Source of the DNA: Haloarcula sp. CBA1129
GTDB taxonomy: Archaea > Halobacteriota > Halobacteria > Halobacteriales > Haloarculaceae
Direction of reading: 5' to 3'
DNA: 64,000 nucleotides
NCBI RefSeq assembly: GCF_008729015.1
Contig: NZ_RKSM01000001.1
Coordinates: 2,418,001-2,482,000 of the forward strand
Position 1 is the stretch's first letter; every line of letters starts with the position of its first letter. The translations under genes and the position numbers were made by a program. The notes beneath the pieces were generated by a model. It was not told where the DNA came from, did no database searches, and worked only from the letters and a program-made list of their open reading frames with translations. Below are positions 1-64,000 of the stretch, piece by piece.

Positions 1-1247
1 GCCTCCATCCGGGCGAAGCGCATCCCGATACAGTGGCGCGGACCGCCGCCAAAGGGATAGTAGGCGTAGTCCGGGAGCGACGCTTCGAGGTCGTCGTTCC
101 ACCGCTCGGGGCGGAACGCGTCGGGTGCGTCATACCACCGTTCGTCCCTGTGGACGAGCCACTGCGGGAGGGTGAGCTGTGCGTCGGGAGAAATATCGTA
201 CCCGCCGAGCGTCACCGGCTCCGTCGGCTGTCGAAACACCGTGAATGCGGGCGGGTACAGCCGCAGGACCTCGTTCAGCACGCGGTCCAGATACGGCAGC
301 TCGAACAGGTCCTCGGGCGTCGGCCGGCTGTTTTCCAGCGTCGCATCGAGTTCCTCGTGCAGGCGCTGCTGTCGCTCCGGGTTGTTCGCCAGCAGGAACA
401 AGGCGTAGGTCAGCGTCAGTGCCGTCGTGTCGTGGCCGGCAACGAGAAAGGTAAGGAGCTGGTGGCCCAGTCGCTCGCGATCCATCGTCTCGTCGTCGAG
501 CGACAGCAGCAGGGAGAGCACGTCGTCACGCTCCTCGCGGGCGCTCGGGTCCTCGCGTTCGCGAGCGGCGATAACATCGTCGAGCGTCGACTGGAACTCA
601 GCCAGCGAATTAGTGACAGCGCGATTCGTTCCTGTCGGCACCCACAGCGGGAGGTACGCGGACAGCGACCGCGGGTCAAGGCGTTTTCGCAGCGCGTCAA
701 GGAGCGGTTCCAGCGCGTCAGCGGTCGTCTCAATGTCGACATCCAGCAGCGTCTTCCCGAGAATGTTCAGCGTCAGCGACTGCATATGTGGGAGTACGTC
801 GATGCGCTGCCCGTCGGCCCAGCCCGTCGCCGTTCGGTCGGCGAACTCGGTCATCGTGTCGCCGTAGGTGGCGATTCGCTCGCGGTAGAACGCCGGCTGG
901 AGCGCCGTCCGCTGTCGCTGCCACTCCTCGCCCTCCAGCAAGAATAGCCCCTCGCCGATGAACTGCCCGAGCGTGTCCTGAAGGAGCTGCCCCTTCTCGT
1001 AGGCGTCGGCGTCTGTTACCAGCACCTGCTCGACAAGGTCGGGGTGGCAGACGAAACAGCCCGTCGTCCCGGCGACGCTGTACCCCACCACGTCGGCCTC
1101 GTGAGCGCCGGCGCGGTCGTAGAACCCGAGCGGATCACGCAGCATCGCGGCGGTGTTGTCGACGAACGGGACGCGACCAAGACGGGGCGGCCGGTCGCCC
1201 GGCGTAACCGGTTCCGGGGCGTCGGTAATCGCCTGCTGGGAATCCAT
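1..1247 (-). CDS. Cytochrome P450, C-terminus cut by window edge
   Basis: Reading leftwards from an ATG at 1247, this frame stays open to base 1, so about 415 residues are visible and the last 30 or so are missing. It is a heme-thiolate monooxygenase. The I-helix motif AGHDTT lies near residue 270, an ExxR motif (EVLR) follows, and the heme loop FGGGPRHCIG ends with the axial Cys at residue 406. There is no membrane anchor, so it is probably a soluble type that takes electrons from a ferredoxin. The substrate cannot be told from sequence. It diverges from the thioredoxin-like gene at 1329. Confidence 0.93.
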   Translation of the reverse strand, partial: MDSQQAITDAPEPVTPGDRPPRLGRVPFVDNTAAMLRDPLGFYDRAGAHEADVVGYSVAGTTGCFVCHPDLVEQVLVTDADAYEKGQLLQDTLGQFIGEGLFLLEGEEWQRQRTALQPAFYRERIATYGDTMTEFADRTATGWADGQRIDVLPHMQSLTLNILGKTLLDVDIETTADALEPLLDALRKRLDPRSLSAYLPLWVPTGTNRAVTNSLAEFQSTLDDVIAAREREDPSAREERDDVLSLLLSLDDETMDRERLGHQLLTFLVAGHDTTALTLTYALFLLANNPERQQRLHEELDATLENSRPTPEDLFELPYLDRVLNEVLRLYPPAFTVFRQPTEPVTLGGYDISPDAQLTLPQWLVHRDERWYDAPDAFRPERWNDDLEASLPDYAYYPFGGGPRHCIGMRFARME

Positions 1248-1328
1248 CGCCGATGCTTAGGCCGCCCTGCCAATCGGTCTTTCGCCGGGAGTGAGAGGGC
1301 CTTTGTACGCCCACCGCCCAGACCCGGT

Positions 1329-2942
1329 ATGGACGAATACGCACGCGACACGAAGGTCGAGTGGCGCGAATGGGGGACAGCCCCATTCGAGGAGGCCGCC
1401 GAGTCGGGGAAGCCGGTACTGCTGGCGCTGACGGTCCCGTGGAGCGACGAGTGCCGGGCGATGGACCGTGGCACGTACGGCGAGCCGCGCATCGCGGCCA
1501 ACATCAACGACGGGTTCGTCCCGGTCCGCGTCGACGCCGACCGGAACCCACGCGTCCGGGAGCGGTACACGATGGGCGGGTTCCCGTCTACGGTGTTTCT
1601 CACTCCGGATGGCGAGGTTATCACCGGGGCGACGTTCCTCGGGCCGGACGGGTTCCGCGGCATTCTAGACTCCGTTCGAGAGTCATGGGACGCACAGGGC
1701 GCGGCGGCGGGCTCGGTCCCCCGACAGCTACAGGACGAATCGCCGCCGGCCGGCGAGCTCCAACCGCGCATCGAGGAGCACATGGTCGAGCAGTTGCTGG
1801 GTGCGTTCGACGACGAGTTCGGCGGCTGGGGAACCGACGTGAAGTTCCCGCTCCCACGAACGGTCGAGTTCGCCCTCGTCCGTGCGCGGGATCAGGCGAC
1901 CCGGACGCTCGAAGCGATCCGCACGCACCTGCTCGACACCTACGACGGCGGCTTCTTCCGGTACTCCACGGAGCGCAACTGGGGGAACCCCCGGCGCGAG
2001 AAACTGCTCGACGAGAACGCCGCTCTGGTCCGGGCGTTCGCGCACGGCTACCGGTACACCGGGACCGAGGCGTACCGGGACGCCGCCCAGCGGACCGTCG
2101 ACTACCTCACGACGACGCTGTGGTCCGGTGATGCGTTCGCGGCGAGTCAGGCCGGGTCGGACGAGTACTACCGACTGGAGCCAAGCGAGCGCGAAGACAC
2201 GATACCGCCGAACGTCGACGAGACGGTGTTTGCCGACCGCAACGGGCTCGCCATCGACGCCTTGCTGTGGGTCGCGGCCTACACTGACGACGAGCGCGCC
2301 CAGCAGTACGCCAGTCGTGCCAGAGACGCTGTCTGTGACACACTCGTCGACGGCGGCGAGGTTGCCCACTACGACGGCGCGGACAGCGACACTGGCCTGT
2401 TGCTGGACCAAGCCCAGCTGTTGCAGGGCTTGACCACGAGCTGGCAGGTCCTCGGGGAGCCGGGGCCAGCCAGAGCTGTCGCCGACTGGACCATCGAAAA
2501 TCGCCAGCAGAACGACAGCGCGTTCCGCGACGGTCCAGCCAGCGGAGCAGGGCTCTGTAACCGCTCGCTCCATCCGCTCGATGCGACAGTGGAACTGGCC
2601 GACGCCTTCGTCGACCTCGCAGCGCTCACCGGTGAGGACCGGTACCGCAACGCAGCGCTGACAGCCGTCGAGTCCTTCGCCGGCGCAGCCGAGCGTATGG
2701 GCGTCGAAGTGGCCGGCTACGCCGGCGTCGCGGCCCGGCTCCAGCAGCCCCAGACGCTCACCGTCGGCACCGAAGCGGGAACGGACCTCCACCGTGCGGC
2801 GCTCCGGCTGGCCGACCACGAAACCACCGTTGTGCCGGAGCCTGCCGGCGACGGCACCGCGCGGCTCCTCGACGGCGACGCCATCGTCGCCGAGGGGACG
2901 ACGCCAGCCGAACTCGAATCGTCGCTCACTGGCGAACGCTGA
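1329..2942 (+). CDS. DUF255 / YyaL-type thioredoxin-domain protein, single-Cys variant
   Basis: The 537-residue protein starts with a thioredoxin-like DUF255 domain (about residues 5-110) followed by a helical, alpha/alpha-barrel-like region with blocks such as DTYDGGFFRYS and DENAALVRAF. This is the layout of the YyaL/SSP411 family, shortened from the usual 650-700 residues. Family members carry a CHWCH motif; here the equivalent stretch is WSDECRAMD, so only the second Cys is kept. ATG 1329 was chosen because it begins the conserved domain; the open frame further upstream overlaps the divergent P450. Function is unknown. A CXXC-type redox activity looks unlikely. Confidence 0.85.
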   Translation: MDEYARDTKVEWREWGTAPFEEAAESGKPVLLALTVPWSDECRAMDRGTYGEPRIAANINDGFVPVRVDADRNPRVRERYTMGGFPSTVFLTPDGEVITGATFLGPDGFRGILDSVRESWDAQGAAAGSVPRQLQDESPPAGELQPRIEEHMVEQLLGAFDDEFGGWGTDVKFPLPRTVEFALVRARDQATRTLEAIRTHLLDTYDGGFFRYSTERNWGNPRREKLLDENAALVRAFAHGYRYTGTEAYRDAAQRTVDYLTTTLWSGDAFAASQAGSDEYYRLEPSEREDTIPPNVDETVFADRNGLAIDALLWVAAYTDDERAQQYASRARDAVCDTLVDGGEVAHYDGADSDTGLLLDQAQLLQGLTTSWQVLGEPGPARAVADWTIENRQQNDSAFRDGPASGAGLCNRSLHPLDATVELADAFVDLAALTGEDRYRNAALTAVESFAGAAERMGVEVAGYAGVAARLQQPQTLTVGTEAGTDLHRAALRLADHETTVVPEPAGDGTARLLDGDAIVAEGTTPAELESSLTGER

Positions 2943-3001
2943 CACGAACAACGGTAGCAAACGTGGACAAACGGTAAACCCCCGACAAGTTTTTGCACAC
3001 G

Positions 3002-3019
3002 TACCCTGATGTATGGGTA
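3002..3019. promoter_or_regulatory. Candidate operator at the TrmB-type gene start
   Basis: TACCC (3002-3006) and GGGTA (3015-3019) form a perfect 5-bp inverted repeat with an 8-nt spacer, overlapping the start region of the regulator. The TrmB site known from Halobacterium has the related form TACT-N7/8-GAGTA, so autoregulation is plausible but inferred. Confidence 0.4.
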
Positions 3020-3825
3020 TGTCCAGTCTCAGAGATCTCGGACTCTCCGAGTATGAAGCAAGAGCATACCGGTCGCTACTTGAAACGGGACCGACAACGG
3101 CTAAGGAACTGTCGCGGGCCAGCGACGTCCCGATGGGCCGCATCTACGACGTGCTCAACAGCCTCGAAACATACAATCTCGTCCGCAGCCAGACCGCCAG
3201 TCGGCCCAAGAAATACGTCGCGGTCGAGCCGGACACGGCCCTTGACCGCCTGCTCGAGGACAAGAAGCGCGAACTTCAGGAGAAGGTCGGCCAGTACGAG
3301 GAAATCGTTGCTGATCTCTCGTCACAGTTGGAGTCGGCAGAACCAGTCGAAGAGCCGTTCTGGACTGCTGCCGTCGGTCCCAATAACTCGCTTGATCTGT
3401 TGCTTGAACGGCTGGCCGCTGCCGACGACGAGATCATCATGGTCGGCTCGGCACCCGCCCGGCAGGTGGACATCCTCTCCGGCACCGAGCGGATCGTCGA
3501 TGAACTCGAAGCGGCGTTAGAACGGGGCGTTGAGGTGTCCCTGCTCGTCCGACCGGACCTGTTCGAGAGCCTTCCCGAGGAAGCCAACCGAGAGTACTAC
3601 GAGCGCCTTTTCCACTACGACAACTACAGCGCCCGTGCCAGTCCGAACATCAGGACCACGTTCGAGCTGCTCGACGGCGTCGAAGTCTGTATCGAGGTCC
3701 CACACCCCCTCGGCCGCGAGGAGACCTTCGGCGTCATCGACATGAAAGACTCGGATTTCACTGCTGATATCAGAAAAGCCTTCGAGGAACACTGGGCCGA
3801 AGCGACGCCGGTCGGACCGCCGTAG
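3013..3825 (+). CDS. TrmB-family transcriptional regulator
   Basis: This 270-residue protein has an N-terminal winged helix (about residues 5-75, with YRSLLETGPTTAKELS and a recognition region around GRIYDVLNSLE), a short coiled coil (80-105, EDKKRELQEKVGQYEEIV), and a C-terminal TrmB effector domain. TrmB proteins bind sugars or related metabolites and control carbon metabolism. A second in-frame ATG at 3019 could be the true start, because an inverted repeat TACCC-N8-GGGTA spans 3002-3019 and looks like a self-operator. No transporter lies next to it, so its targets are probably elsewhere. Confidence 0.9.
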   Translation: MGMSSLRDLGLSEYEARAYRSLLETGPTTAKELSRASDVPMGRIYDVLNSLETYNLVRSQTASRPKKYVAVEPDTALDRLLEDKKRELQEKVGQYEEIVADLSSQLESAEPVEEPFWTAAVGPNNSLDLLLERLAAADDEIIMVGSAPARQVDILSGTERIVDELEAALERGVEVSLLVRPDLFESLPEEANREYYERLFHYDNYSARASPNIRTTFELLDGVEVCIEVPHPLGREETFGVIDMKDSDFTADIRKAFEEHWAEATPVGPP

Positions 3826-3937
3826 CTGGGCGGTGTCGCTCAGTCACTCGGTTTCGTCTCAAAAACGACCGTATCTCACAACTTGCGACGTTCCCCGCTC
3901 GACAGTCCGAAGGCTTCGCTCAGCCCCGCTATCCGCT

Positions 3938-4864
3938 CTATTCGCTAACTTCCTGTCGTAGATCGCTCAGCTGTGCCACCCGCTCCGCGTGGGCGTTGTG
4001 CTGGTGGATGGACTCGTCGTTGGACTGTTTCATCGTCACAACAGCGTCGTCCGGCAGGTCCGGGAACGTCTCGACGACACCTTCGGCGAGCGCGCGGACG
4101 CAGTCCTCGACGAACTTGGCGTCCTTGTGGGCCTCGTAGGTCATGTGGTCCTCGTCAGGCCGCTTCGCGAGGTTGTAGATGCGAGCGCTCATCGAGTCGC
4201 GGGCGACTTCGATGAGTTCGTTCAGGTCGACCTCGGGCGCACCGTCGCTCTGGACAGTGAGCGTGGCGTGGCCCCGCTGTGAGTGGCCGGCCTGCGGATT
4301 GGTTTCGAGGAACTCTTCGATGACGTCGTCGTCGACATCTAGCTGCTGGAGCGTCTCGCGGGCGCGGGCGGCTGACATCCCCTGTGAACACGGACAGACA
4401 GTCATCCCGGTGACACGAGCGCCGATTTCCTCGCTCGTCCCGTCTTCAGTCGCCGTCGCCGAGGCGATGATGTCAGCGGTCGACTGTGTCGCCATTTCGG
4501 AGGCCGGCGTGGACTCGTGGGTGACGTACTCCGCTTCCATCCGGACTTCCGCTTTCGTCGTGTAATCGTGCTTCTCAAGCAGAAGTTCGGCAGCGTCGCC
4601 ACAGACATCCTCAACCCGATAAGCTTCCTCGGATACGGCGGTTTCCAGCGTCTCGTCGATAACCTCCATATTGCGGGACATATCGGCCCCCTTTCGCCAA
4701 GACGGCAGGTCCACGAACACTTCGAACTCCGCCATGAGTACGATGGGGTCGCGGTCACGACGCCCCAGTTTGACGAGTTTCTCGACGCCCGTCACACCGA
4801 CGCGATTGAGACCGACCGTTACGTCCGGACTCGACGCCTGCACGTCCGGGAGTTGCTGACTCAT
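3938..4864 (-). CDS. mptA: GTP cyclohydrolase MptA (FolE2/type IV family)
   Basis: The 308-residue protein belongs to the FolE2/MptA T-fold family, with the metal-binding segment [14 protein letters not shown] and the conserved [10 protein letters not shown] stretch. MptA converts GTP to 7,8-dihydroneopterin 2',3'-cyclic phosphate, the first pterin step; in haloarchaea it feeds folate-type coenzymes and is thought also to feed the 7-deazaguanine (archaeosine) branch. That fits the archaeosine genes near 41-49 kb. It is convergent with the TrmB-type gene and starts at ATG 4864. Confidence 0.93.
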
Positions 4865-4961
4865 TGCCCTCTCTATGGAAGAGAATCGGTTAGTGTTTTC
4901 GAAAGGGTGGGCGGGTCGCCGTGAGCATCGCCACCCCAGAAACTATCCGCTCCAAACCCGA

Positions 4962-5561
4962 TCAAAGCTGTGTGCTGTCCGGCATTGATTCGTCCGTCTC
5001 AAAGCCCCGAAACAGTAACTCGAAATCCGTGGCGTCGAACGAATCCGTGATGTCGTCAAGCTCCGCACGTACCTCTGTGAGTTCGGCCTTCAGTTCAGTG
5101 AACTCCTCGCTCTCATCGAGGACGGCCTGTGACTTCGACGATTCCAGTGCAGCGTATTTCGCCGTGAGCGAGTAGCACTCACGCAGACGTTCCTCGTAAT
5201 CGGCGTACAGGAGCAACTGTTCGATTGTCTGGAAGAGGTCCTCCTTCGACACCGGTTTGAGGACGTAATCATCGAAGGGCATCTCGATGATGTCGAAGTC
5301 GGGGTCAACTGCGGTCACCATCGCCACGCGCGTGTCGTAGCGCTTCTCACGGATTGCCGACAGCACCTCGTCGCCGGAGAGGTCCGGCATCCGCCGGTCT
5401 AACAGGACAACGTCGACCGTGGAAGCAAGCTTCGAAAGGGCGGCCTCACCGCTGTATGCCGTCTCGACTGTGTACCGGTCCTGTAACTGTTCCGCGTACA
5501 CGTCGGCTACCGCTGGTTCGTCGTCAACGACAAGGATTGTCGCTTGCCGACCCTTTGTCAT
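4962..5561 (-). CDS. HalX-domain response regulator
   Basis: This 199-residue protein has a CheY-like receiver with acidic pair D13/D14, phosphoacceptor D55 (VVLLDRRMP), T83 and K102. A helical HalX domain follows (about 120-190, starting LLYADYEERLRECYSL), a haloarchaeal output module of unknown mechanism. It has no DNA-binding domain and no histidine kinase beside it, so its partner kinase is encoded elsewhere. The receiver looks fully functional. Confidence 0.92.
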   Translation of the reverse strand: MTKGRQATILVVDDEPAVADVYAEQLQDRYTVETAYSGEAALSKLASTVDVVLLDRRMPDLSGDEVLSAIREKRYDTRVAMVTAVDPDFDIIEMPFDDYVLKPVSKEDLFQTIEQLLLYADYEERLRECYSLTAKYAALESSKSQAVLDESEEFTELKAELTEVRAELDDITDSFDATDFELLFRGFETDESMPDSTQL

Positions 5562-5636
5562 TACCTAGCACATTTACAACAGAATTTCAAAAGGGTTCCG
5601 GCTATCCCACTCCCACTCTGTCTTCTCGCCCGGACG

Positions 5637-6731
5637 CTACTGGCCGACGATGTCGTCGTACCGTGCGCCGGTCTGTTTGAGCGTCGCCGTCGAGTAGAGT
5701 CGATCGTGGTCGTAGGGGAGGTGTTCGGTCGCGAGTTCGTCTATCTTCTGATCGACCACGGTTGCTTCGCGACCGTGAATCATGGTAAAGAGGTTGTACT
5801 GCCAGTCCTGCTCCGGGCGGCGCGGCCGGTGGTAGCAGAGCGTGACATAGGGGAGTTCGCCGACTGCCTGTCCACGTTCGTCGAGGGCATCGTCCGGCAC
5901 ATCCCAGACGACCATACAGTTGTTGTCGAATCCGGTAACGATGTGGTTGACGACACAGCCGATGCGCTTGATACAGCCGGTTCGCTGGAGTCGCTTGATC
6001 GCCGAGAGGACGTCGGAAACGTCGGCATCGACAGCGTCCGCCACGTCGCGATAGGGCGTTGCGACGAGTGGAAACCCAGTCTGAATTTCGAGCAGCAATC
6101 GCCGGTCCAGTTCCGAGAGATCGACGGCGGCGTCCTCGCTTATCCGCGTTGCGCTGGCGTCAGTCGTCTCTAGACTCTCGCTGACTCGCGACTGCGCCGC
6201 TCGTTCGTCCGGAGACGCGTCCGCCAGTCGCGTCTCCCGGGCGAACCGGTCACCGTTGACGACCGGGAACTCCAAATCGATGTAGTAGTCGGTCAACATC
6301 GGCAAAACGAGCACCGAGCAGCCGGTTCGGTCCTCGATCTCGGCCAGAATCTCGTCGCGTCGCTGTCGGGATCCCGCGGTGACGACAAACCACATATTCC
6401 ACTCGTGGTCGCGAGCGTAGTTGTGGTTCACCTGCCGGTACTCGTTGATGGTCTCGGCGATCTTGTCAAACCGGTCCTCTGGGGCACTGACAGCAGCCAG
6501 CGTCGAGGAGCCGATTACCGGTGGGTTGAGGACCGGGCCGAACCGACGGAAGATGCCGTCGTTACGGAGTGTTTTGACCCGGTCGAGGGCTGTCTCTGCC
6601 GAGACCCCCAACGTGTCACCGACAGCCTCGAACGGGCGTTCCTGAATCGGGAAGTCGCTCTGGAACTCGTCGATGAGCGCAGCGTCTGTCTCGTCGATCT
6701 GCTCACGCCACTCGCCCGACTGGAGACTCAT
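5637..6731 (-). CDS. Siroheme decarboxylase, fused AhbA-AhbB / NirDL-like
   Basis: The 364-residue protein consists of two Lrp/AsnC-like halves in tandem (about residues 10-165 and 195-360). Each has a helix-turn-helix-like segment followed by a ferredoxin-like domain. Conserved stretches are NYARDHEWNMWFVV in the first half and YHRPRRPEQDWQYNLF in the second, typical of siroheme decarboxylase subunits of the alternative heme pathway, which remove two acetate carboxyls from siroheme to give 12,18-didecarboxysiroheme. In many organisms AhbA and AhbB are separate; here both halves are one chain. It diverges from the gene at 6841. Confidence 0.88.
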   Translation of the reverse strand: MSLQSGEWREQIDETDAALIDEFQSDFPIQERPFEAVGDTLGVSAETALDRVKTLRNDGIFRRFGPVLNPPVIGSSTLAAVSAPEDRFDKIAETINEYRQVNHNYARDHEWNMWFVVTAGSRQRRDEILAEIEDRTGCSVLVLPMLTDYYIDLEFPVVNGDRFARETRLADASPDERAAQSRVSESLETTDASATRISEDAAVDLSELDRRLLLEIQTGFPLVATPYRDVADAVDADVSDVLSAIKRLQRTGCIKRIGCVVNHIVTGFDNNCMVVWDVPDDALDERGQAVGELPYVTLCYHRPRRPEQDWQYNLFTMIHGREATVVDQKIDELATEHLPYDHDRLYSTATLKQTGARYDDIVGQ

Positions 6732-6840
6732 TGGTTCTGGTTAGGAGTGTAGTCGTGTATCCCTTTCGGGACCCCAGCCGGTTCCCGGAAATTGAGAACG
6801 AAACGCAGGGGCTTTTGAACTCTGGCCCGAACACGTTTCC

Positions 6841-7926
6841 ATGGCGCAAGCGACCCGGGAGTACGGCGAATGGCCGCTCAAACGACTCATGACGGAGGTC
6901 GTCGGTTCCGGTCACAAATCGGCCGACGACATGTCCCGCACACAGGCCCGGGAGGCGTTCCGACGCATCCTCGGCGACGAACCCGACCACACGACGCTTG
7001 GCGCGTTCTGGCTCGCCAACCGCTGGAAACGTAACACCCCCGAAGAACTGGGTGCGTACGTCGACGTGATGTCCGAGGAATCCGTCGAGACAGCCACTCC
7101 AGAAGCTGACCCGGTCGACTGCGGGGCCAATTACGACGGCAAGGGACGGTCCGCGATTCTCGGCGTCGCCGCGGGTGTCGTCGCCGCCGCCGCTGGCACG
7201 CCCGTTGTCGTCCACTCCGGCGACCGCGTCCCGACACAGAAGCAGGACGCTTACAAGCATGTGCTGGACGAACTGGGCGTCCGAACCGAAATCGAGCCCA
7301 GCGAAAGCGCCGACATGGTCGACGAAGTCGGCTTTGGCTTCTACTACCAGCCGGCGTTCAACCCCGGCATCGACGCCCTGTTCGAGCGCCGCGACAACAT
7401 GGGCGTCCGGACGTTCGTCAACACTGTTGAAACGCTCGCGAACCCAGCCAACGCAAACGTGCATCTCGGCAGCTTCTATCACTTGGCTTTCGCGAAGAAG
7501 ATGGTCCGAACGCTTGCCCGGTCCGAGACCAGCAGCGTCGAGCGTGCCCTGTTCTTCCAAGGAATGGAGGGCTACGACGATGTCCGCCCCGGCGAGACTA
7601 TCGTCGCCGAATGGCCTGTCGCCGGCGACGAATCCGACGACGAGGACATCGCGGACTTCGAAATCCGGACCGGCGAGTACGGCATGGACATCGAGAGCGA
7701 GGACCTGCAGGTCGACGACGTAGCCGAGGAGTCGGCGGCGATAACCGAGGCTGTGCTGACGGGTGAACGCGAGGACGGCTTCGCCGACGCTGTCGCGCTC
7801 AACGCCGCGCTCCGCATCTACGCCCGCGAAGACGCTGATAGTATTCAGGACGGGCTTGCGCAGGCCCGTGAGGCGATTGCCGACGGCAGCGCTGCCGATA
7901 GACTCGACGACCTCCGGGCCTTCTAA
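6841..7926 (+). CDS. Anthranilate phosphoribosyltransferase-like protein (TrpD2/YbiB type)
   Basis: The 361-residue protein has the two-domain fold of nucleoside phosphorylase/TrpD enzymes: a helical N-terminal domain (about 10-75) and a glycosyltransferase-family-3 domain. The usual TrpD glycine loop (GTGGD) is replaced by CGANYDGKGRS, while VVHSGDRVPT and the region around HLGSFYHLAFAKKM remain recognisable. This points to the TrpD2 side branch rather than tryptophan synthesis, and no other trp gene is nearby. The true substrate is unknown; in E. coli the YbiB relative binds nucleic acid. Confidence 0.75.
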   Translation: MAQATREYGEWPLKRLMTEVVGSGHKSADDMSRTQAREAFRRILGDEPDHTTLGAFWLANRWKRNTPEELGAYVDVMSEESVETATPEADPVDCGANYDGKGRSAILGVAAGVVAAAAGTPVVVHSGDRVPTQKQDAYKHVLDELGVRTEIEPSESADMVDEVGFGFYYQPAFNPGIDALFERRDNMGVRTFVNTVETLANPANANVHLGSFYHLAFAKKMVRTLARSETSSVERALFFQGMEGYDDVRPGETIVAEWPVAGDESDDEDIADFEIRTGEYGMDIESEDLQVDDVAEESAAITEAVLTGEREDGFADAVALNAALRIYAREDADSIQDGLAQAREAIADGSAADRLDDLRAF

Positions 7927-7984
7927 TCGGGCGACGGGAGTGCGGAGCGGAACCCACTTTTACCGAGCGAGCGAAGTGGTTCTG

Positions 7985-8917
7985 ATGGGACAACACGCCA
8001 GCGCTCGTGACAGCACTGCGTGGACAGTACCCGCATCGGAGACGCCCGGCGTCCACGAACTGATCGACACCAACGGCATCAGGCTCCACACCGTGACTGC
8101 CGGGCCATCCGACGGCGACCTCGTCGTCCTGCTACACGGTTTCCCCGAGTTCTGGTACGCTTGGAAACACCAGCTCCCGAGACTCGCCGACGCCGGCTAC
8201 CGCGTGGTCGCGCCCGACCTCCGGGGGTACAACCACTCCGACAAGCCCGACGGCGTCGCCGCGTACCACATCGACGAACTGGTCGCCGACGTGGCAGGCC
8301 TCGTTTCGGCGCTCGACCGCGAACAGGCCCATGTTGTTGGCCACGACTGGGGCGGCGTCATCGCTTGGCAGACCGCCATCGACCGTCCCGACGTCGTTGA
8401 CCAGCTAGCGGTCCTGAACGCGCCCCACCCGTCGGCGTACGAACGAGAGCTCCGCCGCTCGTTCGACCAGCTTATGCGGTCCTGGTACGTGCTGTACTTC
8501 CAGCTCCCGGCCCTCCCAGAAATCGGCCTCCGCTGGAACGACTTTGCCCTAGTTGAGCGGATGCTAACGAAGGGACCGACCCGTCCCGATGCATTCACCG
8601 AGACTGACGTGGAGCGGTACAAGCGGGCGCTCGGGCAACCGGGCGCGCTCACGGCCGTAGTCAACTACTACCGGGCGCTCGCTCGGCGGAATGCGAAACT
8701 GACGCTCACACAGGGCGGCGTCGGTAGCCGTCCGGTGACGGCGTCGACGCTCCTCATCTGGGGTGTCCAAGACGACGCGCTCTCGCTCGCCCTGACGCAG
8801 GATCTCGACGAGTGGGTTCCGGACTGTCGGGTCGAGCGGCTCCCGGCGGCGAGCCACTGGGTCCAGTTCGACGCCCCCGAGCAAGTGGCTGACCTGCTAC
8901 TGTCACATCTGTCGTAG
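7985..8917 (+). CDS. Alpha/beta hydrolase, epoxide hydrolase/haloalkane dehalogenase-like
   Basis: The 310-residue protein is an alpha/beta hydrolase with an oxyanion stretch [10 protein letters not shown], nucleophile elbow GHDWGG (Asp nucleophile), a late acidic residue in WGVQDD, and catalytic His in AASHWVQFD. An Asp nucleophile plus HGFPE favours an epoxide hydrolase or haloalkane dehalogenase over an esterase. ATG 7985 lies at the start of the homologous region; an upstream reading frame would run into the preceding gene. There is no signal peptide, so it is cytoplasmic. Natural substrate unknown. Confidence 0.85.
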
Positions 8918-9083
8918 CCTGCACTGGCGAACAGCCGACACTCCCGCTCGCGTGGCGATGTGTCGGACTCCCGCGTCCCGCCACGCGATAGGTGGTCAGA
9001 GCATGGCGGCGGTGGCCCCGTTCCAGTACTTGAACCCTCGGTCAGTGGGCAGGCTTTTCTGCCGGGCTTCCTTCCGACCGAGT

Positions 9084-9632
9084 ATGAGCGACCTGACCGC
9101 GACCCTCCACACGACAGAGGGCGAGATCGAAGTCGAACTGTACGACGAGCGCGTTCCGACCACCGTCGAAAACTTCGTCGGACTGGCCGAAGGCGCTGAC
9201 GACTACGACGGAACCGAAGTCGGTCCGGGAACCGGCGCGTGGGAAGACCCCGACTCCAGCGAGAAGCGCATCGACCCGTTGTACACCGACATCGACATCC
9301 ACCGCATCATCGAGGACTTCATGATTCAGATGGGTGACCCGACCGGCACCGGCCGCGGCGGCCCCGGCTACTCCTTCGACGACGAGTTCCACGACGAACT
9401 CAGCCACGACGGCCCGGGCGTCCTCAGCATGGCCAACAGCGGCCCGAACACCAACGGCTCGCAGTTCTTCATCACGCTCGACGCCCAGCCTCACCTCGAC
9501 GGCAAGCACGCCGTCTTCGGGAAGGTCATCGACGGAATGGAGGTCGTCGAGTCCATCGGCAGCGTCGACACCGACCGCAACGACGCGCCGACTGAGGAGA
9601 TGCTGCTCGAATCCGTCGAGATTCACCGATAA
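9084..9632 (+). CDS. Cyclophilin-type peptidyl-prolyl cis-trans isomerase
   Basis: This 182-residue cyclophilin speeds proline isomerisation during protein folding. The domain fills almost the whole protein: [45 protein letters not shown] and [11 protein letters not shown] are the standard motifs, and the catalytic Arg position (usually in FHRV/IQGG) is represented by the [11 protein letters not shown] stretch. It has an acidic inserted loop (about 34-60), common in haloarchaeal copies. No signal peptide is seen. ATG 9084 is the first Met in homologous sequence. Confidence 0.93.
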
Positions 9633-9650
9633 CTGGCCGTCGAACCCGAA

Positions 9651-12002
9651 CTAGTTCCAGTCGGGGCTGGAGCCCTGTTTCGGGCCGGACCGCGATAGCC
9701 GCTTTCTGAGATAGCGTGTAATCGGGAACAGCCGCTCGCTCAGCCGACCGGAAACCCCGGTCTGGCTGGCGTAGACGAGGACTGGCACGTCCCGCTCGGC
9801 GGCGAGGGCGATGACCTCGTCAGGCGTGCTGCCGAACAGGGCCTGCCTGAGCCAGCGGTCCCGCGACGCACCGATGACCAGCACACCGCCGTTCTCCGCC
9901 GCAGTCTCGACGAGGCCGTCGGCGACGGTCCCGGCCCGGACGTTGTGGACTTGCGTCGTCTCGACGCCTTCGAGTGCATCGAGCGTGGTGCCCGGGGCCT
10001 CGTTGGCCCCCTTGTCGTCGGTACTGACGTTGATGAGGTGGAGGTCGCTCCCCAGTTGCCCGAGCGCGTTCACGAGCGGGAGCACTGCTTGGTGGTGTGG
10101 GCCGCCGCCCGCACCGATGTTGATCACGTCGAGGTCGTCCGCGGACGTGGTCTTGTCGGCAAAGAACACGTCACAGGGCGCTTCGCGCTCGACAGTCTCG
10201 GTGACGTCCTGATGGCGCTCGGGATACCCCATGAGGATGAGGTCGGCGTCGTCGTCGCGCGCCGTCTGGAGGATGTCGAAGGCTACGTCGCGGCAGGTGT
10301 GGCCCTCGATGAGGAAGTCGACGCCGTACCCGTTCTCGTCTAGCTCTGACCGGATCCGCTCGGTTCGTGCCTTCGCGGTGTCCTGAACGGATTCCCAAGG
10401 CGTCTGGTCGGGCACCTGCGTCACGTTGAGGACGTGGACGATTGGGTCCTCGTCGGACACCTCCGCGAGCGCCGCCGCGAGTTCGACGTAGCGAGCGGCG
10501 CGGTCCGGGCGTGCGATGGGAACGAGGATGCGGAAGCCACCGTCTCCGGCCGCTCCAGCGGCCCCGGCGACCGCTTCAACCTCGCTTTCGCTCGCCGCAC
10601 CCGATGCCGGGGCCTCCGGAACCACCTCCCGGAGCAAGTCCTCGGTCTCCGGCGCACCGCCCCACGCGAGGTACGCGACGACCATAGCGCCCGTCAGAAC
10701 CAGCCCGGTTACGACGCCCTTCGGCGGGAGGTTGTAGATGAGACCGAGGTTCGCGAGCACGCCGATGACCGGCACGACCGGGACGCCCGGCACGCGGAAG
10801 CCGCGCGTGATGTCCGGGAACCGCCGCCGGGAGTAGATGAGTGCGACGTTGACGACGGCCAGCGGCATGAGGAGGTTCAGCGTCGCAAACCCAGTCAGGG
10901 CGTTCAGCCCCAGATGGAGGCCGAGCCCGGCGAGCAGGCCACCCTCCGCCGGAAACAGCGCGATGAAGAACACGATGAGCAGAATGATGACCGCCGTCGC
11001 GCTCCCAACGCTCCACGACGGCGTCCCGTAGTCGGGATGGATGCGCGAGAACCGCCGGGGGGCCTGCCCACGGGTCCCCATCAACGAGCCGATGCTGCTC
11101 GCGGCGAGAATCGAGGCGTTCGAGGCCGAAACCATCGAGAAAATCGCGCCGGCGACGATGAGGCTCTCGCCGATACTTCCGAGGAACGAGGCGGCGACCC
11201 GGCCCATCGCCGTTTCGCCCTCCTGTGCGATAATCTCGGCCGGGACCGGGGAGTTCACCATCGCGATGATGACGAACGCGTAGAGGACGGTGACCGTCAG
11301 CATGCTCGCGGCGATGGCACGGGGGACAGTCCGCTTCGGCTCGATTATCTCGCCCGCGCTGGCCGCGATGGCCGAGAAACCGAAGAACGTGATGAACGCC
11401 AGCGCCGAGATGGTGAGGATATCGACGGGACCGCCGCCGAAGTTAGCGGCGAACTTGCCGACGGCCACCGAAGGACCGCGGAAGGCGAACGCGCCGCCGA
11501 TGAACGCCATCAGGACGGCGACCTTCGCGCCCGTGACGATGAGCTGGAAGCTTCCGCTCTCCTCGGTCCCCCGCGCATTGAGGATCCCGAGCAGGAGCGC
11601 CGTCGCCACGCCGGCGGTCCCGTGGGGCAGGAAGTGAAGCGATTCGGGGAGGAGGAAGCGGACGACCCACTCGTCCATCGTCGCGAGGTAGAACGCCGTC
11701 GTCCCGGTGTAGCCGAGAAACAACGACATCCCGATGCTGTAGGTCAGCAGGTCCCGTTCCTCGAAGGTTCGCGAACAGAAGAGGTAGCCGCCGCCGTTCT
11801 CGGAGTAGACCGATGCGAACTCGGAGTACGCGGCGGCGGTAACGCCCGCGATGACGGCGGCGATGACGAACGCAATGACGGCGCTCGACCCGATTGCTGC
11901 GACGGCAGTGCCAGACAGCGAGAAAATCCCGGCTGCTATCATCGTCCCCAGCCCGATTGCGAACGCGATCTTGAAGTCTAGCGTTCGGGTGTGTTCGACC
12001 AT
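9651..12002 (-). CDS. APC-family amino acid permease with two C-terminal USP domains
   Basis: The 783-residue protein starts at ATG 12002 with KIAFAIGLGTMIAAGIFSLSG, the first membrane segment of an APC-superfamily amino acid transporter (about 12 segments, residues 10-470). Two universal stress protein domains follow in the cytoplasm: about 500-625 (ILVPIARPDRA ... DLILMGYPER) and 635-750 (GGVLVIGASRDRW and PVLVYAS). Such permease-USP fusions are common in haloarchaea; the USP part may sense nucleotide and gate transport (inference). Longer upstream frames exist but are not needed. Confidence 0.9.
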   Translation of the reverse strand: MVEHTRTLDFKIAFAIGLGTMIAAGIFSLSGTAVAAIGSSAVIAFVIAAVIAGVTAAAYSEFASVYSENGGGYLFCSRTFEERDLLTYSIGMSLFLGYTGTTAFYLATMDEWVVRFLLPESLHFLPHGTAGVATALLLGILNARGTEESGSFQLIVTGAKVAVLMAFIGGAFAFRGPSVAVGKFAANFGGGPVDILTISALAFITFFGFSAIAASAGEIIEPKRTVPRAIAASMLTVTVLYAFVIIAMVNSPVPAEIIAQEGETAMGRVAASFLGSIGESLIVAGAIFSMVSASNASILAASSIGSLMGTRGQAPRRFSRIHPDYGTPSWSVGSATAVIILLIVFFIALFPAEGGLLAGLGLHLGLNALTGFATLNLLMPLAVVNVALIYSRRRFPDITRGFRVPGVPVVPVIGVLANLGLIYNLPPKGVVTGLVLTGAMVVAYLAWGGAPETEDLLREVVPEAPASGAASESEVEAVAGAAGAAGDGGFRILVPIARPDRAARYVELAAALAEVSDEDPIVHVLNVTQVPDQTPWESVQDTAKARTERIRSELDENGYGVDFLIEGHTCRDVAFDILQTARDDDADLILMGYPERHQDVTETVEREAPCDVFFADKTTSADDLDVINIGAGGGPHHQAVLPLVNALGQLGSDLHLINVSTDDKGANEAPGTTLDALEGVETTQVHNVRAGTVADGLVETAAENGGVLVIGASRDRWLRQALFGSTPDEVIALAAERDVPVLVYASQTGVSGRLSERLFPITRYLRKRLSRSGPKQGSSPDWN

Positions 12003-12297
12003 TCGTCTGGCGACTGATTGCCCCAGTCGGTACGTAATAGTGTCGTTCAAGTGATCGTCCCAACACCGCCTCCCGTTTTGTTTTCGACGATCCGTGGAGA
12101 AGACGCCCGCTTCGCGTCGTCTTCGCTTGCGACCGGGAGCAAGACAGTGTGGAATAAGGGCGCAGCACTGCCGGAAACACACCGGAGCACAGTTTCGCAA
12201 GCCGCGTCTTCGCATCGTCATTGCACCGGGTCGATACGCCGCCGCGCTGTCCCAGAACAAGACACTGCTATAGGCCCGGCCACCGAAACCACTGACA
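12003..12297. other. Divergent intergenic region between permease and MOSC genes
   Basis: No gene is supported here. It must hold the promoters of both flanking genes. A 7-bp stem (GAAGACG 12099-12105 and CGTCTTC 12118-12124) is present but is within chance expectation. Confidence 0.5.
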
Positions 12298-13083
12298 GTG
12301 GCACACGTCGAACGACTTACCGTCTACCCCGTCAAGGCGCTGGACGGCATGGACTGCGACTCGGTATCGATCCGCCCGGGCGGGACGCTGGCTCACGACC
12401 GCGAGTTCGCCATGGCCGACACCGACGACAACGTGGTCAACGGAAAGCGAACGGATCGCGTCCACGATATCGACACCAGCTATACCGCCGAGACAGGAAC
12501 GCTGTCGGTCACAGCCGACGGCGACAGCGCGTCATTCGAACTCCGGGATGAGCGAGACCGTACCCGAGCAGCCGACTGGCTCGGTGCGTTCTTCGACGTG
12601 GATCTGACCATCAAACGCGACGAGAACTGCGGCTACGTCGACCGGCGGGAGATGGGGCCGTCGGTCATCAGCACTGCGACGCTGGAAACCGTGGCGTCGT
12701 GGTTCGACGAGGTGACAGTCGACGGGCTGCGCAGACGACTCCGAGCGAACGTCGAGATCGGCGGCGTCCCGGCGTTCTGGGAGGACCGCTTCGTCGGCGC
12801 GGACGCTCCTGCGTTCCGGGCCGGTGGCGTCCGCTTCGAAGGCGAAACACCCTGTGGTCGCTGTGTGGTCCCCCAGCGGGACCCTGACACCGGCGAGGAA
12901 ACCCCGGAGTTCCGGGAGCGGTTCATCGAACGCCGGCGGGAGATGTTCCCGGAGTGGGCCGACCGGGACGCCTTCGACCACTTCTACACGCTGATGCTCA
13001 TCGCACGCGTTCCCGAGGGCGACCGCGGTTCGGAGCTGACCGCCGGGGACCCCGTCGAGGTCGTGTCGGCGGCCGAGACGTAA
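12298..13083 (+). CDS. MOSC domain protein
   Basis: The protein begins with GTG at 12298 (MAHVERLTVYPVKALDG), which matches the usual first strand of the MOSC N-terminal beta-barrel. Its 261 residues hold the barrel (1-95) and the MOSC domain, with a conserved Cys in TPCGRCVVPQRD (about residue 183). MOSC proteins bind a molybdenum cofactor or sulfur carrier and include the mARC reductases that reduce N-hydroxylated substrates. The next gene (13141) encodes a ferredoxin on the same strand, 57 nt downstream, a possible electron donor. Confidence 0.86.
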   Translation: MAHVERLTVYPVKALDGMDCDSVSIRPGGTLAHDREFAMADTDDNVVNGKRTDRVHDIDTSYTAETGTLSVTADGDSASFELRDERDRTRAADWLGAFFDVDLTIKRDENCGYVDRREMGPSVISTATLETVASWFDEVTVDGLRRRLRANVEIGGVPAFWEDRFVGADAPAFRAGGVRFEGETPCGRCVVPQRDPDTGEETPEFRERFIERRREMFPEWADRDAFDHFYTLMLIARVPEGDRGSELTAGDPVEVVSAAET

Positions 13084-13140
13084 CGGGCGAATCTCGGCGA
13101 GACCGACAATCGAAAGACGGTCCATCTCGAATGGAGCGTA

Positions 13141-13482
13141 ATGGCAGACGCGGACGACACCGTCGACCCGAGCGAGTTCGGCGAACAGGATGGCCCCCCA
13201 ATCGAGGAGAAACCGTACAAGATAATCTTCGAGGCCAACAAGTGCTTCGGCGCGGGCAAGTGCGCCGAAAAGTCGCGCAACTGGACGCTCGATCTGGACA
13301 CTGGCATCGCCAAGCCCGAGACCTACTTCATCGACGAGGCGGACCTCGATCACAATATCGCGGCTGCGGAGGCCTGCCCGGCGAAGAAAGACCGGGGCAT
13401 CATCCACGTCATCGACCGGCGAACCAACGAAGAAATCGCTCCGGACCCGAACGGCGACGGGTCACTCTCTGTCGACTGGTAG
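13141..13482 (+). CDS. Monocluster ferredoxin, probably 3Fe-4S type
   Basis: This 113-residue acidic protein has CFGAGKC followed later by EACPAKK. In a 4Fe-4S ferredoxin the motif is CxxCxxC...CP; here the middle Cys is Ala, leaving three cluster ligands, which suggests a [3Fe-4S] cluster or one open iron site. The N-terminal 25 residues and the C-terminal tail (PDPNGDGSLSVDW) are outside the fold. It follows the MOSC gene on the same strand and may donate electrons to it, or to a P450; both are inferences. Confidence 0.85.
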   Translation: MADADDTVDPSEFGEQDGPPIEEKPYKIIFEANKCFGAGKCAEKSRNWTLDLDTGIAKPETYFIDEADLDHNIAAAEACPAKKDRGIIHVIDRRTNEEIAPDPNGDGSLSVDW

Positions 13483-13667
13483 CGTCGTTTCTGATAGCGA
13501 CAGCTTCACTGCCACCTATCAATCCACGTAGCCACCGGTGCGCGCGGTCAGAGACACCAATAATTCAGTTCTACACGGTCGAATCTCTGTATTCGGAGAC
13601 CAGCCGTTACAGGATATATCATGTAAGATTACTATAGATAATAAACTGAATTTCTTGATGCAAGCAG

Positions 13668-13677
13668 TTTAATATTT
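13668..13677 (+). promoter_or_regulatory. Candidate TATA box of the dpp operon
   Basis: TTTAATATTT sits in an AT-rich stretch (about 13600-13690) unlike its surroundings. Transcription would start near 13700, after the in-frame ATG at 13689, which supports ATG 13731 as the start of the binding protein. A 9-bp inverted repeat, AATTCAGTT (13562-13570) and AACTGAATT (13644-13652), lies upstream. Confidence 0.45.
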
Positions 13678-13730
13678 CAAGCTACTGTATGACAAAACTT
13701 CTATTTGTGGGGGGCAATTTGGGTCTCAAT

Positions 13731-15593
13731 ATGCCACGTTCAAGTAGCATGGAGCGTCGATCGTTTCTGAAAGCGACGGGCAGTGCTGCGGCGGCCGCAG
13801 CGCTGGCGGGATGTTCGGGTGATAGTGACGGAACTGAGGAAGAAGAGGGGACCGGAGGCGGTATGGACTCGACGGATAGCAGCGGGGGCGATGTCGGGAC
13901 CGACCTGAAACAGGACGGGGACCTCTGGCGGGTCAACACGGGGACGATGACGACGATGGACCCGATTGAGGCGACCGACACCCAGTCGGGAATTGTCATC
14001 CAGCAGATGTTCGACCCGCTGATGAACTATCCCAACAGCCAGCCCGCCGTAGAGGGGCTTATGGCCGCGGACTACGAGGTATCCGAGGACTTCACCACCT
14101 ACACGTTCCAGTTGAAGGATGCGACCTTCCACAACGGCGACACCGTAACAGCCAGTGACTTCGCCTACGCCTTCGAGCGACTGACTGCATCTGAAAACTC
14201 CAGTCGTGCCTACTTCGTTCTGGACTCGCTGGGCGTGACACACGAGACGACGACAGAGACAATCGACGGCGAAGAACAGGAAGTGTACCAGCCCGGGACC
14301 CTCGGTGTCACGGCCGTTGACGAAACAACACTTGAAATTCAGCTGGAATCGCCGTTCGCCTCCACGCTGGAGATGCTCGCGTACTCCTCTTTCTCCCCAG
14401 TTCCCGAGGGTATGGTCGGCGACATCGAAGGGTACGACGGCGAGATGACCCAAGCCGAGTTCTCCAGTTCGAACCCCATCGGGAACGGCCCCTTCGAGTT
14501 CGATACGTGGGACTCCGGAACTGAGGCAAGGGTCGGTGCGTACGACGACTATTACGGCGAAAGCCCGAGCGTCGACGGCGTCCACTTTGCGGTCATCGAG
14601 AACGATTCGGCCAATTACAACTACGCGATGAACCGGAACGCCGATATCTTTGAATTGCCCACGGCGCAGTACGACCCCGCGAAGGTATCCGTTGAAGAGG
14701 AAGACGATCAGGGTCGTCAGATCGGGACCTACGGCGAGTTGCGCAACGGTGCAACGGCCAACTACTCCGGTGTATCGAACATCGGTGTGTTCTATCTCGG
14801 ATTTAATATGGCCAACGTGCCCAAGCCGGTTCGTCAGGCAGTCGCGTACGCGATGAACCAGCACACCGTTGTCGAGCAGGTGTTCAAGCAGCGCGGCGAG
14901 CCCGCGTACAACTTCACGCCGAAATCGGTCTTCCCCGGCGGCGCCCAGAACTACAACGACCGCGCCGAAAACGAGTACCCGTACGGCTACGACGACAGCC
15001 GGCTCGGCGAGGCCCGTTCGGTGATGGAAGAGGCTGGCTACGGCGAAAACGAACGTGTTGCCATCGAGCTAACGATATACGAGTCCGGTGTCTGGAGTGA
15101 AACTGCAAGCATTCTTCGAGACCAACTCCAGAGCGTGTACATCGACCTCGAAATCAATCAGGCACCGTTCAACACGCTGCTCGAACGTGGTCGCAACGGC
15201 GAGCTAGAGATGTACTCGCTTGGCTGGGTCGCCGACTGGCCCGCCCCGGACAACTTCCTCCAGCTGCTGAACCCGCCACAGACCGATACGAGCCTCGACT
15301 TCCCGATTTCGTACGTCAACTGGAAGCCGGAGAACGGCGACGCTGCCCAGCAGGCAACGGAGGCGTATCAGTCAATCAGCGAGAACCCAGCACCGACAGA
15401 GGAAGACCAAGCCGCCCGGAACGACGCATATATCCAGTTGGAGGATGCCAACTGGGAAGACGTCGCAATGCTGCCGGTGTACCACGAACTGACGGAGTTG
15501 TTCTGGTACGACCACGTCGACTTTACGCCGCCAGCCGGGATGGGGCCGAGCCGACAGAAGATGAACACTGTCTCTCTCGGAGAGCGTCAGTAG
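13731..15593 (+). CDS. dppA: Peptide ABC transporter substrate-binding lipoprotein
   Basis: A family-5 (DppA/OppA-type) extracellular binding protein of 620 residues. With the start at 13731, a Tat signal (RRSF at 9-12, then a hydrophobic Ala-rich stretch) leads to the lipobox LAGC with lipidated Cys at 28. An acidic Ser/Gly/Glu linker follows, then the SBP_bac_5 fold (DLWRVNTGTMTTMDP, AMNQHTVVEQVFKQRGEPA). It captures peptides, or possibly another oligomeric solute, outside the membrane. It is the first gene of a five-gene transporter operon; a further ATG at 13749 is also possible. Confidence 0.93.
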   Translation: MPRSSSMERRSFLKATGSAAAAAALAGCSGDSDGTEEEEGTGGGMDSTDSSGGDVGTDLKQDGDLWRVNTGTMTTMDPIEATDTQSGIVIQQMFDPLMNYPNSQPAVEGLMAADYEVSEDFTTYTFQLKDATFHNGDTVTASDFAYAFERLTASENSSRAYFVLDSLGVTHETTTETIDGEEQEVYQPGTLGVTAVDETTLEIQLESPFASTLEMLAYSSFSPVPEGMVGDIEGYDGEMTQAEFSSSNPIGNGPFEFDTWDSGTEARVGAYDDYYGESPSVDGVHFAVIENDSANYNYAMNRNADIFELPTAQYDPAKVSVEEEDDQGRQIGTYGELRNGATANYSGVSNIGVFYLGFNMANVPKPVRQAVAYAMNQHTVVEQVFKQRGEPAYNFTPKSVFPGGAQNYNDRAENEYPYGYDDSRLGEARSVMEEAGYGENERVAIELTIYESGVWSETASILRDQLQSVYIDLEINQAPFNTLLERGRNGELEMYSLGWVADWPAPDNFLQLLNPPQTDTSLDFPISYVNWKPENGDAAQQATEAYQSISENPAPTEEDQAARNDAYIQLEDANWEDVAMLPVYHELTELFWYDHVDFTPPAGMGPSRQKMNTVSLGERQ

Positions 15594-15704
15594 TCGCGTC
15601 CCTCGCTAGCGTTTCGCCTCCGTCACAGCGGTGACGGTCCCAAGTTCGCAGCCCTCAAAGATTATGAACTCACAAATACCCGTACAACCGAGACGAGACA
15701 AGCC

Positions 15705-16745
15705 ATGAGCCGCTTCACATACCTGTTCAAGCGCGTGGCACTCTCAATCCCCGTTATTATTTTCGGGACGACAGTAACGTTCGCAATCATCCGATTGGGG
15801 CCGCTCAGTCCTGCGGCAGCAATCCTCGGGCCACAAGGCGATGCCCGCGCGATCCGACAGATCGAGCAACGGCTGGGACTGAACGACCCCCTCTGGGAGC
15901 AGTACTTCGATTTCATGGGTGATCTGTTCCTGTTTGATCTGGGCCAGTCATGGGTGATCAACTCCGGAACGCCGGCCATCGAACTCATCATCAGCTACGC
16001 ACCACGGACCATCTGGCTCGGGTTCTGGGCAGTCCTGATCGCCCTCGGAGTCGGAATTCCGCTCGGCTTCTACGCCGGCCTGAATCCCAACACGTTCTCT
16101 GACTACTTCGCCTCCTTCGGGGGGATTGTCTGGCGAGCGATGCCGAACTTCTGGCTTGCGGTGATTCTGGTTACGGTGCTTTCACAGACGGAACAGCTGT
16201 TTGGATTCAGCTGGACCAGTTTCATCGTCGAGACCAACGTCGTGACCTCGCCGAACCTCGCCGTGCTCAAGAACCCGACGAGATTGATAACCGACCCGGG
16301 ACAGGCATGGACTAATCTGGCGAAAGCGACAAAACAGATACTGCCGCCGGCACTCGTACTCGGGTCCGCGTCGATGGGTACAGAGATGCGGATCGGTCGA
16401 ACTGCCGTTCTCGAAACGATCAACTCGAAGTACGTCGAGACGGCCAAGGCCAAAGGCGTCTCGCCGCGGGTACTGGTCTGGAAGCACATCTTCCGGAACG
16501 CTCTGATTCCGCTCGTGCCAGTCATCACTGCGGAGGCGTTCATCCTGATTGGCGGGTCGGTGCTCGTCGAAACTGTCTTCTCGATTAACGGTATCGGCCT
16601 CCTGTTCTTCCGGGCAGCGGAGCAGGGGGACCTCCCGCTTGTTGGCACACTGATGTATCTGTTCATCCTCCTTATCGTCGGTCTGAACATCGTACAGGAC
16701 TTCGCGTACACAATTATCGATCCGCGTGTGGGGTATGACGGATGA
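15705..16745 (+). CDS. dppB: Peptide ABC transporter permease (DppB type)
   Basis: The 346-residue inner-membrane permease begins with MSRFTYLFKRVALSIPVIIFGTT-like DppB sequence, has about six membrane segments, and carries the coupling-helix EAA region around YVETAKAKGVSPRVLVWKHI. It forms half of the membrane channel together with the next gene. Its stop overlaps the start of the dppC-type gene by 4 nt (ATGA), so the two are translationally coupled. A family-typical periplasmic loop is enlarged around residues 165-200. Confidence 0.93.
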   Translation: MSRFTYLFKRVALSIPVIIFGTTVTFAIIRLGPLSPAAAILGPQGDARAIRQIEQRLGLNDPLWEQYFDFMGDLFLFDLGQSWVINSGTPAIELIISYAPRTIWLGFWAVLIALGVGIPLGFYAGLNPNTFSDYFASFGGIVWRAMPNFWLAVILVTVLSQTEQLFGFSWTSFIVETNVVTSPNLAVLKNPTRLITDPGQAWTNLAKATKQILPPALVLGSASMGTEMRIGRTAVLETINSKYVETAKAKGVSPRVLVWKHIFRNALIPLVPVITAEAFILIGGSVLVETVFSINGIGLLFFRAAEQGDLPLVGTLMYLFILLIVGLNIVQDFAYTIIDPRVGYDG

Positions 16746-18208
16746 TGGAAACTGAGACAGAGCTTACCGACGACATCGATCAACCACTGAGAGACCGGCT
16801 CAAGGCACACCCCAAGCCGGCATTACTGTGGGGAATCGGACTGTGTGTACTGCTGTTGCTTGAAGGACCGACATACCTCGATGGACTGCTCGGCGCGATA
16901 GGGTACGGACTCGCGGTGGTCCCGGGAGCGCCCGGAGCCGAGGCGTTTGCGAGTGCCGCAGCCTTCTTCGGCGAGCTACCCCATCTGCTGAGCCGCGAGC
17001 TGATACCCAACCGCGGGTACTACGACGGGAGTAGCTGGCAGGGCACGTTCCTCGGCCTTGAGCCGAAGTACGCATGGCTCATTCGCTTCCTGCTGGTGTA
17101 TGTCTACGTTGCAGTGTTGCTGGGCTGGCTGTGGTACGGCTACGTCCTCTTCCGCCGGCACTACCGGGCGGCTAACTGGACGCCGACTGACGACGTCATC
17201 GACCGCCTCCGGAGCCACTACTGGGGCCTGTTCGGGCTCGCTGTCGTCGTGTTCTTCATCACAATGGCCGCATTCGCGCCCGTTGTCGGCCCAACGACGG
17301 CCGAGGAGAACATCGAGGGGCCGTACTCCCACGAGATGCAGTACTTCAACGAGGACACGGAGACGGTCGAAACGATTACTATCGGCGAGGCGAATCTCGG
17401 CTCCGCTTCGCGCGGGAGCGGGGACAGCAACGTCGGGCTCTGGAGTTACGACGACTTCGGGCGGTTCCACCCTGTCGGAACGCTCGTCAGCGGCAAGGAC
17501 CTGTTCACCTTCCTCGCCTTTGGCGCACGAGTGTCGCTGTTCATCGGCCTCGGGTCGATGGCGATTGCGGGCTTTATCGCAACGACGCTCGCATTAGTGA
17601 CCGCCTACTACAAGGGGGTGACTGACCTCATCGTGGTCCTGACCAGCGACTCCGTACAGGCAATGCCAGCGTTGCTGCTGGTGATTCTTGCGACAGTGGT
17701 GTTCAAGAACCACTGGATAGCAGAGATCTACAACGGGGCGATGCTGTTCATCCTTCTGTTTGCGTTGATACGCTGGCCGGGGCTGTGGCGAGCGGTCCGT
17801 GGCCCTGCATTACAAGTCGGCGAACAGGAGTGGGTCGACGCGGCAAAGAGTTACGGCCAGCGACCGACTGTGATTATGCGAAAACATATGGCACCGTATA
17901 TCCTCGGCTATCTACTGGTGTACGCCTCCCTGACGCTCGGTGGCGTCATTATCTCGGTCTCTGCCCTCTCGTTCCTCGGACTCGGGATCACCGCCCCGAC
18001 TCCTGAGTGGGGGCGAGCGATCAACATCGGACAACAGTACATCGCCAGTCAGTCCTGGCACATCTCGCTCATTCCGGGCATCCTGATTACGCTGGTTGTC
18101 ACCGGCTTCAACGCCCTGAGTGATGGGATTCGTGACGCCATCGACCCACAGAGTGAGGGTGCCGAAGGCGGTGCGACTGGCGCGGCCGCCGGAGGTGGTG
18201 GCGGATGA
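16742..18208 (+). CDS. dppC: Peptide ABC transporter permease (DppC type), extended N-terminus
   Basis: The second channel subunit is 488 residues, far longer than the usual 300 or so. The canonical DppC part begins at about residue 155 (RLRSHYWGLFGLAVVVFF) and has the EAA motif EQEWVDAAKSYGQRP. In front of it lie about 150 extra residues with roughly three hydrophobic segments (including LWGIGLCVLLLLEGP and FLLVYVYVAVLLGWLW). The start overlaps the previous stop; ATG 16745 is an alternative. The C-terminus is Gly/Ala-rich, and the stop overlaps the next start. Confidence 0.92.
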   Translation: MMETETELTDDIDQPLRDRLKAHPKPALLWGIGLCVLLLLEGPTYLDGLLGAIGYGLAVVPGAPGAEAFASAAAFFGELPHLLSRELIPNRGYYDGSSWQGTFLGLEPKYAWLIRFLLVYVYVAVLLGWLWYGYVLFRRHYRAANWTPTDDVIDRLRSHYWGLFGLAVVVFFITMAAFAPVVGPTTAEENIEGPYSHEMQYFNEDTETVETITIGEANLGSASRGSGDSNVGLWSYDDFGRFHPVGTLVSGKDLFTFLAFGARVSLFIGLGSMAIAGFIATTLALVTAYYKGVTDLIVVLTSDSVQAMPALLLVILATVVFKNHWIAEIYNGAMLFILLFALIRWPGLWRAVRGPALQVGEQEWVDAAKSYGQRPTVIMRKHMAPYILGYLLVYASLTLGGVIISVSALSFLGLGITAPTPEWGRAINIGQQYIASQSWHISLIPGILITLVVTGFNALSDGIRDAIDPQSEGAEGGATGAAAGGGGG

Positions 18209-19425
18209 GCCACAGCGACGACGGCGAGCCGCTGCTGGCCGTGGACAACCTCCGAACCGTGTTCCACAGCGAGCGGGAGGAGATCCGCGCTGTCGACGGG
18301 GTTTCCTTCGAGATCTCGCGCGGCGAGACACTCGGTATCGTCGGCGAATCCGGCTCGGGCAAGAGTGTCACGGCACGCTCGATAATGGGACTGGTCGACA
18401 GTCCGGGCGAAATCCGCGAGGAGTCGTCCATCCGACTAGACGGGAGAGAGCTGACGACGCTTTCCGAAAAGCAGTATCGGTCAGTTCGTGGCGGGGACAT
18501 CGCAATGGTGTTTCAGGACCCGCTGAGCTCGCTCAACCCGGTGTACACTGTCGGGAACCAGATTATCGAGGCGCTGGAGCTCCACCGAAATATGGAGGGG
18601 GCCGAAGCCAAATCGGAAGCCATCGAACTGCTGCGTGCGGTCGGCATCCCCGACGCGGCACGGCGCGTCGATGAGTTCCCCCACGAGTTCTCCGGCGGAA
18701 TGCGTCAGCGAGCCGTCATCGCGATGGCACTGGCCTGTGACCCCGACCTGCTCATCTGTGATGAGCCGACGACAGCGCTCGATGTCACTATTCAGGCCCA
18801 GATTCTGGACCTGCTACAGGAAATTCAGACGGAGCGTGACATCGGTATCATGTTCATCACGCACGACATGGGCGTCATCGCGGAGGTCGCTGACCGCGTC
18901 GCCGTGATGTACGCGGGCGAAGTCGTCGAGAAAGCGCCCGTAGAGGAACTGTTCGCGAACCCACACCACCCATACACGCAGGGGCTGCTGCAGAGCATTC
19001 CCGGTCGGAACCCCAGTGCGGATCGGCTACCCACTATCGAAGGGGACGTGCCGACGCCACACGAATCGGCGTCGTACTGCCGGTTCGTCAGCCGGTGCCC
19101 GAAGGGCTTCGACGAGTGTGAGCGGGTCCATCCCGCCCATGTGGAGGTCGGCGAATCAGCAGACCACACCGCCGCCTGTCTCCTGTACCCTGAAGACATG
19201 CCTACCGACGATACTGTGACACACCACGAAGAGAACGCGGACCAGACGGGCGCCGAGGCAAGCGAGGCGCTGTCGGCGGACGACTGGCCGGCTGAGCGTC
19301 GAAAGGCTGGTGACGATACCGGTCCGGTCGGGTCTGAAGACAGCGACGCCCGGGCCGATGGTGGCCACGGCCACAGTGCCGGAGACGCCGGCGGACAACT
19401 AGAAGGGGGTGACACAGATGAGTGA
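18205..19425 (+). CDS. dppD: Peptide ABC transporter ATPase (DppD type)
   Basis: An ABC ATPase of 406 residues with Walker A GESGSGKS (47-54), signature FSGGMRQR, Walker [13 protein letters not shown], and the oligopeptide-family Cys-rich tail ([14 protein letters not shown] ... AACLLYP). After it comes a disordered acidic extension of about 75 residues (from about 335) rich in Asp, Glu and Gly. It energises transport with the partner ATPase encoded next. Its start overlaps the permease stop by 4 nt. Confidence 0.93.
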
Positions 19426-20755
19426 ATCAGTCGTCGATACTGTCCCACACCAGACCGGCGAGACGTTGCTCGATGTGCAGGACCTGAAGACGTACTACGA
19501 AGGCGGTGGACTGCTCGGGGGAGACCCGGTGAAAGCCGTCGACGGCGTAAACTTCGAGATCTCGCGCGGCGAGACGTTTGGGCTAGTCGGTGAATCCGGC
19601 TGTGGCAAGACCACTCTGGGTCGGACGCTCATCCAACTGGAGACGGCCACGTCCGGGACAGTCTCGTTCGATGGAACGGATATAACCGAACTCAGCGGCG
19701 GGGACCTCAAGAAGTGGCGCCGTAACGCCCAGATGGTGTTTCAGGACCCCGAATCGAGCCTCAACGACCGGATGACTGTCGGCGAGATCATCCGCGAACC
19801 GCTGGACGTCCACGAACAGGGCACGGCCCGCGAGCGTCGGGAGAAGGTACGGACACTGCTCGATCAGGTCGGGCTCATGCCGGAGCACTACTACCGGTAT
19901 CCCCACCAGTTCTCCGGCGGGCAGCGACAGCGTATTGGCATCGCTCGTGCGCTCGCACTCGAACCGGAGTTCGTTGTCCTCGACGAGCCCGTTTCGGCAC
20001 TCGACGTGTCCGTTCAGGCCCAGATACTCAATCTGCTGGAGGAGCTCCAAGAGGAGTTCGGTCTCACGTACCTCTTCATCGCGCACGACCTGAGCGTGGT
20101 CCGTCACATCTGTGACCGCGTCGGGGTGATGTATCTCGGGAACCTCATGGAAGTCGGGCCAACAGAACAGCTGTTCCAGAACCCGGAAAACCCCTACACG
20201 CGCGCACTGCTATCCGCGATTCCGGAACCGGATCCGACGGCACAGGCAGACCGGATTACCCTGCCCGGATCACCACCGAGTCCTCGGGACCCGCCTGAGG
20301 GGTGCCCCTTCGCAACGCGGTGCCCCGTCCGGATTCGGCCTGAAGACATAGACGCGAGCGACGAGGTGTGGGACCGTATCCGGGAGTTCCGCGATGTCAT
20401 TCGCGAGCGGTCGCGCGCGGAGCGGTCAGTCGGTGAGCGACTCAAGGAACGGCTCGGGTTCGATACCGCGTTGGCCGACGGCGAGGAAATCGTCGAGGAA
20501 GAGTTCAGTGATGTGGACCTGCCACCGGACGTGCGAGAACACGTCGAACAGGCTGTGACGTATCTCAGTGATGGGGACCCCGACGCCGCGCGGGCGTACC
20601 TCAAGGAAGTGTTCGGCGGTCAGTGTGACACTGAAACGCCGCAGTACTACGATGTCGATGACGGACGGATGAGCTTCTGTCATCGGCATGCAGCGGACCA
20701 CGACTCTCCCGGCGAAGAGCTGCGCCGACGTGGCTACGACACGCACGATGGATAA
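19418..20755 (+). CDS. dppF: Peptide ABC transporter ATPase (DppF type)
   Basis: The partner ATPase has Walker A GESGCGKT (58-65), signature FSGGQRQR and Walker [15 protein letters not shown] 19418 was chosen over GTG 19409 because a GGGGGTG stretch at 19404-19410 is placed like a ribosome site before it. The C-terminal Cys cluster is split: CPFATRCPV (about residue 298) and the later GQCDTET...FCHRH (about 405-425) are separated by some 90 residues of charged helix, much longer than usual. The function is still expected to be ATP-driven peptide import. Confidence 0.92.
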
Positions 20756-21155
20756 CCTGGCGGGGAAGCTACTCGACCTGCTGTGGTACGCCCTCGGCGT
20801 TACACTCACAGCAACGCTTGTCGGTGGCGTGCTCTCGCCGCTCCGTGGCGGTGGCTGGGTGACAGTGAAGTTCGCGCTGTTTTTTATCGGCTTCGCACTG
20901 TTCGGCTACGCCTCGATCACCCTGTGGCGTGCGCCGTCCCTCGATTCCGACGAGTCTGACGAGTCCAGCGTGTCGTTTGGCGTGTCAGCGCGGGAGCGGA
21001 CACCGTTCGAGTCGGTGCTGGCTCGCGTCGTCCCGCCCCTCGATACGCTCGCCCCGCCCGAGGACCGACTCTCGCCACCGGTGAAGCTCTTCGTTGCGAG
21101 TCTGTTCGTCCTCGGACTCTCCCTGAGCATGGAGGTCGTCTTCGGCGTCCAGTGA
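20748..21155 (+). CDS. Small haloarchaeal membrane protein, unknown function
   Basis: This 135-residue protein has three hydrophobic segments (about residues 7-30, 35-55 and 112-133) and a charged, Asp/Glu/Ser-rich loop between the second and third. I do not recognise a characterised family. ATG 20748 lies inside the end of the dppF-type gene (8-nt overlap), so it is probably the last gene of the transporter operon. That position suggests, but does not prove, a role linked to the transporter. Confidence 0.75.
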
Positions 21156-21192
21156 CACCACCATTTACCTCTCGCGGGCGTAACGACAGGAT

Positions 21193-21717
21193 ATGGTCAA
21201 GACAGGTGGCGAAGGGACAGACGACCTCGAACGGCTTGCCGCCGGTTCGGACGACCGCAAGGCATCGTGGAAACAGACGCTAGAGGAGACACAGGCGCTG
21301 GCAGAACAGCGGCGCGCGAACGGCCGCGAGGCCGTCGTCGTCCCGGCCGGGGATGCGGGCCTGCAGACAGTCGACGACGGTGACGGACTCGAGCTCGTGT
21401 TCGTCATTCCGGGCAACAAGGCCGAAGAAGTGACGCGACTGGTCGAGTCGAGCCCTCTAGAGGCGTACGATGTGTACCGGCGGACGGTCGGGGAACAAGT
21501 GTTTCTGGCCGTCGAGTACTTCGACCCGGATGCCGCCTCGCTGTTTATCGCTGGCGCGTACAAACTCCGAGATGCTGGGGACGCGGTTGGGGCTGCAAAC
21601 GACGGTGCGACGTTCCAGACGTTGCTCAGAAAGCTGGACGGGACACCGGTCGCAACGTTCGACCACGCGGACCGAACGAAGTTCCTCCCGACCGACAGAC
21701 TCCCGGTCGAGGAGTAG
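21193..21717 (+). CDS. Conserved haloarchaeal protein, unknown function
   Basis: A 174-residue soluble acidic protein. The first 50 residues are helical and charged (DDRKASWKQTLEETQALAEQRRANG), followed by an alpha/beta domain (VVVPAGDAGLQTVDD, LVFVIPGNKAEEVTRLV, AGAYKLRDAGDAV). No catalytic motif stands out. It lies 37 nt after the small membrane protein and 139 nt before tRNA-Leu. The even codon use suggests a real gene. Confidence 0.72.
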   Translation: MVKTGGEGTDDLERLAAGSDDRKASWKQTLEETQALAEQRRANGREAVVVPAGDAGLQTVDDGDGLELVFVIPGNKAEEVTRLVESSPLEAYDVYRRTVGEQVFLAVEYFDPDAASLFIAGAYKLRDAGDAVGAANDGATFQTLLRKLDGTPVATFDHADRTKFLPTDRLPVEE

Positions 21718-21856
21718 GGGCAGGTGTCAGAGGGGAAGCGTGTCACGGTCGCTATCGAGTTCCGCCCGCCGACGTGGCTGTGATGAGCCGCGATGGGTCA
21801 CCTCACAGTCCGAGACCGAAAGGACCATTCACTAGCCCCCGCAGAGTTCAATCTGC

Positions 21857-21941
21857 GCGAGGGTAGCCGAGCTTGGCCAAAGGCGGTGGGCTTAAGACCC
21901 GCTCCCGTAGGGGTCCGTGGGTTCGAATCCCATCCCTCGCA
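21857..21941 (+). tRNA. tRNA-Leu (UAA)
   Basis: An 85-nt class II tRNA. Acceptor GCGAGGG (21857-21863) pairs with CCCTCGC (21934-21940), with discriminator A at 21941. The anticodon loop CTTAAGA places TAA at 21893-21895. A long variable arm (CTCCCGTAGGGGTCC region) and T-loop TTCGAAT follow. CCA is not encoded. Confidence 0.96.
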
Positions 21942-22030
21942 TGAACTCGCTCGAACGCTGTGAGAGCGTGTGCACCGTTTTGATGGCGATTCGGACGACG
22001 GAAACGCGAGCCCTGCGAGCGTTTGCGTTC

Positions 22031-22054
22031 GAGTTCGAATCCCATCCCTTGCAT
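22031..22054 (+). repeat. Partial copy of tRNA-Leu 3' end (attachment-site-like)
   Basis: These 24 nt match the 3' end of the tRNA gene (21919-21942) at 22 positions, including an uninterrupted 17-nt core from GTTCGAAT to CATCCCT. The copies are 112 nt apart. Direct repeats of a tRNA 3' end are the usual trace of tyrosine-recombinase integration, but no integrase is present in the interval. Confidence 0.6.
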
Positions 22055-22160
22055 TCTGCGACGACTGAGTACAGAGAACGATGCGAGCTCGCCACACATC
22101 GGACCCTGTGGCTCCTGGGGCAGTCGTCACAGTGGGCCACAAGATGCAACCCTGACCGCT

Positions 22161-22210
22161 CAGTTGTGCCACACTCGATAGTCTGACGTGGCCCAGATGT
22201 GGCACAGCTG
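22161..22210. repeat. Imperfect 14-nt inverted repeat
   Basis: Left arm CAGTTGTGCCACAC (22161-22174) and right arm ATGTGGCACAGCTG (22197-22210) pair at 12 of 14 positions, including the perfect 9-mer TGTGCCACA/TGTGGCACA, around a 22-nt spacer. It could be a hairpin, an operator or a recombination site. Confidence 0.5.
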
Positions 22211-22325
22211 TGTCGGTCACAGATTCGGGGGCGGCGTTCCGGCGGGACTGTTAGTGACAGGCGGTTCGGATAGGGCGTCTCCGGACACGACGCGCTTTTG
22301 CACGTCTGTGGCCTATACTGGTGTA

Positions 22326-22838
22326 ATGACTGATGTGCCAGACGACGTTGCCGAAGCGTTCGACCGACACGATGCGCTCGTCCCGGCCGGGGATAGCTAC
22401 GCTGTCGAGACGACGAACTTCGACGGGCGGGTGACTGCGACTGAAGGTGCAGAGTGGCGGACGAACTACGAGGTCACGGTCAAAGCACCGTCGCTGCAGG
22501 CCGCGACAAGCGACGAGGTCGGTGCCGCCGTCATCGAGGGCTGGTTCGAGACGCTGGAGCGGCGGCTGGAGGACGCGCCGAAAGCGACCCGAACGGCGGT
22601 CGAACTGGACGACTACAGCGTCAGCGAGGCCGGCGAGCAGGTCGTGGTCACGTTCGAGTACACAATGGGTGGTGAACAGGAAGCCGCGGATGTCGCCAAG
22701 ACCTTTGTCGAGTATGTCGAGGGGACGTACGTCGAAGGCGTCATCCCCGGTTACGACTACGTCGGCGTCGTCGCTGACCTGCTCAATTCGGCGAGTACCG
22801 GTGGGAGCGAGGGCACGCGCGGCGGGACGCCGCTGTAG
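22326..22838 (+). CDS. Conserved haloarchaeal protein, unknown function
   Basis: The 170-residue protein starts at ATG 22326, at the beginning of even, acidic coding sequence (TDVPDDVAEAFDRHDALVPAG). It looks like a single alpha/beta domain with strands such as YAVETTNFDGRVTAT and VVTFEYTMGG, helices around IEGWFETLERRLEDAP, and a Gly/Ser/Thr-rich tail. I do not recognise a function. It stands alone and is convergent with the RAM-domain gene at 22880. Confidence 0.72.
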   Translation: MTDVPDDVAEAFDRHDALVPAGDSYAVETTNFDGRVTATEGAEWRTNYEVTVKAPSLQAATSDEVGAAVIEGWFETLERRLEDAPKATRTAVELDDYSVSEAGEQVVVTFEYTMGGEQEAADVAKTFVEYVEGTYVEGVIPGYDYVGVVADLLNSASTGGSEGTRGGTPL

Positions 22839-22879
22839 CTGTACGGTTCCGAGCGCGGAGACAAAAATAACGGTCCGTC

Positions 22880-23110
22880 TCAGTCCATTGCGATATAGGT
22901 CTGTGTCGTTTCGACGCCCTGAATTTCCTGAATGTGTGTGGCTGCGACGTCCTTGACTTCGGCGGGGGTCTCCACGTTCACCTTTGCGATGAAGTCGACA
23001 TCGCCGGCGACGATATGGGCCTCGACAACGCCGTCGACGGCTTCAATGTCCGCTTTCAGACGATCCGCGTCACCAGTATGAGCTTTGACCATCACGTAGG
23101 CAATGACCAT
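22880..23110 (-). CDS. Stand-alone Lrp/AsnC ligand-binding (RAM) domain protein
   Basis: This 76-residue protein is only the effector domain of Lrp/AsnC regulators, without a helix-turn-helix (VIAYVMVKAHTGDADRL, VEAHIVAGDVDFIAKV, VETTQTYIAMD). Such proteins form dimers or octamers that bind small amino acids. It starts 2 nt after the stop of the trkA-type gene, so the two are one transcript. A paralogue is encoded at 23940 in the opposite direction. A role as amino-acid or cofactor sensor tied to K+ uptake is inference. Confidence 0.88.
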   Translation of the reverse strand: MVIAYVMVKAHTGDADRLKADIEAVDGVVEAHIVAGDVDFIAKVNVETPAEVKDVAATHIQEIQGVETTQTYIAMD

Positions 23111-23112
23111 GT

Positions 23113-23799
23113 TCAGGCACCTCCAAGCGCAGTCGCGCGTTCTGATTCACCGACAACGATACTGCGGACATCGGAGAGCGTCCCGAAGTCGGCCAGTATC
23201 ACGACCCGGTCGCCGGCCTCCAGCGTTTCGTCCGCATCGGGAATGTCGAGCGGGGCCTCACCTTTTCCGTGGGCCATCAGCCGGGAATCCGACGGCAGTT
23301 CCAACTCCGACAGTGAGTACCCCTCCATCGGCGATTGCCGCTGGATGGTGAACTCCACGAGCTGGAGGTTCTGTGCGATGTCGGCGACTGCGCGGATATT
23401 CCCGCCCAGCAGTGCGTTCTTCGCGGCGATAGCGCCCAGCCGTTCCGGGTATATAACCTCGTCAACGTCGGAGGCGTAGCGTCGGTAAATCTCCTCGCGG
23501 TAGTCCTCGTCGATACGCATAACGGTTCGACAGCCGTGTTCCTTGGCGATCATACAGGCGACGAAGTTGTCGTTCAGGTCGCCGGTGAGCGCGCCGAGCG
23601 CGTCGGCAGCTTCAAGGTCAGCGCCGCCGAGTGTCTCCTCGATAGCGCCGTCGCCTGCGATCACCTCGAAGCCAGCCGTCCGCGCGCGCTCGACCGCGTT
23701 CTCATCGCGCTCGATGAGGACAACTTCGTGGCCACTCTCTTGCAGGACGCGAGCCGTCCGCAGTCCGACACGGCCTGCACCCACGATAACGAATCGCAT
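23113..23799 (-). CDS. trkA: TrkA-family K+ transport regulatory protein
   Basis: The 228-residue protein has an RCK/KTN Rossmann domain with the dinucleotide motif GAGRVG (7-12) and acidic residue at the end of strand 2 (LIERDE), then a TrkA-C domain (about 135-215, EFTIQRQSPMEGYSLSEL). These proteins bind NAD(H) or ATP and gate TrkH-type potassium channels, central to a salt-in halophile. No TrkH gene is in the window. ATG 23799 is 27 nt from a TATA-like TTTTAT at about 23826, indicating a leaderless mRNA. Confidence 0.92.
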   Translation of the reverse strand: MRFVIVGAGRVGLRTARVLQESGHEVVLIERDENAVERARTAGFEVIAGDGAIEETLGGADLEAADALGALTGDLNDNFVACMIAKEHGCRTVMRIDEDYREEIYRRYASDVDEVIYPERLGAIAAKNALLGGNIRAVADIAQNLQLVEFTIQRQSPMEGYSLSELELPSDSRLMAHGKGEAPLDIPDADETLEAGDRVVILADFGTLSDVRSIVVGESERATALGGA

Positions 23800-23820
23800 A
23801 CACCCTCCTATGGGGCGGGG

Positions 23821-23832
23821 GTGAATAAAAGT
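23821..23832 (-). promoter_or_regulatory. Candidate TATA box for the trkA-type gene
   Basis: On the minus strand ACTTTTATTCAC is centred about 27 nt before the start codon at 23799, the spacing expected when transcription begins at or next to the ATG. Confidence 0.5.
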
Positions 23833-23874
23833 ACCCACCCGGCGGAACCACCGGACGCCTTGACCACGTCATCA

Positions 23875-23895
23875 AACAACAAACTCGTTGTTGTT
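23875..23895. promoter_or_regulatory. Symmetric inverted repeat between trkA and RAM genes
   Basis: AACAACAA (23875-23882) and TTGTTGTT (23888-23895) form a perfect 8-bp inverted repeat around ACTCG. It lies in the 140-nt divergent promoter region, upstream of the RAM gene at 23940. The shape fits a dimeric DNA-binding protein. Confidence 0.5.
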
Positions 23896-23939
23896 ATCTG
23901 ACGTAAGTTTTTTCGTGCTATGACACAACACACCAGAAT

Positions 23940-24170
23940 ATGGTTAGTGCGTTCATTATGATCAAGACGGCTGCCGGCAAATCCGAAGAACTCCTTGCGG
24001 CAGTTCGCGACGCCGAGGGTATCACCGAGGCTCACATCGTTGCCGGGCAGTACGACATCATCGCCGAAGCGACGGGCACGGAGGTGTACGATATCATGCA
24101 GTCCGTGTCGGGTCACGTCCGGGAGCTCAACGGTGTCGCTGACACGCGCACATACATGTGTCTGGAGTGA
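23940..24170 (+). CDS. Stand-alone Lrp/AsnC ligand-binding (RAM) domain protein, second copy
   Basis: Another 76-residue RAM domain without DNA-binding part (VSAFIMIKTAAGKSEELL, ITEAHIVAGQYDIIAEA, VADTRTYMCLE). It is a paralogue of the protein encoded at 22880-23110 and diverges from the trkA-type gene. The AHIVAG stretch, shared by both copies, is where family members form the ligand pocket between subunits. Mixed oligomers of the two copies are possible. Confidence 0.88.
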   Translation: MVSAFIMIKTAAGKSEELLAAVRDAEGITEAHIVAGQYDIIAEATGTEVYDIMQSVSGHVRELNGVADTRTYMCLE

Positions 24171-24222
24171 GCGAGCCGCGTTGTTCCGACACGGCAAAGG
24201 GACTTGCCGCCCTACGGCAGAC

Positions 24223-24543
24223 ATGGTCAGTGTCGCCGGTATTATCGGCCTGCTTGTCATCGTGCTGGTCAACAGTGCTGTGACGGCGCTCATGACGCGC
24301 TTTTTCCGCGTCCGTTTGCACACGCGGTGGGGAAGTATCGTCTATTCGCTGCTCCTCTGTCCGGTGGTTATGGTCGTCATTCTCCTCGTGTTGAGTGGCG
24401 TGTTCAGACTCGGGGCGAACCTCGGGAGTTCGACGGCCGTCATCCTCGTGACCGTCATCATTCCGCTCGCCGTCGGCATCACGTTCGATTATTTCTGGAT
24501 GCCAGCCCCCGACGAGGTCGAACTGCCGGCGTCGATGGACTAA
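24223..24543 (+). CDS. Small three-helix membrane protein
   Basis: A 106-residue hydrophobic protein with membrane segments at about residues 3-25, 37-62 and 70-90, and a short acidic tail ([13 protein letters not shown]). It has no recognisable enzyme motif. It follows the RAM gene by 52 nt on the same strand and its stop overlaps the stop of the convergent tmk gene by a few bases. Function unknown. Confidence 0.7.
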
Positions 24544-25127
24544 TCGAGAATCGCGTCCCGGACCCGCTGGTACACGGTGTCCGGGTCGGCAGTCGCGTCG
24601 ACGCGAACGAACCGCTCCGGATCGGCTTCAATGAGTCGCTCGTAGTTGTCACGAACCGTTGAAAGATAGTCTGCGGTTTCGAACTTGTTCGTCGCGCCGC
24701 TGCGCCGTGCGGCGGTTTCGGGGTCGAGATCGAGATACACGGTCCGATCCGGCGGCCGGGTCCATGGAGCGTGGACATCTCTGACGTACGACAGTGGGTC
24801 GTCGAACACCCCGTGCTCCGCGAGTGTGGCACCCTGATAGGCGTACCGCGAGTCGCTGTAGCGGTCGGAGACGACGAGCCGATTCTCTCTGAGTGCTGGT
24901 CGGACCGTGTTCGACAGATGTGCAGCGTGGTCAGCCGTATAGAGGAACAGTTCGGCCAGCGAATCCGCGTCGTCGTCGTCAATGGAGCGCTGGACAGCGT
25001 CGCCATACCAAGTGTCGGTCGGTTCGCGCGTGAACACAGTCTCGTCGGGGACCGCGTCGTCGCTCTGGAGCCGTTCCCACACAGTCGTCTTGCCGCTCCC
25101 ATCCAGTCCTTCGAGCGTGACGAGCAT
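24540..25127 (-). CDS. tmk: Thymidylate kinase
   Basis: The 195-residue enzyme phosphorylates dTMP to dTDP for DNA synthesis. The P-loop GLDGSGKT is at 7-14 (start MLVTLE), the DR(Y) substrate motif appears as [15 protein letters not shown], and the TREP stretch matches family position. Length is normal for archaeal TMK. ATG 25127 begins exactly at the first beta strand. It is convergent with the small membrane protein gene. Confidence 0.93.
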
Positions 25128-25266
25128 ACCGCATAATCTGTGTGGGGGGATGTAAGCGCCCCGACCTGAGCAGTCCTCTATAGGCTGACACAAGTGGCCG
25201 GACTGCGGGCCGGTCGGTGCCGAAAACACGCCCACCTTTACGGGTCTACCGCCCGTACTGGAGCCT

Positions 25267-26166
25267 ATGGATGTACTTGTCGTCGGCGGGACTGGATTCA
25301 TCGGACAGCACCTGTGCCGCGAACTCGACGACCGGGGACACACCGTCACTGCGCTCTCCCGGTCGCCGGGCGACGCGACGCTTCCCGACGGCGTCGAGAC
25401 CGTCGCCGGGGATGTCACAGAGTACGACAGCATCGAGAGCGCGTTCGCTGGGCAGGACGCTGTGTATTATCTTGTCGCACTGTCGCCCCTGTTCAAGCCG
25501 GACGGCGGCGATGAGATGCACGAGCGGATCCATCTCGGTGGGACCGAAAACAGCGTGCAAGCCGCAGAGGAACACGGAGTCGAGCGGTTCGTCCAGCTGA
25601 GTGCGCTGGGTGCGGACCCCGACGGAGACACGCATTACATCCGGTCGAAGGGCCGGGCCGAGCAGGTCGTTACGGAGTCCTCGCTAGACTGGACCATCTT
25701 CCGCCCGTCGGTCGTCTTCGGCGAGGGCGGGGAGTTCGTCTCCTTCACGAAGCGCCTCAAAGGGATGTTCGCGCCGGGCGTCCCGCTGTATCCGCTCCCC
25801 GGCGGCGGCAAACAGACGAAATTCCAGCCGATCTGGGTCGGCGACCTCGTGCCGATGCTCGTCGACAGTATCGAATCCGAGGAGCACGTCGGCGAGGCCT
25901 ACGAGATCGGCGGGCCGGAAGTACTGACGCTCAGAGACGTGACCAATCAGGTCTACGATGCCGAGAAGTCATCCGTAAGCATCGTTCCCCTCCCGATGCC
26001 GCTAGCGAAGGTTGGACTCTCTGTGCTGGGGAGCGTCGGGTTCCCGATGGGTGCCGACCAGTACCGGTCACTGAAGTTCGACAACACGCCGGCGACGAAC
26101 GAGATCGGCGCGTTTGGCGTCAGTAGTGGCTCTTTAACGACGCTCAGCGGGTACCTCCGCGGATAA
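25267..26166 (+). CDS. SDR-family NAD(P)-binding protein, NDUFA9-like
   Basis: The 299-residue atypical short-chain dehydrogenase starts with [10 protein letters not shown] (Rossmann glycine motif) and has the domain layout of the complex-I assembly subunit NDUFA9 and its relatives ([45 protein letters not shown]). The YxxxK active site is altered: [10 protein letters not shown] keeps Y and K. Related bacterial and archaeal proteins are often of unknown function. It stands alone before the cetZ promoter. Confidence 0.8.
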
Positions 26167-26250
26167 GCGCCGACAGTAGCCACCCCCTAGAGAAGTCGCA
26201 TTAGATAATATTAGTTTTCAAGACTTACTTTCAGGGCTGAGATCCGGGCA

Positions 26251-26293
26251 AAACACTTATACTCGCCATCGCTCTTTGACCCTTTAAGCGGAG
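26251..26293 (+). promoter_or_regulatory. cetZ promoter and ribosome site
   Basis: A TATA-like CTTATA (26257-26262) lies in an AT-rich stretch and predicts transcription from about 26286. GGAG at 26290-26293 lies 9 nt before the ATG at 26303, so unlike several neighbours this gene seems to have a short leader with a Shine-Dalgarno site. Confidence 0.45.
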
Positions 26294-26302
26294 AACTATA
26301 TA

Positions 26303-27484
26303 ATGAAACTGGCGATGATCGGCTTCGGGCAGGCCGGTGGCAAAATTGTGGACAAATTCCTCGAGTACGACAAGGAAACCGGCTCGGGAATCGTCCGCTC
26401 GGCTGTTGCAGTCAATACAGCGAAAGCAGACCTGCTTGGGCTAGAACACATTCCGGAGGAGAATCGAGTGCTCATTGGTCAGGCCCGCGTCAAGGGCCAC
26501 GGCGTGGGGGCGGACAACGAACTCGGCGCGGAAATCGCCGAAGAGGACATCGACGAGGTTCAGGGAGCGATTGACAACATCCCTGTCCACGAAGTCGACG
26601 CCTTCCTGATCGTCGCCGGGCTCGGCGGCGGGACGGGGTCGGGCGGGTCGCCGGTCGTCGCGAAACACCTCAAGCGCATCTACACCGAGCCGGTGTACGG
26701 TCTGGGCGTCCTGCCGGGCAGCGACGAGGGTGGCATCTACACCCTCAACGCCGCCCGTTCGTTCCAGACGTTCGTGCGCGAGGTGGACAACCTCATGGTG
26801 TTTGACAACGACGCATGGCGACAGACCGGCGAGTCCGTCGAGGGCGGCTACGACCACATCAACGAGGAGATCGTCCGGCGCTTCGGCGTGCTGTTCGGGG
26901 CCGGCGAGATCGAGGCCGGCGACAACGTCGCAGAGAGCGTCGTCGACTCCTCCGAGATCATCAACACGCTCGACGGCGGCGGCGTCTCCACCGTCGGCTA
27001 CGCCTCCGAGGATGTGGAAGTCTCGTCGGGCGGCGGCGGCCTGCTCTCGCGGTTCAAGGGCGACGACTCGTCTGACGACGGGATGGATACGGCAAACACG
27101 ACGAACCGGATCACATCGCTCGTCCGGAAAGCCGCGCTCGGCCGACTGACACTCCCCTGTGAGATCGAAGGTGCAGAGCGTGCCTTGCTCGTGATGGCCG
27201 GGCCGCCAGAGCACCTGAACCGGAAAGGGATAGAACGCGGCCGGAAGTGGCTTGAGGAGCAAACCGGTTCGATGGAGGTCCGCGGTGGCGACTATCCGAC
27301 CAACGCCCCGAAGGTGGCCGCATCCATCCTGCTGGCTGGCGTCCACAACGTTCCGCGGATCAAGGAACTCCAGCAGGTCGCCATCGAGGCGCAGGACAAC
27401 ATCGACGATATCCGTAACCAAAGCGAAGATAACTTAGAGGACTTGGTCGAAGACGACGAAGATGAACTTGATCCGCTGTTCTAA
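26303..27484 (+). CDS. cetZ: CetZ tubulin/FtsZ-family cytoskeletal GTPase
   Basis: A 393-residue tubulin-superfamily protein: GFGQAGGK nucleotide-binding start, signature GLGGGTGSGGSP (107-117), and VDNLMVFDNDAW. GGGTGSG with SPVVA following separates CetZ from FtsZ (GGGTGTGAAP), and the conserved DNELGAEIAEEDIDEVQ and NTTNRITSLVRKAALGRL blocks are those of CetZ1-type proteins. In Haloferax CetZ1 controls rod shape and motility through dynamic filaments at the membrane. A Gly/Ser/Asp linker (about 234-262) and an acidic C-terminal tail (ending EDELDPLF) may be partner sites. The last 23 nt overlap the next gene. Confidence 0.93.
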   Translation: MKLAMIGFGQAGGKIVDKFLEYDKETGSGIVRSAVAVNTAKADLLGLEHIPEENRVLIGQARVKGHGVGADNELGAEIAEEDIDEVQGAIDNIPVHEVDAFLIVAGLGGGTGSGGSPVVAKHLKRIYTEPVYGLGVLPGSDEGGIYTLNAARSFQTFVREVDNLMVFDNDAWRQTGESVEGGYDHINEEIVRRFGVLFGAGEIEAGDNVAESVVDSSEIINTLDGGGVSTVGYASEDVEVSSGGGGLLSRFKGDDSSDDGMDTANTTNRITSLVRKAALGRLTLPCEIEGAERALLVMAGPPEHLNRKGIERGRKWLEEQTGSMEVRGGDYPTNAPKVAASILLAGVHNVPRIKELQQVAIEAQDNIDDIRNQSEDNLEDLVEDDEDELDPLF

Positions 27485-28238
27485 CAAGACCGCCGCACTC
27501 CTCTGTGTTGTCGCGCTACTCGCGACTGCCGGCACAGCGAGTGCGTTCTCTGTCTCTGCCGAAGGCGTCCCGACCGAGACGGCTGTCGACGAAGAGGTAT
27601 CGGTGACGTACACGATAGACGACCCGTTCACCGACGCGCCGAACGAATGGACGCTCGCCGGATCGACCGAATTCAACGACGTTAGCTGGACGGTTACTGT
27701 GTTGCGTGCGGGTAACCAGGTAAGTCAGGAAACCTACGGCGACCAGTCCTTCGAACAGGATCTGGAAATCGACAACAACGGTGACCAAGTTCGCGTCGAA
27801 CTCGTCGGCACGGCACCGGCGATCTCCAACTACACGTACGACCCGGCACAGAACTATCAGGTCGCCTCCCTCAGTCGAATCAGCGGGAGCAACGAGAACG
27901 AGTTCCGCAACGATACCGCCCACCATTACACCGAGGAGAGTCAGTCAGCCAGACAGGCAATCGACGACGCACAGGCTGCAATCGACGCGGCTGGTGGAAA
28001 CGAAAACGCCGAGGAGCTGGTCAGTAGCGCCATCTCCTCCTACGAAAACGGGAACTTCCAGAACGCCCAAGACCTCGCCGGGCAGGCCGAGAGTAAGGCA
28101 CAACAGGCCCAGCAGAGCGCCCAGACCCAGCGAACGCTCCTGCTGGTCGGCGGTGGACTCATCGTCCTCCTGTTGCTGGTCGGTGGCGGCTACTACGCGT
28201 ACACCCAGATGAGTGAGGACGAGTACTCCAAGCTGTAA
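27462..28238 (+). CDS. Secreted, C-terminally membrane-anchored coiled-coil protein coupled to cetZ
   Basis: The 258-residue protein has a Sec-type signal (hydrophobic 11-22, predicted cleavage after ASA at 28), a beta-rich outside domain (about 30-140, VDEEVSVTYTIDDPF), an Ala/Gln/Ser-rich coiled-coil-like stretch (about 155-220, with AIDDAQAAIDAAGG and ESKAQQAQQSAQTQ), one membrane helix (about 224-248) and a short inside tail MSEDEYSKL. It starts 23 nt before the cetZ stop in another frame, implying translational coupling. Its own stop overlaps the cofC start by one base. No named family is recognised. Confidence 0.8.
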   Translation: MNLIRCSNKTAALLCVVALLATAGTASAFSVSAEGVPTETAVDEEVSVTYTIDDPFTDAPNEWTLAGSTEFNDVSWTVTVLRAGNQVSQETYGDQSFEQDLEIDNNGDQVRVELVGTAPAISNYTYDPAQNYQVASLSRISGSNENEFRNDTAHHYTEESQSARQAIDDAQAAIDAAGGNENAEELVSSAISSYENGNFQNAQDLAGQAESKAQQAQQSAQTQRTLLLVGGGLIVLLLLVGGGYYAYTQMSEDEYSKL

Positions 28239-28861
28239 TGCGTCTCGTCGTCCCCGTCTCGGGGTCTACCCCTAAAACACGACTTGCATCCGTTCTATCT
28301 CCCGACGAGCGCCGTGATTTTACCGAAGCGATGCTCGCAGACGTCGTCGACGCGGTGACAGCGGTGGGGTACGAACCCGAGGTTATCTCAACAGCACCAC
28401 TCGACTGTGCTGTGCCAGTCACTGTCGACGACCGCGGACTTGACGCGCTCGTCAACGACTTGCTCGCGTCGACAGTGACTGACGGCGAACGAGCGCTTGC
28501 TGTCGTGATGGCCGACCTCCCGCTCGTGACTCGCGAGAGCATCGAGCGACTGCTCGGCCCCAGTGACGACGTGGTGCTGGCCCCGGGCTTGGGCGGCGGG
28601 ACGAACGCCTTCGTCTGTCGTCACCCCGATTTCAGGGTGGACTACCACGGCGCGTCGATACGCGACCACCGGCGAATCGCCAAGGATGTCGGAGCCAGCG
28701 TGACCGAAGTCGACTCCCGGCGGCTCGCGACCGATATCGACGAACCGGGCGACCTCGCGGAGGTGCTGTTACACAGCGACGGCGCGGCCGCGGACTGGCT
28801 CGCTGACGCCGGTTTCAGTCTGTCGCTCACAGACGGCCGTGTCACCGCACACCGCGAGTGA
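28238..28861 (+). CDS. cofC: 2-phospho-L-lactate guanylyltransferase
   Basis: CofC joins GTP and 2-phospho-L-lactate to give lactyl-2-diphospho-5'-guanosine for coenzyme F420. The 207-residue protein has the nucleotidyltransferase start RLVVPVSGSTPKTRLASVL, the metal-site region VVMADLPLVT and the GLGGGTNAFVCRHP loop. It overlaps the previous stop by one base and is followed after about 33 nt by cofG, so the F420 genes are co-transcribed, apparently from the cetZ promoter. Confidence 0.93.
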   Translation: MRLVVPVSGSTPKTRLASVLSPDERRDFTEAMLADVVDAVTAVGYEPEVISTAPLDCAVPVTVDDRGLDALVNDLLASTVTDGERALAVVMADLPLVTRESIERLLGPSDDVVLAPGLGGGTNAFVCRHPDFRVDYHGASIRDHRRIAKDVGASVTEVDSRRLATDIDEPGDLAEVLLHSDGAAADWLADAGFSLSLTDGRVTAHRE

Positions 28862-28875
28862 AGGTTTTTGTCTGT

Positions 28876-28889
28876 GGGGTGCACACCCC
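28876..28889. repeat. 14-nt perfect palindrome before cofG
   Basis: GGGGTG-CA-CACCCC is a perfect palindrome 6 nt upstream of the proposed cofG GTG (28895) and 15 nt after the cofC stop. It could form a hairpin hiding the start or bind a dimeric regulator. Confidence 0.5.
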
Positions 28890-28894
28890 GGGAC

Positions 28895-30001
28895 GTGATA
28901 CCCGGCACGGACGCGCATGACATCGCTATCGAGATTCCGGACGCCGATATCGAGCGGGTGCTATCGGTGATGCCCGAAGACGTCGAGGCCGCGTCGGCGC
29001 TGTCCTATTGCCGGAACGTGTTCCTGCCGCTGACGACCGCCTGCCGGTACACTTGCACGTACTGCACGTACTACGACCCGCCGGGGCAGGCGGAGCTGAT
29101 GGACCGCGAGGAGATACGGGAGACCTGCCGCCGCGGGGCCGACGCCGGCTGTACCGAGGCACTGTTTACCTTCGGCGACGATCCGGATGACCGGTACACC
29201 GCTGTCCACGACCAGCTCGCCCAGTGGGGCCACGACTCCATCCACGAATACCTCCGGGAGGCCTGTGAAATCGCGCTAGAGGAGGGGTTGCTGCCACACG
29301 CCAACCCCGGCGACCAGACGCGCGAACAGATGGCCCACGTCGCCGACCTGAACGCCTCGATGGGCGTCATGCTGGAGACGACCACGGAGGTCCAAGCCCA
29401 CGGTGGCCCACGGGCGAAAAGCCCCGGCCAGCGTCTCAACACGCTCCGTGTGGCCGGCGAGCTCGGTGTTCCGTTCACGACGGGCATCCTCGTCGGCATC
29501 GGTGAGGACTGGTACCACCGGGCCGAGAGCCTGCTTGCTATCCGTGAGATGCACGAGCGATACGGACACATTCAGGAGGTCATCGTCCAGCCAGTTGTCG
29601 AGAACGAGCGCTGGCAGGGAGGCTCCCCCGACTTGGCGACGATGCGCCGGGTGACGGCAATGGCGCGCTCGGCGCTTCCCGAGGAAGTGTCAGTACAGGT
29701 CCCCCCGAACCTCGCGCCCGCCCGTGACCTGACAGACTGCGGCATCGACGATTTGGGCGGCGTCTCACCGGTCACGGTTGACCACATCAACCCCGAGTAC
29801 GAGTGGCCCGCGCTGCAGGAACTGACAGCCGTCGCCGAGGCTGCCGAGGTTCCCCTGACGGAGCGGTTGCCGGTCTACGACCGTTTCATTGACGACGGTT
29901 GGCTCTCGGAGCCCATCGAGGCAGCTATCGGGGCCGAGGACGACGCCGGCGAGCGGTTCCGGTCGATACTGGACCGGGGCGTGAATCCAGTTGCGCTGTG
30001 A
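28895..30001 (+). CDS. cofG: FO synthase subunit 1, radical SAM (CofG)
   Basis: CofG works with CofH to build the deazaflavin FO from tyrosine and the flavin precursor 5-amino-6-(ribitylamino)uracil. The radical SAM motif CxxxCxxC is C50-C54-C57 (CRYTCTYC), followed by FTFGDDPDDRY and a TIM barrel. GTG 28895 (MIPGTDAHDIAI) fits the usual short N-terminus of 368 residues; an in-frame TTG at 28868 would add nine residues across the palindrome and is less likely. Confidence 0.92.
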   Translation: MIPGTDAHDIAIEIPDADIERVLSVMPEDVEAASALSYCRNVFLPLTTACRYTCTYCTYYDPPGQAELMDREEIRETCRRGADAGCTEALFTFGDDPDDRYTAVHDQLAQWGHDSIHEYLREACEIALEEGLLPHANPGDQTREQMAHVADLNASMGVMLETTTEVQAHGGPRAKSPGQRLNTLRVAGELGVPFTTGILVGIGEDWYHRAESLLAIREMHERYGHIQEVIVQPVVENERWQGGSPDLATMRRVTAMARSALPEEVSVQVPPNLAPARDLTDCGIDDLGGVSPVTVDHINPEYEWPALQELTAVAEAAEVPLTERLPVYDRFIDDGWLSEPIEAAIGAEDDAGERFRSILDRGVNPVAL

Positions 30002-30203
30002 CACCCGAGCGAAGTCTCTGTCCATACACAGCCATCAGGGCCAGAGCGGATACTGGACACCAATCACCTAGTCACCTAGGCTGTAGCTACACATATGCTG
30101 GCGCACCAATACATATCATGCTTGGGCGTGCCTCTGACAGCAGTTCTAGGCAGAATACTCTACCACGTCGGCCACGGCCAGTGCCCAGCCGTGGTCCACT
30201 AAT
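30002..30203. other. Convergent intergenic region cofG/cofH
   Basis: No gene is seen. It contains a 7-bp hairpin (CCACGGC 30172-30178, GCCGTGG 30188-30194) near the end of cofH and is AT-richer around 30090-30120. No clear T-tract terminator is present. Confidence 0.4.
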
Positions 30204-31556
30204 TCATCTGAGTAATGGCGTTCCGTCAGCCTGCGGCCCGAGTTGCGGACCGAGCACGTCGGCGTCGGGGTCGATAATGCGGCGCTGTTCGTAGTCCGTC
30301 GACCGCTCGACCGGCGTCCGACCGATAGCGGAGATCATGTCGGCGTACTCCTGAAACGACCGGAACTCGCCGTAGTCGCCGCCAGCGCGTTTGGTGATTT
30401 CCTCTGAGAGGATGGTCCCCATGAAGTCGTCCGCACCGCAGGTGAGCATTTTCAGTCCCTGTGTGTCGCCGTATTTGACCCACGAGGCCTGAATATGGTC
30501 GATGTTGTCGAGGAAGAGCCGGGAGACGGCAATCAGCAGTTCGTCCTCGTCGACCGTCGCACCGCCATCGACCATCCCACGCTCGTACAGCGGCGTCTCC
30601 TCGTGAACGAACGAGAGCGGGACGAACTCCGTAATCGCGCCGGTTCGGTCCTGCAGGTCCCGGATACGCTTCAGGTGCAGCGCGCGGTGGCGTTCGTTCT
30701 CGACGTGGCCGTACATCATCGTCGAGGTCATATCGAGACCGACCGTCGCAGCCGCCTCCATCGCTTCGAGCCACTCATCAGTCCCGATCTTGCCCGGACA
30801 GATGACATCCCGAACCTCGTCGACAAGGATTTCGGCCGCCGTGCCGGGGACGCTGTCGAGGCCGGCGTCTTTCAGTCGACTGAAGACCTCCTCGTAGGAC
30901 CAGTCGGTGCCGCGACGGGCATGATAGGCCTCCTCCGGCGTCATCGAGTGGAGGTGGACGCCGCCGACGTTCATCGCCCGAATCTGCTCACAGTAGGTGG
31001 CCGGGTCTTTCTCGTACTCCTCGGGCGAGCGGTAGTTCAGGTCGCCGCGGTCGCTCGTCTCCAGTATCTCCCTGTGTTCATCGTCCAGCGCAAGCGCGGG
31101 ATGGAGCCCCGACACCGAACAGACCTCGTAGATACCGCGGTCGAGTGCGTCCCGCACGATTTCTCGGGACTCACTCGGCGTCTTCGTGAAGCCGCCGTGG
31201 TCCTCCTGATAGTCGCTCCGGAACTGCTCGGAGCGGTCCTTGAAGTTACAGAACAGACAGCCAGTGTTGCAGGCCGTCGTGACGTTGTTGTTGAGGTTCG
31301 CGACGAAGGTGACTTCGTCGCCGACGACCTCGGCTCGGCGTCGGTCGGCCGCTTCGAGCACCTGCTCTTTCCGGCAGTGGTCGATGCCGTCCCGGTCGGT
31401 GCCCGTCGTGAAGAGTTCGACTGCGTCGTCGACCGTCAGTCGCGTCCCGTTTCTCGCCTTGGCGAGCGCGTTCTCGAACGACTGGTCAGTCGTCGGACGG
31501 TGCTCGAACTCGACGGAGCCGTCCGGAGTACCGACGGTCTCTGGGACGTCCGGCAT
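30204..31556 (-). CDS. cofH: FO synthase subunit 2, radical SAM (CofH)
   Basis: The 450-residue protein carries the radical SAM cluster site C96-C100-C103 (CNTGCLFC) and the CofH/MqnC-type C-terminal region (SWVKYGDTQGLKMLTCGADDFMGT). It makes the aminotyrosine-side radical adduct that CofG completes into FO. It is encoded on the opposite strand, tail to tail with cofG, so the two FO subunits are not in one operon here. Length is about 60 residues above the family minimum because of an N-terminal extension. Confidence 0.92.
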   Translation of the reverse strand: MPDVPETVGTPDGSVEFEHRPTTDQSFENALAKARNGTRLTVDDAVELFTTGTDRDGIDHCRKEQVLEAADRRRAEVVGDEVTFVANLNNNVTTACNTGCLFCNFKDRSEQFRSDYQEDHGGFTKTPSESREIVRDALDRGIYEVCSVSGLHPALALDDEHREILETSDRGDLNYRSPEEYEKDPATYCEQIRAMNVGGVHLHSMTPEEAYHARRGTDWSYEEVFSRLKDAGLDSVPGTAAEILVDEVRDVICPGKIGTDEWLEAMEAAATVGLDMTSTMMYGHVENERHRALHLKRIRDLQDRTGAITEFVPLSFVHEETPLYERGMVDGGATVDEDELLIAVSRLFLDNIDHIQASWVKYGDTQGLKMLTCGADDFMGTILSEEITKRAGGDYGEFRSFQEYADMISAIGRTPVERSTDYEQRRIIDPDADVLGPQLGPQADGTPLLR

Positions 31557-31656
31557 TGCTGGACAGGAGGGAAAGAACGGTCAAAAACGTATGGGTACGC
31601 ACATGGTCCACAAGGTCGACAGGTCCCCGTGTTCCGGGGCGCAAGCGAGCGCTGGG

Positions 31657-32673
31657 TCAGGTCGGCAACACGCCACCGATCCAGCCCGCAGTCTCGACGA
31701 TAATCCAGACGACGAAAACCGCGTAGGCGACGAGTAGCGCATACGATTCTGGCTCGGTTAATACGAGGTCAGTCCGGAGAACAGTAAACAGGAGTATCGT
31801 CGCCCCGGTCAGGACGCCAAACATCGGCACAGCCATCGCGAAGTCGACGGTCCACGCGCCGGCGATAAGAACGCCAAGCGGGATGGCGACGAGCAGGTCG
31901 AAGGTGTTCGAACCGAGGACGTTCGCAAGCGACGTGACCCCGCGGTCGTCGCGGGCCGCCCTGACGCTGACGAGCGTGTCAGGGAGACTCGTCGCCGCCG
32001 CGAGAATCGTCGCGCCGAGCAAAAACTCTTGAACACCGGCGGCCCGGCCGATGACCTTGACGGCGTGGACCAGATTCTCTACTGCGATAAGAATGACAGC
32101 CAGACCCAGCAGGAGGAAGAGCCACTGTCGCCCGACCGAGATTCCGGCGGTCCAGTCTTCCCCCGGGTCGTGGTCGGCCGTGTCCTGATACTGGATGAAG
32201 ACGTACAGCCCGTATAGCGCGAGCGGAATCGCCGCCAGCGGCCGGGTGATGACGCCCGTGAGCGTCGCCTCGCCGGGGTAGTAGATGACCGCAAGCGCCA
32301 TCGTGATGAGCAGGACTGAGACGGCGAGCATATAGAACTGCGCCTCCTTGTAGACGAGCGTCCGACTCGATTCGAGTTCGTCGTCCGTGGCGATGCCCGC
32401 GACTGCGGGGATGATGAGGATATTGAAGATCGCCGAACCGACGATTGCGCCGACGCCAAGCGGCATCGACCCGCCGAGCGCCGCGACGACGACAGTTGCG
32501 ACCTCCGGGAAGCTTGACCCGACAGCGACGATGATCGCCCCCTGAACGACGTCGGGCAGGCCATAGTACGTCGCAAGCCGCTCGCTCGAAGACTCAAGCC
32601 AGTCGCTCCCTTTCCAGATCGCTGCCGTCGCGATGACGATGATCGCAACTTCGACCAACAGACTGGAAACCAT
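31657..32673 (-). CDS. Ca2+/Na+ exchanger, CaCA family
   Basis: The 338-residue membrane protein has about ten hydrophobic segments and the two inverted alpha repeats of the family: GSSFPEVATVVVAALGG...VGSAIFNILIIP in the first half and ATSLPDTLVSVRAA...VLGSNTFDLLVAIP in the second. The acidic residues in SFPE and SLPD are the cation ligands. The first half has E and the second D, as in YrbG-like archaeal exchangers. ATG 32673 opens the first membrane helix. It diverges from purC. Confidence 0.9.
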   Translation of the reverse strand: MVSSLLVEVAIIVIATAAIWKGSDWLESSSERLATYYGLPDVVQGAIIVAVGSSFPEVATVVVAALGGSMPLGVGAIVGSAIFNILIIPAVAGIATDDELESSRTLVYKEAQFYMLAVSVLLITMALAVIYYPGEATLTGVITRPLAAIPLALYGLYVFIQYQDTADHDPGEDWTAGISVGRQWLFLLLGLAVILIAVENLVHAVKVIGRAAGVQEFLLGATILAAATSLPDTLVSVRAARDDRGVTSLANVLGSNTFDLLVAIPLGVLIAGAWTVDFAMAVPMFGVLTGATILLFTVLRTDLVLTEPESYALLVAYAVFVVWIIVETAGWIGGVLPT

Positions 32674-32762
32674 CAGACGGTCAGTCGACAGCCCGACAGA
32701 AAACGTTGCCTTCCGAGCGCGAGTGAGAAACGTCTTTGTCCCCGACGCGAAAGGCGGGCACA

Positions 32763-33797
32763 ATGACGAGCGTCAAGGAATTCCGCGTGGACGAACCGGC
32801 GACAGCCGAGGAACTCGGCCGCGGCGCGTTCGTGTTCACGGACGACTACTCCGTGTTCGACTGGGGCAAGATGCCCGATCAAATCCCCGACAAGGGCGCG
32901 TCGCTGTGTACGATGGGCGCGTACAACTTCCAGTTGCTGGAGGAAAACCACGTCCCGACACACTACGAGGGTGTCAGGCTCCCAGACAGCGACGAGGTGG
33001 TAGACCTCGGTGAGGCGCTGTCGGCCGACGCCGCCCCCGAGGAGATGGTCATCGAACTCACGCAGGTCCCGGACCTGCCCTTCGAGAGCGGGCGCTACGA
33101 TTACGACGCCTACCACGCCGATGCGGGTGAGAACTACCTCATTCCACTCGAAATCGTCTTCCGGAACCGCGTCGGCGTCGGGTCGTCGCTGCGGTCCCGA
33201 ACTGACCCCGCCGACCACGGACTCGACTACGACACTTGGCCCGAGGAGGTCGTCGATCTCGACGAGCCAATCGTCGAGTTCTCGACGAAATACGAGGAGC
33301 AGGACCGGTATCTCGACCGGGAGGCAGCCGACCGCATCGCCGGGACGGCTGACATCGGTCGGCTGGAGGAACTGGCTCGCGCAGTGAATCACATTGTCAC
33401 CGAACAGGCCGCGGAGGCCGACCTCGTCCACGAGGACGGGAAAATCGAGTGTCTGTACTACGACGGTGAGATTCGCGTTGCCGACGTGGTCGGTACGTTC
33501 GACGAGAACCGCTTCTCCTACGAGGGGCAGCAGGTCAGCAAAGAGGTCATCCGCCAGTACCACAAGCGTACTCAGCCCGAATGGGTCGAGGCCGTGAGCG
33601 AGGCCAAACAGCGGGCCGACGAGGAAGGCGTCGCCGACTGGAAATCCCTCTGTGTGGAGTCCCCCACGCCGCTCGATGACGACGTAATTCAGATCGCGCG
33701 GGATCTCTACTGTGCCGGCACGAACGCATACGTCGGCGGCGACGTGTTCGACGCGCCGTCATTCGCCGAGGCCGTCAGCGCCGCCAGCGAACTCTGA
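32763..33797 (+). CDS. purC: SAICAR synthetase
   Basis: PurC joins aspartate to CAIR in purine synthesis, using ATP. The 344-residue protein has the ATP-grasp-like start ([23 protein letters not shown]) and the [28 protein letters not shown] region. Homologues are near 240 residues; the extra length is an acidic insertion and a longer C-terminal part, typical of haloarchaeal copies. ATG 32763 is preferred over one 27 nt upstream because it begins at the conserved region. Convergent with purU. Confidence 0.92.
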
Positions 33798-33820
33798 GAG
33801 CAGTAAAAGACAGCGATTTT

Positions 33821-34804
33821 TCAGTCGTCAGCTTCTATCTCACCGTCGTCTTCGGCGACGAACTCGCCGAGGCCGTCGATAGGACGGTCAGGGTTCAGCT
33901 GGTCGAGTTTCTCCGGCGCGCCGAGCTGGGCCGAGCTTTCCTCGGGGTCCCGCAGTTTCGTCCGGCCGCGGTGGACGTTCACTTCGTCGTTGAGATGGAG
34001 CTTGATGGCCTCTATGAGCGCTTCGGCTTCCAGCGGCTGGCCGATCTGCTGGAGCTCTTCTTCGGTGGCGTCGTCCGGGACGTTGAACGCCCGCTGGGTG
34101 ATAATCGGCCCTTGGTCCAGATCTGTCGTCACGTAGTGGGCGGTGACCCCGGCAATACGGACGCCCTCCTCGATGGCCTGCATGTACGCCGACGCGCCGG
34201 GGAAGGCGGGCAGCAGGCTCGGGTGGACGTTGATGATGCGGCTCTCGTAGCGGAAGACGACATCCGGCGAGAGGATGCGCATGTAGCGCGCCAGCGCGAT
34301 GAGGTCGGCGTCGTACTGTGCGAGCAGGTCGAGCAGTTGGTCCTCGTCCGGCGTCCCTTTCTCGTCGCCGATGTCGTGGAACGGGACGTCGTATTTCGCC
34401 GCCAGCGGTTCGAGGTCGTCGTGGTTCCCGATGACCACCTCGATGTCGGCCCCGAGGTCACCGTTGGCCCACGCTTCGAACAGGGCCTCCAGACAGTGTG
34501 ACTCCTTCGTGACGAGGACGGCAATGGTCTGTGTCTCACGGTCAGACGGGAACCGAACCTGTACGTCGACGCCGAGGTCATCGCCGAGTTCGGTGAGGTC
34601 CTCGCGGAGTTTCTCCTCCGTCGTCACCATCTCGGAGGTGTCGACGCGCATGGTCATCCGGAAGACCCCCTCCCGGACGGCCTGATCGAGGTCCTCGATG
34701 TTGATGCTGCGCTCGAACAGGAGCGAGGTCACTTCGGCGATGAGGCCCGTATCGTCCTCACCGACGACCGTAATTTCAGTCAGACCGCGCGTCACGATAC
34801 CCAC
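33821..34804 (-). CDS. purU: Formyltetrahydrofolate deformylase
   Basis: The 327-residue protein has an N-terminal ACT domain (about 8-85, EITVVGEDDTGLIAEVTSLL) and a formyltransferase-type domain (about 95-275) with INVHPSLLPAFPGA and TTDLDQGPIITQ, the catalytic Asn/His/Asp region. It hydrolyses 10-formyl-THF to THF and formate. An acidic tail of about 50 residues follows. It starts with GTG at 34804. Its place among purine genes suggests formate supply for purine synthesis. Confidence 0.92.
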   Translation of the reverse strand: MGIVTRGLTEITVVGEDDTGLIAEVTSLLFERSINIEDLDQAVREGVFRMTMRVDTSEMVTTEEKLREDLTELGDDLGVDVQVRFPSDRETQTIAVLVTKESHCLEALFEAWANGDLGADIEVVIGNHDDLEPLAAKYDVPFHDIGDEKGTPDEDQLLDLLAQYDADLIALARYMRILSPDVVFRYESRIINVHPSLLPAFPGASAYMQAIEEGVRIAGVTAHYVTTDLDQGPIITQRAFNVPDDATEEELQQIGQPLEAEALIEAIKLHLNDEVNVHRGRTKLRDPEESSAQLGAPEKLDQLNPDRPIDGLGEFVAEDDGEIEADD

Positions 34805-34924
34805 CTCCGGACAGCGTCGTGATTCATTTGACCCAGAGTCGGCAGTCCCACGTCAAAAGCCTTCGTTTTCCACCTAGCATGGACACCAACGCTTTGTGTA
34901 TCCGTCCACGTATATACGGCCGTG

Positions 34925-35800
34925 ATGAGTGATTCGCCGACCGTTCTCTGTGCCCAGTCGGACACTGGCGAGCGTGGGGAGACGGTCGACGCGCTTGCCG
35001 ACGCCGGACTCGCGGTCAAAGAGGTCGGGTCCGTCGATACGCTAGATGCGGCGCTTGACCGGTCGGTTGACTGCGTTGTGACGGCGTTTGACTTCGAGGA
35101 CGGAGACGGGTTCGACGTAGTAGATGCGGTCCGTGAGGTGAATCCGGACTGTGTGGTTATCCTCTATACTGAACATGCACCCTCGGACCTTCCGCGCGGC
35201 GGCCCCGAACAGGTCGTCGAGTACGTACCGCGAACGGTTCCGGAGTCACAGGAGCGGGTCGCTGATGTCGCCGCCATGGCTGCCGCCGAGGTAACGCAGG
35301 CGGCCTATCCCGTTCCGGAGACCGAGACGGAGCGGCTAGCCGCTGTCCAGCGATACGACGTCGACCGATTGGCAGCAATCGACACGTTCGACCGACTGAC
35401 GGCGCTCATGACCAGCCACTTCGACATCGACGTGGCCTTTGTCGGCCTCATGGACGAACACGAGGAGCGATTTCTGGCGTGTGAGGGGGCCAACTGGCGG
35501 ACACTCTCTCGCGAGGACACCATCTGTACCCACACGATTCTCTCAGACGAGACGATGGTCGTCGAGGACACTCACGAGGACCCCCGTTTCGCTAACGTCG
35601 ACGCGCTGAAGCGACTCGATATCAGGTCCTACGCAGGCGTCAGACTCACCGACGAAGCGGGGAACGCAATCGGTGCGGTCTGTTGTACCGACGGCGAGCC
35701 ACGGCGCTACACACAGGCGGAACTAGACGACCTCCGGCGATTCGCTGACGAGGTCGAGGAACAACTGCTGTTGCGGCGACGGCTTCAGGGGGATCCCTGA
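34925..35800 (+). CDS. Pseudo-receiver plus GAF domain protein
   Basis: The 291-residue protein has a CheY-like N-terminal fold (about 1-95) in which the acidic pair is lost (LCAQSD) and the phosphoacceptor position is Ala (VVTAFDFEDGDGFDVV), so phosphorylation is unlikely. A GAF domain follows (about 135-280), with FLACEGANWRTLSREDTICTHTI and SYAGVRLTDEAGNAIGAVCC. It shares one base with the next gene's ATG (TGATG), giving a coupled pair. It may sense a ligand or redox state. ATG 34925 is preferred over GTG 34922. Confidence 0.82.
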   Translation: MSDSPTVLCAQSDTGERGETVDALADAGLAVKEVGSVDTLDAALDRSVDCVVTAFDFEDGDGFDVVDAVREVNPDCVVILYTEHAPSDLPRGGPEQVVEYVPRTVPESQERVADVAAMAAAEVTQAAYPVPETETERLAAVQRYDVDRLAAIDTFDRLTALMTSHFDIDVAFVGLMDEHEERFLACEGANWRTLSREDTICTHTILSDETMVVEDTHEDPRFANVDALKRLDIRSYAGVRLTDEAGNAIGAVCCTDGEPRRYTQAELDDLRRFADEVEEQLLLRRRLQGDP

Positions 35801-36465
35801 TGTCGCAGCGACGGGACGGACGATACACGTTCGACGGACTGCCGCTGAATCCGGTCGATCCGGGAACGAGTCTGCTCGTGACCGGGCCGGTTCTGAGCGG
35901 CGCGCGGGAGATGGGACTGCGACTGCTCTGTAGCGCTGATGCCGACGGCGGGACCGTCCTCGTCTCGACGGACAGCGATGCGGCAACGATGCTAGAGGAC
36001 TTCGAGCGGCACGGCGGCGTGCTCGACCGCGAGCGGGTCCGCGTCATCGACTGCGCACAGGAGAGCGGCGACCTGCCGGACGACAGCGTCTCTGGGGTCA
36101 GCACGCCGGCGGACCTGACCGGCATCGGTATCGAGTACTCCGGCCACTACGAATCGACGTACGCCAGCGGCTACACACGGGTTCGGACGGGCATCATCAC
36201 GCTGACGCCGCTACTCGTCTACAGCGACGACGTCAGGGCGGTGTACCGGTTCCTCAACACCATCACCGGCCGGGTCGGAACCGCCGACGGCCTCGGTATC
36301 TGCGTGCTTGACCCGAACGCTCACGAGGAGCAGGTCGTCGAAAGCGTGGCACAGTTCTTCGATGGGCGGGTCGACGTTCGCGCCGACGCGGGCGACCTTG
36401 ACCTCCGTGTGGACGGTCTCCGCGACCAGCCGACCGAGTGGACGCCAGTCAGCGCCGGGACCTGA
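35800..36465 (+). CDS. RecA-like (DUF7504-type) protein with degenerate P-loop
   Basis: A 221-residue protein with the core of a RecA/KaiC-like ATPase, but the P-loop region reads VTGPVLSGAREM instead of GxxxxGK(S/T), so the Lys is missing. Strands such as TVLVSTDSDAATMLEDF and RVRVIDCAQE and the late ICVLDPNAH keep the fold. Such haloarchaeal proteins often sit beside signal-transduction genes. It is coupled to the pseudo-receiver/GAF gene by a TGATG overlap. Function unknown. Confidence 0.75.
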   Translation: MSQRRDGRYTFDGLPLNPVDPGTSLLVTGPVLSGAREMGLRLLCSADADGGTVLVSTDSDAATMLEDFERHGGVLDRERVRVIDCAQESGDLPDDSVSGVSTPADLTGIGIEYSGHYESTYASGYTRVRTGIITLTPLLVYSDDVRAVYRFLNTITGRVGTADGLGICVLDPNAHEEQVVESVAQFFDGRVDVRADAGDLDLRVDGLRDQPTEWTPVSAGT

Positions 36466-36516
36466 CCTGCCGGGAGAACACAAGCGTTTTCTCCGCTGCC
36501 CGCACGCTTGCCAGTA

Positions 36517-36771
36517 ATGACTGCCTTTACCGCGACCGTCACCGTCCGACTCAAACGGGGCGTTCTCGACCCCGAGGCCGAGACGACACAGCGCTCTCTG
36601 GAACGCCTCGGTTTCGACCTGAATGACCTCCGCTCGGCAGACGTGTTCGAACTCGACCTCGACGCCGACAGCGCCGAGGACGCGGCCGAACGCGCCGAGG
36701 AGATGGCCGAACGGCTCTTGGCGAACCCCACGATTCACGACTACGACATCGAGGTGACCGAAGCAGAATGA
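36517..36771 (+). CDS. purS: FGAM synthase subunit PurS
   Basis: The 84-residue PurS (VTVRLKRGVLDPEAETTQRSL) forms the small bridging subunit of the PurL-PurQ-PurS complex, which makes formylglycinamidine ribonucleotide. It starts at ATG 36517, 51 nt after the previous gene, and is followed after 52 nt by purQ. The large catalytic subunit PurL is not in the window. Confidence 0.93.
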   Translation: MTAFTATVTVRLKRGVLDPEAETTQRSLERLGFDLNDLRSADVFELDLDADSAEDAAERAEEMAERLLANPTIHDYDIEVTEAE

Positions 36772-36823
36772 CCATCGTCTCAAAACTGACGTCGATGGTC
36801 TGTTCCCACACGGGGTGGTCAGT

Positions 36824-37501
36824 GTGACCATCGCCGTCATCCAGTTCGGCGGCTCGAACTGCGACCGCGACTCGGTGCAGGCCCTGTCGTCGCTCGATTT
36901 CGACGCCGAACTCGTCTGGCACGAGGACGGCCTCCCCGAGGATGTCGACGGGGTCGTTCTCCCCGGCGGCTTCTCCTACGGCGATTACCTCCGTGCCGGC
37001 GCGATGGCCGCCCGCTCGCCCATCATGGCCGAAATCCGCGAGGCCGCGAGCGAGGGCACGCCGGTGCTTGGCATCTGTAACGGCGCACAGATCGGCTGCG
37101 AGTCGTCGCTGACCCCCGGCGCGTTCACGACCAACGAGAGCGCCCGGTTCCAGTGCGAACACGTTCACCTGCGCGTCGAGAACGCCGACACGCCTTGGAC
37201 CAGCCAGTACGAAGAAGGCGAAGTCGTCGAACTGCCCATCGCCCACGGCGAGGGTCGCTACGAGATATCCGACGACCGCCTAGACGAACTCGAAGCCGAG
37301 GACCGAATCCTGTTCAAGTACTGTGACGAGGACGGCGAGATCACGCCGGAGGCGAACCCGAACGGCTCGAAACACAGCGTGGCCGGCGTTACCGGCGAGG
37401 ACGACCACATCGCCGTCATGATGCCCCATCCCGAGCGGGCGACGCTTTCTGATCTGGGCCGGACCGACGGGCAGGGCGTGCTCAAGGGCTTCGCAGAATA
37501 A
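36824..37501 (+). CDS. purQ: FGAM synthase glutaminase subunit PurQ
   Basis: A class I glutamine amidotransferase of 225 residues that feeds ammonia to PurL. Nucleophile Cys85 is in GICNGAQIG, and the His/Glu pair of the triad is in MMPHPERA near the C-terminus. GTG 36824 (MTIAVIQFGG) matches the family start exactly; an in-frame GTG at 36815 would add only three residues. Confidence 0.93.
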   Translation: MTIAVIQFGGSNCDRDSVQALSSLDFDAELVWHEDGLPEDVDGVVLPGGFSYGDYLRAGAMAARSPIMAEIREAASEGTPVLGICNGAQIGCESSLTPGAFTTNESARFQCEHVHLRVENADTPWTSQYEEGEVVELPIAHGEGRYEISDDRLDELEAEDRILFKYCDEDGEITPEANPNGSKHSVAGVTGEDDHIAVMMPHPERATLSDLGRTDGQGVLKGFAE

Positions 37502-37694
37502 CACCGGCAGTTTTGGTTCATTGCGGTGGTTTCACTGGAGAATGGAACTGGACGCGTAGCCGCACCGCTATGGAATTTGTTTCAAAGGGGAAGGGACCAG
37601 CGGAGCGTGTGACATAGTCCGGCGGTCCCTAATACGACTTTGTGGGTCAGGCCGTATAAGCGCACGCCTACCGGAGTGTAAGTGAAATACGCAG

Positions 37695-38510
37695 TTATGG
37701 GTCGGCTGTCGGCGACTGTGGCGCACGCGACCCGCCCCGGTCACCGACGAGCAGTTCGCCGTCGAGGAACCGTGCGGTCCGGGCGTCGGTGGGGTTCTCG
37801 AACAGCTGTTCGGGCGGGCCGGTCTCGACCAGTTCGCCGTCGTGGAGGAAGGCTATGCGGTCTGAGATTCGCTTCGCCTGGTGCATGTCGTGGGTGGCGA
37901 CGACGACGCCGACGCCGCGGTCCCGCGCTCGCTCGATTGCGTTTTCGAGCAGTGCCGTGTTGTGCGGGTCGAGGTTCGATGTTGGCTCGTCTAGGAGCAT
38001 GACCGCCGGGTCGACGGCGAGTGCCCGCGCGAACGCGACCCGTTGGGCCTCGCCGCCGGACAGCGAGAGCGCGTTCTGGTCGACCGCATCCGCGAGCCCG
38101 ACCGTTTCGAGCGCGGACAGAACGGTGTCGGCAGGCCGTGACGAGCCGAAAAGTTCGCGAAGCCCCCGGTGGAGTCGGGCCTGCCAAGGCTCCCTGACCC
38201 GCAGGCCGTAGGAGACGTTCCGATGGACGGGCGCGTTGAACAGGCTCGGTTCCTGAAACACCATACTCACCTGCCGGCGGACGCCCAGCCGCTCGTCGTC
38301 GGCCATCGCCCAGATGTCGCGGCCGTCCCACGCCACCGTTCCGGCGTCGGGTCGGCGGAAGGTCGCAAGCAGGCGCAGCAGCGTCGTCTTGCCGGTGCCG
38401 GATGGGCCGACGACGGTGACGACTTCCCCCGGCTCGACCGCAAGCGAGACAGTCCGGAGGACAGTTGCGTCGCCGAATCCAGCGTTTACCTCGGTCACGG
38501 AGAGCGTCAT
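37695..38510 (-). CDS. tupC: Tungstate-type ABC transporter ATPase
   Basis: The 271-residue ATPase has Walker A GPSGTGKT (35-42), signature LSGGEAQR and Walker [13 protein letters not shown]. It is shorter than ModC because it has no TOBE domain; those occur instead in the regulator at 40380. Its ATG (38510) overlaps the permease stop by 4 nt, and the operon order is tupA-tupB-tupC on the minus strand. The TupA homologue decides the substrate call. Confidence 0.88.
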
Positions 38511-39211
38511 ACCGAGCGCTCACCCCGGCCCTGGTTCCGGAGCCACGACCCGAGTCCGTTGACGATGAGAACGAGCGCGAGGAGTATTACGCCGAGAACC
38601 AGACCGACCTCGTAGCGGCCCTGTCGTGCCTCGACGGTTATCGCGGTCGTCAGCGTCCGGGTGTAGGACTGGCCGTCGCTGTAGACGATGTTGCCGCCGA
38701 CGATGAGTATTGACCCGACCTCGCTAATGGCCCGGCCGAACCCGGCGAGAATCGCGGTGATAATGCCGAAGCGAGCCTCCTTGATGACCGCCAGCCCTAC
38801 GTCGACCTTGGTGCCGCCCATCGCATAGGCCGCGTCGCGGACCGACTGGTCGACGCCTTCGACCGCCGAGAGGCTGACACTCAACAGGACCGGCGTCGCG
38901 AGAACGAACTGGGAGAGTATCATCGCCCGCGGGGTAAACGCGAGGTCAAGGCTCCCCAGCGGCCCGCTGTTGGACAGGAGAATCAGGACGAGTAGCCCGA
39001 CGACGACACTCGGAAACCCCATGCCGGTGTTGACGACGGCCGTGACCAGCCGCTTCCCGCGGAAATCGGTGAAGCCGATACCCAGCGCGACGGGCAGGCT
39101 GAACAGCGTGCTCAGTCCGACGGCGGTGAGGCTGACGTACAGCGAGACGACGACGATGCTCACGACGTACGTCCAGCCGCCGTCCGGGAGCTGTGCTTGC
39201 AGTGGAATCAT
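38507..39211 (-). CDS. tupB: Tungstate-type ABC transporter permease
   Basis: The 234-residue permease has about five or six membrane segments and the coupling region [23 protein letters not shown], followed by [18 protein letters not shown], as in TupB/ModB-like anion transporters. It passes tungstate, or possibly molybdate, through the membrane. It lies 5 nt after the binding-protein gene and overlaps the ATPase gene. Confidence 0.9.
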
Positions 39212-39216
39212 CGGTG

Positions 39217-40266
39217 TCAGTAGTCCGCCGGTACTCGCTTGTCGACCCAGTACAGGAACTCCCTGTCACGTGGTGAGAGGCTGCTGGCTTGCTGTGCCGT
39301 GTACCCCTGCGGGACGTACTGTCCGAAGTTCGGCTCCTCGGCGATGGCGTTCGGGAAGAACAGCTGCGAGCCATTGGCGGTGTAGTCGGTGATCATCGAC
39401 TGCCCGGTCGGACTCGTCAGGAAGCCGATGTAGGCCATCGCCGCCTCGTAGTTCACGTCGTCGTATTTCGCGGGGTTGACCGCCATCACGCCGTAGGGGT
39501 TCTTGAGGATGACCGGGCCGCCTTGCAACGGCCCCTGAACGTGAATCACGAGCTCGATCTCGTTTTGCATCGAGAGATATGTCCCACGGTCGGCGAGCGT
39601 GTACGCGCCGGTCTGACTCGCCTGCACGAGCGTATCGCCCATCCCTTTGCCGACGGCGCGGTACCACTCGCCGCTGGGGTCCGTGCCGGCCTCGTCCCAG
39701 ATGAGCAGTTCCTTCTTGTTCGTCCCGGAGTCGTCGCCTCGCGAGACGAACGTCGACCCGCTTTCGGCGATGGTCGTGAAGACGTCGGTGGCGCTGTCCA
39801 TCCCGTTGATGCCCGCCGGATCGCCGTCCGGCCCGACGATGACGAAGTCGTTGAACATCACATCCCGGCGGTTGACGCCGAACCCGTCCTGCATGAACTT
39901 GTCCTCGGCGTTGCGCGCGTGAACGAGGATCACGTCGGCGTCGCCGTCCCGTGCTGTCCGGAGACTCGCGCCGGTCCCCTTCGGGATGGTCTTCATCGTT
40001 ACGCCGTAGTTCTCCTCGAACACGGGATGAAGCGCGTCGAGAAGGCCCGTGTCGTAGGTGCTTGTCGTCGTGGCAAGCACTAGTTCGCCGTCGCCGATCT
40101 GGCCCGAACCGGCCTGTGCCCCACCGGACTGTCCGTCCGCCTCGCCACCGCTCTGTGTCGCCGTTGAGCCACTGGGATCGCTCTCGCCAGCACAGCCAGC
40201 GAGTCCAACCACTGAGGCAGCGCCCAGTGATGCGAGGAACCGTCGTCGTTGCATCGACATGGACAT
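39217..40266 (-). CDS. tupA: Tungstate-binding lipoprotein (TupA type)
   Basis: The 349-residue protein starts with a Tat signal (RRRFL, residues 7-11) and lipobox LAGC (Cys25), then a Gly/Ser/Asp linker. At 66-80 it has [15 protein letters not shown], the hallmark of TupA, which binds tungstate with high affinity. [11 protein letters not shown] and [14 protein letters not shown] continue the fold. It probably feeds tungsten-dependent oxidoreductases. A pterin-cofactor pathway is not visible in this window, so that link is inference. Confidence 0.9.
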
Positions 40267-40379
40267 AACGACGGTAGCCGGGTTCTTAATTGTTGATGGT
40301 GATGTCTGTCACACTGGCGTGGGATGGGTGGCAGTCCACGCGCGGCAACGCCTTTGTGAGGGCACGGTCATGTGGCAGT

Positions 40380-41108
40380 ATGGACGCGACCGCAGACGTC
40401 GAAGTGCAACTGGGGCAGGGCGACGTGGCGCTGACCGCCCGCGACCGGACGCTCCTGCAAGCGGTCGCCGCCCACGGGTCGCTGAACAGCGCCGCCGATG
40501 CGCTCGGGCGGTCCTACGCCCACGCCCAGCGCCGAATCGTCGAACTGGAGGACGCCTTCGGCCCGCTGGTCGACCGCAGTCGCGGCGGCAGCGGTGGCGG
40601 CGGCAGCGAACTCACTGACACTGCTGAGCAGTTGCTGGCCCGCTTTCAGCGGCTGCAAGCCGAGTTCGACGGCGTCGCCACGGCAGCGGAGACAGTCCTC
40701 CGAGGGACTGTTGTTGACCGCGACGGGGAACTGGCGACCGTCGAGACGTCGCCGGGGACAGTCCGGGCCATCGTCGACACCAAGGCGAGCCCCGGCGACG
40801 CGGTGGAGGTCGGCATCCGCGCAGACACGGTGACGCTGAATGCACCACCCGAGGCTCCGGAGCCGACGGGGACGAGCGCACGGAACCGGTTCGCGGGCAC
40901 CGTCGCGAATGTCGATGAAGGGACATCTATCGCGCTCGTCTCACTGGCTGTCGAGCCAGACACGACGCTGTCTGCACTCGTGACCGACACAAGCCTTGAC
41001 AAACTCGATATTACAGTGGGCGCAGACCTCGTCGCGTCGTTCAAGGCGACAGCAACCGTCGGCGTTCTCCCCGCTATCGAGCACCCGGAGCGAGACGAGC
41101 CGTCGTAA
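40380..41108 (+). CDS. ModE-like regulator with TOBE domains
   Basis: This 242-residue protein has an N-terminal winged helix of LysR/ModE type (about 10-95: DRTLLQAVAAHGSLNSAADALGRS, then a Gly-rich wing) and two TOBE-type oxyanion-binding modules (about 103-150 and 160-230). It is divergent from tupABC across 113 nt and most likely represses that operon when oxyanion is plentiful; this is inference from position and domains. ATG 40380 is the first Met before the HTH. Confidence 0.85.
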   Translation: MDATADVEVQLGQGDVALTARDRTLLQAVAAHGSLNSAADALGRSYAHAQRRIVELEDAFGPLVDRSRGGSGGGGSELTDTAEQLLARFQRLQAEFDGVATAAETVLRGTVVDRDGELATVETSPGTVRAIVDTKASPGDAVEVGIRADTVTLNAPPEAPEPTGTSARNRFAGTVANVDEGTSIALVSLAVEPDTTLSALVTDTSLDKLDITVGADLVASFKATATVGVLPAIEHPERDEPS

Positions 41109-41137
41109 ACGATAGAAAACTGTGTCCGTCAGCAGCC

Positions 41138-41299
41138 TCAGATGCCCCAGTTAGACGGCAGCAGGTCAGACTGGCAGGCACTGCAGGCAACCATCCCGTC
41201 GTCGTCGATACACTGTCGCTGTTCACCGCACAGGTCACATTCGGTGACCGTCCCGCGTGTATTGAAACTGCGCCTGTCCTTGTCACCGTTCGGGGTCAT
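41138..41299 (-). CDS. Small zinc-ribbon protein
   Basis: A 53-residue protein with two CxxC pairs: CDLCGEQRQC and CSACQSDLLP. Small two-CPxCG-like zinc finger proteins are numerous in haloarchaea and some regulate biofilm or motility. Its role here is unknown. It is convergent with the ModE-like gene. ATG 41299 was chosen because coding character begins there. Confidence 0.6.
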   Translation of the reverse strand: MTPNGDKDRRSFNTRGTVTECDLCGEQRQCIDDDGMVACSACQSDLLPSNWGI

Positions 41300-41375
41300 A
41301 TCGAACAGTATTATGCGCGAAAGACGGATAAACGTTGGTCGACAGGCCGTCACACGGTTTCTGCGGGTCGCGGAC

Positions 41376-42452
41376 CTATCGAGCGAGCGGGAGTGAGTAG
41401 CTCCGCTCGCGTTCGATGACGGCGTCCCACGTCGCTTCGCACTCGCAACTCACCTGCTCGAACACCGACGGGTCCTGTCGCAGGTCGAAGTCCTTGATGG
41501 CACGCTGAACTTTGTCGTCGCACTCGCCGCAGTTGTGCGGGCCGCGGTCGCTGCCGTGGCCGACCGGGTCCGAAACGACGATGACATCCTCGTCAGCGGT
41601 CGATTCCAGCACGTCGGCGACCGACCAGAGCCACGGCGGGCGGTAGCCGCCGTCGTGGTACAGTTCCTCGACCATCGTGTAGCGCTGGACGTTACAGGGG
41701 TTCATCGAGACGGTGTGACAGCCCTCAACGGCCGCACAGCGTCGCACCGACCGCTTCATATCTTCGACGGCCTCGGCTTCAGAGAGGAAGGGTGGCTTCA
41801 TCAGTAGATACGCCTTGACACCCGCACCGGCCGCCTGTGCCGCCTCGGAGGCGGCCTCGAAGTCGGCGAAGTGGAAGTACTTGTTCACGCAGTCGTGGCG
41901 CACGCGGTCAGTCGCCGTCTCCAGACCGACGGCTACGTCGGTTTCCAGCCCCACATCGACGAAGTCGCCGACCGTCTCCTCGTCGACGAAATCGGGCAGC
42001 GACTCGACGACGATGCGCTCGCGGTCGGCGAAGGTTTCGGCGATAGCCTGACGCGTTTCCGCCGGGACCTCACGCTCGTCGAGGAAGCTCCCGGAGGTGT
42101 AGATCTTGATGAGGCCGCTCTTGTCGTCGCTGTTCTCCGCCTCGTGGTCCAGACAGTGCTGGATCTGGGCCATGAGGTCCTCGTGGGCGACGCTGCCGCC
42201 CTCGACGCTCTCGGCGACGTAGCCACACATCGTACAGCCGCCGGCGCGGGCCCACCGGCAGCCGCCGGTGTTCAGGATGATAGTCAGGCTCTGATACACG
42301 CCGTCTGGCGTGTTGTCCTCGTCGAGCCACACGCGGGTCGGCTCGCGAGGGTCGTAGGTCGAGTCGTTGCGCGACCGGATGTCACGCATCACGGAGTTGT
42401 GGGCGTCCATGCCCTTGCCCTCCTCGTAGACCTCGGGACTGGGCTTGCTCAT
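41376..42452 (-). CDS. Archaeosine synthase beta, radical SAM (RaSEA)
   Basis: The 358-residue Elp3-like radical SAM protein has C65-x7-C73-x2-C76 (CRWARAGGCTMC), then a TIM-barrel with IKIYTSGSFLDERE and VESLPDFVDEETV. RaSEA works with ArcS to turn the lysine adduct of preQ0-tRNA into archaeosine at position 15. A second Cys-rich stretch near the C-terminus (HNCGECDDK, CECEATWD) probably binds another metal. ATG 42452 starts MSKPSPEVYEEGKGMD. It lies downstream of arcS and a VanZ-like gene on the same strand. Confidence 0.9.
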   Translation of the reverse strand: MSKPSPEVYEEGKGMDAHNSVMRDIRSRNDSTYDPREPTRVWLDEDNTPDGVYQSLTIILNTGGCRWARAGGCTMCGYVAESVEGGSVAHEDLMAQIQHCLDHEAENSDDKSGLIKIYTSGSFLDEREVPAETRQAIAETFADRERIVVESLPDFVDEETVGDFVDVGLETDVAVGLETATDRVRHDCVNKYFHFADFEAASEAAQAAGAGVKAYLLMKPPFLSEAEAVEDMKRSVRRCAAVEGCHTVSMNPCNVQRYTMVEELYHDGGYRPPWLWSVADVLESTADEDVIVVSDPVGHGSDRGPHNCGECDDKVQRAIKDFDLRQDPSVFEQVSCECEATWDAVIERERSYSLPLAR

Positions 42453-42490
42453 TGGGGCGAGGTAGCCGATGAGCGCGTAAAGCCGCTTCG

Positions 42491-42898
42491 TTACTGCCGG
42501 GACGGTGGATCGACTCGGTCCGAAAGCGCGCCGAAGCGGTGGGCCACGATCCACACCAGCCCGGCCAGAACTGCCCCGACCGCGTTGGCCACGAAGTCGG
42601 CGCCGCTCACACCGCGTGATGGGACGAGTCCCTGCAGCAGTTCAACCCCGGCCCCGTAGCAGATGGACACTGCTACGAGTGCTACAACCGTGCTCACATC
42701 ACGGGCCTGTCGGCCCCACGCAAGCAGTGCCGCCAGCGTGCCGTAACTCGCCGCATGAACCCACTTATCCAGCGCGAAACCGAGGAACGCGGGGACCTGC
42801 TCGCCTGCCCCTTCGGGAATCGGGAGAAGTGAGGTGACGAGTAGCAGCAGCGAAAACCCGACTGCGGGCAGATAGTGGCGGAATCCCGACCGGTCCAT
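42491..42898 (-). CDS. VanZ-like membrane protein
   Basis: A 135-residue protein with four hydrophobic segments and VanZ-like features (LDKWVHAASYGTLAALLAWG, AGVELLQGLVPSRGVSGADFVANAVGAVLAG). VanZ relatives are of uncertain biochemical role; bacterial VanZ gives low teicoplanin resistance. It sits between arcS and the radical SAM gene on the same strand, 38 nt before the latter, but there is no known functional link to archaeosine. Confidence 0.85.
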   Translation of the reverse strand: MDRSGFRHYLPAVGFSLLLLVTSLLPIPEGAGEQVPAFLGFALDKWVHAASYGTLAALLAWGRQARDVSTVVALVAVSICYGAGVELLQGLVPSRGVSGADFVANAVGAVLAGLVWIVAHRFGALSDRVDPPSRQ

Positions 42899-42978
42899 AC
42901 TGGCAGTTCTTCCGTTCGGCAGATAAGTCGGACGGTCAGATGGCGTACGGTCTACTCCGGTGACCGGCGGAAATGGTC

Positions 42979-44766
42979 CTACTGCTCGTCGACGTGGCGC
43001 ATCTGGACAGCGATGCCCCGTGTCGAGGACTGCATCTCCGGGCCGCTCATCTGGGCGCGGCCGACGCCGAAGGCCGCATCGCCCCGAATCACTACATCGT
43101 CGCCGACCCGGATGTCGTCGCTGGCGTCTGTAATCCCCGGCGCAAGCACCGAGCCGTGGGGCACGAACGGTTCGATTTCGACGGTCTTGGTCGGCACGTC
43201 GCTCTCGACCCAGCGGCGCGCCCCGGCAGTGGTCAGCGAGAGGACGCCGTACTGCTGGGCCAGTGCCGCCAGTTGCTCCCCGTCGGCGTCGTCAGCTCGC
43301 AGTTGCGGATACCGACCCTGCGTCGAGAGGTCGTCGAACAGTTCGTCGCCCGCACCCGCCCCGAACTGGTAGTCCGCGACAGCGCGGATGGTGTTGTGTT
43401 CGCGTTCGCGCTTCGGATACCGGTCCCAGCCCTCCAGTTCGGCGGCGAGGTTGCCCAGCGAGTCCGCCGTCGTCGGGTGGTCGGTGACGGTGTAGGTGAA
43501 CTCCCGGCCCAGCGACTCGGCCACCCGCTCGCAGATGTCGCGGTAACCTTCGCCGGGTACGTGGGCGATAATCTCCGGGTAGTCGGTGCCTTCTAAATAG
43601 CGTTCGAGCACGCGGCTGACGAATTCGATTTCGGTGGCGGTCCAGTTGCCCGTCACCACGGAGTCGTAGTGCTGGGCGGGGTAGGTGAGTTCGAGTTCCT
43701 GTGGGACGACGCCGATAGGCGAGGTCATCGAGACGACGTGGGCGCGCCACTTGATGGCGTCGTGGTACTGCTTGTGGCTCTGGGAGTCGCTGTATGGTTT
43801 CCGCGCCGAGCACGGGACTAACACGAGCGGGCGGTCGTCGAAGCGCGGCACGTAGCGGTCAGTGACACGTTCGGCGAAGCGCTGGATTTCGACGCGACGC
43901 AGCGAGTCGTCGCTGGCCGCTGAGAGGTCGGCCCGCCGGATGAGTGGCGTCCGCTCTTCTAGATAGCTGTACTGCTGGTCCAGTTGCCGGAAGGTTGCGG
44001 TGAGCCAGTTGTCCTGTCGGGCCTGTCCCTCGACGTAGTCTCGAAGGCGGCCGTCACGGATGCGGCGACGGACCCGCCGGAGTTCCGCGGCGAGCGCGTT
44101 GACGTTGTGTTCGACGCAGTCCTCACGGTCGAACGCCTCGCGTGGCTGCTGGCAGGCCGGACAGGCACACGGCAGCTCGTCGAGGTCTTCGAGGAAGTAC
44201 GCCTCATCGGTCGTGAGATATCGGCCCTCGGTCCCACGGATGACGGCGCGGTCGGGGTCCACGAGGTCGACGCCGGCGTAGACGAGCGTCGCGACGTTGC
44301 GCGGCGTGGCAACACCCGGGAGATAGAGCGCGGTGTCAGCGGGAACGGCCTCCCGGACGGTCGTGACAGCATCGACGAACGCCGACGCGTGGCCGACGTA
44401 GCCGGGCGCGCCGGCCAGCACGTAGGCGTCGCTGCCGTGGTCGGTCGCGGTATCGGGCGAGACGACGGCCGCGCTCGGGAAGCCAACGTCGGGATAGTCG
44501 ACCGCGAAGGCCCCCTCGACTTCGTCCGGCGTGCCAGCGGGGAGTCCGCGATGTGGCAGGACGGTGAGTCGCGAGTCGTCGCCCTCAGGGTCGTCCTGTG
44601 GCGTCGGCCAGCGGCTTCCGGCGTCGTCGAGGACGTGCCGGCAGTCGCCTGGTGTCTCTGTGTCCACGTCGTCGACCAGCGCCGGCGTCGGCACGGAGTC
44701 GGCGAGGCGCAACTCACCCACTCGCGCGGCGCTGTCGCGCTCGTGGATCTCGAAGTAGTCGGTCAT
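42979..44766 (-). CDS. arcS: Archaeosine synthase alpha (ArcS)
   Basis: ArcS adds lysine to preQ0 in tRNA, the first half of archaeosine formation. The 595-residue protein has a TGT-like core that keeps the zinc site C200-x-C202-x2-C205...H220, the ArcS-specific PCSARKPYSDSQSH block (318-331), and a C-terminal PUA domain (about 520-590, GDDVVIRGDAAFGVGRAQMSG). It starts at ATG 44766. It is on the same strand as RaSEA, with the VanZ-like gene between. Confidence 0.92.
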   Translation of the reverse strand: MTDYFEIHERDSAARVGELRLADSVPTPALVDDVDTETPGDCRHVLDDAGSRWPTPQDDPEGDDSRLTVLPHRGLPAGTPDEVEGAFAVDYPDVGFPSAAVVSPDTATDHGSDAYVLAGAPGYVGHASAFVDAVTTVREAVPADTALYLPGVATPRNVATLVYAGVDLVDPDRAVIRGTEGRYLTTDEAYFLEDLDELPCACPACQQPREAFDREDCVEHNVNALAAELRRVRRRIRDGRLRDYVEGQARQDNWLTATFRQLDQQYSYLEERTPLIRRADLSAASDDSLRRVEIQRFAERVTDRYVPRFDDRPLVLVPCSARKPYSDSQSHKQYHDAIKWRAHVVSMTSPIGVVPQELELTYPAQHYDSVVTGNWTATEIEFVSRVLERYLEGTDYPEIIAHVPGEGYRDICERVAESLGREFTYTVTDHPTTADSLGNLAAELEGWDRYPKREREHNTIRAVADYQFGAGAGDELFDDLSTQGRYPQLRADDADGEQLAALAQQYGVLSLTTAGARRWVESDVPTKTVEIEPFVPHGSVLAPGITDASDDIRVGDDVVIRGDAAFGVGRAQMSGPEMQSSTRGIAVQMRHVDEQ

Positions 44767-44938
44767 GCAATGGCGTCAGCCACGCGCGACCAACTATCTT
44801 GCCTTTAGCGCCGGCGACGGGTCCACTTCCCTGAGCTGTCGTCCGTGCCAGTCCGACCTGCGTCCGTCTCCCGAAAGTGGGTGCTGTCCACCGATTAACT
44901 ACATCCTAACTAACCCTGTCGAGGGCGATGGACTGTCC

Positions 44939-46261
44939 GTGCAGCGACAGACACGACGAGACGTGTTGCTCGCCCTCTCTGGGACAGCCGTAGCGCTGGG
45001 AGGCTGTTCGACCGACCTCTCTTCAGGGGAGTCGGGCGCGAAAGCCGCGACACATGAGACAGACCCGACACCGACAGCACGGCCATCCGAGTCACCAAAG
45101 GAAAGCGGGGCCGCGATGTTCGTCCACCTCGACACACTGGCCGCGATACAGTCCCGCGTCGAGAACGGCGACAGCCCGTGGACGGAAGCCTACGAAGCTT
45201 TCATCGACGACGTTCGTGACGCGATGGCAGCGGATCCCGAGAGTGTCACGGACAACGGCGACGGCCACGAGTTCAAAACGAAAGGCCCCGAGAACCCCGC
45301 GGCGCGCAAGGACTACGTCGCCGCCATCAGAACCGGGGACCGGATCCGCGACCTCGGCCTCGCGTACCAGTACAGCAGCGATGACCGGTACGCCGAGAAA
45401 GCCGTCGAACTGTTGGATCACTGGTTCCTCAACGCGGAGACTCGGATGGCTCCCGTGAAAACAAACAGCATCGAACAGTTCATTACGCTCCCGAAAATGT
45501 GGTGGGGCGCGGAACTCGTTCGCGGCCACGATGCGTGGAACGACGACAGCGTCGGTACGGAGGCCGACCTGCAGGCGTGGGTCAAGACGTTCCTAGACGA
45601 CGTTGGCCATGGCATTCCGACCGAGATGGGCCAGCAGAACATCTTCAACTGGAAGGAGATGACCCATGCCGCCGGCTCAGTGTATCTCCGGGAGTGGGAC
45701 CGCTTCCGTGATGCCATGCAGCGGAACCGTCAAGACGGCTTCAACCAACTCCGAGAGGACGGCCTGCTGGAAAACGAGATCGTTCGCGCGTCGAGCCTCG
45801 CATACTCGCTGTACGCGGCAAAAGCACTGGTCACCGCCGCGGAACTCAGCCGACTCTACGCCGACAAGCTCGACGGCCCCACACTGTACGAGTACCAGAA
45901 GTTCGACGGTGACAGGGGTGCAATCGAACGTATTCTCGACGCCCACGCGCCATACGTGGCTGACCCAGAAGCCTGGGAAGCGATGGGTGAGGGAGATCCG
46001 GACCGGTTCGTCAACAGTGACGGCTTCCCCGCCAGAAAGCAGGAAGCTGCGTCCTCGTTGTACGAGGTTGCCTATTCGTATTACGAGAAGGACACGTACC
46101 TGAAGACGCTCAAACAGAGCGGACGGCCGGTGAAGAACGTCCCGACGTACGTCTCGGCCCAGCAGGCGGCGATCGACGACCCCGACCGACCGCATCGGGA
46201 CGAGCGCATCCTCGGCTGGACGACGTTCACGCACGGCGAGCGGTTCCGGCTTGACCTGTAG
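44939..46261 (+). CDS. Alginate-lyase-like secreted lipoprotein
   Basis: A GTG at 44939 starts a 440-residue protein with a Tat-type signal (TRRDVLLALSG, residues 5-15) and lipobox LGGC (Cys about 24). A Thr/Pro/Ser linker and a helical domain follow (about 60-420), resembling the alpha/alpha-toroid alginate lyase family (PKMWWGAELVRGHDAW, RIRDLGLAYQYSSDDRYA). The usual NNH-type catalytic motif is seen only as QQNIFNWKEMTHAAG, so activity and substrate are uncertain. It stands on the opposite strand inside the archaeosine gene group. Confidence 0.78.
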   Translation: MQRQTRRDVLLALSGTAVALGGCSTDLSSGESGAKAATHETDPTPTARPSESPKESGAAMFVHLDTLAAIQSRVENGDSPWTEAYEAFIDDVRDAMAADPESVTDNGDGHEFKTKGPENPAARKDYVAAIRTGDRIRDLGLAYQYSSDDRYAEKAVELLDHWFLNAETRMAPVKTNSIEQFITLPKMWWGAELVRGHDAWNDDSVGTEADLQAWVKTFLDDVGHGIPTEMGQQNIFNWKEMTHAAGSVYLREWDRFRDAMQRNRQDGFNQLREDGLLENEIVRASSLAYSLYAAKALVTAAELSRLYADKLDGPTLYEYQKFDGDRGAIERILDAHAPYVADPEAWEAMGEGDPDRFVNSDGFPARKQEAASSLYEVAYSYYEKDTYLKTLKQSGRPVKNVPTYVSAQQAAIDDPDRPHRDERILGWTTFTHGERFRLDL

Positions 46262-46336
46262 CGGGGCAGGCAAGCACCGTCCCTGAATGAGTAGCCACAC
46301 CACCACGTTTTGGGTGCCAGCGATCCCAGAGCCGGT

Positions 46337-47212
46337 ATGGATATTGTCGTGACCGGCGGCCGGGGCAGTTCCGGCCGCTGGATTGTCGACCGGCTCGCCG
46401 AATCTCATGACGTGACAGTACTCGACCGGCAGCTCCCCGACGATAGTGGCCATCCGGCCGTCGAATACCGGGCGCTCGATCTGACAGACGCCGGGAGCGT
46501 GTTCGACTCGCTCACTGCCATCGACCCCGATGCAGTGGTTCACTGGGCGGCGATTCCGGTGGCCGGAAACCACCCCGGGGTAGACCTGTTCCAGAACAAC
46601 ACGCTGGCGGCGCACAACGTCCTCTCGGCGGCCGGCCGCGTCGGCGCTGACGTCGTACAGGGATCTTCTGACGGCGCGTACGGCTTCTTCTTCGCCGAGG
46701 AAACGCCGGTGCCGGACGAACTCCCGATTACGGAACGGCACACGCTCCGGCCGGAGGACGATTACGGGCTCTCGAAGGTCGTCACCGAGGAAATCGGGAA
46801 GACGATTACCCGCCGGGACGGCATCTCAGTGGCGTCGATCCGCCCCTCGTGGATACAGATTCCCGGCGAGTACCCCTGTCGGTCCGAGGACTACGTCAAC
46901 GACCTCGCGGCCGGCGCAGGCAACTATTGGTCGTACGTGGACGTGCGAGACGTGGTCGATCTCGTTGCAGCCGCGCTCGTGGGAGAAATCGACGGCCATG
47001 AGGCGTTCAACTGCGTCGGCCCCGACAACGCGCTGGGCCGGCCGCTGGTCGAACTCATGCGCGAACACTACGGTCGCGTTCCGGACGACTGCACGGTCGA
47101 GGATGACGCCGCGGCGTACTCGACAGCCAAGGCCACAGAGCTGCTGGGCTGGGAGCCGTCCCGGTCTTGGCGTGACGCCGCCGACGAGGACGTGGCCGTG
47201 CCGGCGGTCTGA
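46337..47212 (+). CDS. SDR-family NAD-dependent epimerase/dehydratase
   Basis: The 291-residue enzyme has GGRGSSGRWI (Rossmann motif 7-16) and active-site YGLSK, with DALGRP-like C-terminal substrate region NALGRPLVELM. It may be a sugar-nucleotide epimerase or a uronate dehydrogenase. It lies 75 nt after the alginate-lyase-like gene on the same strand, so a shared role in using uronic-acid sugars is plausible. It is convergent with tgtA. Confidence 0.82.
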   Translation: MDIVVTGGRGSSGRWIVDRLAESHDVTVLDRQLPDDSGHPAVEYRALDLTDAGSVFDSLTAIDPDAVVHWAAIPVAGNHPGVDLFQNNTLAAHNVLSAAGRVGADVVQGSSDGAYGFFFAEETPVPDELPITERHTLRPEDDYGLSKVVTEEIGKTITRRDGISVASIRPSWIQIPGEYPCRSEDYVNDLAAGAGNYWSYVDVRDVVDLVAAALVGEIDGHEAFNCVGPDNALGRPLVELMREHYGRVPDDCTVEDDAAAYSTAKATELLGWEPSRSWRDAADEDVAVPAV

Positions 47213-47241
47213 CTGGCGGTGGCCGAGACGACTGAGTGCCG

Positions 47242-48714
47242 TCAGTCTCTCGCGTGCAGGTCACGCAGGCGGACGCGCTCTGGCACGCGGTCGAGCGCCG
47301 TCACCGGCCAGTCGTCGTGGACCAGCGTGAAGGACACGTCGGGATGGAGTTCGACCAGTCGCTGGACGCCTGCCGCTGCGGCTTCGTAGGCCGCTCTGTC
47401 GGTCCGGTCCGGGACCTCGGCGGTCAACGGATAGGTGTCGGCGAGTTCGCGTGGATACGGACCGAACGGGGGCAGGACACCCCAGCTCTCGTCGTACTGT
47501 GCGCTGGAGCTGCCTTCGGTCAGCAAGACGTCGTCGCCCTCGACCGGAAGCCGTTCGAGTCGGTCCTGATGCCGGCGGACTTCGGGCCGGCGAGCGCTCT
47601 CATTCGAAGTGTAAAAGAAGGCGTCTTTCGAGACGGGGTCCGTTCGTTCGAGTTGCGCGGCGTGGTCAAGCAGCGCGCGGTAGCCGTCGAGCATCGCTGG
47701 GTGGCCGCGTGTGCGGTTGTCGACCAGTTCCATGAGGTTGCCCGAGCGAATCGCCTGCTTGACCGTCCGGATTTCGCCGTAGGTGACGTGGAGGTTGTGC
47801 CGGGCGAGCAGTTCCTCGCGCTGGTCGGCGTCCATTCCGTCGAGTTCCGCCGGCGTGTGGTCGGTACAGACGGGACAGTGACACGGGAAGTAGGTCAGTT
47901 CGTCGAGCAGTTCCGTCCCCTGCACCGTGAGATAGCGGTCGTCGCGGGCGTACAGTGCGTACGCCGCCGAGTCGAACAGGTCACAACCCAGCGCCGCCGC
48001 CATCGCGAACATCATCGGATGGCCCGCGCCGAACAGGTGGACCGGGCCGACCTCCCCCAGCCCGCGCTTGCAGGCCGCGACGACGTCGGCGAGGTCGGCG
48101 TAGCGGTACTCGTTCATCAGCGGGACGACGGCCCCCAGCGGGAACACGTCCAGCCCGGTGGTGACGGCGTCCGCGGCGGCGCGCTCTCGCAGGTCTGGAT
48201 AGGTCGACCCCTGGACCGGCGCGCTGACGAGCATCTCGCCGGTGTCGACAGTCGTGGCGTGTTCGAGTCGCTCCTGGGTCGTTTTGAGTTCCTCGGTCGC
48301 CCGTTCGCGGTCTACGTCCGGCGGCGTCGGAATGTCAACAGGTGTGCCGATGTCGGAGCCAATCTCGTGCTGGAACTCCAGTATCTCCTCGGTGGTCACG
48401 TCGATGTCGCCGTACTCGGCGAGTTGGAACGAGCCGGAATCGGTCATGATGGCCCCGTCGAACCCGAGCAGGTCATGGAGGCCCTGTTCCAGCACCGGCT
48501 CGCGGAGGTCATCAGAGCCGTGCAGGATGTAGCTGTTCGTGATGAGTATCTCCGCACCGAACTCCGACGCCAGCGTCGACGGCGCGACCGTCTGGACGTG
48601 GGGATTGACCACGGGCAGGATAGTCGGCGTCTCGACGGTGACGCCGGCCCGCGGCACGGTCAGCTCGCCCAGCCGGCCCGCTGCGTCGTACTGGCGGACC
48701 TCGAAATTCGTCAT
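47242..48714 (-). CDS. tgtA: Archaeosine tRNA-guanine transglycosylase
   Basis: TgtA swaps guanine 15 of tRNA for preQ0, before ArcS and RaSEA act. The 490-residue protein has catalytic Asp92 (MTDSGSFQ), the nucleophile region GCDLFDSA (243-250) and zinc site C278-x-C280-x2-C283. It is shorter than versions with a full PUA domain, which in this organism may be supplied by ArcS. It follows a small RHH-like gene and a NUDIX gene, with gaps of about 43 nt, on the same strand. Confidence 0.93.
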
Positions 48715-48756
48715 TACACCCCGTCGTCGGCCAGCGCGCCTAAGAGTTGTGTTCCC

Positions 48757-49014
48757 CTATTCGTCGGGTCGCTCCGGCCCGCCGGGGACCAGTTTTCGCT
48801 CGGGCCGATAGACGGTTCCGGATTCCTCGTCGGCGACGTACGCCTGTGTGGTCCGAAACATGTCGACCACCTCGCCGCGGGACCCGTAGGCGTCCTCGAC
48901 GAGCCGTTCGAGCAACTCCGCCCGCGAAATCGGTTGACCGGTCCGGCGGCGGACGGCGGCACGCAGTTTGTCCAGCCGACGTTCCGTCTGTTCGTCGAGT
49001 GGTATCGAGCCCAT
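48757..49014 (-). CDS. Small ribbon-helix-helix-like protein
   Basis: An 85-residue protein whose first half resembles a ribbon-helix-helix DNA-binding fold (SIPLDEQTERRLDKLRAAV, then ISRAELLERLVEDAYG). The C-terminal 35 residues are unusual, with no clear fold. It lies between the NUDIX gene and tgtA on the same strand. A DNA-binding role is inferred from the fold only. Confidence 0.65.
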   Translation of the reverse strand: MGSIPLDEQTERRLDKLRAAVRRRTGQPISRAELLERLVEDAYGSRGEVVDMFRTTQAYVADEESGTVYRPERKLVPGGPERPDE

Positions 49015-49058
49015 ATGTTATACGATACCACCCCACAGGGTTTCAAGCTATCGTCGGG

Positions 49059-49604
49059 TTATCGCTCGAACAGGGCATAGTACATGATACCTACGGCAGA
49101 CCGACTGTCACGGAGTGCCCCGTCGCGTACCGACTGGACCAGCGAATCGAAGTCGGCGGTGTCGACTCGGATCGATTCGTTGTGGTCGAGGTTCTGGTCG
49201 CTCGTCGCCTCGCAGTCCCGCGCGACGTAGTAGTGGAACACGTAGTCGGTGTTACCGTTGGCCGGTTCACCCGTGTAGAGATGGTCGAGGGTGCCGGCTT
49301 CGTAGCCCGTCTCCTCGCGGAGTTCGCGGGCGGCGGCGGCCCTTGGGTCGTCGTCCTCCGACTCCATCGTCCCAGCCGGCAGGCCGCGATTGACTCGCCG
49401 AACCGGCTGTCGCCATTCCTCGATAACGACCACGTCGCCGTCGGCGGTGAACGGGAGTATGATGACGCTCTCGCCGTGTTGTACGTAATCAAACGCCTCC
49501 TCAGTTCCGTCGGGAAGGCGCACGTCCTCGCGGACGACATCGAACCCCGGACAGGCGTAGGCGGTTTCGGCACCGAGCGTTTCCCAGATGAGTTCCTCGT
49601 CCAT
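49059..49604 (-). CDS. NUDIX hydrolase
   Basis: The 181-residue protein has a full Nudix box, starting GTMESEDDDPRAAAAREL and continuing with REETGY (the REUxEExGU core). EEWRQPVRRVNRGLPAGT before it is the ADP-ribose pyrophosphatase-type signature, so ADP-ribose or another nucleoside diphosphate sugar is a likely substrate. ATG 49604 was chosen because the longer upstream frame adds unrelated sequence. Confidence 0.88.
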   Translation of the reverse strand: MDEELIWETLGAETAYACPGFDVVREDVRLPDGTEEAFDYVQHGESVIILPFTADGDVVVIEEWRQPVRRVNRGLPAGTMESEDDDPRAAAARELREETGYEAGTLDHLYTGEPANGNTDYVFHYYVARDCEATSDQNLDHNESIRVDTADFDSLVQSVRDGALRDSRSAVGIMYYALFER

Positions 49605-49697
49605 ACCGGTCGTGTGACCCCGACGGGCAAAACCGGCACGGGTCCACGTAAATGCAGATACCAGACCGAGACGACGTGTCGTGTACGTGACAGCGGG

Positions 49698-50096
49698 ATG
49701 GTGATTTCGAGTATCGTTCTCCTGCTCGGCGTCGTATTGTTCGTCCTCCCGGTCCCCGGCACGCTCATCGCTGGTGGTCTGGTGCTCGTGGCCGGCGGAC
49801 TGGCTCGGTGGTTCGGGCTCTGGGACGGAGGTCGGCGATACGGAGCTACAGTTTATCGGCGGCCTGTGCCTGCTCGACCCGACGGTCCGCCTGTTCGAGA
49901 CGCTTACGGGCCGCGTTCGATAACGGGTCCGAGAGGGCGTCGCTTGCCGCCTCGATACGGGCCGCAACGCGCTGGAGTCGGTCGGCGACAGCTTGGAGTT
50001 GCTTGTCGGCGTTCCCGCGGTCGCCGGCCTCGGCGCGTTCTGTCGCTCGTCTCGCGGCCTCGACGACGGCGGCGAGTGCCCGTTCGAGGCCCTTGA
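49698..50096 (+). CDS. Possible small two-helix membrane protein, doubtful 3' end
   Basis: ATG 49698 opens two hydrophobic segments (VISSIVLLLGVVLFVLPV and GTLIAGGLVLVAGGLA), convincing as a membrane hairpin. The frame then runs antisense into the end of the Vps62-like gene until 50096, where it becomes Arg-rich and loses coding character. Either the protein truly overlaps, or a sequence error or mutation hides an earlier stop near 49850. Confidence 0.3.
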   Translation: MVISSIVLLLGVVLFVLPVPGTLIAGGLVLVAGGLARWFGLWDGGRRYGATVYRRPVPARPDGPPVRDAYGPRSITGPRGRRLPPRYGPQRAGVGRRQLGVACRRSRGRRPRRVLSLVSRPRRRRRVPVRGP

Positions 50097-51954
50097 TAGC
50101 GTTCTCGGAGCCACCGCGACTCCCGGAGGTCTCGTCATCGTCGACATCGGTGCCACCGTCAGCTTCCATCTGCGCAAGTACCGACTGGCGCGTCTCCTCG
50201 GCGATGTCGGCGAGGAACGACGCCAGTGAGGCTTTGCCGGTCCGGGGCTCCTCTATTCGAGCGGCGACGTCCGCGGCGGGGTCCGGATTGACACGGAACG
50301 CGCCGACCTCGTCGTCACTGTCCCGAACCTCGGTTGTGTATGCGCCGCCGCCGTGGACGTAGACGGCGTCGGGTTCCGAGAGCGGTGCGTCGTACAGCCG
50401 GCCGGCGAAGTCGTCCTCGACGGCGAGGTCCGTCAGGTCGCTGTCGGCCCCCGTCGGGTCGACTTCGAGGCGCGTCGCGTTCTCCCGGGCGACAAGTGGG
50501 ACTTCCCCGTCGACGCCCGCTCTGGTCGGCCCGTCAGCTGTCTCCGAATCTGGCACAGACACCGTTTCGCTGTGTGGCGCGACGCCGGCCCCGTTGACGG
50601 TAAAGCGGTGGTCGCCCGCGGGCACGTCCTGAACGACGGCCAGTCCCGCGAAGGTGGGGACAGCCTCGGGGTCGCTCTCCAACAGGGCGACCGATTCGAC
50701 GGTGGTGTCCTCGGTCGTGATTCCGTCGCCCTCGGGCGCGTCGTCGTTCGAGACGGCTTCGGAAAGGCTGGCGACGAGGGTCCGTATCTCCGCCGGTGCG
50801 CCGATGGCGTCGTAGCGCTCGGCCAGCGCCGCCCGGTGGTTCAGCTCGGAGATGTCCGCGGCGGGGTTCTCGTACCGCGGCTGGTTCCACGGCGCGCCTG
50901 TCGTCGTGATGTGGCCCGCGACGGCGTCCTCGACGAACTCGGGCACGGCGAACTCGAAGCTCAATTGCGGCCCGGTGAAATCGGCGATGTGTTCCAGTTC
51001 GCTGCTCGGCACGAGGTCGTATTCGATGTCCGGGTCGGCCTCGCCCCGGTCGGTGTGCTGGAAGACGAGCCCCGTCTCTCTCGTCGGCAGGTCCGACGGT
51101 GGTCGGCTGAGACTGTCGAACGAGCGGATGGTGAGCGACTCGGGGATGAGGTCCTTGCGGCTGACCGACGGCAGCCGCTCGTGTTCGTACAGCGGCGCGC
51201 CCTCGTACTCTGGGACGAGATAGGGGAGCCGCGAGCCCTCGTCGCGCGGAAGGCCGTAGGCGACCGGAATCTCAGCGAGGTCCTCGATGGTCTCGACAGC
51301 GCTGTTCGTGATGTCCGCGAACCGCTCGCCCTCCGGCAGCCGGGTGAACCGGTCGCGGACGTCATTGACCGACAGGGCGCTGGAGTGCGAGCCAAGTTCC
51401 GAAAGGATGCGTGGTACCATCTCCGGGTCAGGATCGAGGAACTCGTTGTTGGGCACCTTCCGGGAGTGCGAACTGGCGACGTACAGCTGTGGGTCGTCCG
51501 TCTCCGTGTCGACGAACACGTGCAGGACCTCCCAGTCGTGCCAGTGGAAGTTTGTCGTGAACTGGTCGAACGCCGAGTAGAACCAGAACTGGACGACGGC
51601 CAGTGGTGAGTTCTCGTACTCGACGACGTGGTAGAACGTTGTCGGGTCCGGCGGCTCCCCGTCAGTCATCCGCTCGTGATACCCGTCGAACGCGTCGAAT
51701 CCGTCAACGACGGTCTCGCCGTCCTGCTCGCTGGTGTAGGGGCGCGGGTCCGTCGGAAACCACGGTTCCGCCTCGTCGAAGTACAGCGTCGGCGCGAACC
51801 GGCGTGCGAGTTCCGCGGCCCGCTCGCCCTCAACTGTCGAGGCCGCGTCGTCGCTCCCGCCCTCGAACGCCGAACAGCCGGCAACAGACGCGAGGCCGGC
51901 CCCGGCGACCGTCTGCAGGACCGCGCGACGAGACACCGCGTCCCGATCAGTCAT
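49846..51954 (-). CDS. Vps62-like secreted lipoprotein with C-terminal coiled coil
   Basis: The 702-residue protein has a Tat signal (SRRAVLQ, residues 8-14) and lipobox VAGC (Cys27). The main domain (about 45-440) has RFAPTLYFDEAEPWFPTD and HWHDWEVLHVFVD (137-149), features of Vps62-like proteins found in fungi and some prokaryotes. The C-terminal 100 residues are Ala/Glu/Arg-rich and probably a coiled coil (KGLERALAAVVEAARRATE). ATG 51954 begins the signal. Function is unknown; it probably sits on the outer face of the membrane. Confidence 0.72.
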   Translation of the reverse strand: MTDRDAVSRRAVLQTVAGAGLASVAGCSAFEGGSDDAASTVEGERAAELARRFAPTLYFDEAEPWFPTDPRPYTSEQDGETVVDGFDAFDGYHERMTDGEPPDPTTFYHVVEYENSPLAVVQFWFYSAFDQFTTNFHWHDWEVLHVFVDTETDDPQLYVASSHSRKVPNNEFLDPDPEMVPRILSELGSHSSALSVNDVRDRFTRLPEGERFADITNSAVETIEDLAEIPVAYGLPRDEGSRLPYLVPEYEGAPLYEHERLPSVSRKDLIPESLTIRSFDSLSRPPSDLPTRETGLVFQHTDRGEADPDIEYDLVPSSELEHIADFTGPQLSFEFAVPEFVEDAVAGHITTTGAPWNQPRYENPAADISELNHRAALAERYDAIGAPAEIRTLVASLSEAVSNDDAPEGDGITTEDTTVESVALLESDPEAVPTFAGLAVVQDVPAGDHRFTVNGAGVAPHSETVSVPDSETADGPTRAGVDGEVPLVARENATRLEVDPTGADSDLTDLAVEDDFAGRLYDAPLSEPDAVYVHGGGAYTTEVRDSDDEVGAFRVNPDPAADVAARIEEPRTGKASLASFLADIAEETRQSVLAQMEADGGTDVDDDETSGSRGGSENAIKGLERALAAVVEAARRATERAEAGDRGNADKQLQAVADRLQRVAARIEAASDALSDPLSNAARKRLEQADRRVEQAQAADKL

Positions 51955-52081
51955 CGATACCTCGTCGCGTCGGTACGTCGTCGGACAGCGCGACCTGTCG
52001 CTATCGCCGAACCCAATAATCCCATACACCATCCAGCGAATCGCCGATAAAAACCCTTCTGGCAGTCCCCGCGGTGTCCCG

Positions 52082-52678
52082 TCAGTACTGCTCGAACCCG
52101 GCCGTGTCCAGATAGTTGTGTGCGACCGTGATCGAGTGGTCAGCATGGAGCGCCTTCGGCCCCAGCGAGACGCGCTCGTCCGCACGTTCTGCGATGAGCG
52201 CCGCTTCCTCGTCCCGGAAGTCGTGATGGTCCGACAGGATGAACACCGGGTCCGACGGCGGTGCAACGTCGACGACGGGGTCGCCGTCCTCGTGCAGTTG
52301 GACGACGGTTCCCCGACGTGCCACGTCGTCGAGTGTCCCTTCGAATCCCCGTCGTGTGAGCGACACGCCCGGCGAGGTTTCGACCGGGATGTGCCCGATA
52401 GCTTCCTCGCGCTCTTCCAAGGCCTTCCGTATCAGTGCCGCCGTGGACCGCTCGTCCGGATTCAGCCGGCGGAGGTCGCTCCCCTCGAACGTGACAGTGT
52501 ACTCGTCAGCCAGAATCAGGTGGACCCGCACGTCCTCGCGGATGGCGTGACTCAGAAAGAACGCGCTGGTGACACATCGACAGAGCACATCGAGCCGGCC
52601 GGCAGCGCCGGCCAGATCGTCGAGGGAAAACTCCGGCGTCGTCGGGGCGTCGTGGCCGATGATGACGAACTGGCGCAT
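52082..52678 (-). CDS. trmY: tRNA pseudouridine-54 N1-methyltransferase
   Basis: The 198-residue SPOUT methyltransferase methylates pseudouridine 54 of tRNA, giving m1-psi54, common in archaea. It has the N-terminal MRQFVIIGHDAPTTPEF and the trefoil-knot end FILSDHHDF...SLGPKALHADHSITVAHNYLD. Length and start (ATG 52678) agree with the family. It is upstream of the Vps62-like gene on the same strand and diverges from the orphan lipoprotein gene. Confidence 0.92.
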   Translation of the reverse strand: MRQFVIIGHDAPTTPEFSLDDLAGAAGRLDVLCRCVTSAFFLSHAIREDVRVHLILADEYTVTFEGSDLRRLNPDERSTAALIRKALEEREEAIGHIPVETSPGVSLTRRGFEGTLDDVARRGTVVQLHEDGDPVVDVAPPSDPVFILSDHHDFRDEEAALIAERADERVSLGPKALHADHSITVAHNYLDTAGFEQY

Positions 52679-52775
52679 ACTGAGTCGTCACCCCACGGCG
52701 ATTTACGTCCGTCGACTGCTGTTCGAGTGCCGACCGCAAAGGACGCTACAAGCGCCGTCTGAGCGTCCAGAAAGG

Positions 52776-52781
52776 GTTTAT
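52776..52781 (+). promoter_or_regulatory. Candidate TATA box for the lipoprotein at 52805
   Basis: GTTTAT is centred about 26 nt before the ATG at 52805, consistent with a leaderless transcript. Confidence 0.45.
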
Positions 52782-52804
52782 CCGGAGCGGCGAATTGCTC
52801 GGTC

Positions 52805-54325
52805 ATGCGCAGACGTGCCCTCCTCGCGTCAGTCCCGGGTGTGCTGGCCGGGCTCGCCGGCTGTTCAGTCGGTACTCTCGGCTCCGACGAGTCCGACGAG
52901 GTAACACCCGTTCCGCGTCCGGATCAGTCACCGTCCGCCGCGACCGACAGCGGGACAGAGACACCGACAGCTACCGGCGATCCGCCCAAACCAGCGGAGC
53001 CGACGACCGTCATCGAACTTGAGACGGGGCCACGGACCTACGCCCTCAGCACCCCGGGGTTCCACACCGACGACAGGGCGCGAGTCGCGCTCTGGTTCGA
53101 CCAGACGGCGACAGCCGACCATCCGGCCACGCTTCGCGGCTGGCTCCAGAACGGAAACGAGTTCGAGAATACGTTTCGGATCGGTGGGATTCCGGGAATC
53201 GGACAACCATATAGCCGTCAGCCAGACGGCTACGACCACGAAGCCCGCCTCCATCTCGCACCCACGGACAACAACGAACTCGCTGAAGAAGTCCCCTCGC
53301 TCGGCCGAACGGACGAGGGGTACTGGCGCGTCGACGACGTCGGCCCGTGGATGCCAGAAACGCACCGGCTAAATCCCAGTGAATGGGTCCAACTGGAGTA
53401 CGCACTCGTCGGCGAGCCGGGTCTGTCCGGTCGTCCCACCGGGACCTACGAGTTCCGTGGCGGGGACAGGTCCCTCTCGGTCACCGTCTGGGACACGCAA
53501 AGCCCCGGCCCCGAGACGGAGTCCCGATTCGCTAGCCGCTCGCTCCCGGCGTTTCCCGGCGACGGCAGCGTCCAGTGGTTCCACGACGCAACGAAAACGA
53601 CCCCAGCCTTCGTTCGACCCACGACCGAACGCGCGGAACTGGACACCCAGCTCGGCTTCGAGATGGTCAACAACAGCCACAAGCGACTGCAATGTGGCCA
53701 CTGGGACCTCTACAAACTCGTCGACAGCGAGTGGTTCCACATCGCGCCGACGGGCCACACCGCCGACTGTCGACTTCTGGTTCCGGGCGGCCGGGAGCAG
53801 TGGGGACTCCGAGCGTTCAACGGACAGGCTGTCGGTTGTGGTACCGGCGACTGCCATTGCGACGGCCTCACACAGGGCTACCTCGGCGGCGGCGAATACG
53901 CCGTCGTTGCCGGCTACGGACACGCGACCAAGGAGAGCGCTGCCCTAGTTGAGCTAGTCGGTGACAGCGTGCCAGTGACGCCGACCGACGACGTGTCGAC
54001 AGCGCGTGACGGCGGTACTGTCACGGTGACGACTGGACGATACGGTGACGATGAGCGCACGGCCGACGCGACGTTTACACTGACGCGCGCCGACAGCGCA
54101 GACGAGCGGGTTATCGCCGAACAGGTGATGGCGAGCGGTAGGTTCGCCACGTACGACGGCGGACTCCGCAACGCTCTCCCGTTCCTGTCCGCTGATGTGC
54201 GCCACGTTGTCGTCGAGACCGACGAAGAGGCCGTGGACGGCGTCCTCGGCTACGATTCGAACAGTCGGCGGTTCCGGTTCCGCGGGCAGGCCTATCAGGT
54301 ATCTCGCGGCCAGACTAGCGACTGA
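52805..54325 (+). CDS. Orphan secreted lipoprotein, unknown function
   Basis: The 506-residue protein starts MRRRALLASVPGVLAGLAGC, with an Arg-rich Tat-type signal and lipidated Cys20. A Thr/Pro/Asp-rich linker (30-70) precedes a beta-rich domain without a known motif; five further Cys residues cluster in LQCGHWDL, ADCRLL and GCGTGDCHCDG (about 298-355), unusual for a haloarchaeal exported protein and suggestive of disulfides or metal binding. It is expressed alone, ending near tRNA-Pro on the opposite strand. Confidence 0.75.
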   Translation: MRRRALLASVPGVLAGLAGCSVGTLGSDESDEVTPVPRPDQSPSAATDSGTETPTATGDPPKPAEPTTVIELETGPRTYALSTPGFHTDDRARVALWFDQTATADHPATLRGWLQNGNEFENTFRIGGIPGIGQPYSRQPDGYDHEARLHLAPTDNNELAEEVPSLGRTDEGYWRVDDVGPWMPETHRLNPSEWVQLEYALVGEPGLSGRPTGTYEFRGGDRSLSVTVWDTQSPGPETESRFASRSLPAFPGDGSVQWFHDATKTTPAFVRPTTERAELDTQLGFEMVNNSHKRLQCGHWDLYKLVDSEWFHIAPTGHTADCRLLVPGGREQWGLRAFNGQAVGCGTGDCHCDGLTQGYLGGGEYAVVAGYGHATKESAALVELVGDSVPVTPTDDVSTARDGGTVTVTTGRYGDDERTADATFTLTRADSADERVIAEQVMASGRFATYDGGLRNALPFLSADVRHVVVETDEEAVDGVLGYDSNSRRFRFRGQAYQVSRGQTSD

Positions 54326-54376
54326 GGGGGCCGGGGAGGACAGATATGTCTCTCCTCAGTAATTGTGGTGGAAAAG

Positions 54377-54449
54377 TGGGCCGGCGCGAATTCGAATCGC
54401 GGTTACGGCCACCCGAAGGCCGAAGGATACCAGGCTACCCCACCGGCCC
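54377..54449 (-). tRNA. tRNA-Pro (CGG)
   Basis: A 73-nt tRNA on the minus strand. Acceptor GGGCCGG (from 54449) pairs with CCGGCCC, discriminator A at 54377. The anticodon loop reads TTCGGGT with anticodon CGG (plus-strand 54413-54415), closed by stem CGGCC/GGCCG, and the T-loop is ATTCGAAT-like. No intron and no encoded CCA. Confidence 0.93.
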
Positions 54450-54742
54450 GTGCGATAGCAAATAATAGGAGGATAGGGTCGGTTTTAACGGTTGCGAAAC
54501 AGCGAGAAGCGGATAGGTTTGACTGTGGGGCGGACGCGGGCAGAGTGAACCCGCAGGGCCCCACTCAGAGAGAAACTAGTACGCACAGTGTCGTTCAGAA
54601 TGTACAAATCATACGATAGCAGGCCATCAGTTGTTGTGTTAGCTGTGAGTGCTGACTCATGAAGTCCGATGCAGTACAAGACGAGCACGTAGCTGAACAG
54701 AAGATTTATCACGGATCGCAGTTACTCACTATCTGAGTAACT
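54450..54742. other. Intergenic region before the glycan cluster
   Basis: No credible gene is seen. Base composition is lower in GC than the flanks. Its right end holds a TATA-like box and a 9-5-9 inverted repeat directly before the gene at 54743. Confidence 0.55.
54703..54742 (+). promoter_or_regulatory. Promoter with palindromic operator, glycan cluster
   Basis: TATA-like ATTTATC (54704-54710) predicts transcription from about 54733. AGTTACTCA (54720-54728) and TGAGTAACT (54734-54742) form a perfect 9-bp inverted repeat with a 5-nt spacer, ending at the base before the ATG. It would cover the transcription start and is well placed as a repressor site. Confidence 0.55.
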
Positions 54743-55915
54743 ATGACGATCCTCATCACTGGCGGCGACGGCTACGTCGGGTGGCCGGCCGCCCTGCGAA
54801 TCGCGGACCGAACGGACGACCGAGTGCTACTCGTCGACAACTTCGCCCGACGGGAGTGGGTCGAGGACGTCGGCGCGACGAGTGCGACACCGGTCGCAAG
54901 CATCGACGAACGCCTCGACGCGGCCCGCGAGGTCCACGGCCTGACGAACCTCTCCTTTGTCGAGGGTGACCTCGCCGAGAAGTCCTTCGTGGACGAACTG
55001 CTGGCGGTCCACGAGCCGGAAGTCGTCGTTCACACCGCCGCCCAGCCCTCCGCCCCGTACTCCCAGATCAACGGCGAGCGGGCGAACTACACTCAGCACA
55101 ACAACCTGCAGGCGACGCGGAACCTCCTGTGGGGCCTCGAAGAACACGACCTCACCCACACCCACTTCGTCGAGACGACGACGACGGGCGTCTACGGCGC
55201 GCCTGAGTTCCCCATCCCCGAGGGCGGTGCGACGATGGAAAACCAAGACGAGCGCGACGACGTGCCGTTCCCCAACATGGGCGGGAGCTGGTACCACGCG
55301 ACGAAGGGCTTCGACGCACAGAACATGCGGCTGGCCCACACGCAGTTCGACATCCCGATCTCGGACGTGCGGACGGCCATCGTTTACGGGACCGAGACCG
55401 AGGAGACCCGCGCGGACGACCGGCTCAAGACCCGCTTCGACTTCGACTACTACTTCGGCACGGTCACACACCGCTTCTGTGCACAGGCTGTCGCGGGCTA
55501 CCCAGTCACCGTCTACGGCAAGGGCGAGCAGCGCAAGCCGTTCATTTCGCTTGAGGACGCCGTCGAAGGACTGGCCGAGGTGGCCCTGACCGACCCCGAC
55601 GAGCGCCCCGAGGGACTGACGGTGTACAATCAGGTTACGCGCGCCATCAGCATCGTCGAGATCGCCGAGACGATTGCAGACGTGGGCAGCGAGTTCGACC
55701 TCGACGTGGCTGTCGAGCACTTCGAAAACCCCCGCGACGAGGACGAGACCCACAAGATGGAGATCGAAAACGACCGCTACGCCGACCTCATCGGTGGCCA
55801 GTCACAGTCCTTCGAGGACGGCGTCGCCGACATCTTCGAGACGCTGACCCGCTACGCCGACACCATCGAAGCCCACGAGGACCGCTTCCTGCCGGGCGTT
55901 CTGAGCGAGGACTGA
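54743..55915 (+). CDS. UDP-sulfoquinovose synthase homologue (SQD1/Agl3-like SDR)
   Basis: The 390-residue extended SDR has GGDGYVGWPAAL (Rossmann, 7-18), QPSAPYSQI (101-109) with THHN-like YTQHNN, and the active-site YHATK (184-188). PSAPYS and the YHxxK...D pattern are those of SQD1, which makes UDP-sulfoquinovose from UDP-glucose and sulfite. Sulfoquinovose has been reported in Haloarcula hispanica S-layer N-glycans, so a role in a sulfonated sugar for glycoprotein or glycolipid is likely. First gene of a tightly packed operon. Confidence 0.85.
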   Translation: MTILITGGDGYVGWPAALRIADRTDDRVLLVDNFARREWVEDVGATSATPVASIDERLDAAREVHGLTNLSFVEGDLAEKSFVDELLAVHEPEVVVHTAAQPSAPYSQINGERANYTQHNNLQATRNLLWGLEEHDLTHTHFVETTTTGVYGAPEFPIPEGGATMENQDERDDVPFPNMGGSWYHATKGFDAQNMRLAHTQFDIPISDVRTAIVYGTETEETRADDRLKTRFDFDYYFGTVTHRFCAQAVAGYPVTVYGKGEQRKPFISLEDAVEGLAEVALTDPDERPEGLTVYNQVTRAISIVEIAETIADVGSEFDLDVAVEHFENPRDEDETHKMEIENDRYADLIGGQSQSFEDGVADIFETLTRYADTIEAHEDRFLPGVLSED

Positions 55916-55917
55916 CG

Positions 55918-56850
55918 ATGGACGTGCTGGTCACCGGGGCCTGTGGCTACATCGGCAGCGCCTTGGTCCCGCTCTTGCGAGCTGACGACCGCGTCGACAG
56001 CGTCGTCGTCTTCGACGACCTCTCCTCAGGGTCGCCGCGGGCACTGCTCGGCACGCTCGGAGACGGCCTCGAATTTCGCCGCGGCGATGTCCGGGAGTAC
56101 GGCGACGTGGAGAGCGCCATGCGCGGCGTCGACCGCGTCATCCACCTCGCTGCCATCACGGGCGCGTCAAGCACCCACGAGCGGCGCGAGGAGACGTTCG
56201 CCATCAACTACGATGGCACCGAGAACGTCCTGACCGCGGCCGGGAAGCTCGGCGTCGACCACGTCGTCTTCGCCTCCTCGTGTAACGTCTACGGCCGCGC
56301 GACCAGCACCGACATCAACGAGACCGTCGACCCCGATCCGATCAACCCCTACGCGGAGACAAAACTGGAGTCCGAGACGCTGCTGCGAGAATACTGCGAG
56401 GAGTTCGACATGACCGGCACCGCCCTGCGGATGGCCACCAACTTCGGCCACTCGCCGGGCATCCGGTTCAACCTCGTCGTGAACTACTTCGTGTTCCGCG
56501 CGCTCACCGGCCGCCCGCTCACCGTCTACGGCGACGGCTCGAACTGGCGACCGTTCATCCACGTCCGCGACGCCGCCCGCGCCTACGCGGAAGCGGCGTG
56601 CGACCCCGAGTCTTGGGACGAACCGGTGTACAACGTCGGGTCGATGGAGTCGAACTACCAGATAGCCGAAATCGCTGATATCGTCGCCGACGAGGTCGCG
56701 CCAGTCGACGTGACCTACCTCGAAGACGAACACCCCGGCCCGTCGTATCACGTCAACTTCGACCGACTGAGCGAGACTGGTTTCGAACCATCGTGGACGC
56801 TGCGCGAGGGCGTCCGCGACCTCGCGGAGAAATTCACAACCAATGACTGA
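55918..56850 (+). CDS. SDR-family sugar-nucleotide epimerase (GalE-like)
   Basis: The 310-residue protein has GACGYIGSAL (7-16), a HLAAITGAS stretch, ASSCNVYG and the active-site YAETK. NFGHSPGIRFNLVVNYFV resembles UDP-glucose 4-epimerase or a dTDP-glucose dehydratase-type enzyme. It starts 2 nt after the SQD1-like stop and overlaps the next gene by 8 nt, so it is co-translated with both. The exact sugar is not readable from sequence. Confidence 0.83.
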   Translation: MDVLVTGACGYIGSALVPLLRADDRVDSVVVFDDLSSGSPRALLGTLGDGLEFRRGDVREYGDVESAMRGVDRVIHLAAITGASSTHERREETFAINYDGTENVLTAAGKLGVDHVVFASSCNVYGRATSTDINETVDPDPINPYAETKLESETLLREYCEEFDMTGTALRMATNFGHSPGIRFNLVVNYFVFRALTGRPLTVYGDGSNWRPFIHVRDAARAYAEAACDPESWDEPVYNVGSMESNYQIAEIADIVADEVAPVDVTYLEDEHPGPSYHVNFDRLSETGFEPSWTLREGVRDLAEKFTTND

Positions 56851-57838
56851 GACAGAACCCACGAACGAGTCGCCCCACATCGCCGTCACCGGCGGTGCGG
56901 GCTACATCGGCAGCCGCGTCATCTACGAACTACAGCAGGCCCACCCCGACTGGGAGATCACCGCCATCGACAACTTCTATCTCGGCACCGTGCGGTCTGT
57001 TGGCGATGTCGACATCGACCACGTCGACATCCGGAATCGAGACCGGCTGGAAGCGGCGCTGTCGGGCGCAGACGTGGTGATGCACCTCGCTGCGGTCTCG
57101 GGCGTCGACGACTGCGAGGAAAAGCAGGATCTGGCCTACGAGGTCAACGTCCAAGGGACCGACAACGTCGCATGGTTCTGCCGCAAGACAGGCGCAGCAC
57201 TGATTTTCCCGTTCTCGATGGCCGTGATCGGCGACCCACAGGAGTTCCCCATCACGGTCGATCACCCGCGGGACCCGCTGAACTGGTACGGCCGAACGAA
57301 ACTGCTCAACGAGCGCGATATCGAGACGTACGCCGACGGCGCGTTCCCGGCCCACCAGTTCATGATCTCGAACCTCTACGGCAGTCACGAGATAGACGGC
57401 CAGACGGTTTCGAAGGGGACCGTCATCAACTTCTTCGTGAACCGCGCGCTCGCCGGCGAGACGCTGACAGTCTACGAGCCCGGCACGCAGTCCCGGAACT
57501 TCATCCACGTCAAAGACGTGGCCCGGGCGTACGTGGACAGCTGCGAGCGGCTGCTAGAGCAGTTAGAGCGTGGCGAGACAGGCGTCGAGAAATACGAGAT
57601 CGCCAGCGACGAGGACCCGAGCGTCCACGCCGTCGCTGAACTCGTCACAGACGTCGCCGCTGAGGTTGCAGACATCGATGCCGACGTGGCTCTAGTCGAG
57701 AACCCACGGGGCGACGACGAGACGCTCGTCGATTCGTTCCCGGTCGATACCGAGCGAACGGCCGACGCGCTGGGCTGGACGCCGGAACACAACGTCGAGT
57801 CGGCGATTCGGACGGCACTGGAGTCGGCGAACACGTAG
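56843..57838 (+). CDS. SDR-family sugar-nucleotide epimerase/dehydratase
   Basis: The 331-residue protein has an extra 13-residue start, then GGAGYIGSRV and active-site YGRTK, with NFYLGTVRSVGDVDIDHVDI near the cofactor site. It differs enough from its neighbour at 55918 that the two probably act on different sugars. It overlaps that gene by 8 nt and is followed by the STT3-like gene, which seems to have its own promoter. Confidence 0.83.
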   Translation: MTETEPTNESPHIAVTGGAGYIGSRVIYELQQAHPDWEITAIDNFYLGTVRSVGDVDIDHVDIRNRDRLEAALSGADVVMHLAAVSGVDDCEEKQDLAYEVNVQGTDNVAWFCRKTGAALIFPFSMAVIGDPQEFPITVDHPRDPLNWYGRTKLLNERDIETYADGAFPAHQFMISNLYGSHEIDGQTVSKGTVINFFVNRALAGETLTVYEPGTQSRNFIHVKDVARAYVDSCERLLEQLERGETGVEKYEIASDEDPSVHAVAELVTDVAAEVADIDADVALVENPRGDDETLVDSFPVDTERTADALGWTPEHNVESAIRTALESANT

Positions 57839-57855
57839 ACAACGAGTCCCGATGG

Positions 57856-57862
57856 ATTTATT
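57856..57862 (+). promoter_or_regulatory. Candidate TATA box for the STT3-like gene
   Basis: ATTTATT is centred 28 nt before ATG 57887, consistent with a leaderless start inside the cluster. Confidence 0.45.
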
Positions 57863-57886
57863 CGCCAGACCGGAAAGAGCAAATAC

Positions 57887-60220
57887 ATGAGCGATACGCC
57901 CGGGACGGGAGCGGTACTCGATGACCGGCCCGAGCTACGAGATGCGACGACGGCAGTTCTGGCCGTCGACGACGAACAGGACGGCTGGACGTTCGACGAC
58001 ATCCCCGTCGATTCGGGCCAGTTCGGCGAACTCGTCTCCGCAGGCATCGTCGAGAAGGACGGGGAGCAGTACCGCGTCGCCGACCCTGACGCGGTGCGGG
58101 CCGCGCTCGATGGCGAAACCGAGGCCAGTGGCGATAGCGGGTCCGATCTGGCTATCGGGGACGCCCTGAGTTTTGATTTCGACGCTCGAGCAACCGGCCT
58201 GCTCGCCGCCGCTCTAGCGGTCGTGTTTGTCGCTCGAACGTACGTCATCGGATCGGTCTACCGCGGCGGCGACATCGTCTTATCGAGCAACGATCCCTAC
58301 TACTACAGGTATCACGTCGAGCAGGTCGCGGCGAACGCCGGCAGCGTTGCCGACGCCGGGGCCCTCTCCGTACTTCCGGGCAGCGTAACAAAAGGAGAGC
58401 CACTCATGGTCGCGACGCTCTGGTGGGTCGCCAGCCTCTTCGGCGGGAGCAAAGAAGCCATCGGCCACGTTCTCGCTTGGTATCCTGTCGTATCAGCACT
58501 CGTCACGGCTGTCCTGCTCTATCTGCTCGCAGTTCGGGTGTCCAGCGACCGGCGTGTCGCTCTCGCGTCGGTCCTGTTTCTGGCGTTCATTCCCGGCCAC
58601 GCCTTCCGGACGAGCCTCGGTTTCGCTGACCACCATGCCTTCGACTATCCGTGGCTGGGCCTCACCGCACTTGCGCTCGTGGTCGCGCTAGCGGCGGTCA
58701 GGAATCGAGGGTCGCTTCGGCGACCACAGCCGTGGATTGCCGCGGTCGGTATCGGCGTCGGGACTGCCGGACAGGTGCTTGCGTGGGAAGCCGGACCATT
58801 ACTCGTCTTGCCAGTCAGTCTGGTGGTACTGGGACAGACACTCCTCGACGTGTCTAACGACCGGTCGGCACTCGTCAGGAACGTGCCAGTCCTTGCCGGC
58901 GTCAGCCTCGGTGCGATACTCGCTGGCAGTGTCCATACTGTCACTGGCTGGCAAACTGCGCTTGTGGCTAGCGCGCCGACACTGCTGACGGTGGGCACTG
59001 TCGTCGTCATTGCAACAGCAGAGGCAGCCAGACGCCTCGGTGGTACCGTCACGCAACTGGCTGCGGTCGATATCGGGCTTGGCGTCGTCGGCCTCGCTGT
59101 CTTTCGCTTTGGCTTCACAGAACAATGGGGCACGTTCAGTAGCCGGCTCGATACGCTGTTTCGGTCCGACGCGATCGCTGAAACGTACGGACTGTTCAGC
59201 ACAGATGCCTTTGGCTTCCTGTTCCTGCTCGGCCTAACGCTGTTTCTGGCGCTCCCGGCAATGGTGTGGGGCATCAACCTCGCTCGGAGCGACCGGAGCG
59301 GCTGGCTCGTCGTCAGTAGCTACGTCTGGGTGCTGTTCGTCCTCGCCGTAATTCAGGTCCGTTTCGTCGGCGAGCTGGCCCCGTTTCTTGCGCTGTTCGC
59401 CGGCCTCGCGTTCGTCTGGGCCGCCTCGTGGGTTGATCTTGCTAGACCGGTGCTAACGACCGGTGACAGGGACCTGCGGGACGCGCTCGTTCCGGACTCC
59501 CGAGCCCTCGGGTCACTGTTCGTCCTGTTCCTGCTGTTCGGAGCCCTCGGGATGGTGCAGGTTCCGGTGAAAACGAGTCAGGTACTCGTCGAGGACGGAA
59601 CGTACGGCGCGGCGACTGCAATCGAAGCTGACGCCGCCGAGAACGGCCTCGAATACCCCGAAAACTACGTCCTCAGCCGCTGGGGACAGAACCGCGTGCA
59701 CAACTACTTCGTCAGCGGCGAATCACGGAGCTACAGCTACGCTCGCCAGACGTACGCGCCGTTCGTCGCAGCGACGGACCCCGAGGAGGCCCACAATCGG
59801 ATTTCGGATCGAGTCGGATACGTCGTGACGACAGAGACCGAGGTCGAAGAGCCGACCACGATGTACGTTCGACTCCATCAGCAGTTCGGTAGTCAGAGCG
59901 GCGGCGTATCAGGATTGGCCCACTACCGGCCGCTCTTTGTGAGCGCAGACGGGAGCCACAAGGCATTCGCCGTCGTTCCCGGTGGTGCCATAGAGGGGAC
60001 AGCAGCCCCGAATGCGACCGTCTCTGTAACGACGACAGTCACTGTTTCGGACCGAGAAGTCACCTACGAGCGCCAGACGACAGCCAACCAGAAGGGTGTG
60101 TTCACGGTTACCGTCGCAAACCCCGGAGCATACACTGTGACAACCGATAGCGGAAATGAAACGACCGTCGAAGTCCCGGAACAGACGGTGTACGACGGCG
60201 GCAACGTGACGGTCAAGTGA
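57887..60220 (+). CDS. STT3/AglB-like membrane protein, divergent oligosaccharyltransferase paralogue
   Basis: The 777-residue protein has an N-terminal cytoplasmic segment (about 15-80) resembling a winged helix, then about 12 membrane segments of STT3 type (105-545). The first-loop acidic motif is kept as NDPYYYR (135-141), DHH is at 248-250 and AIAE at 429-432 fits the TIxE position. The WWDYG catalytic signature is absent: the aligned region reads LSRWGQNRVHNYF (about 596-608). The C-terminus is a short beta domain (EGTAAPNATVSVTT). True AglB is about 1000 residues, so this is a paralogue or an altered enzyme. Confidence 0.78.
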   Translation: MSDTPGTGAVLDDRPELRDATTAVLAVDDEQDGWTFDDIPVDSGQFGELVSAGIVEKDGEQYRVADPDAVRAALDGETEASGDSGSDLAIGDALSFDFDARATGLLAAALAVVFVARTYVIGSVYRGGDIVLSSNDPYYYRYHVEQVAANAGSVADAGALSVLPGSVTKGEPLMVATLWWVASLFGGSKEAIGHVLAWYPVVSALVTAVLLYLLAVRVSSDRRVALASVLFLAFIPGHAFRTSLGFADHHAFDYPWLGLTALALVVALAAVRNRGSLRRPQPWIAAVGIGVGTAGQVLAWEAGPLLVLPVSLVVLGQTLLDVSNDRSALVRNVPVLAGVSLGAILAGSVHTVTGWQTALVASAPTLLTVGTVVVIATAEAARRLGGTVTQLAAVDIGLGVVGLAVFRFGFTEQWGTFSSRLDTLFRSDAIAETYGLFSTDAFGFLFLLGLTLFLALPAMVWGINLARSDRSGWLVVSSYVWVLFVLAVIQVRFVGELAPFLALFAGLAFVWAASWVDLARPVLTTGDRDLRDALVPDSRALGSLFVLFLLFGALGMVQVPVKTSQVLVEDGTYGAATAIEADAAENGLEYPENYVLSRWGQNRVHNYFVSGESRSYSYARQTYAPFVAATDPEEAHNRISDRVGYVVTTETEVEEPTTMYVRLHQQFGSQSGGVSGLAHYRPLFVSADGSHKAFAVVPGGAIEGTAAPNATVSVTTTVTVSDREVTYERQTTANQKGVFTVTVANPGAYTVTTDSGNETTVEVPEQTVYDGGNVTVK

Positions 60221-60251
60221 ACTTCCGGGACCGGGCCGGTCGTCCAACTCC

Positions 60252-60776
60252 GTGAACGACAGAAGCGAAACGACCATTGTACCTACCAAGAGAACAGAGG
60301 GTGTGCGCGTCTGGGTTCGTGTCGTCATCGTGCTTGGCCTGTGTCTGACACTCGGGGGACTGTTCGTCCACGCGGCGGTTACAGAAGACCAGCGGTCGCC
60401 GTATCCAGATGCTGCGGAGCTCTCGTCCGGGTACGACTCGTACATCGGACAACAGCTCATGGTGTTTGGCACGGTGACAGAGACCAGCGAAGACGGGATG
60501 GAGATCAGGGCCGAGAGCGATGGGACGACAATTATACTCAGGGTTACTGGGACGAGAGCGGCCGTCGAACCCGGTGGCGTCGTCCAAGTGTACGGAATGC
60601 TTGAACCAGATCAGACAATAGCGGCTGAGCGCGTCGAAGTCGTCAACAGCAGCCAGTGGGCCGAGTTCTACAAGTACGGCGCTTCGGCTATCGGCGCACT
60701 CGGATTCCTGCTTCTGTTCGTCCGGTATTGGCGGATCGACCGTGAGACGTGGACGCTGGAGGCGCGCGATGGCTGA
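60252..60776 (+). CDS. Membrane-anchored OB-fold-like protein
   Basis: The 174-residue protein starts with GTG at 60252. It has a membrane segment (about 21-42), an OB-fold-like outside domain (about 60-125, GQQLMVFGTVTETSEDGMEI, VEPGGVVQVYGML) and a second hydrophobic helix (about 143-160), so both ends are inside. Its stop overlaps the next gene by 8 nt. Function unknown. Confidence 0.7.
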   Translation: MNDRSETTIVPTKRTEGVRVWVRVVIVLGLCLTLGGLFVHAAVTEDQRSPYPDAAELSSGYDSYIGQQLMVFGTVTETSEDGMEIRAESDGTTIILRVTGTRAAVEPGGVVQVYGMLEPDQTIAAERVEVVNSSQWAEFYKYGASAIGALGFLLLFVRYWRIDRETWTLEARDG

Positions 60777-61263
60777 CTTGCTGACCCACCTGCTCGTCCC
60801 ATACATCCTTCTCACGGTCGCGAGCTGGGGTGTCGGCTGGCTCGATCAGCGCTGGGTCGTCGTCGGGATGGGCGGTGCGGCGATTCCAGACCTCATAAAG
60901 ATAGACATTGTTCTTGCGGAAAACACGGTAGAGTCGATGATTGGGCTCCCGTTTTCCTACGATCCGCTCTCCACGCTCGGCGGAGTACTGCTACTGGCCG
61001 GTATTATCACCGTCGCATTCGAGCAACGACACTGGAAACAAGTGTTCAGCCTCGTGACGGTCGGTGGCCTCACGTCGCTGTTCCTCGATGGGATGCGAGT
61101 ATACGCTGATGGGCGGGCGAGCGCTTGGCTGTATCCGTTTACGAACTGGCGGCCGCCGACACCGAGCCTGTACGTGTCTTCGGACCCAACCGTGCTCGTG
61201 GTGGCGCTACTCACTGCTGGTACGGTCGCCGTTCTCGACAGACGAGTACGGGCGCGTAGCTGA
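60769..61263 (+). CDS. Membrane protein, DUF457/YdjM-like predicted hydrolase
   Basis: The 164-residue protein starts MADLLTHLLVPYI and has about four membrane segments, with PDLIKIDIV and LDGMRVYADG. DxxxH-type residues near the membrane resemble membrane-bound metal-dependent hydrolases (YdjM). It overlaps the upstream OB-fold gene by 8 nt and is convergent with aglM. Its substrate is unknown. Confidence 0.68.
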   Translation: MADLLTHLLVPYILLTVASWGVGWLDQRWVVVGMGGAAIPDLIKIDIVLAENTVESMIGLPFSYDPLSTLGGVLLLAGIITVAFEQRHWKQVFSLVTVGGLTSLFLDGMRVYADGRASAWLYPFTNWRPPTPSLYVSSDPTVLVVALLTAGTVAVLDRRVRARS

Positions 61264-61268
61264 CTCCG

Positions 61269-62576
61269 CTACCAAGTCAACCCTTCGTAGGTGATGCCGT
61301 CGCGCCGTTCGATGATGCGTCGACCGTCAACGACAACGGGGTCGGTCATCTCGTCGAATTCTACATCGAGCGCCGCGAACTCGTCCCAGTCGGTGACAAC
61401 CACAGCGCCGGATGCATCCTCAAGTGCGGCCGCCGCCGAATCGGCGTACTCGATATCGGGATATCGCTCGCGCATGTTTTCGGTCGCCACGGGGTCGTAA
61501 GCGACGATATCGGCCCCGCGTTCCTGTAACCCTTCGATGACCGGAACTGCTCGCGTGTTCCGGATGTCGTCTGTCCCGGGCTTGAACGCCAGCCCTAGGA
61601 CGGCGATTCGTTTGTCGGACACGTCGACGTGGTCGTCGAGCAGGGAGAGGAGGCGCTCGGGTTGGGCATCGTTCAGTTCCACAGCCGCTGAAAGGACAGC
61701 GGGGTCATAACCCTGCTCCCGCGCCGCGGCGATGATGGCATCGGTGTCCTTCGGGAAGCAACTGCCGCCCCAGCCGACGCCGCTCCGGAGGAACTGTTCG
61801 CCGATTCGGTCGTCGAGCCCGATGGCGTCAGCGACTTCGTAGGCGTCGACGCCGAACTCCTTGCAGATGTTCCCGATGTCGTTGATGAGGCTGACCTTCG
61901 TTGCGAGGAACGTGTTGTTGGCGTACTTGATCATCTCGGCCTCGGCAATGCCGGTCTCGACGACCGGCACGTCGCCGTCAGCGCCCTCGCGCAGCGGCGC
62001 GTAGAGGTCATGGAGAAGAGTCGTCGCGCGGTCGTCGTCCGTCCCGAAGACGAGCTTGTCCGGATTCAGAAAGTCCGTGACGGCCGTCCCCTCACGCTGG
62101 AACTCGGGGTTAGAGGCCACGAGGAAGTCCGTCCCGCGTTCGAGGCCGGCCTCGGCGATCCGGGGAGCGAGTCGGTTCTCGGTCGTGTTCGGGACGACTG
62201 TCGACTTCGTGACGACGAGATGCGGGTCCGCTGTCGTGTTCTCAGCGCCAGTCAGCGCTTCGCCGATGGATGCCGCACCGGCCTCCATGAACTGGAGGTC
62301 AATGCTCCCGTCGTCGTTCGAGGGCGTCGGGAGCGCCAGCATTGTCAACTCGGTGTCGAGTATCTCCTCGTAGTCGGTACTTGCTCGGAGTCGCCCACCG
62401 CCATGCTCGGCGACGAGTTCGTCGAGCCCGGGTTCGTGTATCGGCGACTCGCCGTCGTTGATTGCGTCGACGATGTCTTCGTCGATATCTATCGTTACGA
62501 CTTCGTGCCCGAGATCAGCGAGACACGCAGCGACCGTCGTCCCGACGTATCCGCTTCCGACAATACTGACGTTCAT
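61269..62576 (-). CDS. aglM: UDP-sugar dehydrogenase AglM
   Basis: A 435-residue UDP-glucose/GDP-mannose dehydrogenase: [10 protein letters not shown] (Rossmann, 7-16), FxxxPEFxREG as [11 protein letters not shown], and active-site Cys in [13 protein letters not shown] (about residue 264). It oxidises a nucleotide sugar twice at C6 to a uronic acid. In Haloferax, AglM makes UDP-glucuronic acid for the S-layer N-glycan. It starts at ATG 62576 and diverges from aglF across 88 nt. Confidence 0.92.
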
Positions 62577-62603
62577 CGAGCGGCAGTAGTCGAGGAGCGG
62601 ATA

Positions 62604-62640
62604 TTATAATTCGGGTCTTATAATTCGACAAGAGTTTTAT
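62604..62640. promoter_or_regulatory. Bidirectional promoter of aglM and aglF
   Basis: TTATAATTCG occurs twice, at 62604-62613 and 62618-62627, 14 nt apart. TTATAA is self-complementary, so it can serve both directions; the left copy is about 30 nt from the aglM start. GTTTTATC (62633-62640) is 27 nt before the aglF ATG. Both mRNAs would be leaderless or nearly so. Confidence 0.5.
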
Positions 62641-62664
62641 CGGATGGTCAATGAATTGAGGAGT

Positions 62665-63420
62665 ATGAAAGCTGTCGTACTCGCTGCTGGTGAGGGGACC
62701 CGTCTCCGCCCGCTGACTGAAAACAAGCCAAAGGGGATGGTAGAAGTCGCTGGAAAACCGATTCTGACCCACTGCTTCGAGCAGTTGATCGAACTGGGTG
62801 CTGACGAACTCTTAGTAGTTGTCGGCTACAAGAAGCAAGCTATTATTAATCACTATGAGGACGAATTCGAGGGTGTCCCGATCACCTACACCCATCAGCG
62901 CGAGCAGAACGGCCTTGCACACGCACTCCTGACCGTCGAGGAACACGTCGACGACGACTTCATGCTGATGCTCGGCGACAACATTTTCGAAGCGAACCTC
63001 CGAGATGTCGTCAACCGTCAGGCGGAGGAACGTGCTGACGCCGCGTTCCTCGTTGAAGAAGTCCCGTGGGAAGAGGCCGGGCGGTACGGCGTCTGTGACA
63101 CCAACAAGTACGGCGAGATCACCGAAGTCGTCGAGAAGCCAGAGGACCCGCCGTCGAATCTGGTAATGACCGGGTTCTACACGTTCACGCCGGCCATCTT
63201 CCACGCCTGCCATCTGGTCCAGCCCTCGAACCGCGGCGAGTACGAAATCAGTGATGCGATTGACCTCCTGTTGCACTCCGGACGAACGATCGACGCAATC
63301 CGCATGGATGGCTGGCGGAACGATATCGGCTATCCCGAGGACCGCGATCAGGCCGAGAAGCGGCTGCAGGGCGAGATTGATCCGGAGATGGCCGCTGAGA
63401 ACGTCGCTGCAGGCGAGTGA
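62665..63420 (+). CDS. aglF: Sugar-1-phosphate nucleotidyltransferase AglF
   Basis: The 251-residue enzyme has the signature LAAGEGTRLRPLTENKPKG and substrate/metal region LMLGDNIFE. It joins a nucleoside triphosphate to a hexose-1-phosphate; in Haloferax AglF is a glucose-1-phosphate uridylyltransferase feeding AglM. The tail is short, without a left-handed helix domain. ATG 62665 lies 27 nt after a TATA-like box; a longer frame begins at ATG 62644. Confidence 0.91.
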   Translation: MKAVVLAAGEGTRLRPLTENKPKGMVEVAGKPILTHCFEQLIELGADELLVVVGYKKQAIINHYEDEFEGVPITYTHQREQNGLAHALLTVEEHVDDDFMLMLGDNIFEANLRDVVNRQAEERADAAFLVEEVPWEEAGRYGVCDTNKYGEITEVVEKPEDPPSNLVMTGFYTFTPAIFHACHLVQPSNRGEYEISDAIDLLLHSGRTIDAIRMDGWRNDIGYPEDRDQAEKRLQGEIDPEMAAENVAAGE

Positions 63421-63740
63421 AGAGGGAGACCGGGTAACCGGAATACTCTCCACCGGACGCCGCCAAACGAAGCCGACGCGACGAGAAAACGATGTCGTTG
63501 ACTGGCGGATGGTTGGTGAAAGCCGGGCTAACTGCTCCTGATCAGTCGATGATGTGACTGGGAAGGAGTCGGGTGCAACGTTGCGATACAACTCTGACGA
63601 AATTCCAGCCTCGCCTCAGTGGCCAGTCCACCCAAAGACTCCTCTCGGCTTCAACAACAGCCAAACTAGCGGCAGCGCTGCTCAAGCCGCCGGAGTCGCC
63701 AGAAGACCGTCAGCAACGCAACTGGCCAGCGACGCGCTGT
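63421..63740. other. Intergenic region aglF/glmS
   Basis: This 320-nt stretch between convergent aglF and glmS shows no supported gene; the longest frames lack coding character. It contains one 10-bp palindrome, GCAACGTTGC (63575-63584). It may be a decayed gene or simply long spacer. Confidence 0.5.
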
Positions 63741-64000
63741 TTACTCTACTGTCACACTTTTGGCCAGATTCCGTGGCTTGTCGATGTTCCGCCCCAGCAA
63801 CGCGGCAGTGTGATACGATACCAACTGCAGGTGCGTATTCGCCAGCACGGCAGCGGCCCGCGGGTGTGTCTCCGGAATGTGAAGCACATGGTCGGCGTAT
63901 CGTTCAACGTCGCTCTGTCCATCCGTAATCGCGACCACCGGGGCGTCCCGCGCTTCGACCTCTTTGACGTTCCCGATAGTCTTCCGGGCGCGCTCGTCGT
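63741..64000 (-). CDS. glmS: Glutamine-fructose-6-phosphate aminotransferase, C-terminal part
   Basis: Only the last 86 residues are in the window. They match the end of the second SIS domain of GlmS: VVAITDG, then a variable stretch, and the invariant ending GRNIDKPRNLAKSVTVE. GlmS makes glucosamine-6-phosphate, the entry to UDP-GlcNAc, in line with the surrounding sugar-nucleotide genes. The gene continues beyond the window's right edge. Confidence 0.92.
   Translation of the reverse strand, partial: DERARKTIGNVKEVEARDAPVVAITDGQSDVERYADHVLHIPETHPRAAAVLANTHLQLVSYHTAALLGRNIDKPRNLAKSVTVE

Follow-up and report, generated by a model that had tools for sequence, protein, structure and literature searches.

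A haloarchaeal STT3 paralogue without the WWDYG motif: a candidate second oligosaccharyltransferase for the N-terminal asparagine of S-layer glycoproteins

What would an STT3-type protein do if the segment that recognizes the acceptor sequon had been exchanged for something else? This question is raised by a gene close to the end of the window, the stretch of 64,000 nucleotides from Haloarcula sp. CBA1129 that was analyzed here. To our knowledge, the N-X-S/T sequon is treated as a near-universal address for N-glycosylation. A search of the open-access literature found no description of a second haloarchaeal oligosaccharyltransferase (OST) or of an AglB paralogue lacking WWDYG. The protein and its two terminal domains are encoded as follows:

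57887..60220, + strand: STT3/AglB-like paralogue without WWDYG, 777 aa (profile, AF2 and structure matches)
57887..58129, + strand: N-terminal winged-helix-like cytoplasmic domain, residues 1-81 (AF2, structural matches, homology to the EMC3/TMCO1 (PF01956) N-terminus)
59981..60205, + strand: AglB_L1 C-terminal peripheral domain, residues 699-773 (Pfam PF18079)

The paralogue is a true STT3 relative with a GT-C fold along the whole chain. It scored above the cut-offs of both Pfam STT3 (PF02516; 26.6 bits, cut-off 24.5) and AglB_L1 (31.2 bits, cut-off 23.6), and reached 121.5 bits with TIGR04154, the model for canonical haloarchaeal AglB, which is under the cut-off of 450. An AF2 model made with 32 aligned relatives as input had a mean pLDDT of 88.1. 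The top PDB match of this model was A. fulgidus AglB (Foldseek E 1.3e-20), to which residues 97-777 were aligned with a VIA Z of 35.2 and an rmsd of 4.6 over 639 residues. PglB, ArnT, DPY19 and PMT were all clearly weaker structural matches. These data bear out the STT3-type topology that the earlier note had read from the sequence. The C-terminus, which it called short, is shorter than in AglB and yet retains the AglB_L1 domain.

The same note had described an N-terminal segment of about 65 residues as winged-helix-like, and an AF2 model of the domain agrees. The domain folds in the order helix-helix-helix-two strands-helix, and its best structural matches were winged-helix domains (Orc1/Cdc6), with modest Z scores of up to 7.9. 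It is also homologous to the start of the haloarchaeal EMC3/TMCO1 membrane insertase, which Pfam names PF01956 (genome search E 9e-7; pairwise BLASTP E 2e-9). The insertase of this genome that carries the homologous N-terminal domain lies at L002:1477-2367 (C1:2392573 region). The topology of AglB places the N-terminal end on the cytoplasmic side, and the added domain is therefore predicted to be cytoplasmic. Judged by this homology, the domain common to the two proteins is possibly a shared cytoplasmic docking module. A few of the 88 distinct family members lack the domain. Members at six other loci (L023, L028, L029, L030, L033 and L035) have an extra C-terminal LamG/concanavalin-like (lectin-type) domain.

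The residues on which the question turns are these:

58292..58294, + strand: Asp136, the acidic residue of the first external loop (NDPYYYR); 88/88 conserved
58628..58636, + strand: Asp248-His249-His250, the metal-site motif of the second loop (family alignment)
59180..59182, + strand: Glu432, the TIXE-equivalent glutamate (AIAE); 88/88, hhalign against AglB TVGE
59360..59362, + strand: Arg492, the counterpart of the AglB QRRF arginine; 88/88, hhalign
59675..59704, + strand: residues 597-606, SRWGQNRVHN, in the place of WWDYG (family alignment)

Conservation was counted over the 88 distinct members, which are divergent. D136, E432 and R492 were invariant in all of them. Position 248 was D or E in 88/88, H249 was present in 88/88 and H250 in 72/88. 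In a profile alignment (hhalign) with the AglB of the same genome, E432 fell opposite the glutamate of TVGE, and R492 opposite the arginine of QRRF. The retained acidic residue, DHH and AIAE listed in the earlier note all align to AglB. At the WWDYG site, VLSWWDYGHW of AglB was aligned with VLSRWGQNRV of the paralogue, so the SRWGQNR that had been proposed to replace WWDYG at 597-603 does sit at that position. All 12 canonical AglBs whose sequences were examined have SWWDYG. The family instead has the motif S-[RQEK]-W-G-x-N-R-x-x-N, and the check suggested in the earlier note, for conservation of RWGxN among orthologues, gave a positive result (W599 in 86/88, R603 in 87/88, N606 in 87/88). Conservation in 88 distinct proteins rules out a sequencing error or a single degenerate copy as the source of the motif loss. 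The DK motif is missing as well: VAVDWK of AglB pairs with VVTTET, and no DxxK was found there across the family alignment. In solved OSTs, the sequon Ser/Thr sits in a pocket formed by WWDYG and the DK/MI motif, and the main chain is gripped by TIXE (PMC8342417). From the alignments, the catalytic half of the paralogue looks intact and the reader of the +2 Ser/Thr is absent.

A class-wide profile search found the family in about half of the haloarchaeal genomes (~155/292). Membership was called at E < 1e-90, and a clear gap separated these genomes from all others, which gave 2e-20 or weaker or no match. Is the paralogue a replacement for AglB? The earlier note had asked for a separate AglB with WWDYG in the same genome, and one canonical copy (L004, VLSWWDYGHW) was found. 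Exactly one canonical AglB was present in 65 of the 66 genomes examined, with or without the family, suggesting that the paralogue is an addition and not a replacement. One genome (G117) has the paralogue and no canonical TIGR04154 AglB at E 1e-80, which could be a true loss or an assembly gap. Six family copies were detected on plasmids by tblastn, where megablast gave no match to the gene, and viral contigs held no relative. In public annotation, the plasmid copies appear as 'STT3 domain-containing protein', 'LamG-like' or 'hypothetical protein'.

The genes around the paralogue in the window are the following:

54743..55915, + strand: UDP-sulfoquinovose-synthase-like SDR, below the equivalog cut-off (profile match)
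55918-56850 and 56843-57838, + strand: two NAD-dependent epimerase/dehydratase SDR genes (profile; adjoining the paralogue in Haloarcula only)
61269..62576, - strand: aglM, UDP-glucose 6-dehydrogenase (NF041297, 763.5 bits; in 23/75 neighbourhoods)
62644..63420, + strand: aglF, UTP-glucose-1-phosphate uridylyltransferase (NF041313, 440.9 bits; in 29/75 neighbourhoods)

The earlier note had pointed to three sugar-nucleotide SDR genes directly upstream. They are present there, but they flank the paralogue in Haloarcula only, and these SDR/sulfoquinovose-type genes were therefore rejected as a general partner and functional key. Across 75 loci in haloarchaea, the recurrent partners were a PF02397 sugar-phosphate transferase (a phosphoglycosyltransferase, PGT; 38/75), SDRs, UppP, AglF, AglM, a DUF4330 protein, S-layer genes and a membrane protein with no assigned function. 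At two loci (L006:17404-19048 and L028:12964-15603), the DUF4330 protein and a small membrane protein with no Pfam match lie together beside the family gene; they are candidates for new subunits or flippase helpers. At the end of the window, 63554-63928 is an apparent leftover 3' piece of a membrane gene that trails aglF in other Haloarcula. The block of an aglF copy, PGT, DUF4330 and membrane gene, which follows aglF elsewhere in Haloarcula, is 620 kb away in this genome (L112, C1:1855877-1861238). The remnant is possibly a rearrangement scar.

Co-occurrence was measured in 80 genomes chosen as within-genus groups, 43 with the family and 37 without. PF02397 was found in 41/43 of the former and 1/37 of the latter, that one being a fragment. 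PF02673 (UppP) was found in 36/43 and 0/37, respectively. The control, Hfx. volcanii, had neither. Haloarcula sp. CBA1129 has a single PGT at C1:1858685 and a UppP at C1:2496427, 18 kb from the paralogue gene. A phosphoglycosyltransferase yields a polyprenyl-pyrophosphate-linked sugar and UppP recycles polyprenyl pyrophosphate, whereas haloarchaeal AglB uses dolichyl phosphate (Dol-P) donors. We therefore infer a donor linked to dolichyl pyrophosphate (Dol-PP). Since both enzymes also serve polysaccharide pathways, this link alone names no protein acceptor.

An acceptor is suggested by the S-layer genes. A full-length S-layer query recovers too few of these proteins for absence to be judged, and S-layer-type genes were therefore defined by the TIGR04207 signal peptide family. 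In 11/72 genomes, such a gene and the family gene were no more than 10 kb apart, compared to 0.77 expected at random placement (P 7e-10). With the limit set at 25 kb, the count was 16 of 72 compared to 1.9 expected. On a plasmid of Haloplanus sp. GDY1 (L326, NZ_CP098515.1), csg and the STT3 gene are accompanied by UppP, DUF4330, GlmS, PGT, AglF and epimerases. Salinigranum rubrum has a plasmid (L327, NZ_CP026310.1) with PGT, UppP, STT3 and two PGF-CTERM proteins within ~10 kb. These plasmid sets possibly represent a surface coat that travels with its own glycosylation enzymes as one mobile unit. Members at L038, L070, L073, L075 and L078, mostly without the winged-helix domain, adjoin SipW/TasA-like secreted proteins, a signal peptidase and a membrane protein with conserved Cys residues. 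The TasA/SipW-like proteins next to domain-less members (L038, L070-L078) are possible other acceptors.

Next to be considered is the mature N-terminus of the S-layer protein. Cleavage sites were set by rule, and an Asn was scored if it fell within two residues after the Ala-run of the signal peptide. By this rule, Asn stood at mature position 1-2 in 48/74 genomes with the family and 6/65 without. In the discovery set, the counts were 21/35 and 1/34 (P 2e-7), a P value that is optimistic because the Asn was first spotted by eye in these genomes. The validation set of new genomes, which is the fair test, gave 27/39 with the family and 5/31 without (P 1e-5). The S-layer protein examined was not the single best match in three discovery genomes (G034, G014, G289) and one discovery genome (G027) contributed no sequence; seven family-free genomes of the validation set were left out. 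The difference was also seen within the 15 genera holding both states (23/39 and 3/43), where the permutation P of 1e-5 is the floor of the test. The excess was confined to the first and second offsets (0.42 and 0.26 with the family, 0.05 and 0.06 without), and Asn frequencies at later offsets were about equal. In Haloarcula sp. CBA1129, two tandem S-layer proteins have the predicted start ...GGAAAA|ANVEIQQ, with Glu at +2 from the Asn. Only 12 of the 48 Asn residues had Ser/Thr at +2, near the background rate, and three of the six family-free genomes with an N-terminal Asn had ordinary sequons. Some of the 26/74 family genomes without the Asn have mis-set cleavage sites and some are real exceptions, such as a Haloplanus genome (G172) and, in Haloplanus GDY1, the csg located on the plasmid. 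Either some lineages use other acceptors or the Asn rule is incomplete.

These results can be set against the other ways of reading the locus. An exopolysaccharide or capsule ligase or polymerase, an analogue of WaaL/Wzy on an STT3 scaffold, would move a Dol-PP polysaccharide to a lipid, another glycan or an anchor. It would account for the strict co-occurrence with PGT and UppP, the sugar-nucleotide genes nearby and the lectin-like LamG domain of some members, and an acidic exopolysaccharide is produced by Haloarcula (PMC5467301, PMC9943897). However, the H. hispanica exopolysaccharide genes in those two papers are glycosyltransferases of other clusters and are not matched to the window, and such an enzyme predicts neither the S-layer linkage nor a position-specific Asn enrichment. 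We consider it unlikely. An O-linked oligosaccharyltransferase with its targets in the Thr-rich C-terminal region of S-layer proteins would fit the linked S-layer genes and the lost sequon pocket, and haloarchaeal S-layer O-glycans have no known enzymology (PMC9943897, PMC10384203). This is quite improbable, given that it leaves the Asn at mature position 1-2 unexplained. Another reading is an AglB-like enzyme whose pocket has been remodelled but continues to recognize N-X-S/T, serving a second glycan. It would explain why the TIXE-like Glu and AglB_L1 are retained, and A. fulgidus has three AglB paralogues (PMC3703281). With both +2-pocket motifs missing and sequons at only 12/48 candidate sites, it is very improbable. 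The diverged acceptor region and the extra cytoplasmic domain might speak for a role as a regulator or non-catalytic partner of AglB. This is extremely improbable, as the catalytic residues are conserved in 88/88, AglB is equally present in genomes without the family and G117 has the paralogue without a canonical AglB (E 1e-80).

The paralogue is thus probably a catalytically competent second OST that moves a Dol-PP-linked glycan to an Asn around position 2 of the mature S-layer protein, independent of a sequon. In this mechanism, the PF02397 enzyme would start the glycan on dolichyl phosphate to give the pyrophosphate-linked donor, which would then be assembled and flipped. The STT3 paralogue would transfer the glycan en bloc, and UppP would recycle the dolichyl pyrophosphate. 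Because the elements lost, WWDYG and DK, are those that bind the +2 Ser/Thr, the site would be picked by lying at the new N-terminus, perhaps aided by contacts of its main chain with the TIXE-like loop. Of the three roles offered in the earlier note, S-layer linkage and the Asn-2 correlation favour the non-sequon protein site over a lipid, and the conserved catalytic residues argue against the non-catalytic partner.

An N-terminal Asn of this kind is already known from Halobacterium salinarum. Its S-layer Asn-2 carries a repeating-unit glycan that is assembled on dolichol pyrophosphate and is sensitive to bacitracin, while other S-layer sites receive a Dol-P oligosaccharide (PMC2952790). As the 1998 work is summarized in PMC2952790 and cited in PMC8241124 (Zeitler et al. 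1998), Asn-2 was still glycosylated when Ser-4 was changed to Val, Leu or Asn. A second OST was once proposed, but the sequenced genome was said to hold one OST gene (PMC2952790, PMC4335974), which speaks against the paralogue being present in this species. A 2010 review stated that the sequon-free glycosylation of Asn-2 had no explanation (PMC2952790), and the enzyme was still listed as unclear in 2019 (PMC6591318). By analogy, the Asn-2 glycan would fit our reading of the paralogue. With a probe for the H. salinarum S-layer N-terminus, the closest one among the genomes searched was 72% identical (G018, the best relative in the presumed genus), and H. salinarum itself was not among them. We regard it as evenly balanced whether the family is a widespread archaeal N-OST that reads the N-terminus, is the missing Halobacterium Asn-2 enzyme and forms a portable module with its S-layer protein on plasmids. 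A paralogue with intact catalytic residues and no Ser/Thr pocket makes the Asn-2 question testable in the tractable Haloarcula. If true, our reading could explain the puzzle reported in 1998 and would provide a naturally occurring STT3 enzyme that has dispensed with the sequon, which would be useful in glycoengineering.

Compared to known systems, the paralogue is closest to AglB (AfAglB 3waj/7e9s; haloarchaeal TIGR04154), with which it shares the STT3 fold, first-loop Asp, DHH, TIXE-like Glu, Arg and AglB_L1. It differs in having xWGxNR for WWDYG, no DK and an added winged-helix domain, in its TIGR04154 score (121.5 against 450), and in its partners, which are PGT and UppP and not the Dol-P machinery of AglB. 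It would resemble the H. salinarum Asn-2 enzyme in its putative Dol-PP donor, an S-layer N-terminal Asn as the likely acceptor and an apparent lack of need for Ser/Thr at +2. The DPY19 C-mannosyltransferase (7zlg-7zli) also has an STT3-like GT-C fold and a non-sequon acceptor, and was a weaker match than AglB (VIA Z 22-24). DPY19 is eukaryotic and uses Dol-P-mannose and Trp. Bacterial polyprenyl-pyrophosphate initiation and recycling share PGT (PF02397) and UppP, both of which co-occur with the paralogue; the difference lies in the terminal transferase, which here is STT3-like.
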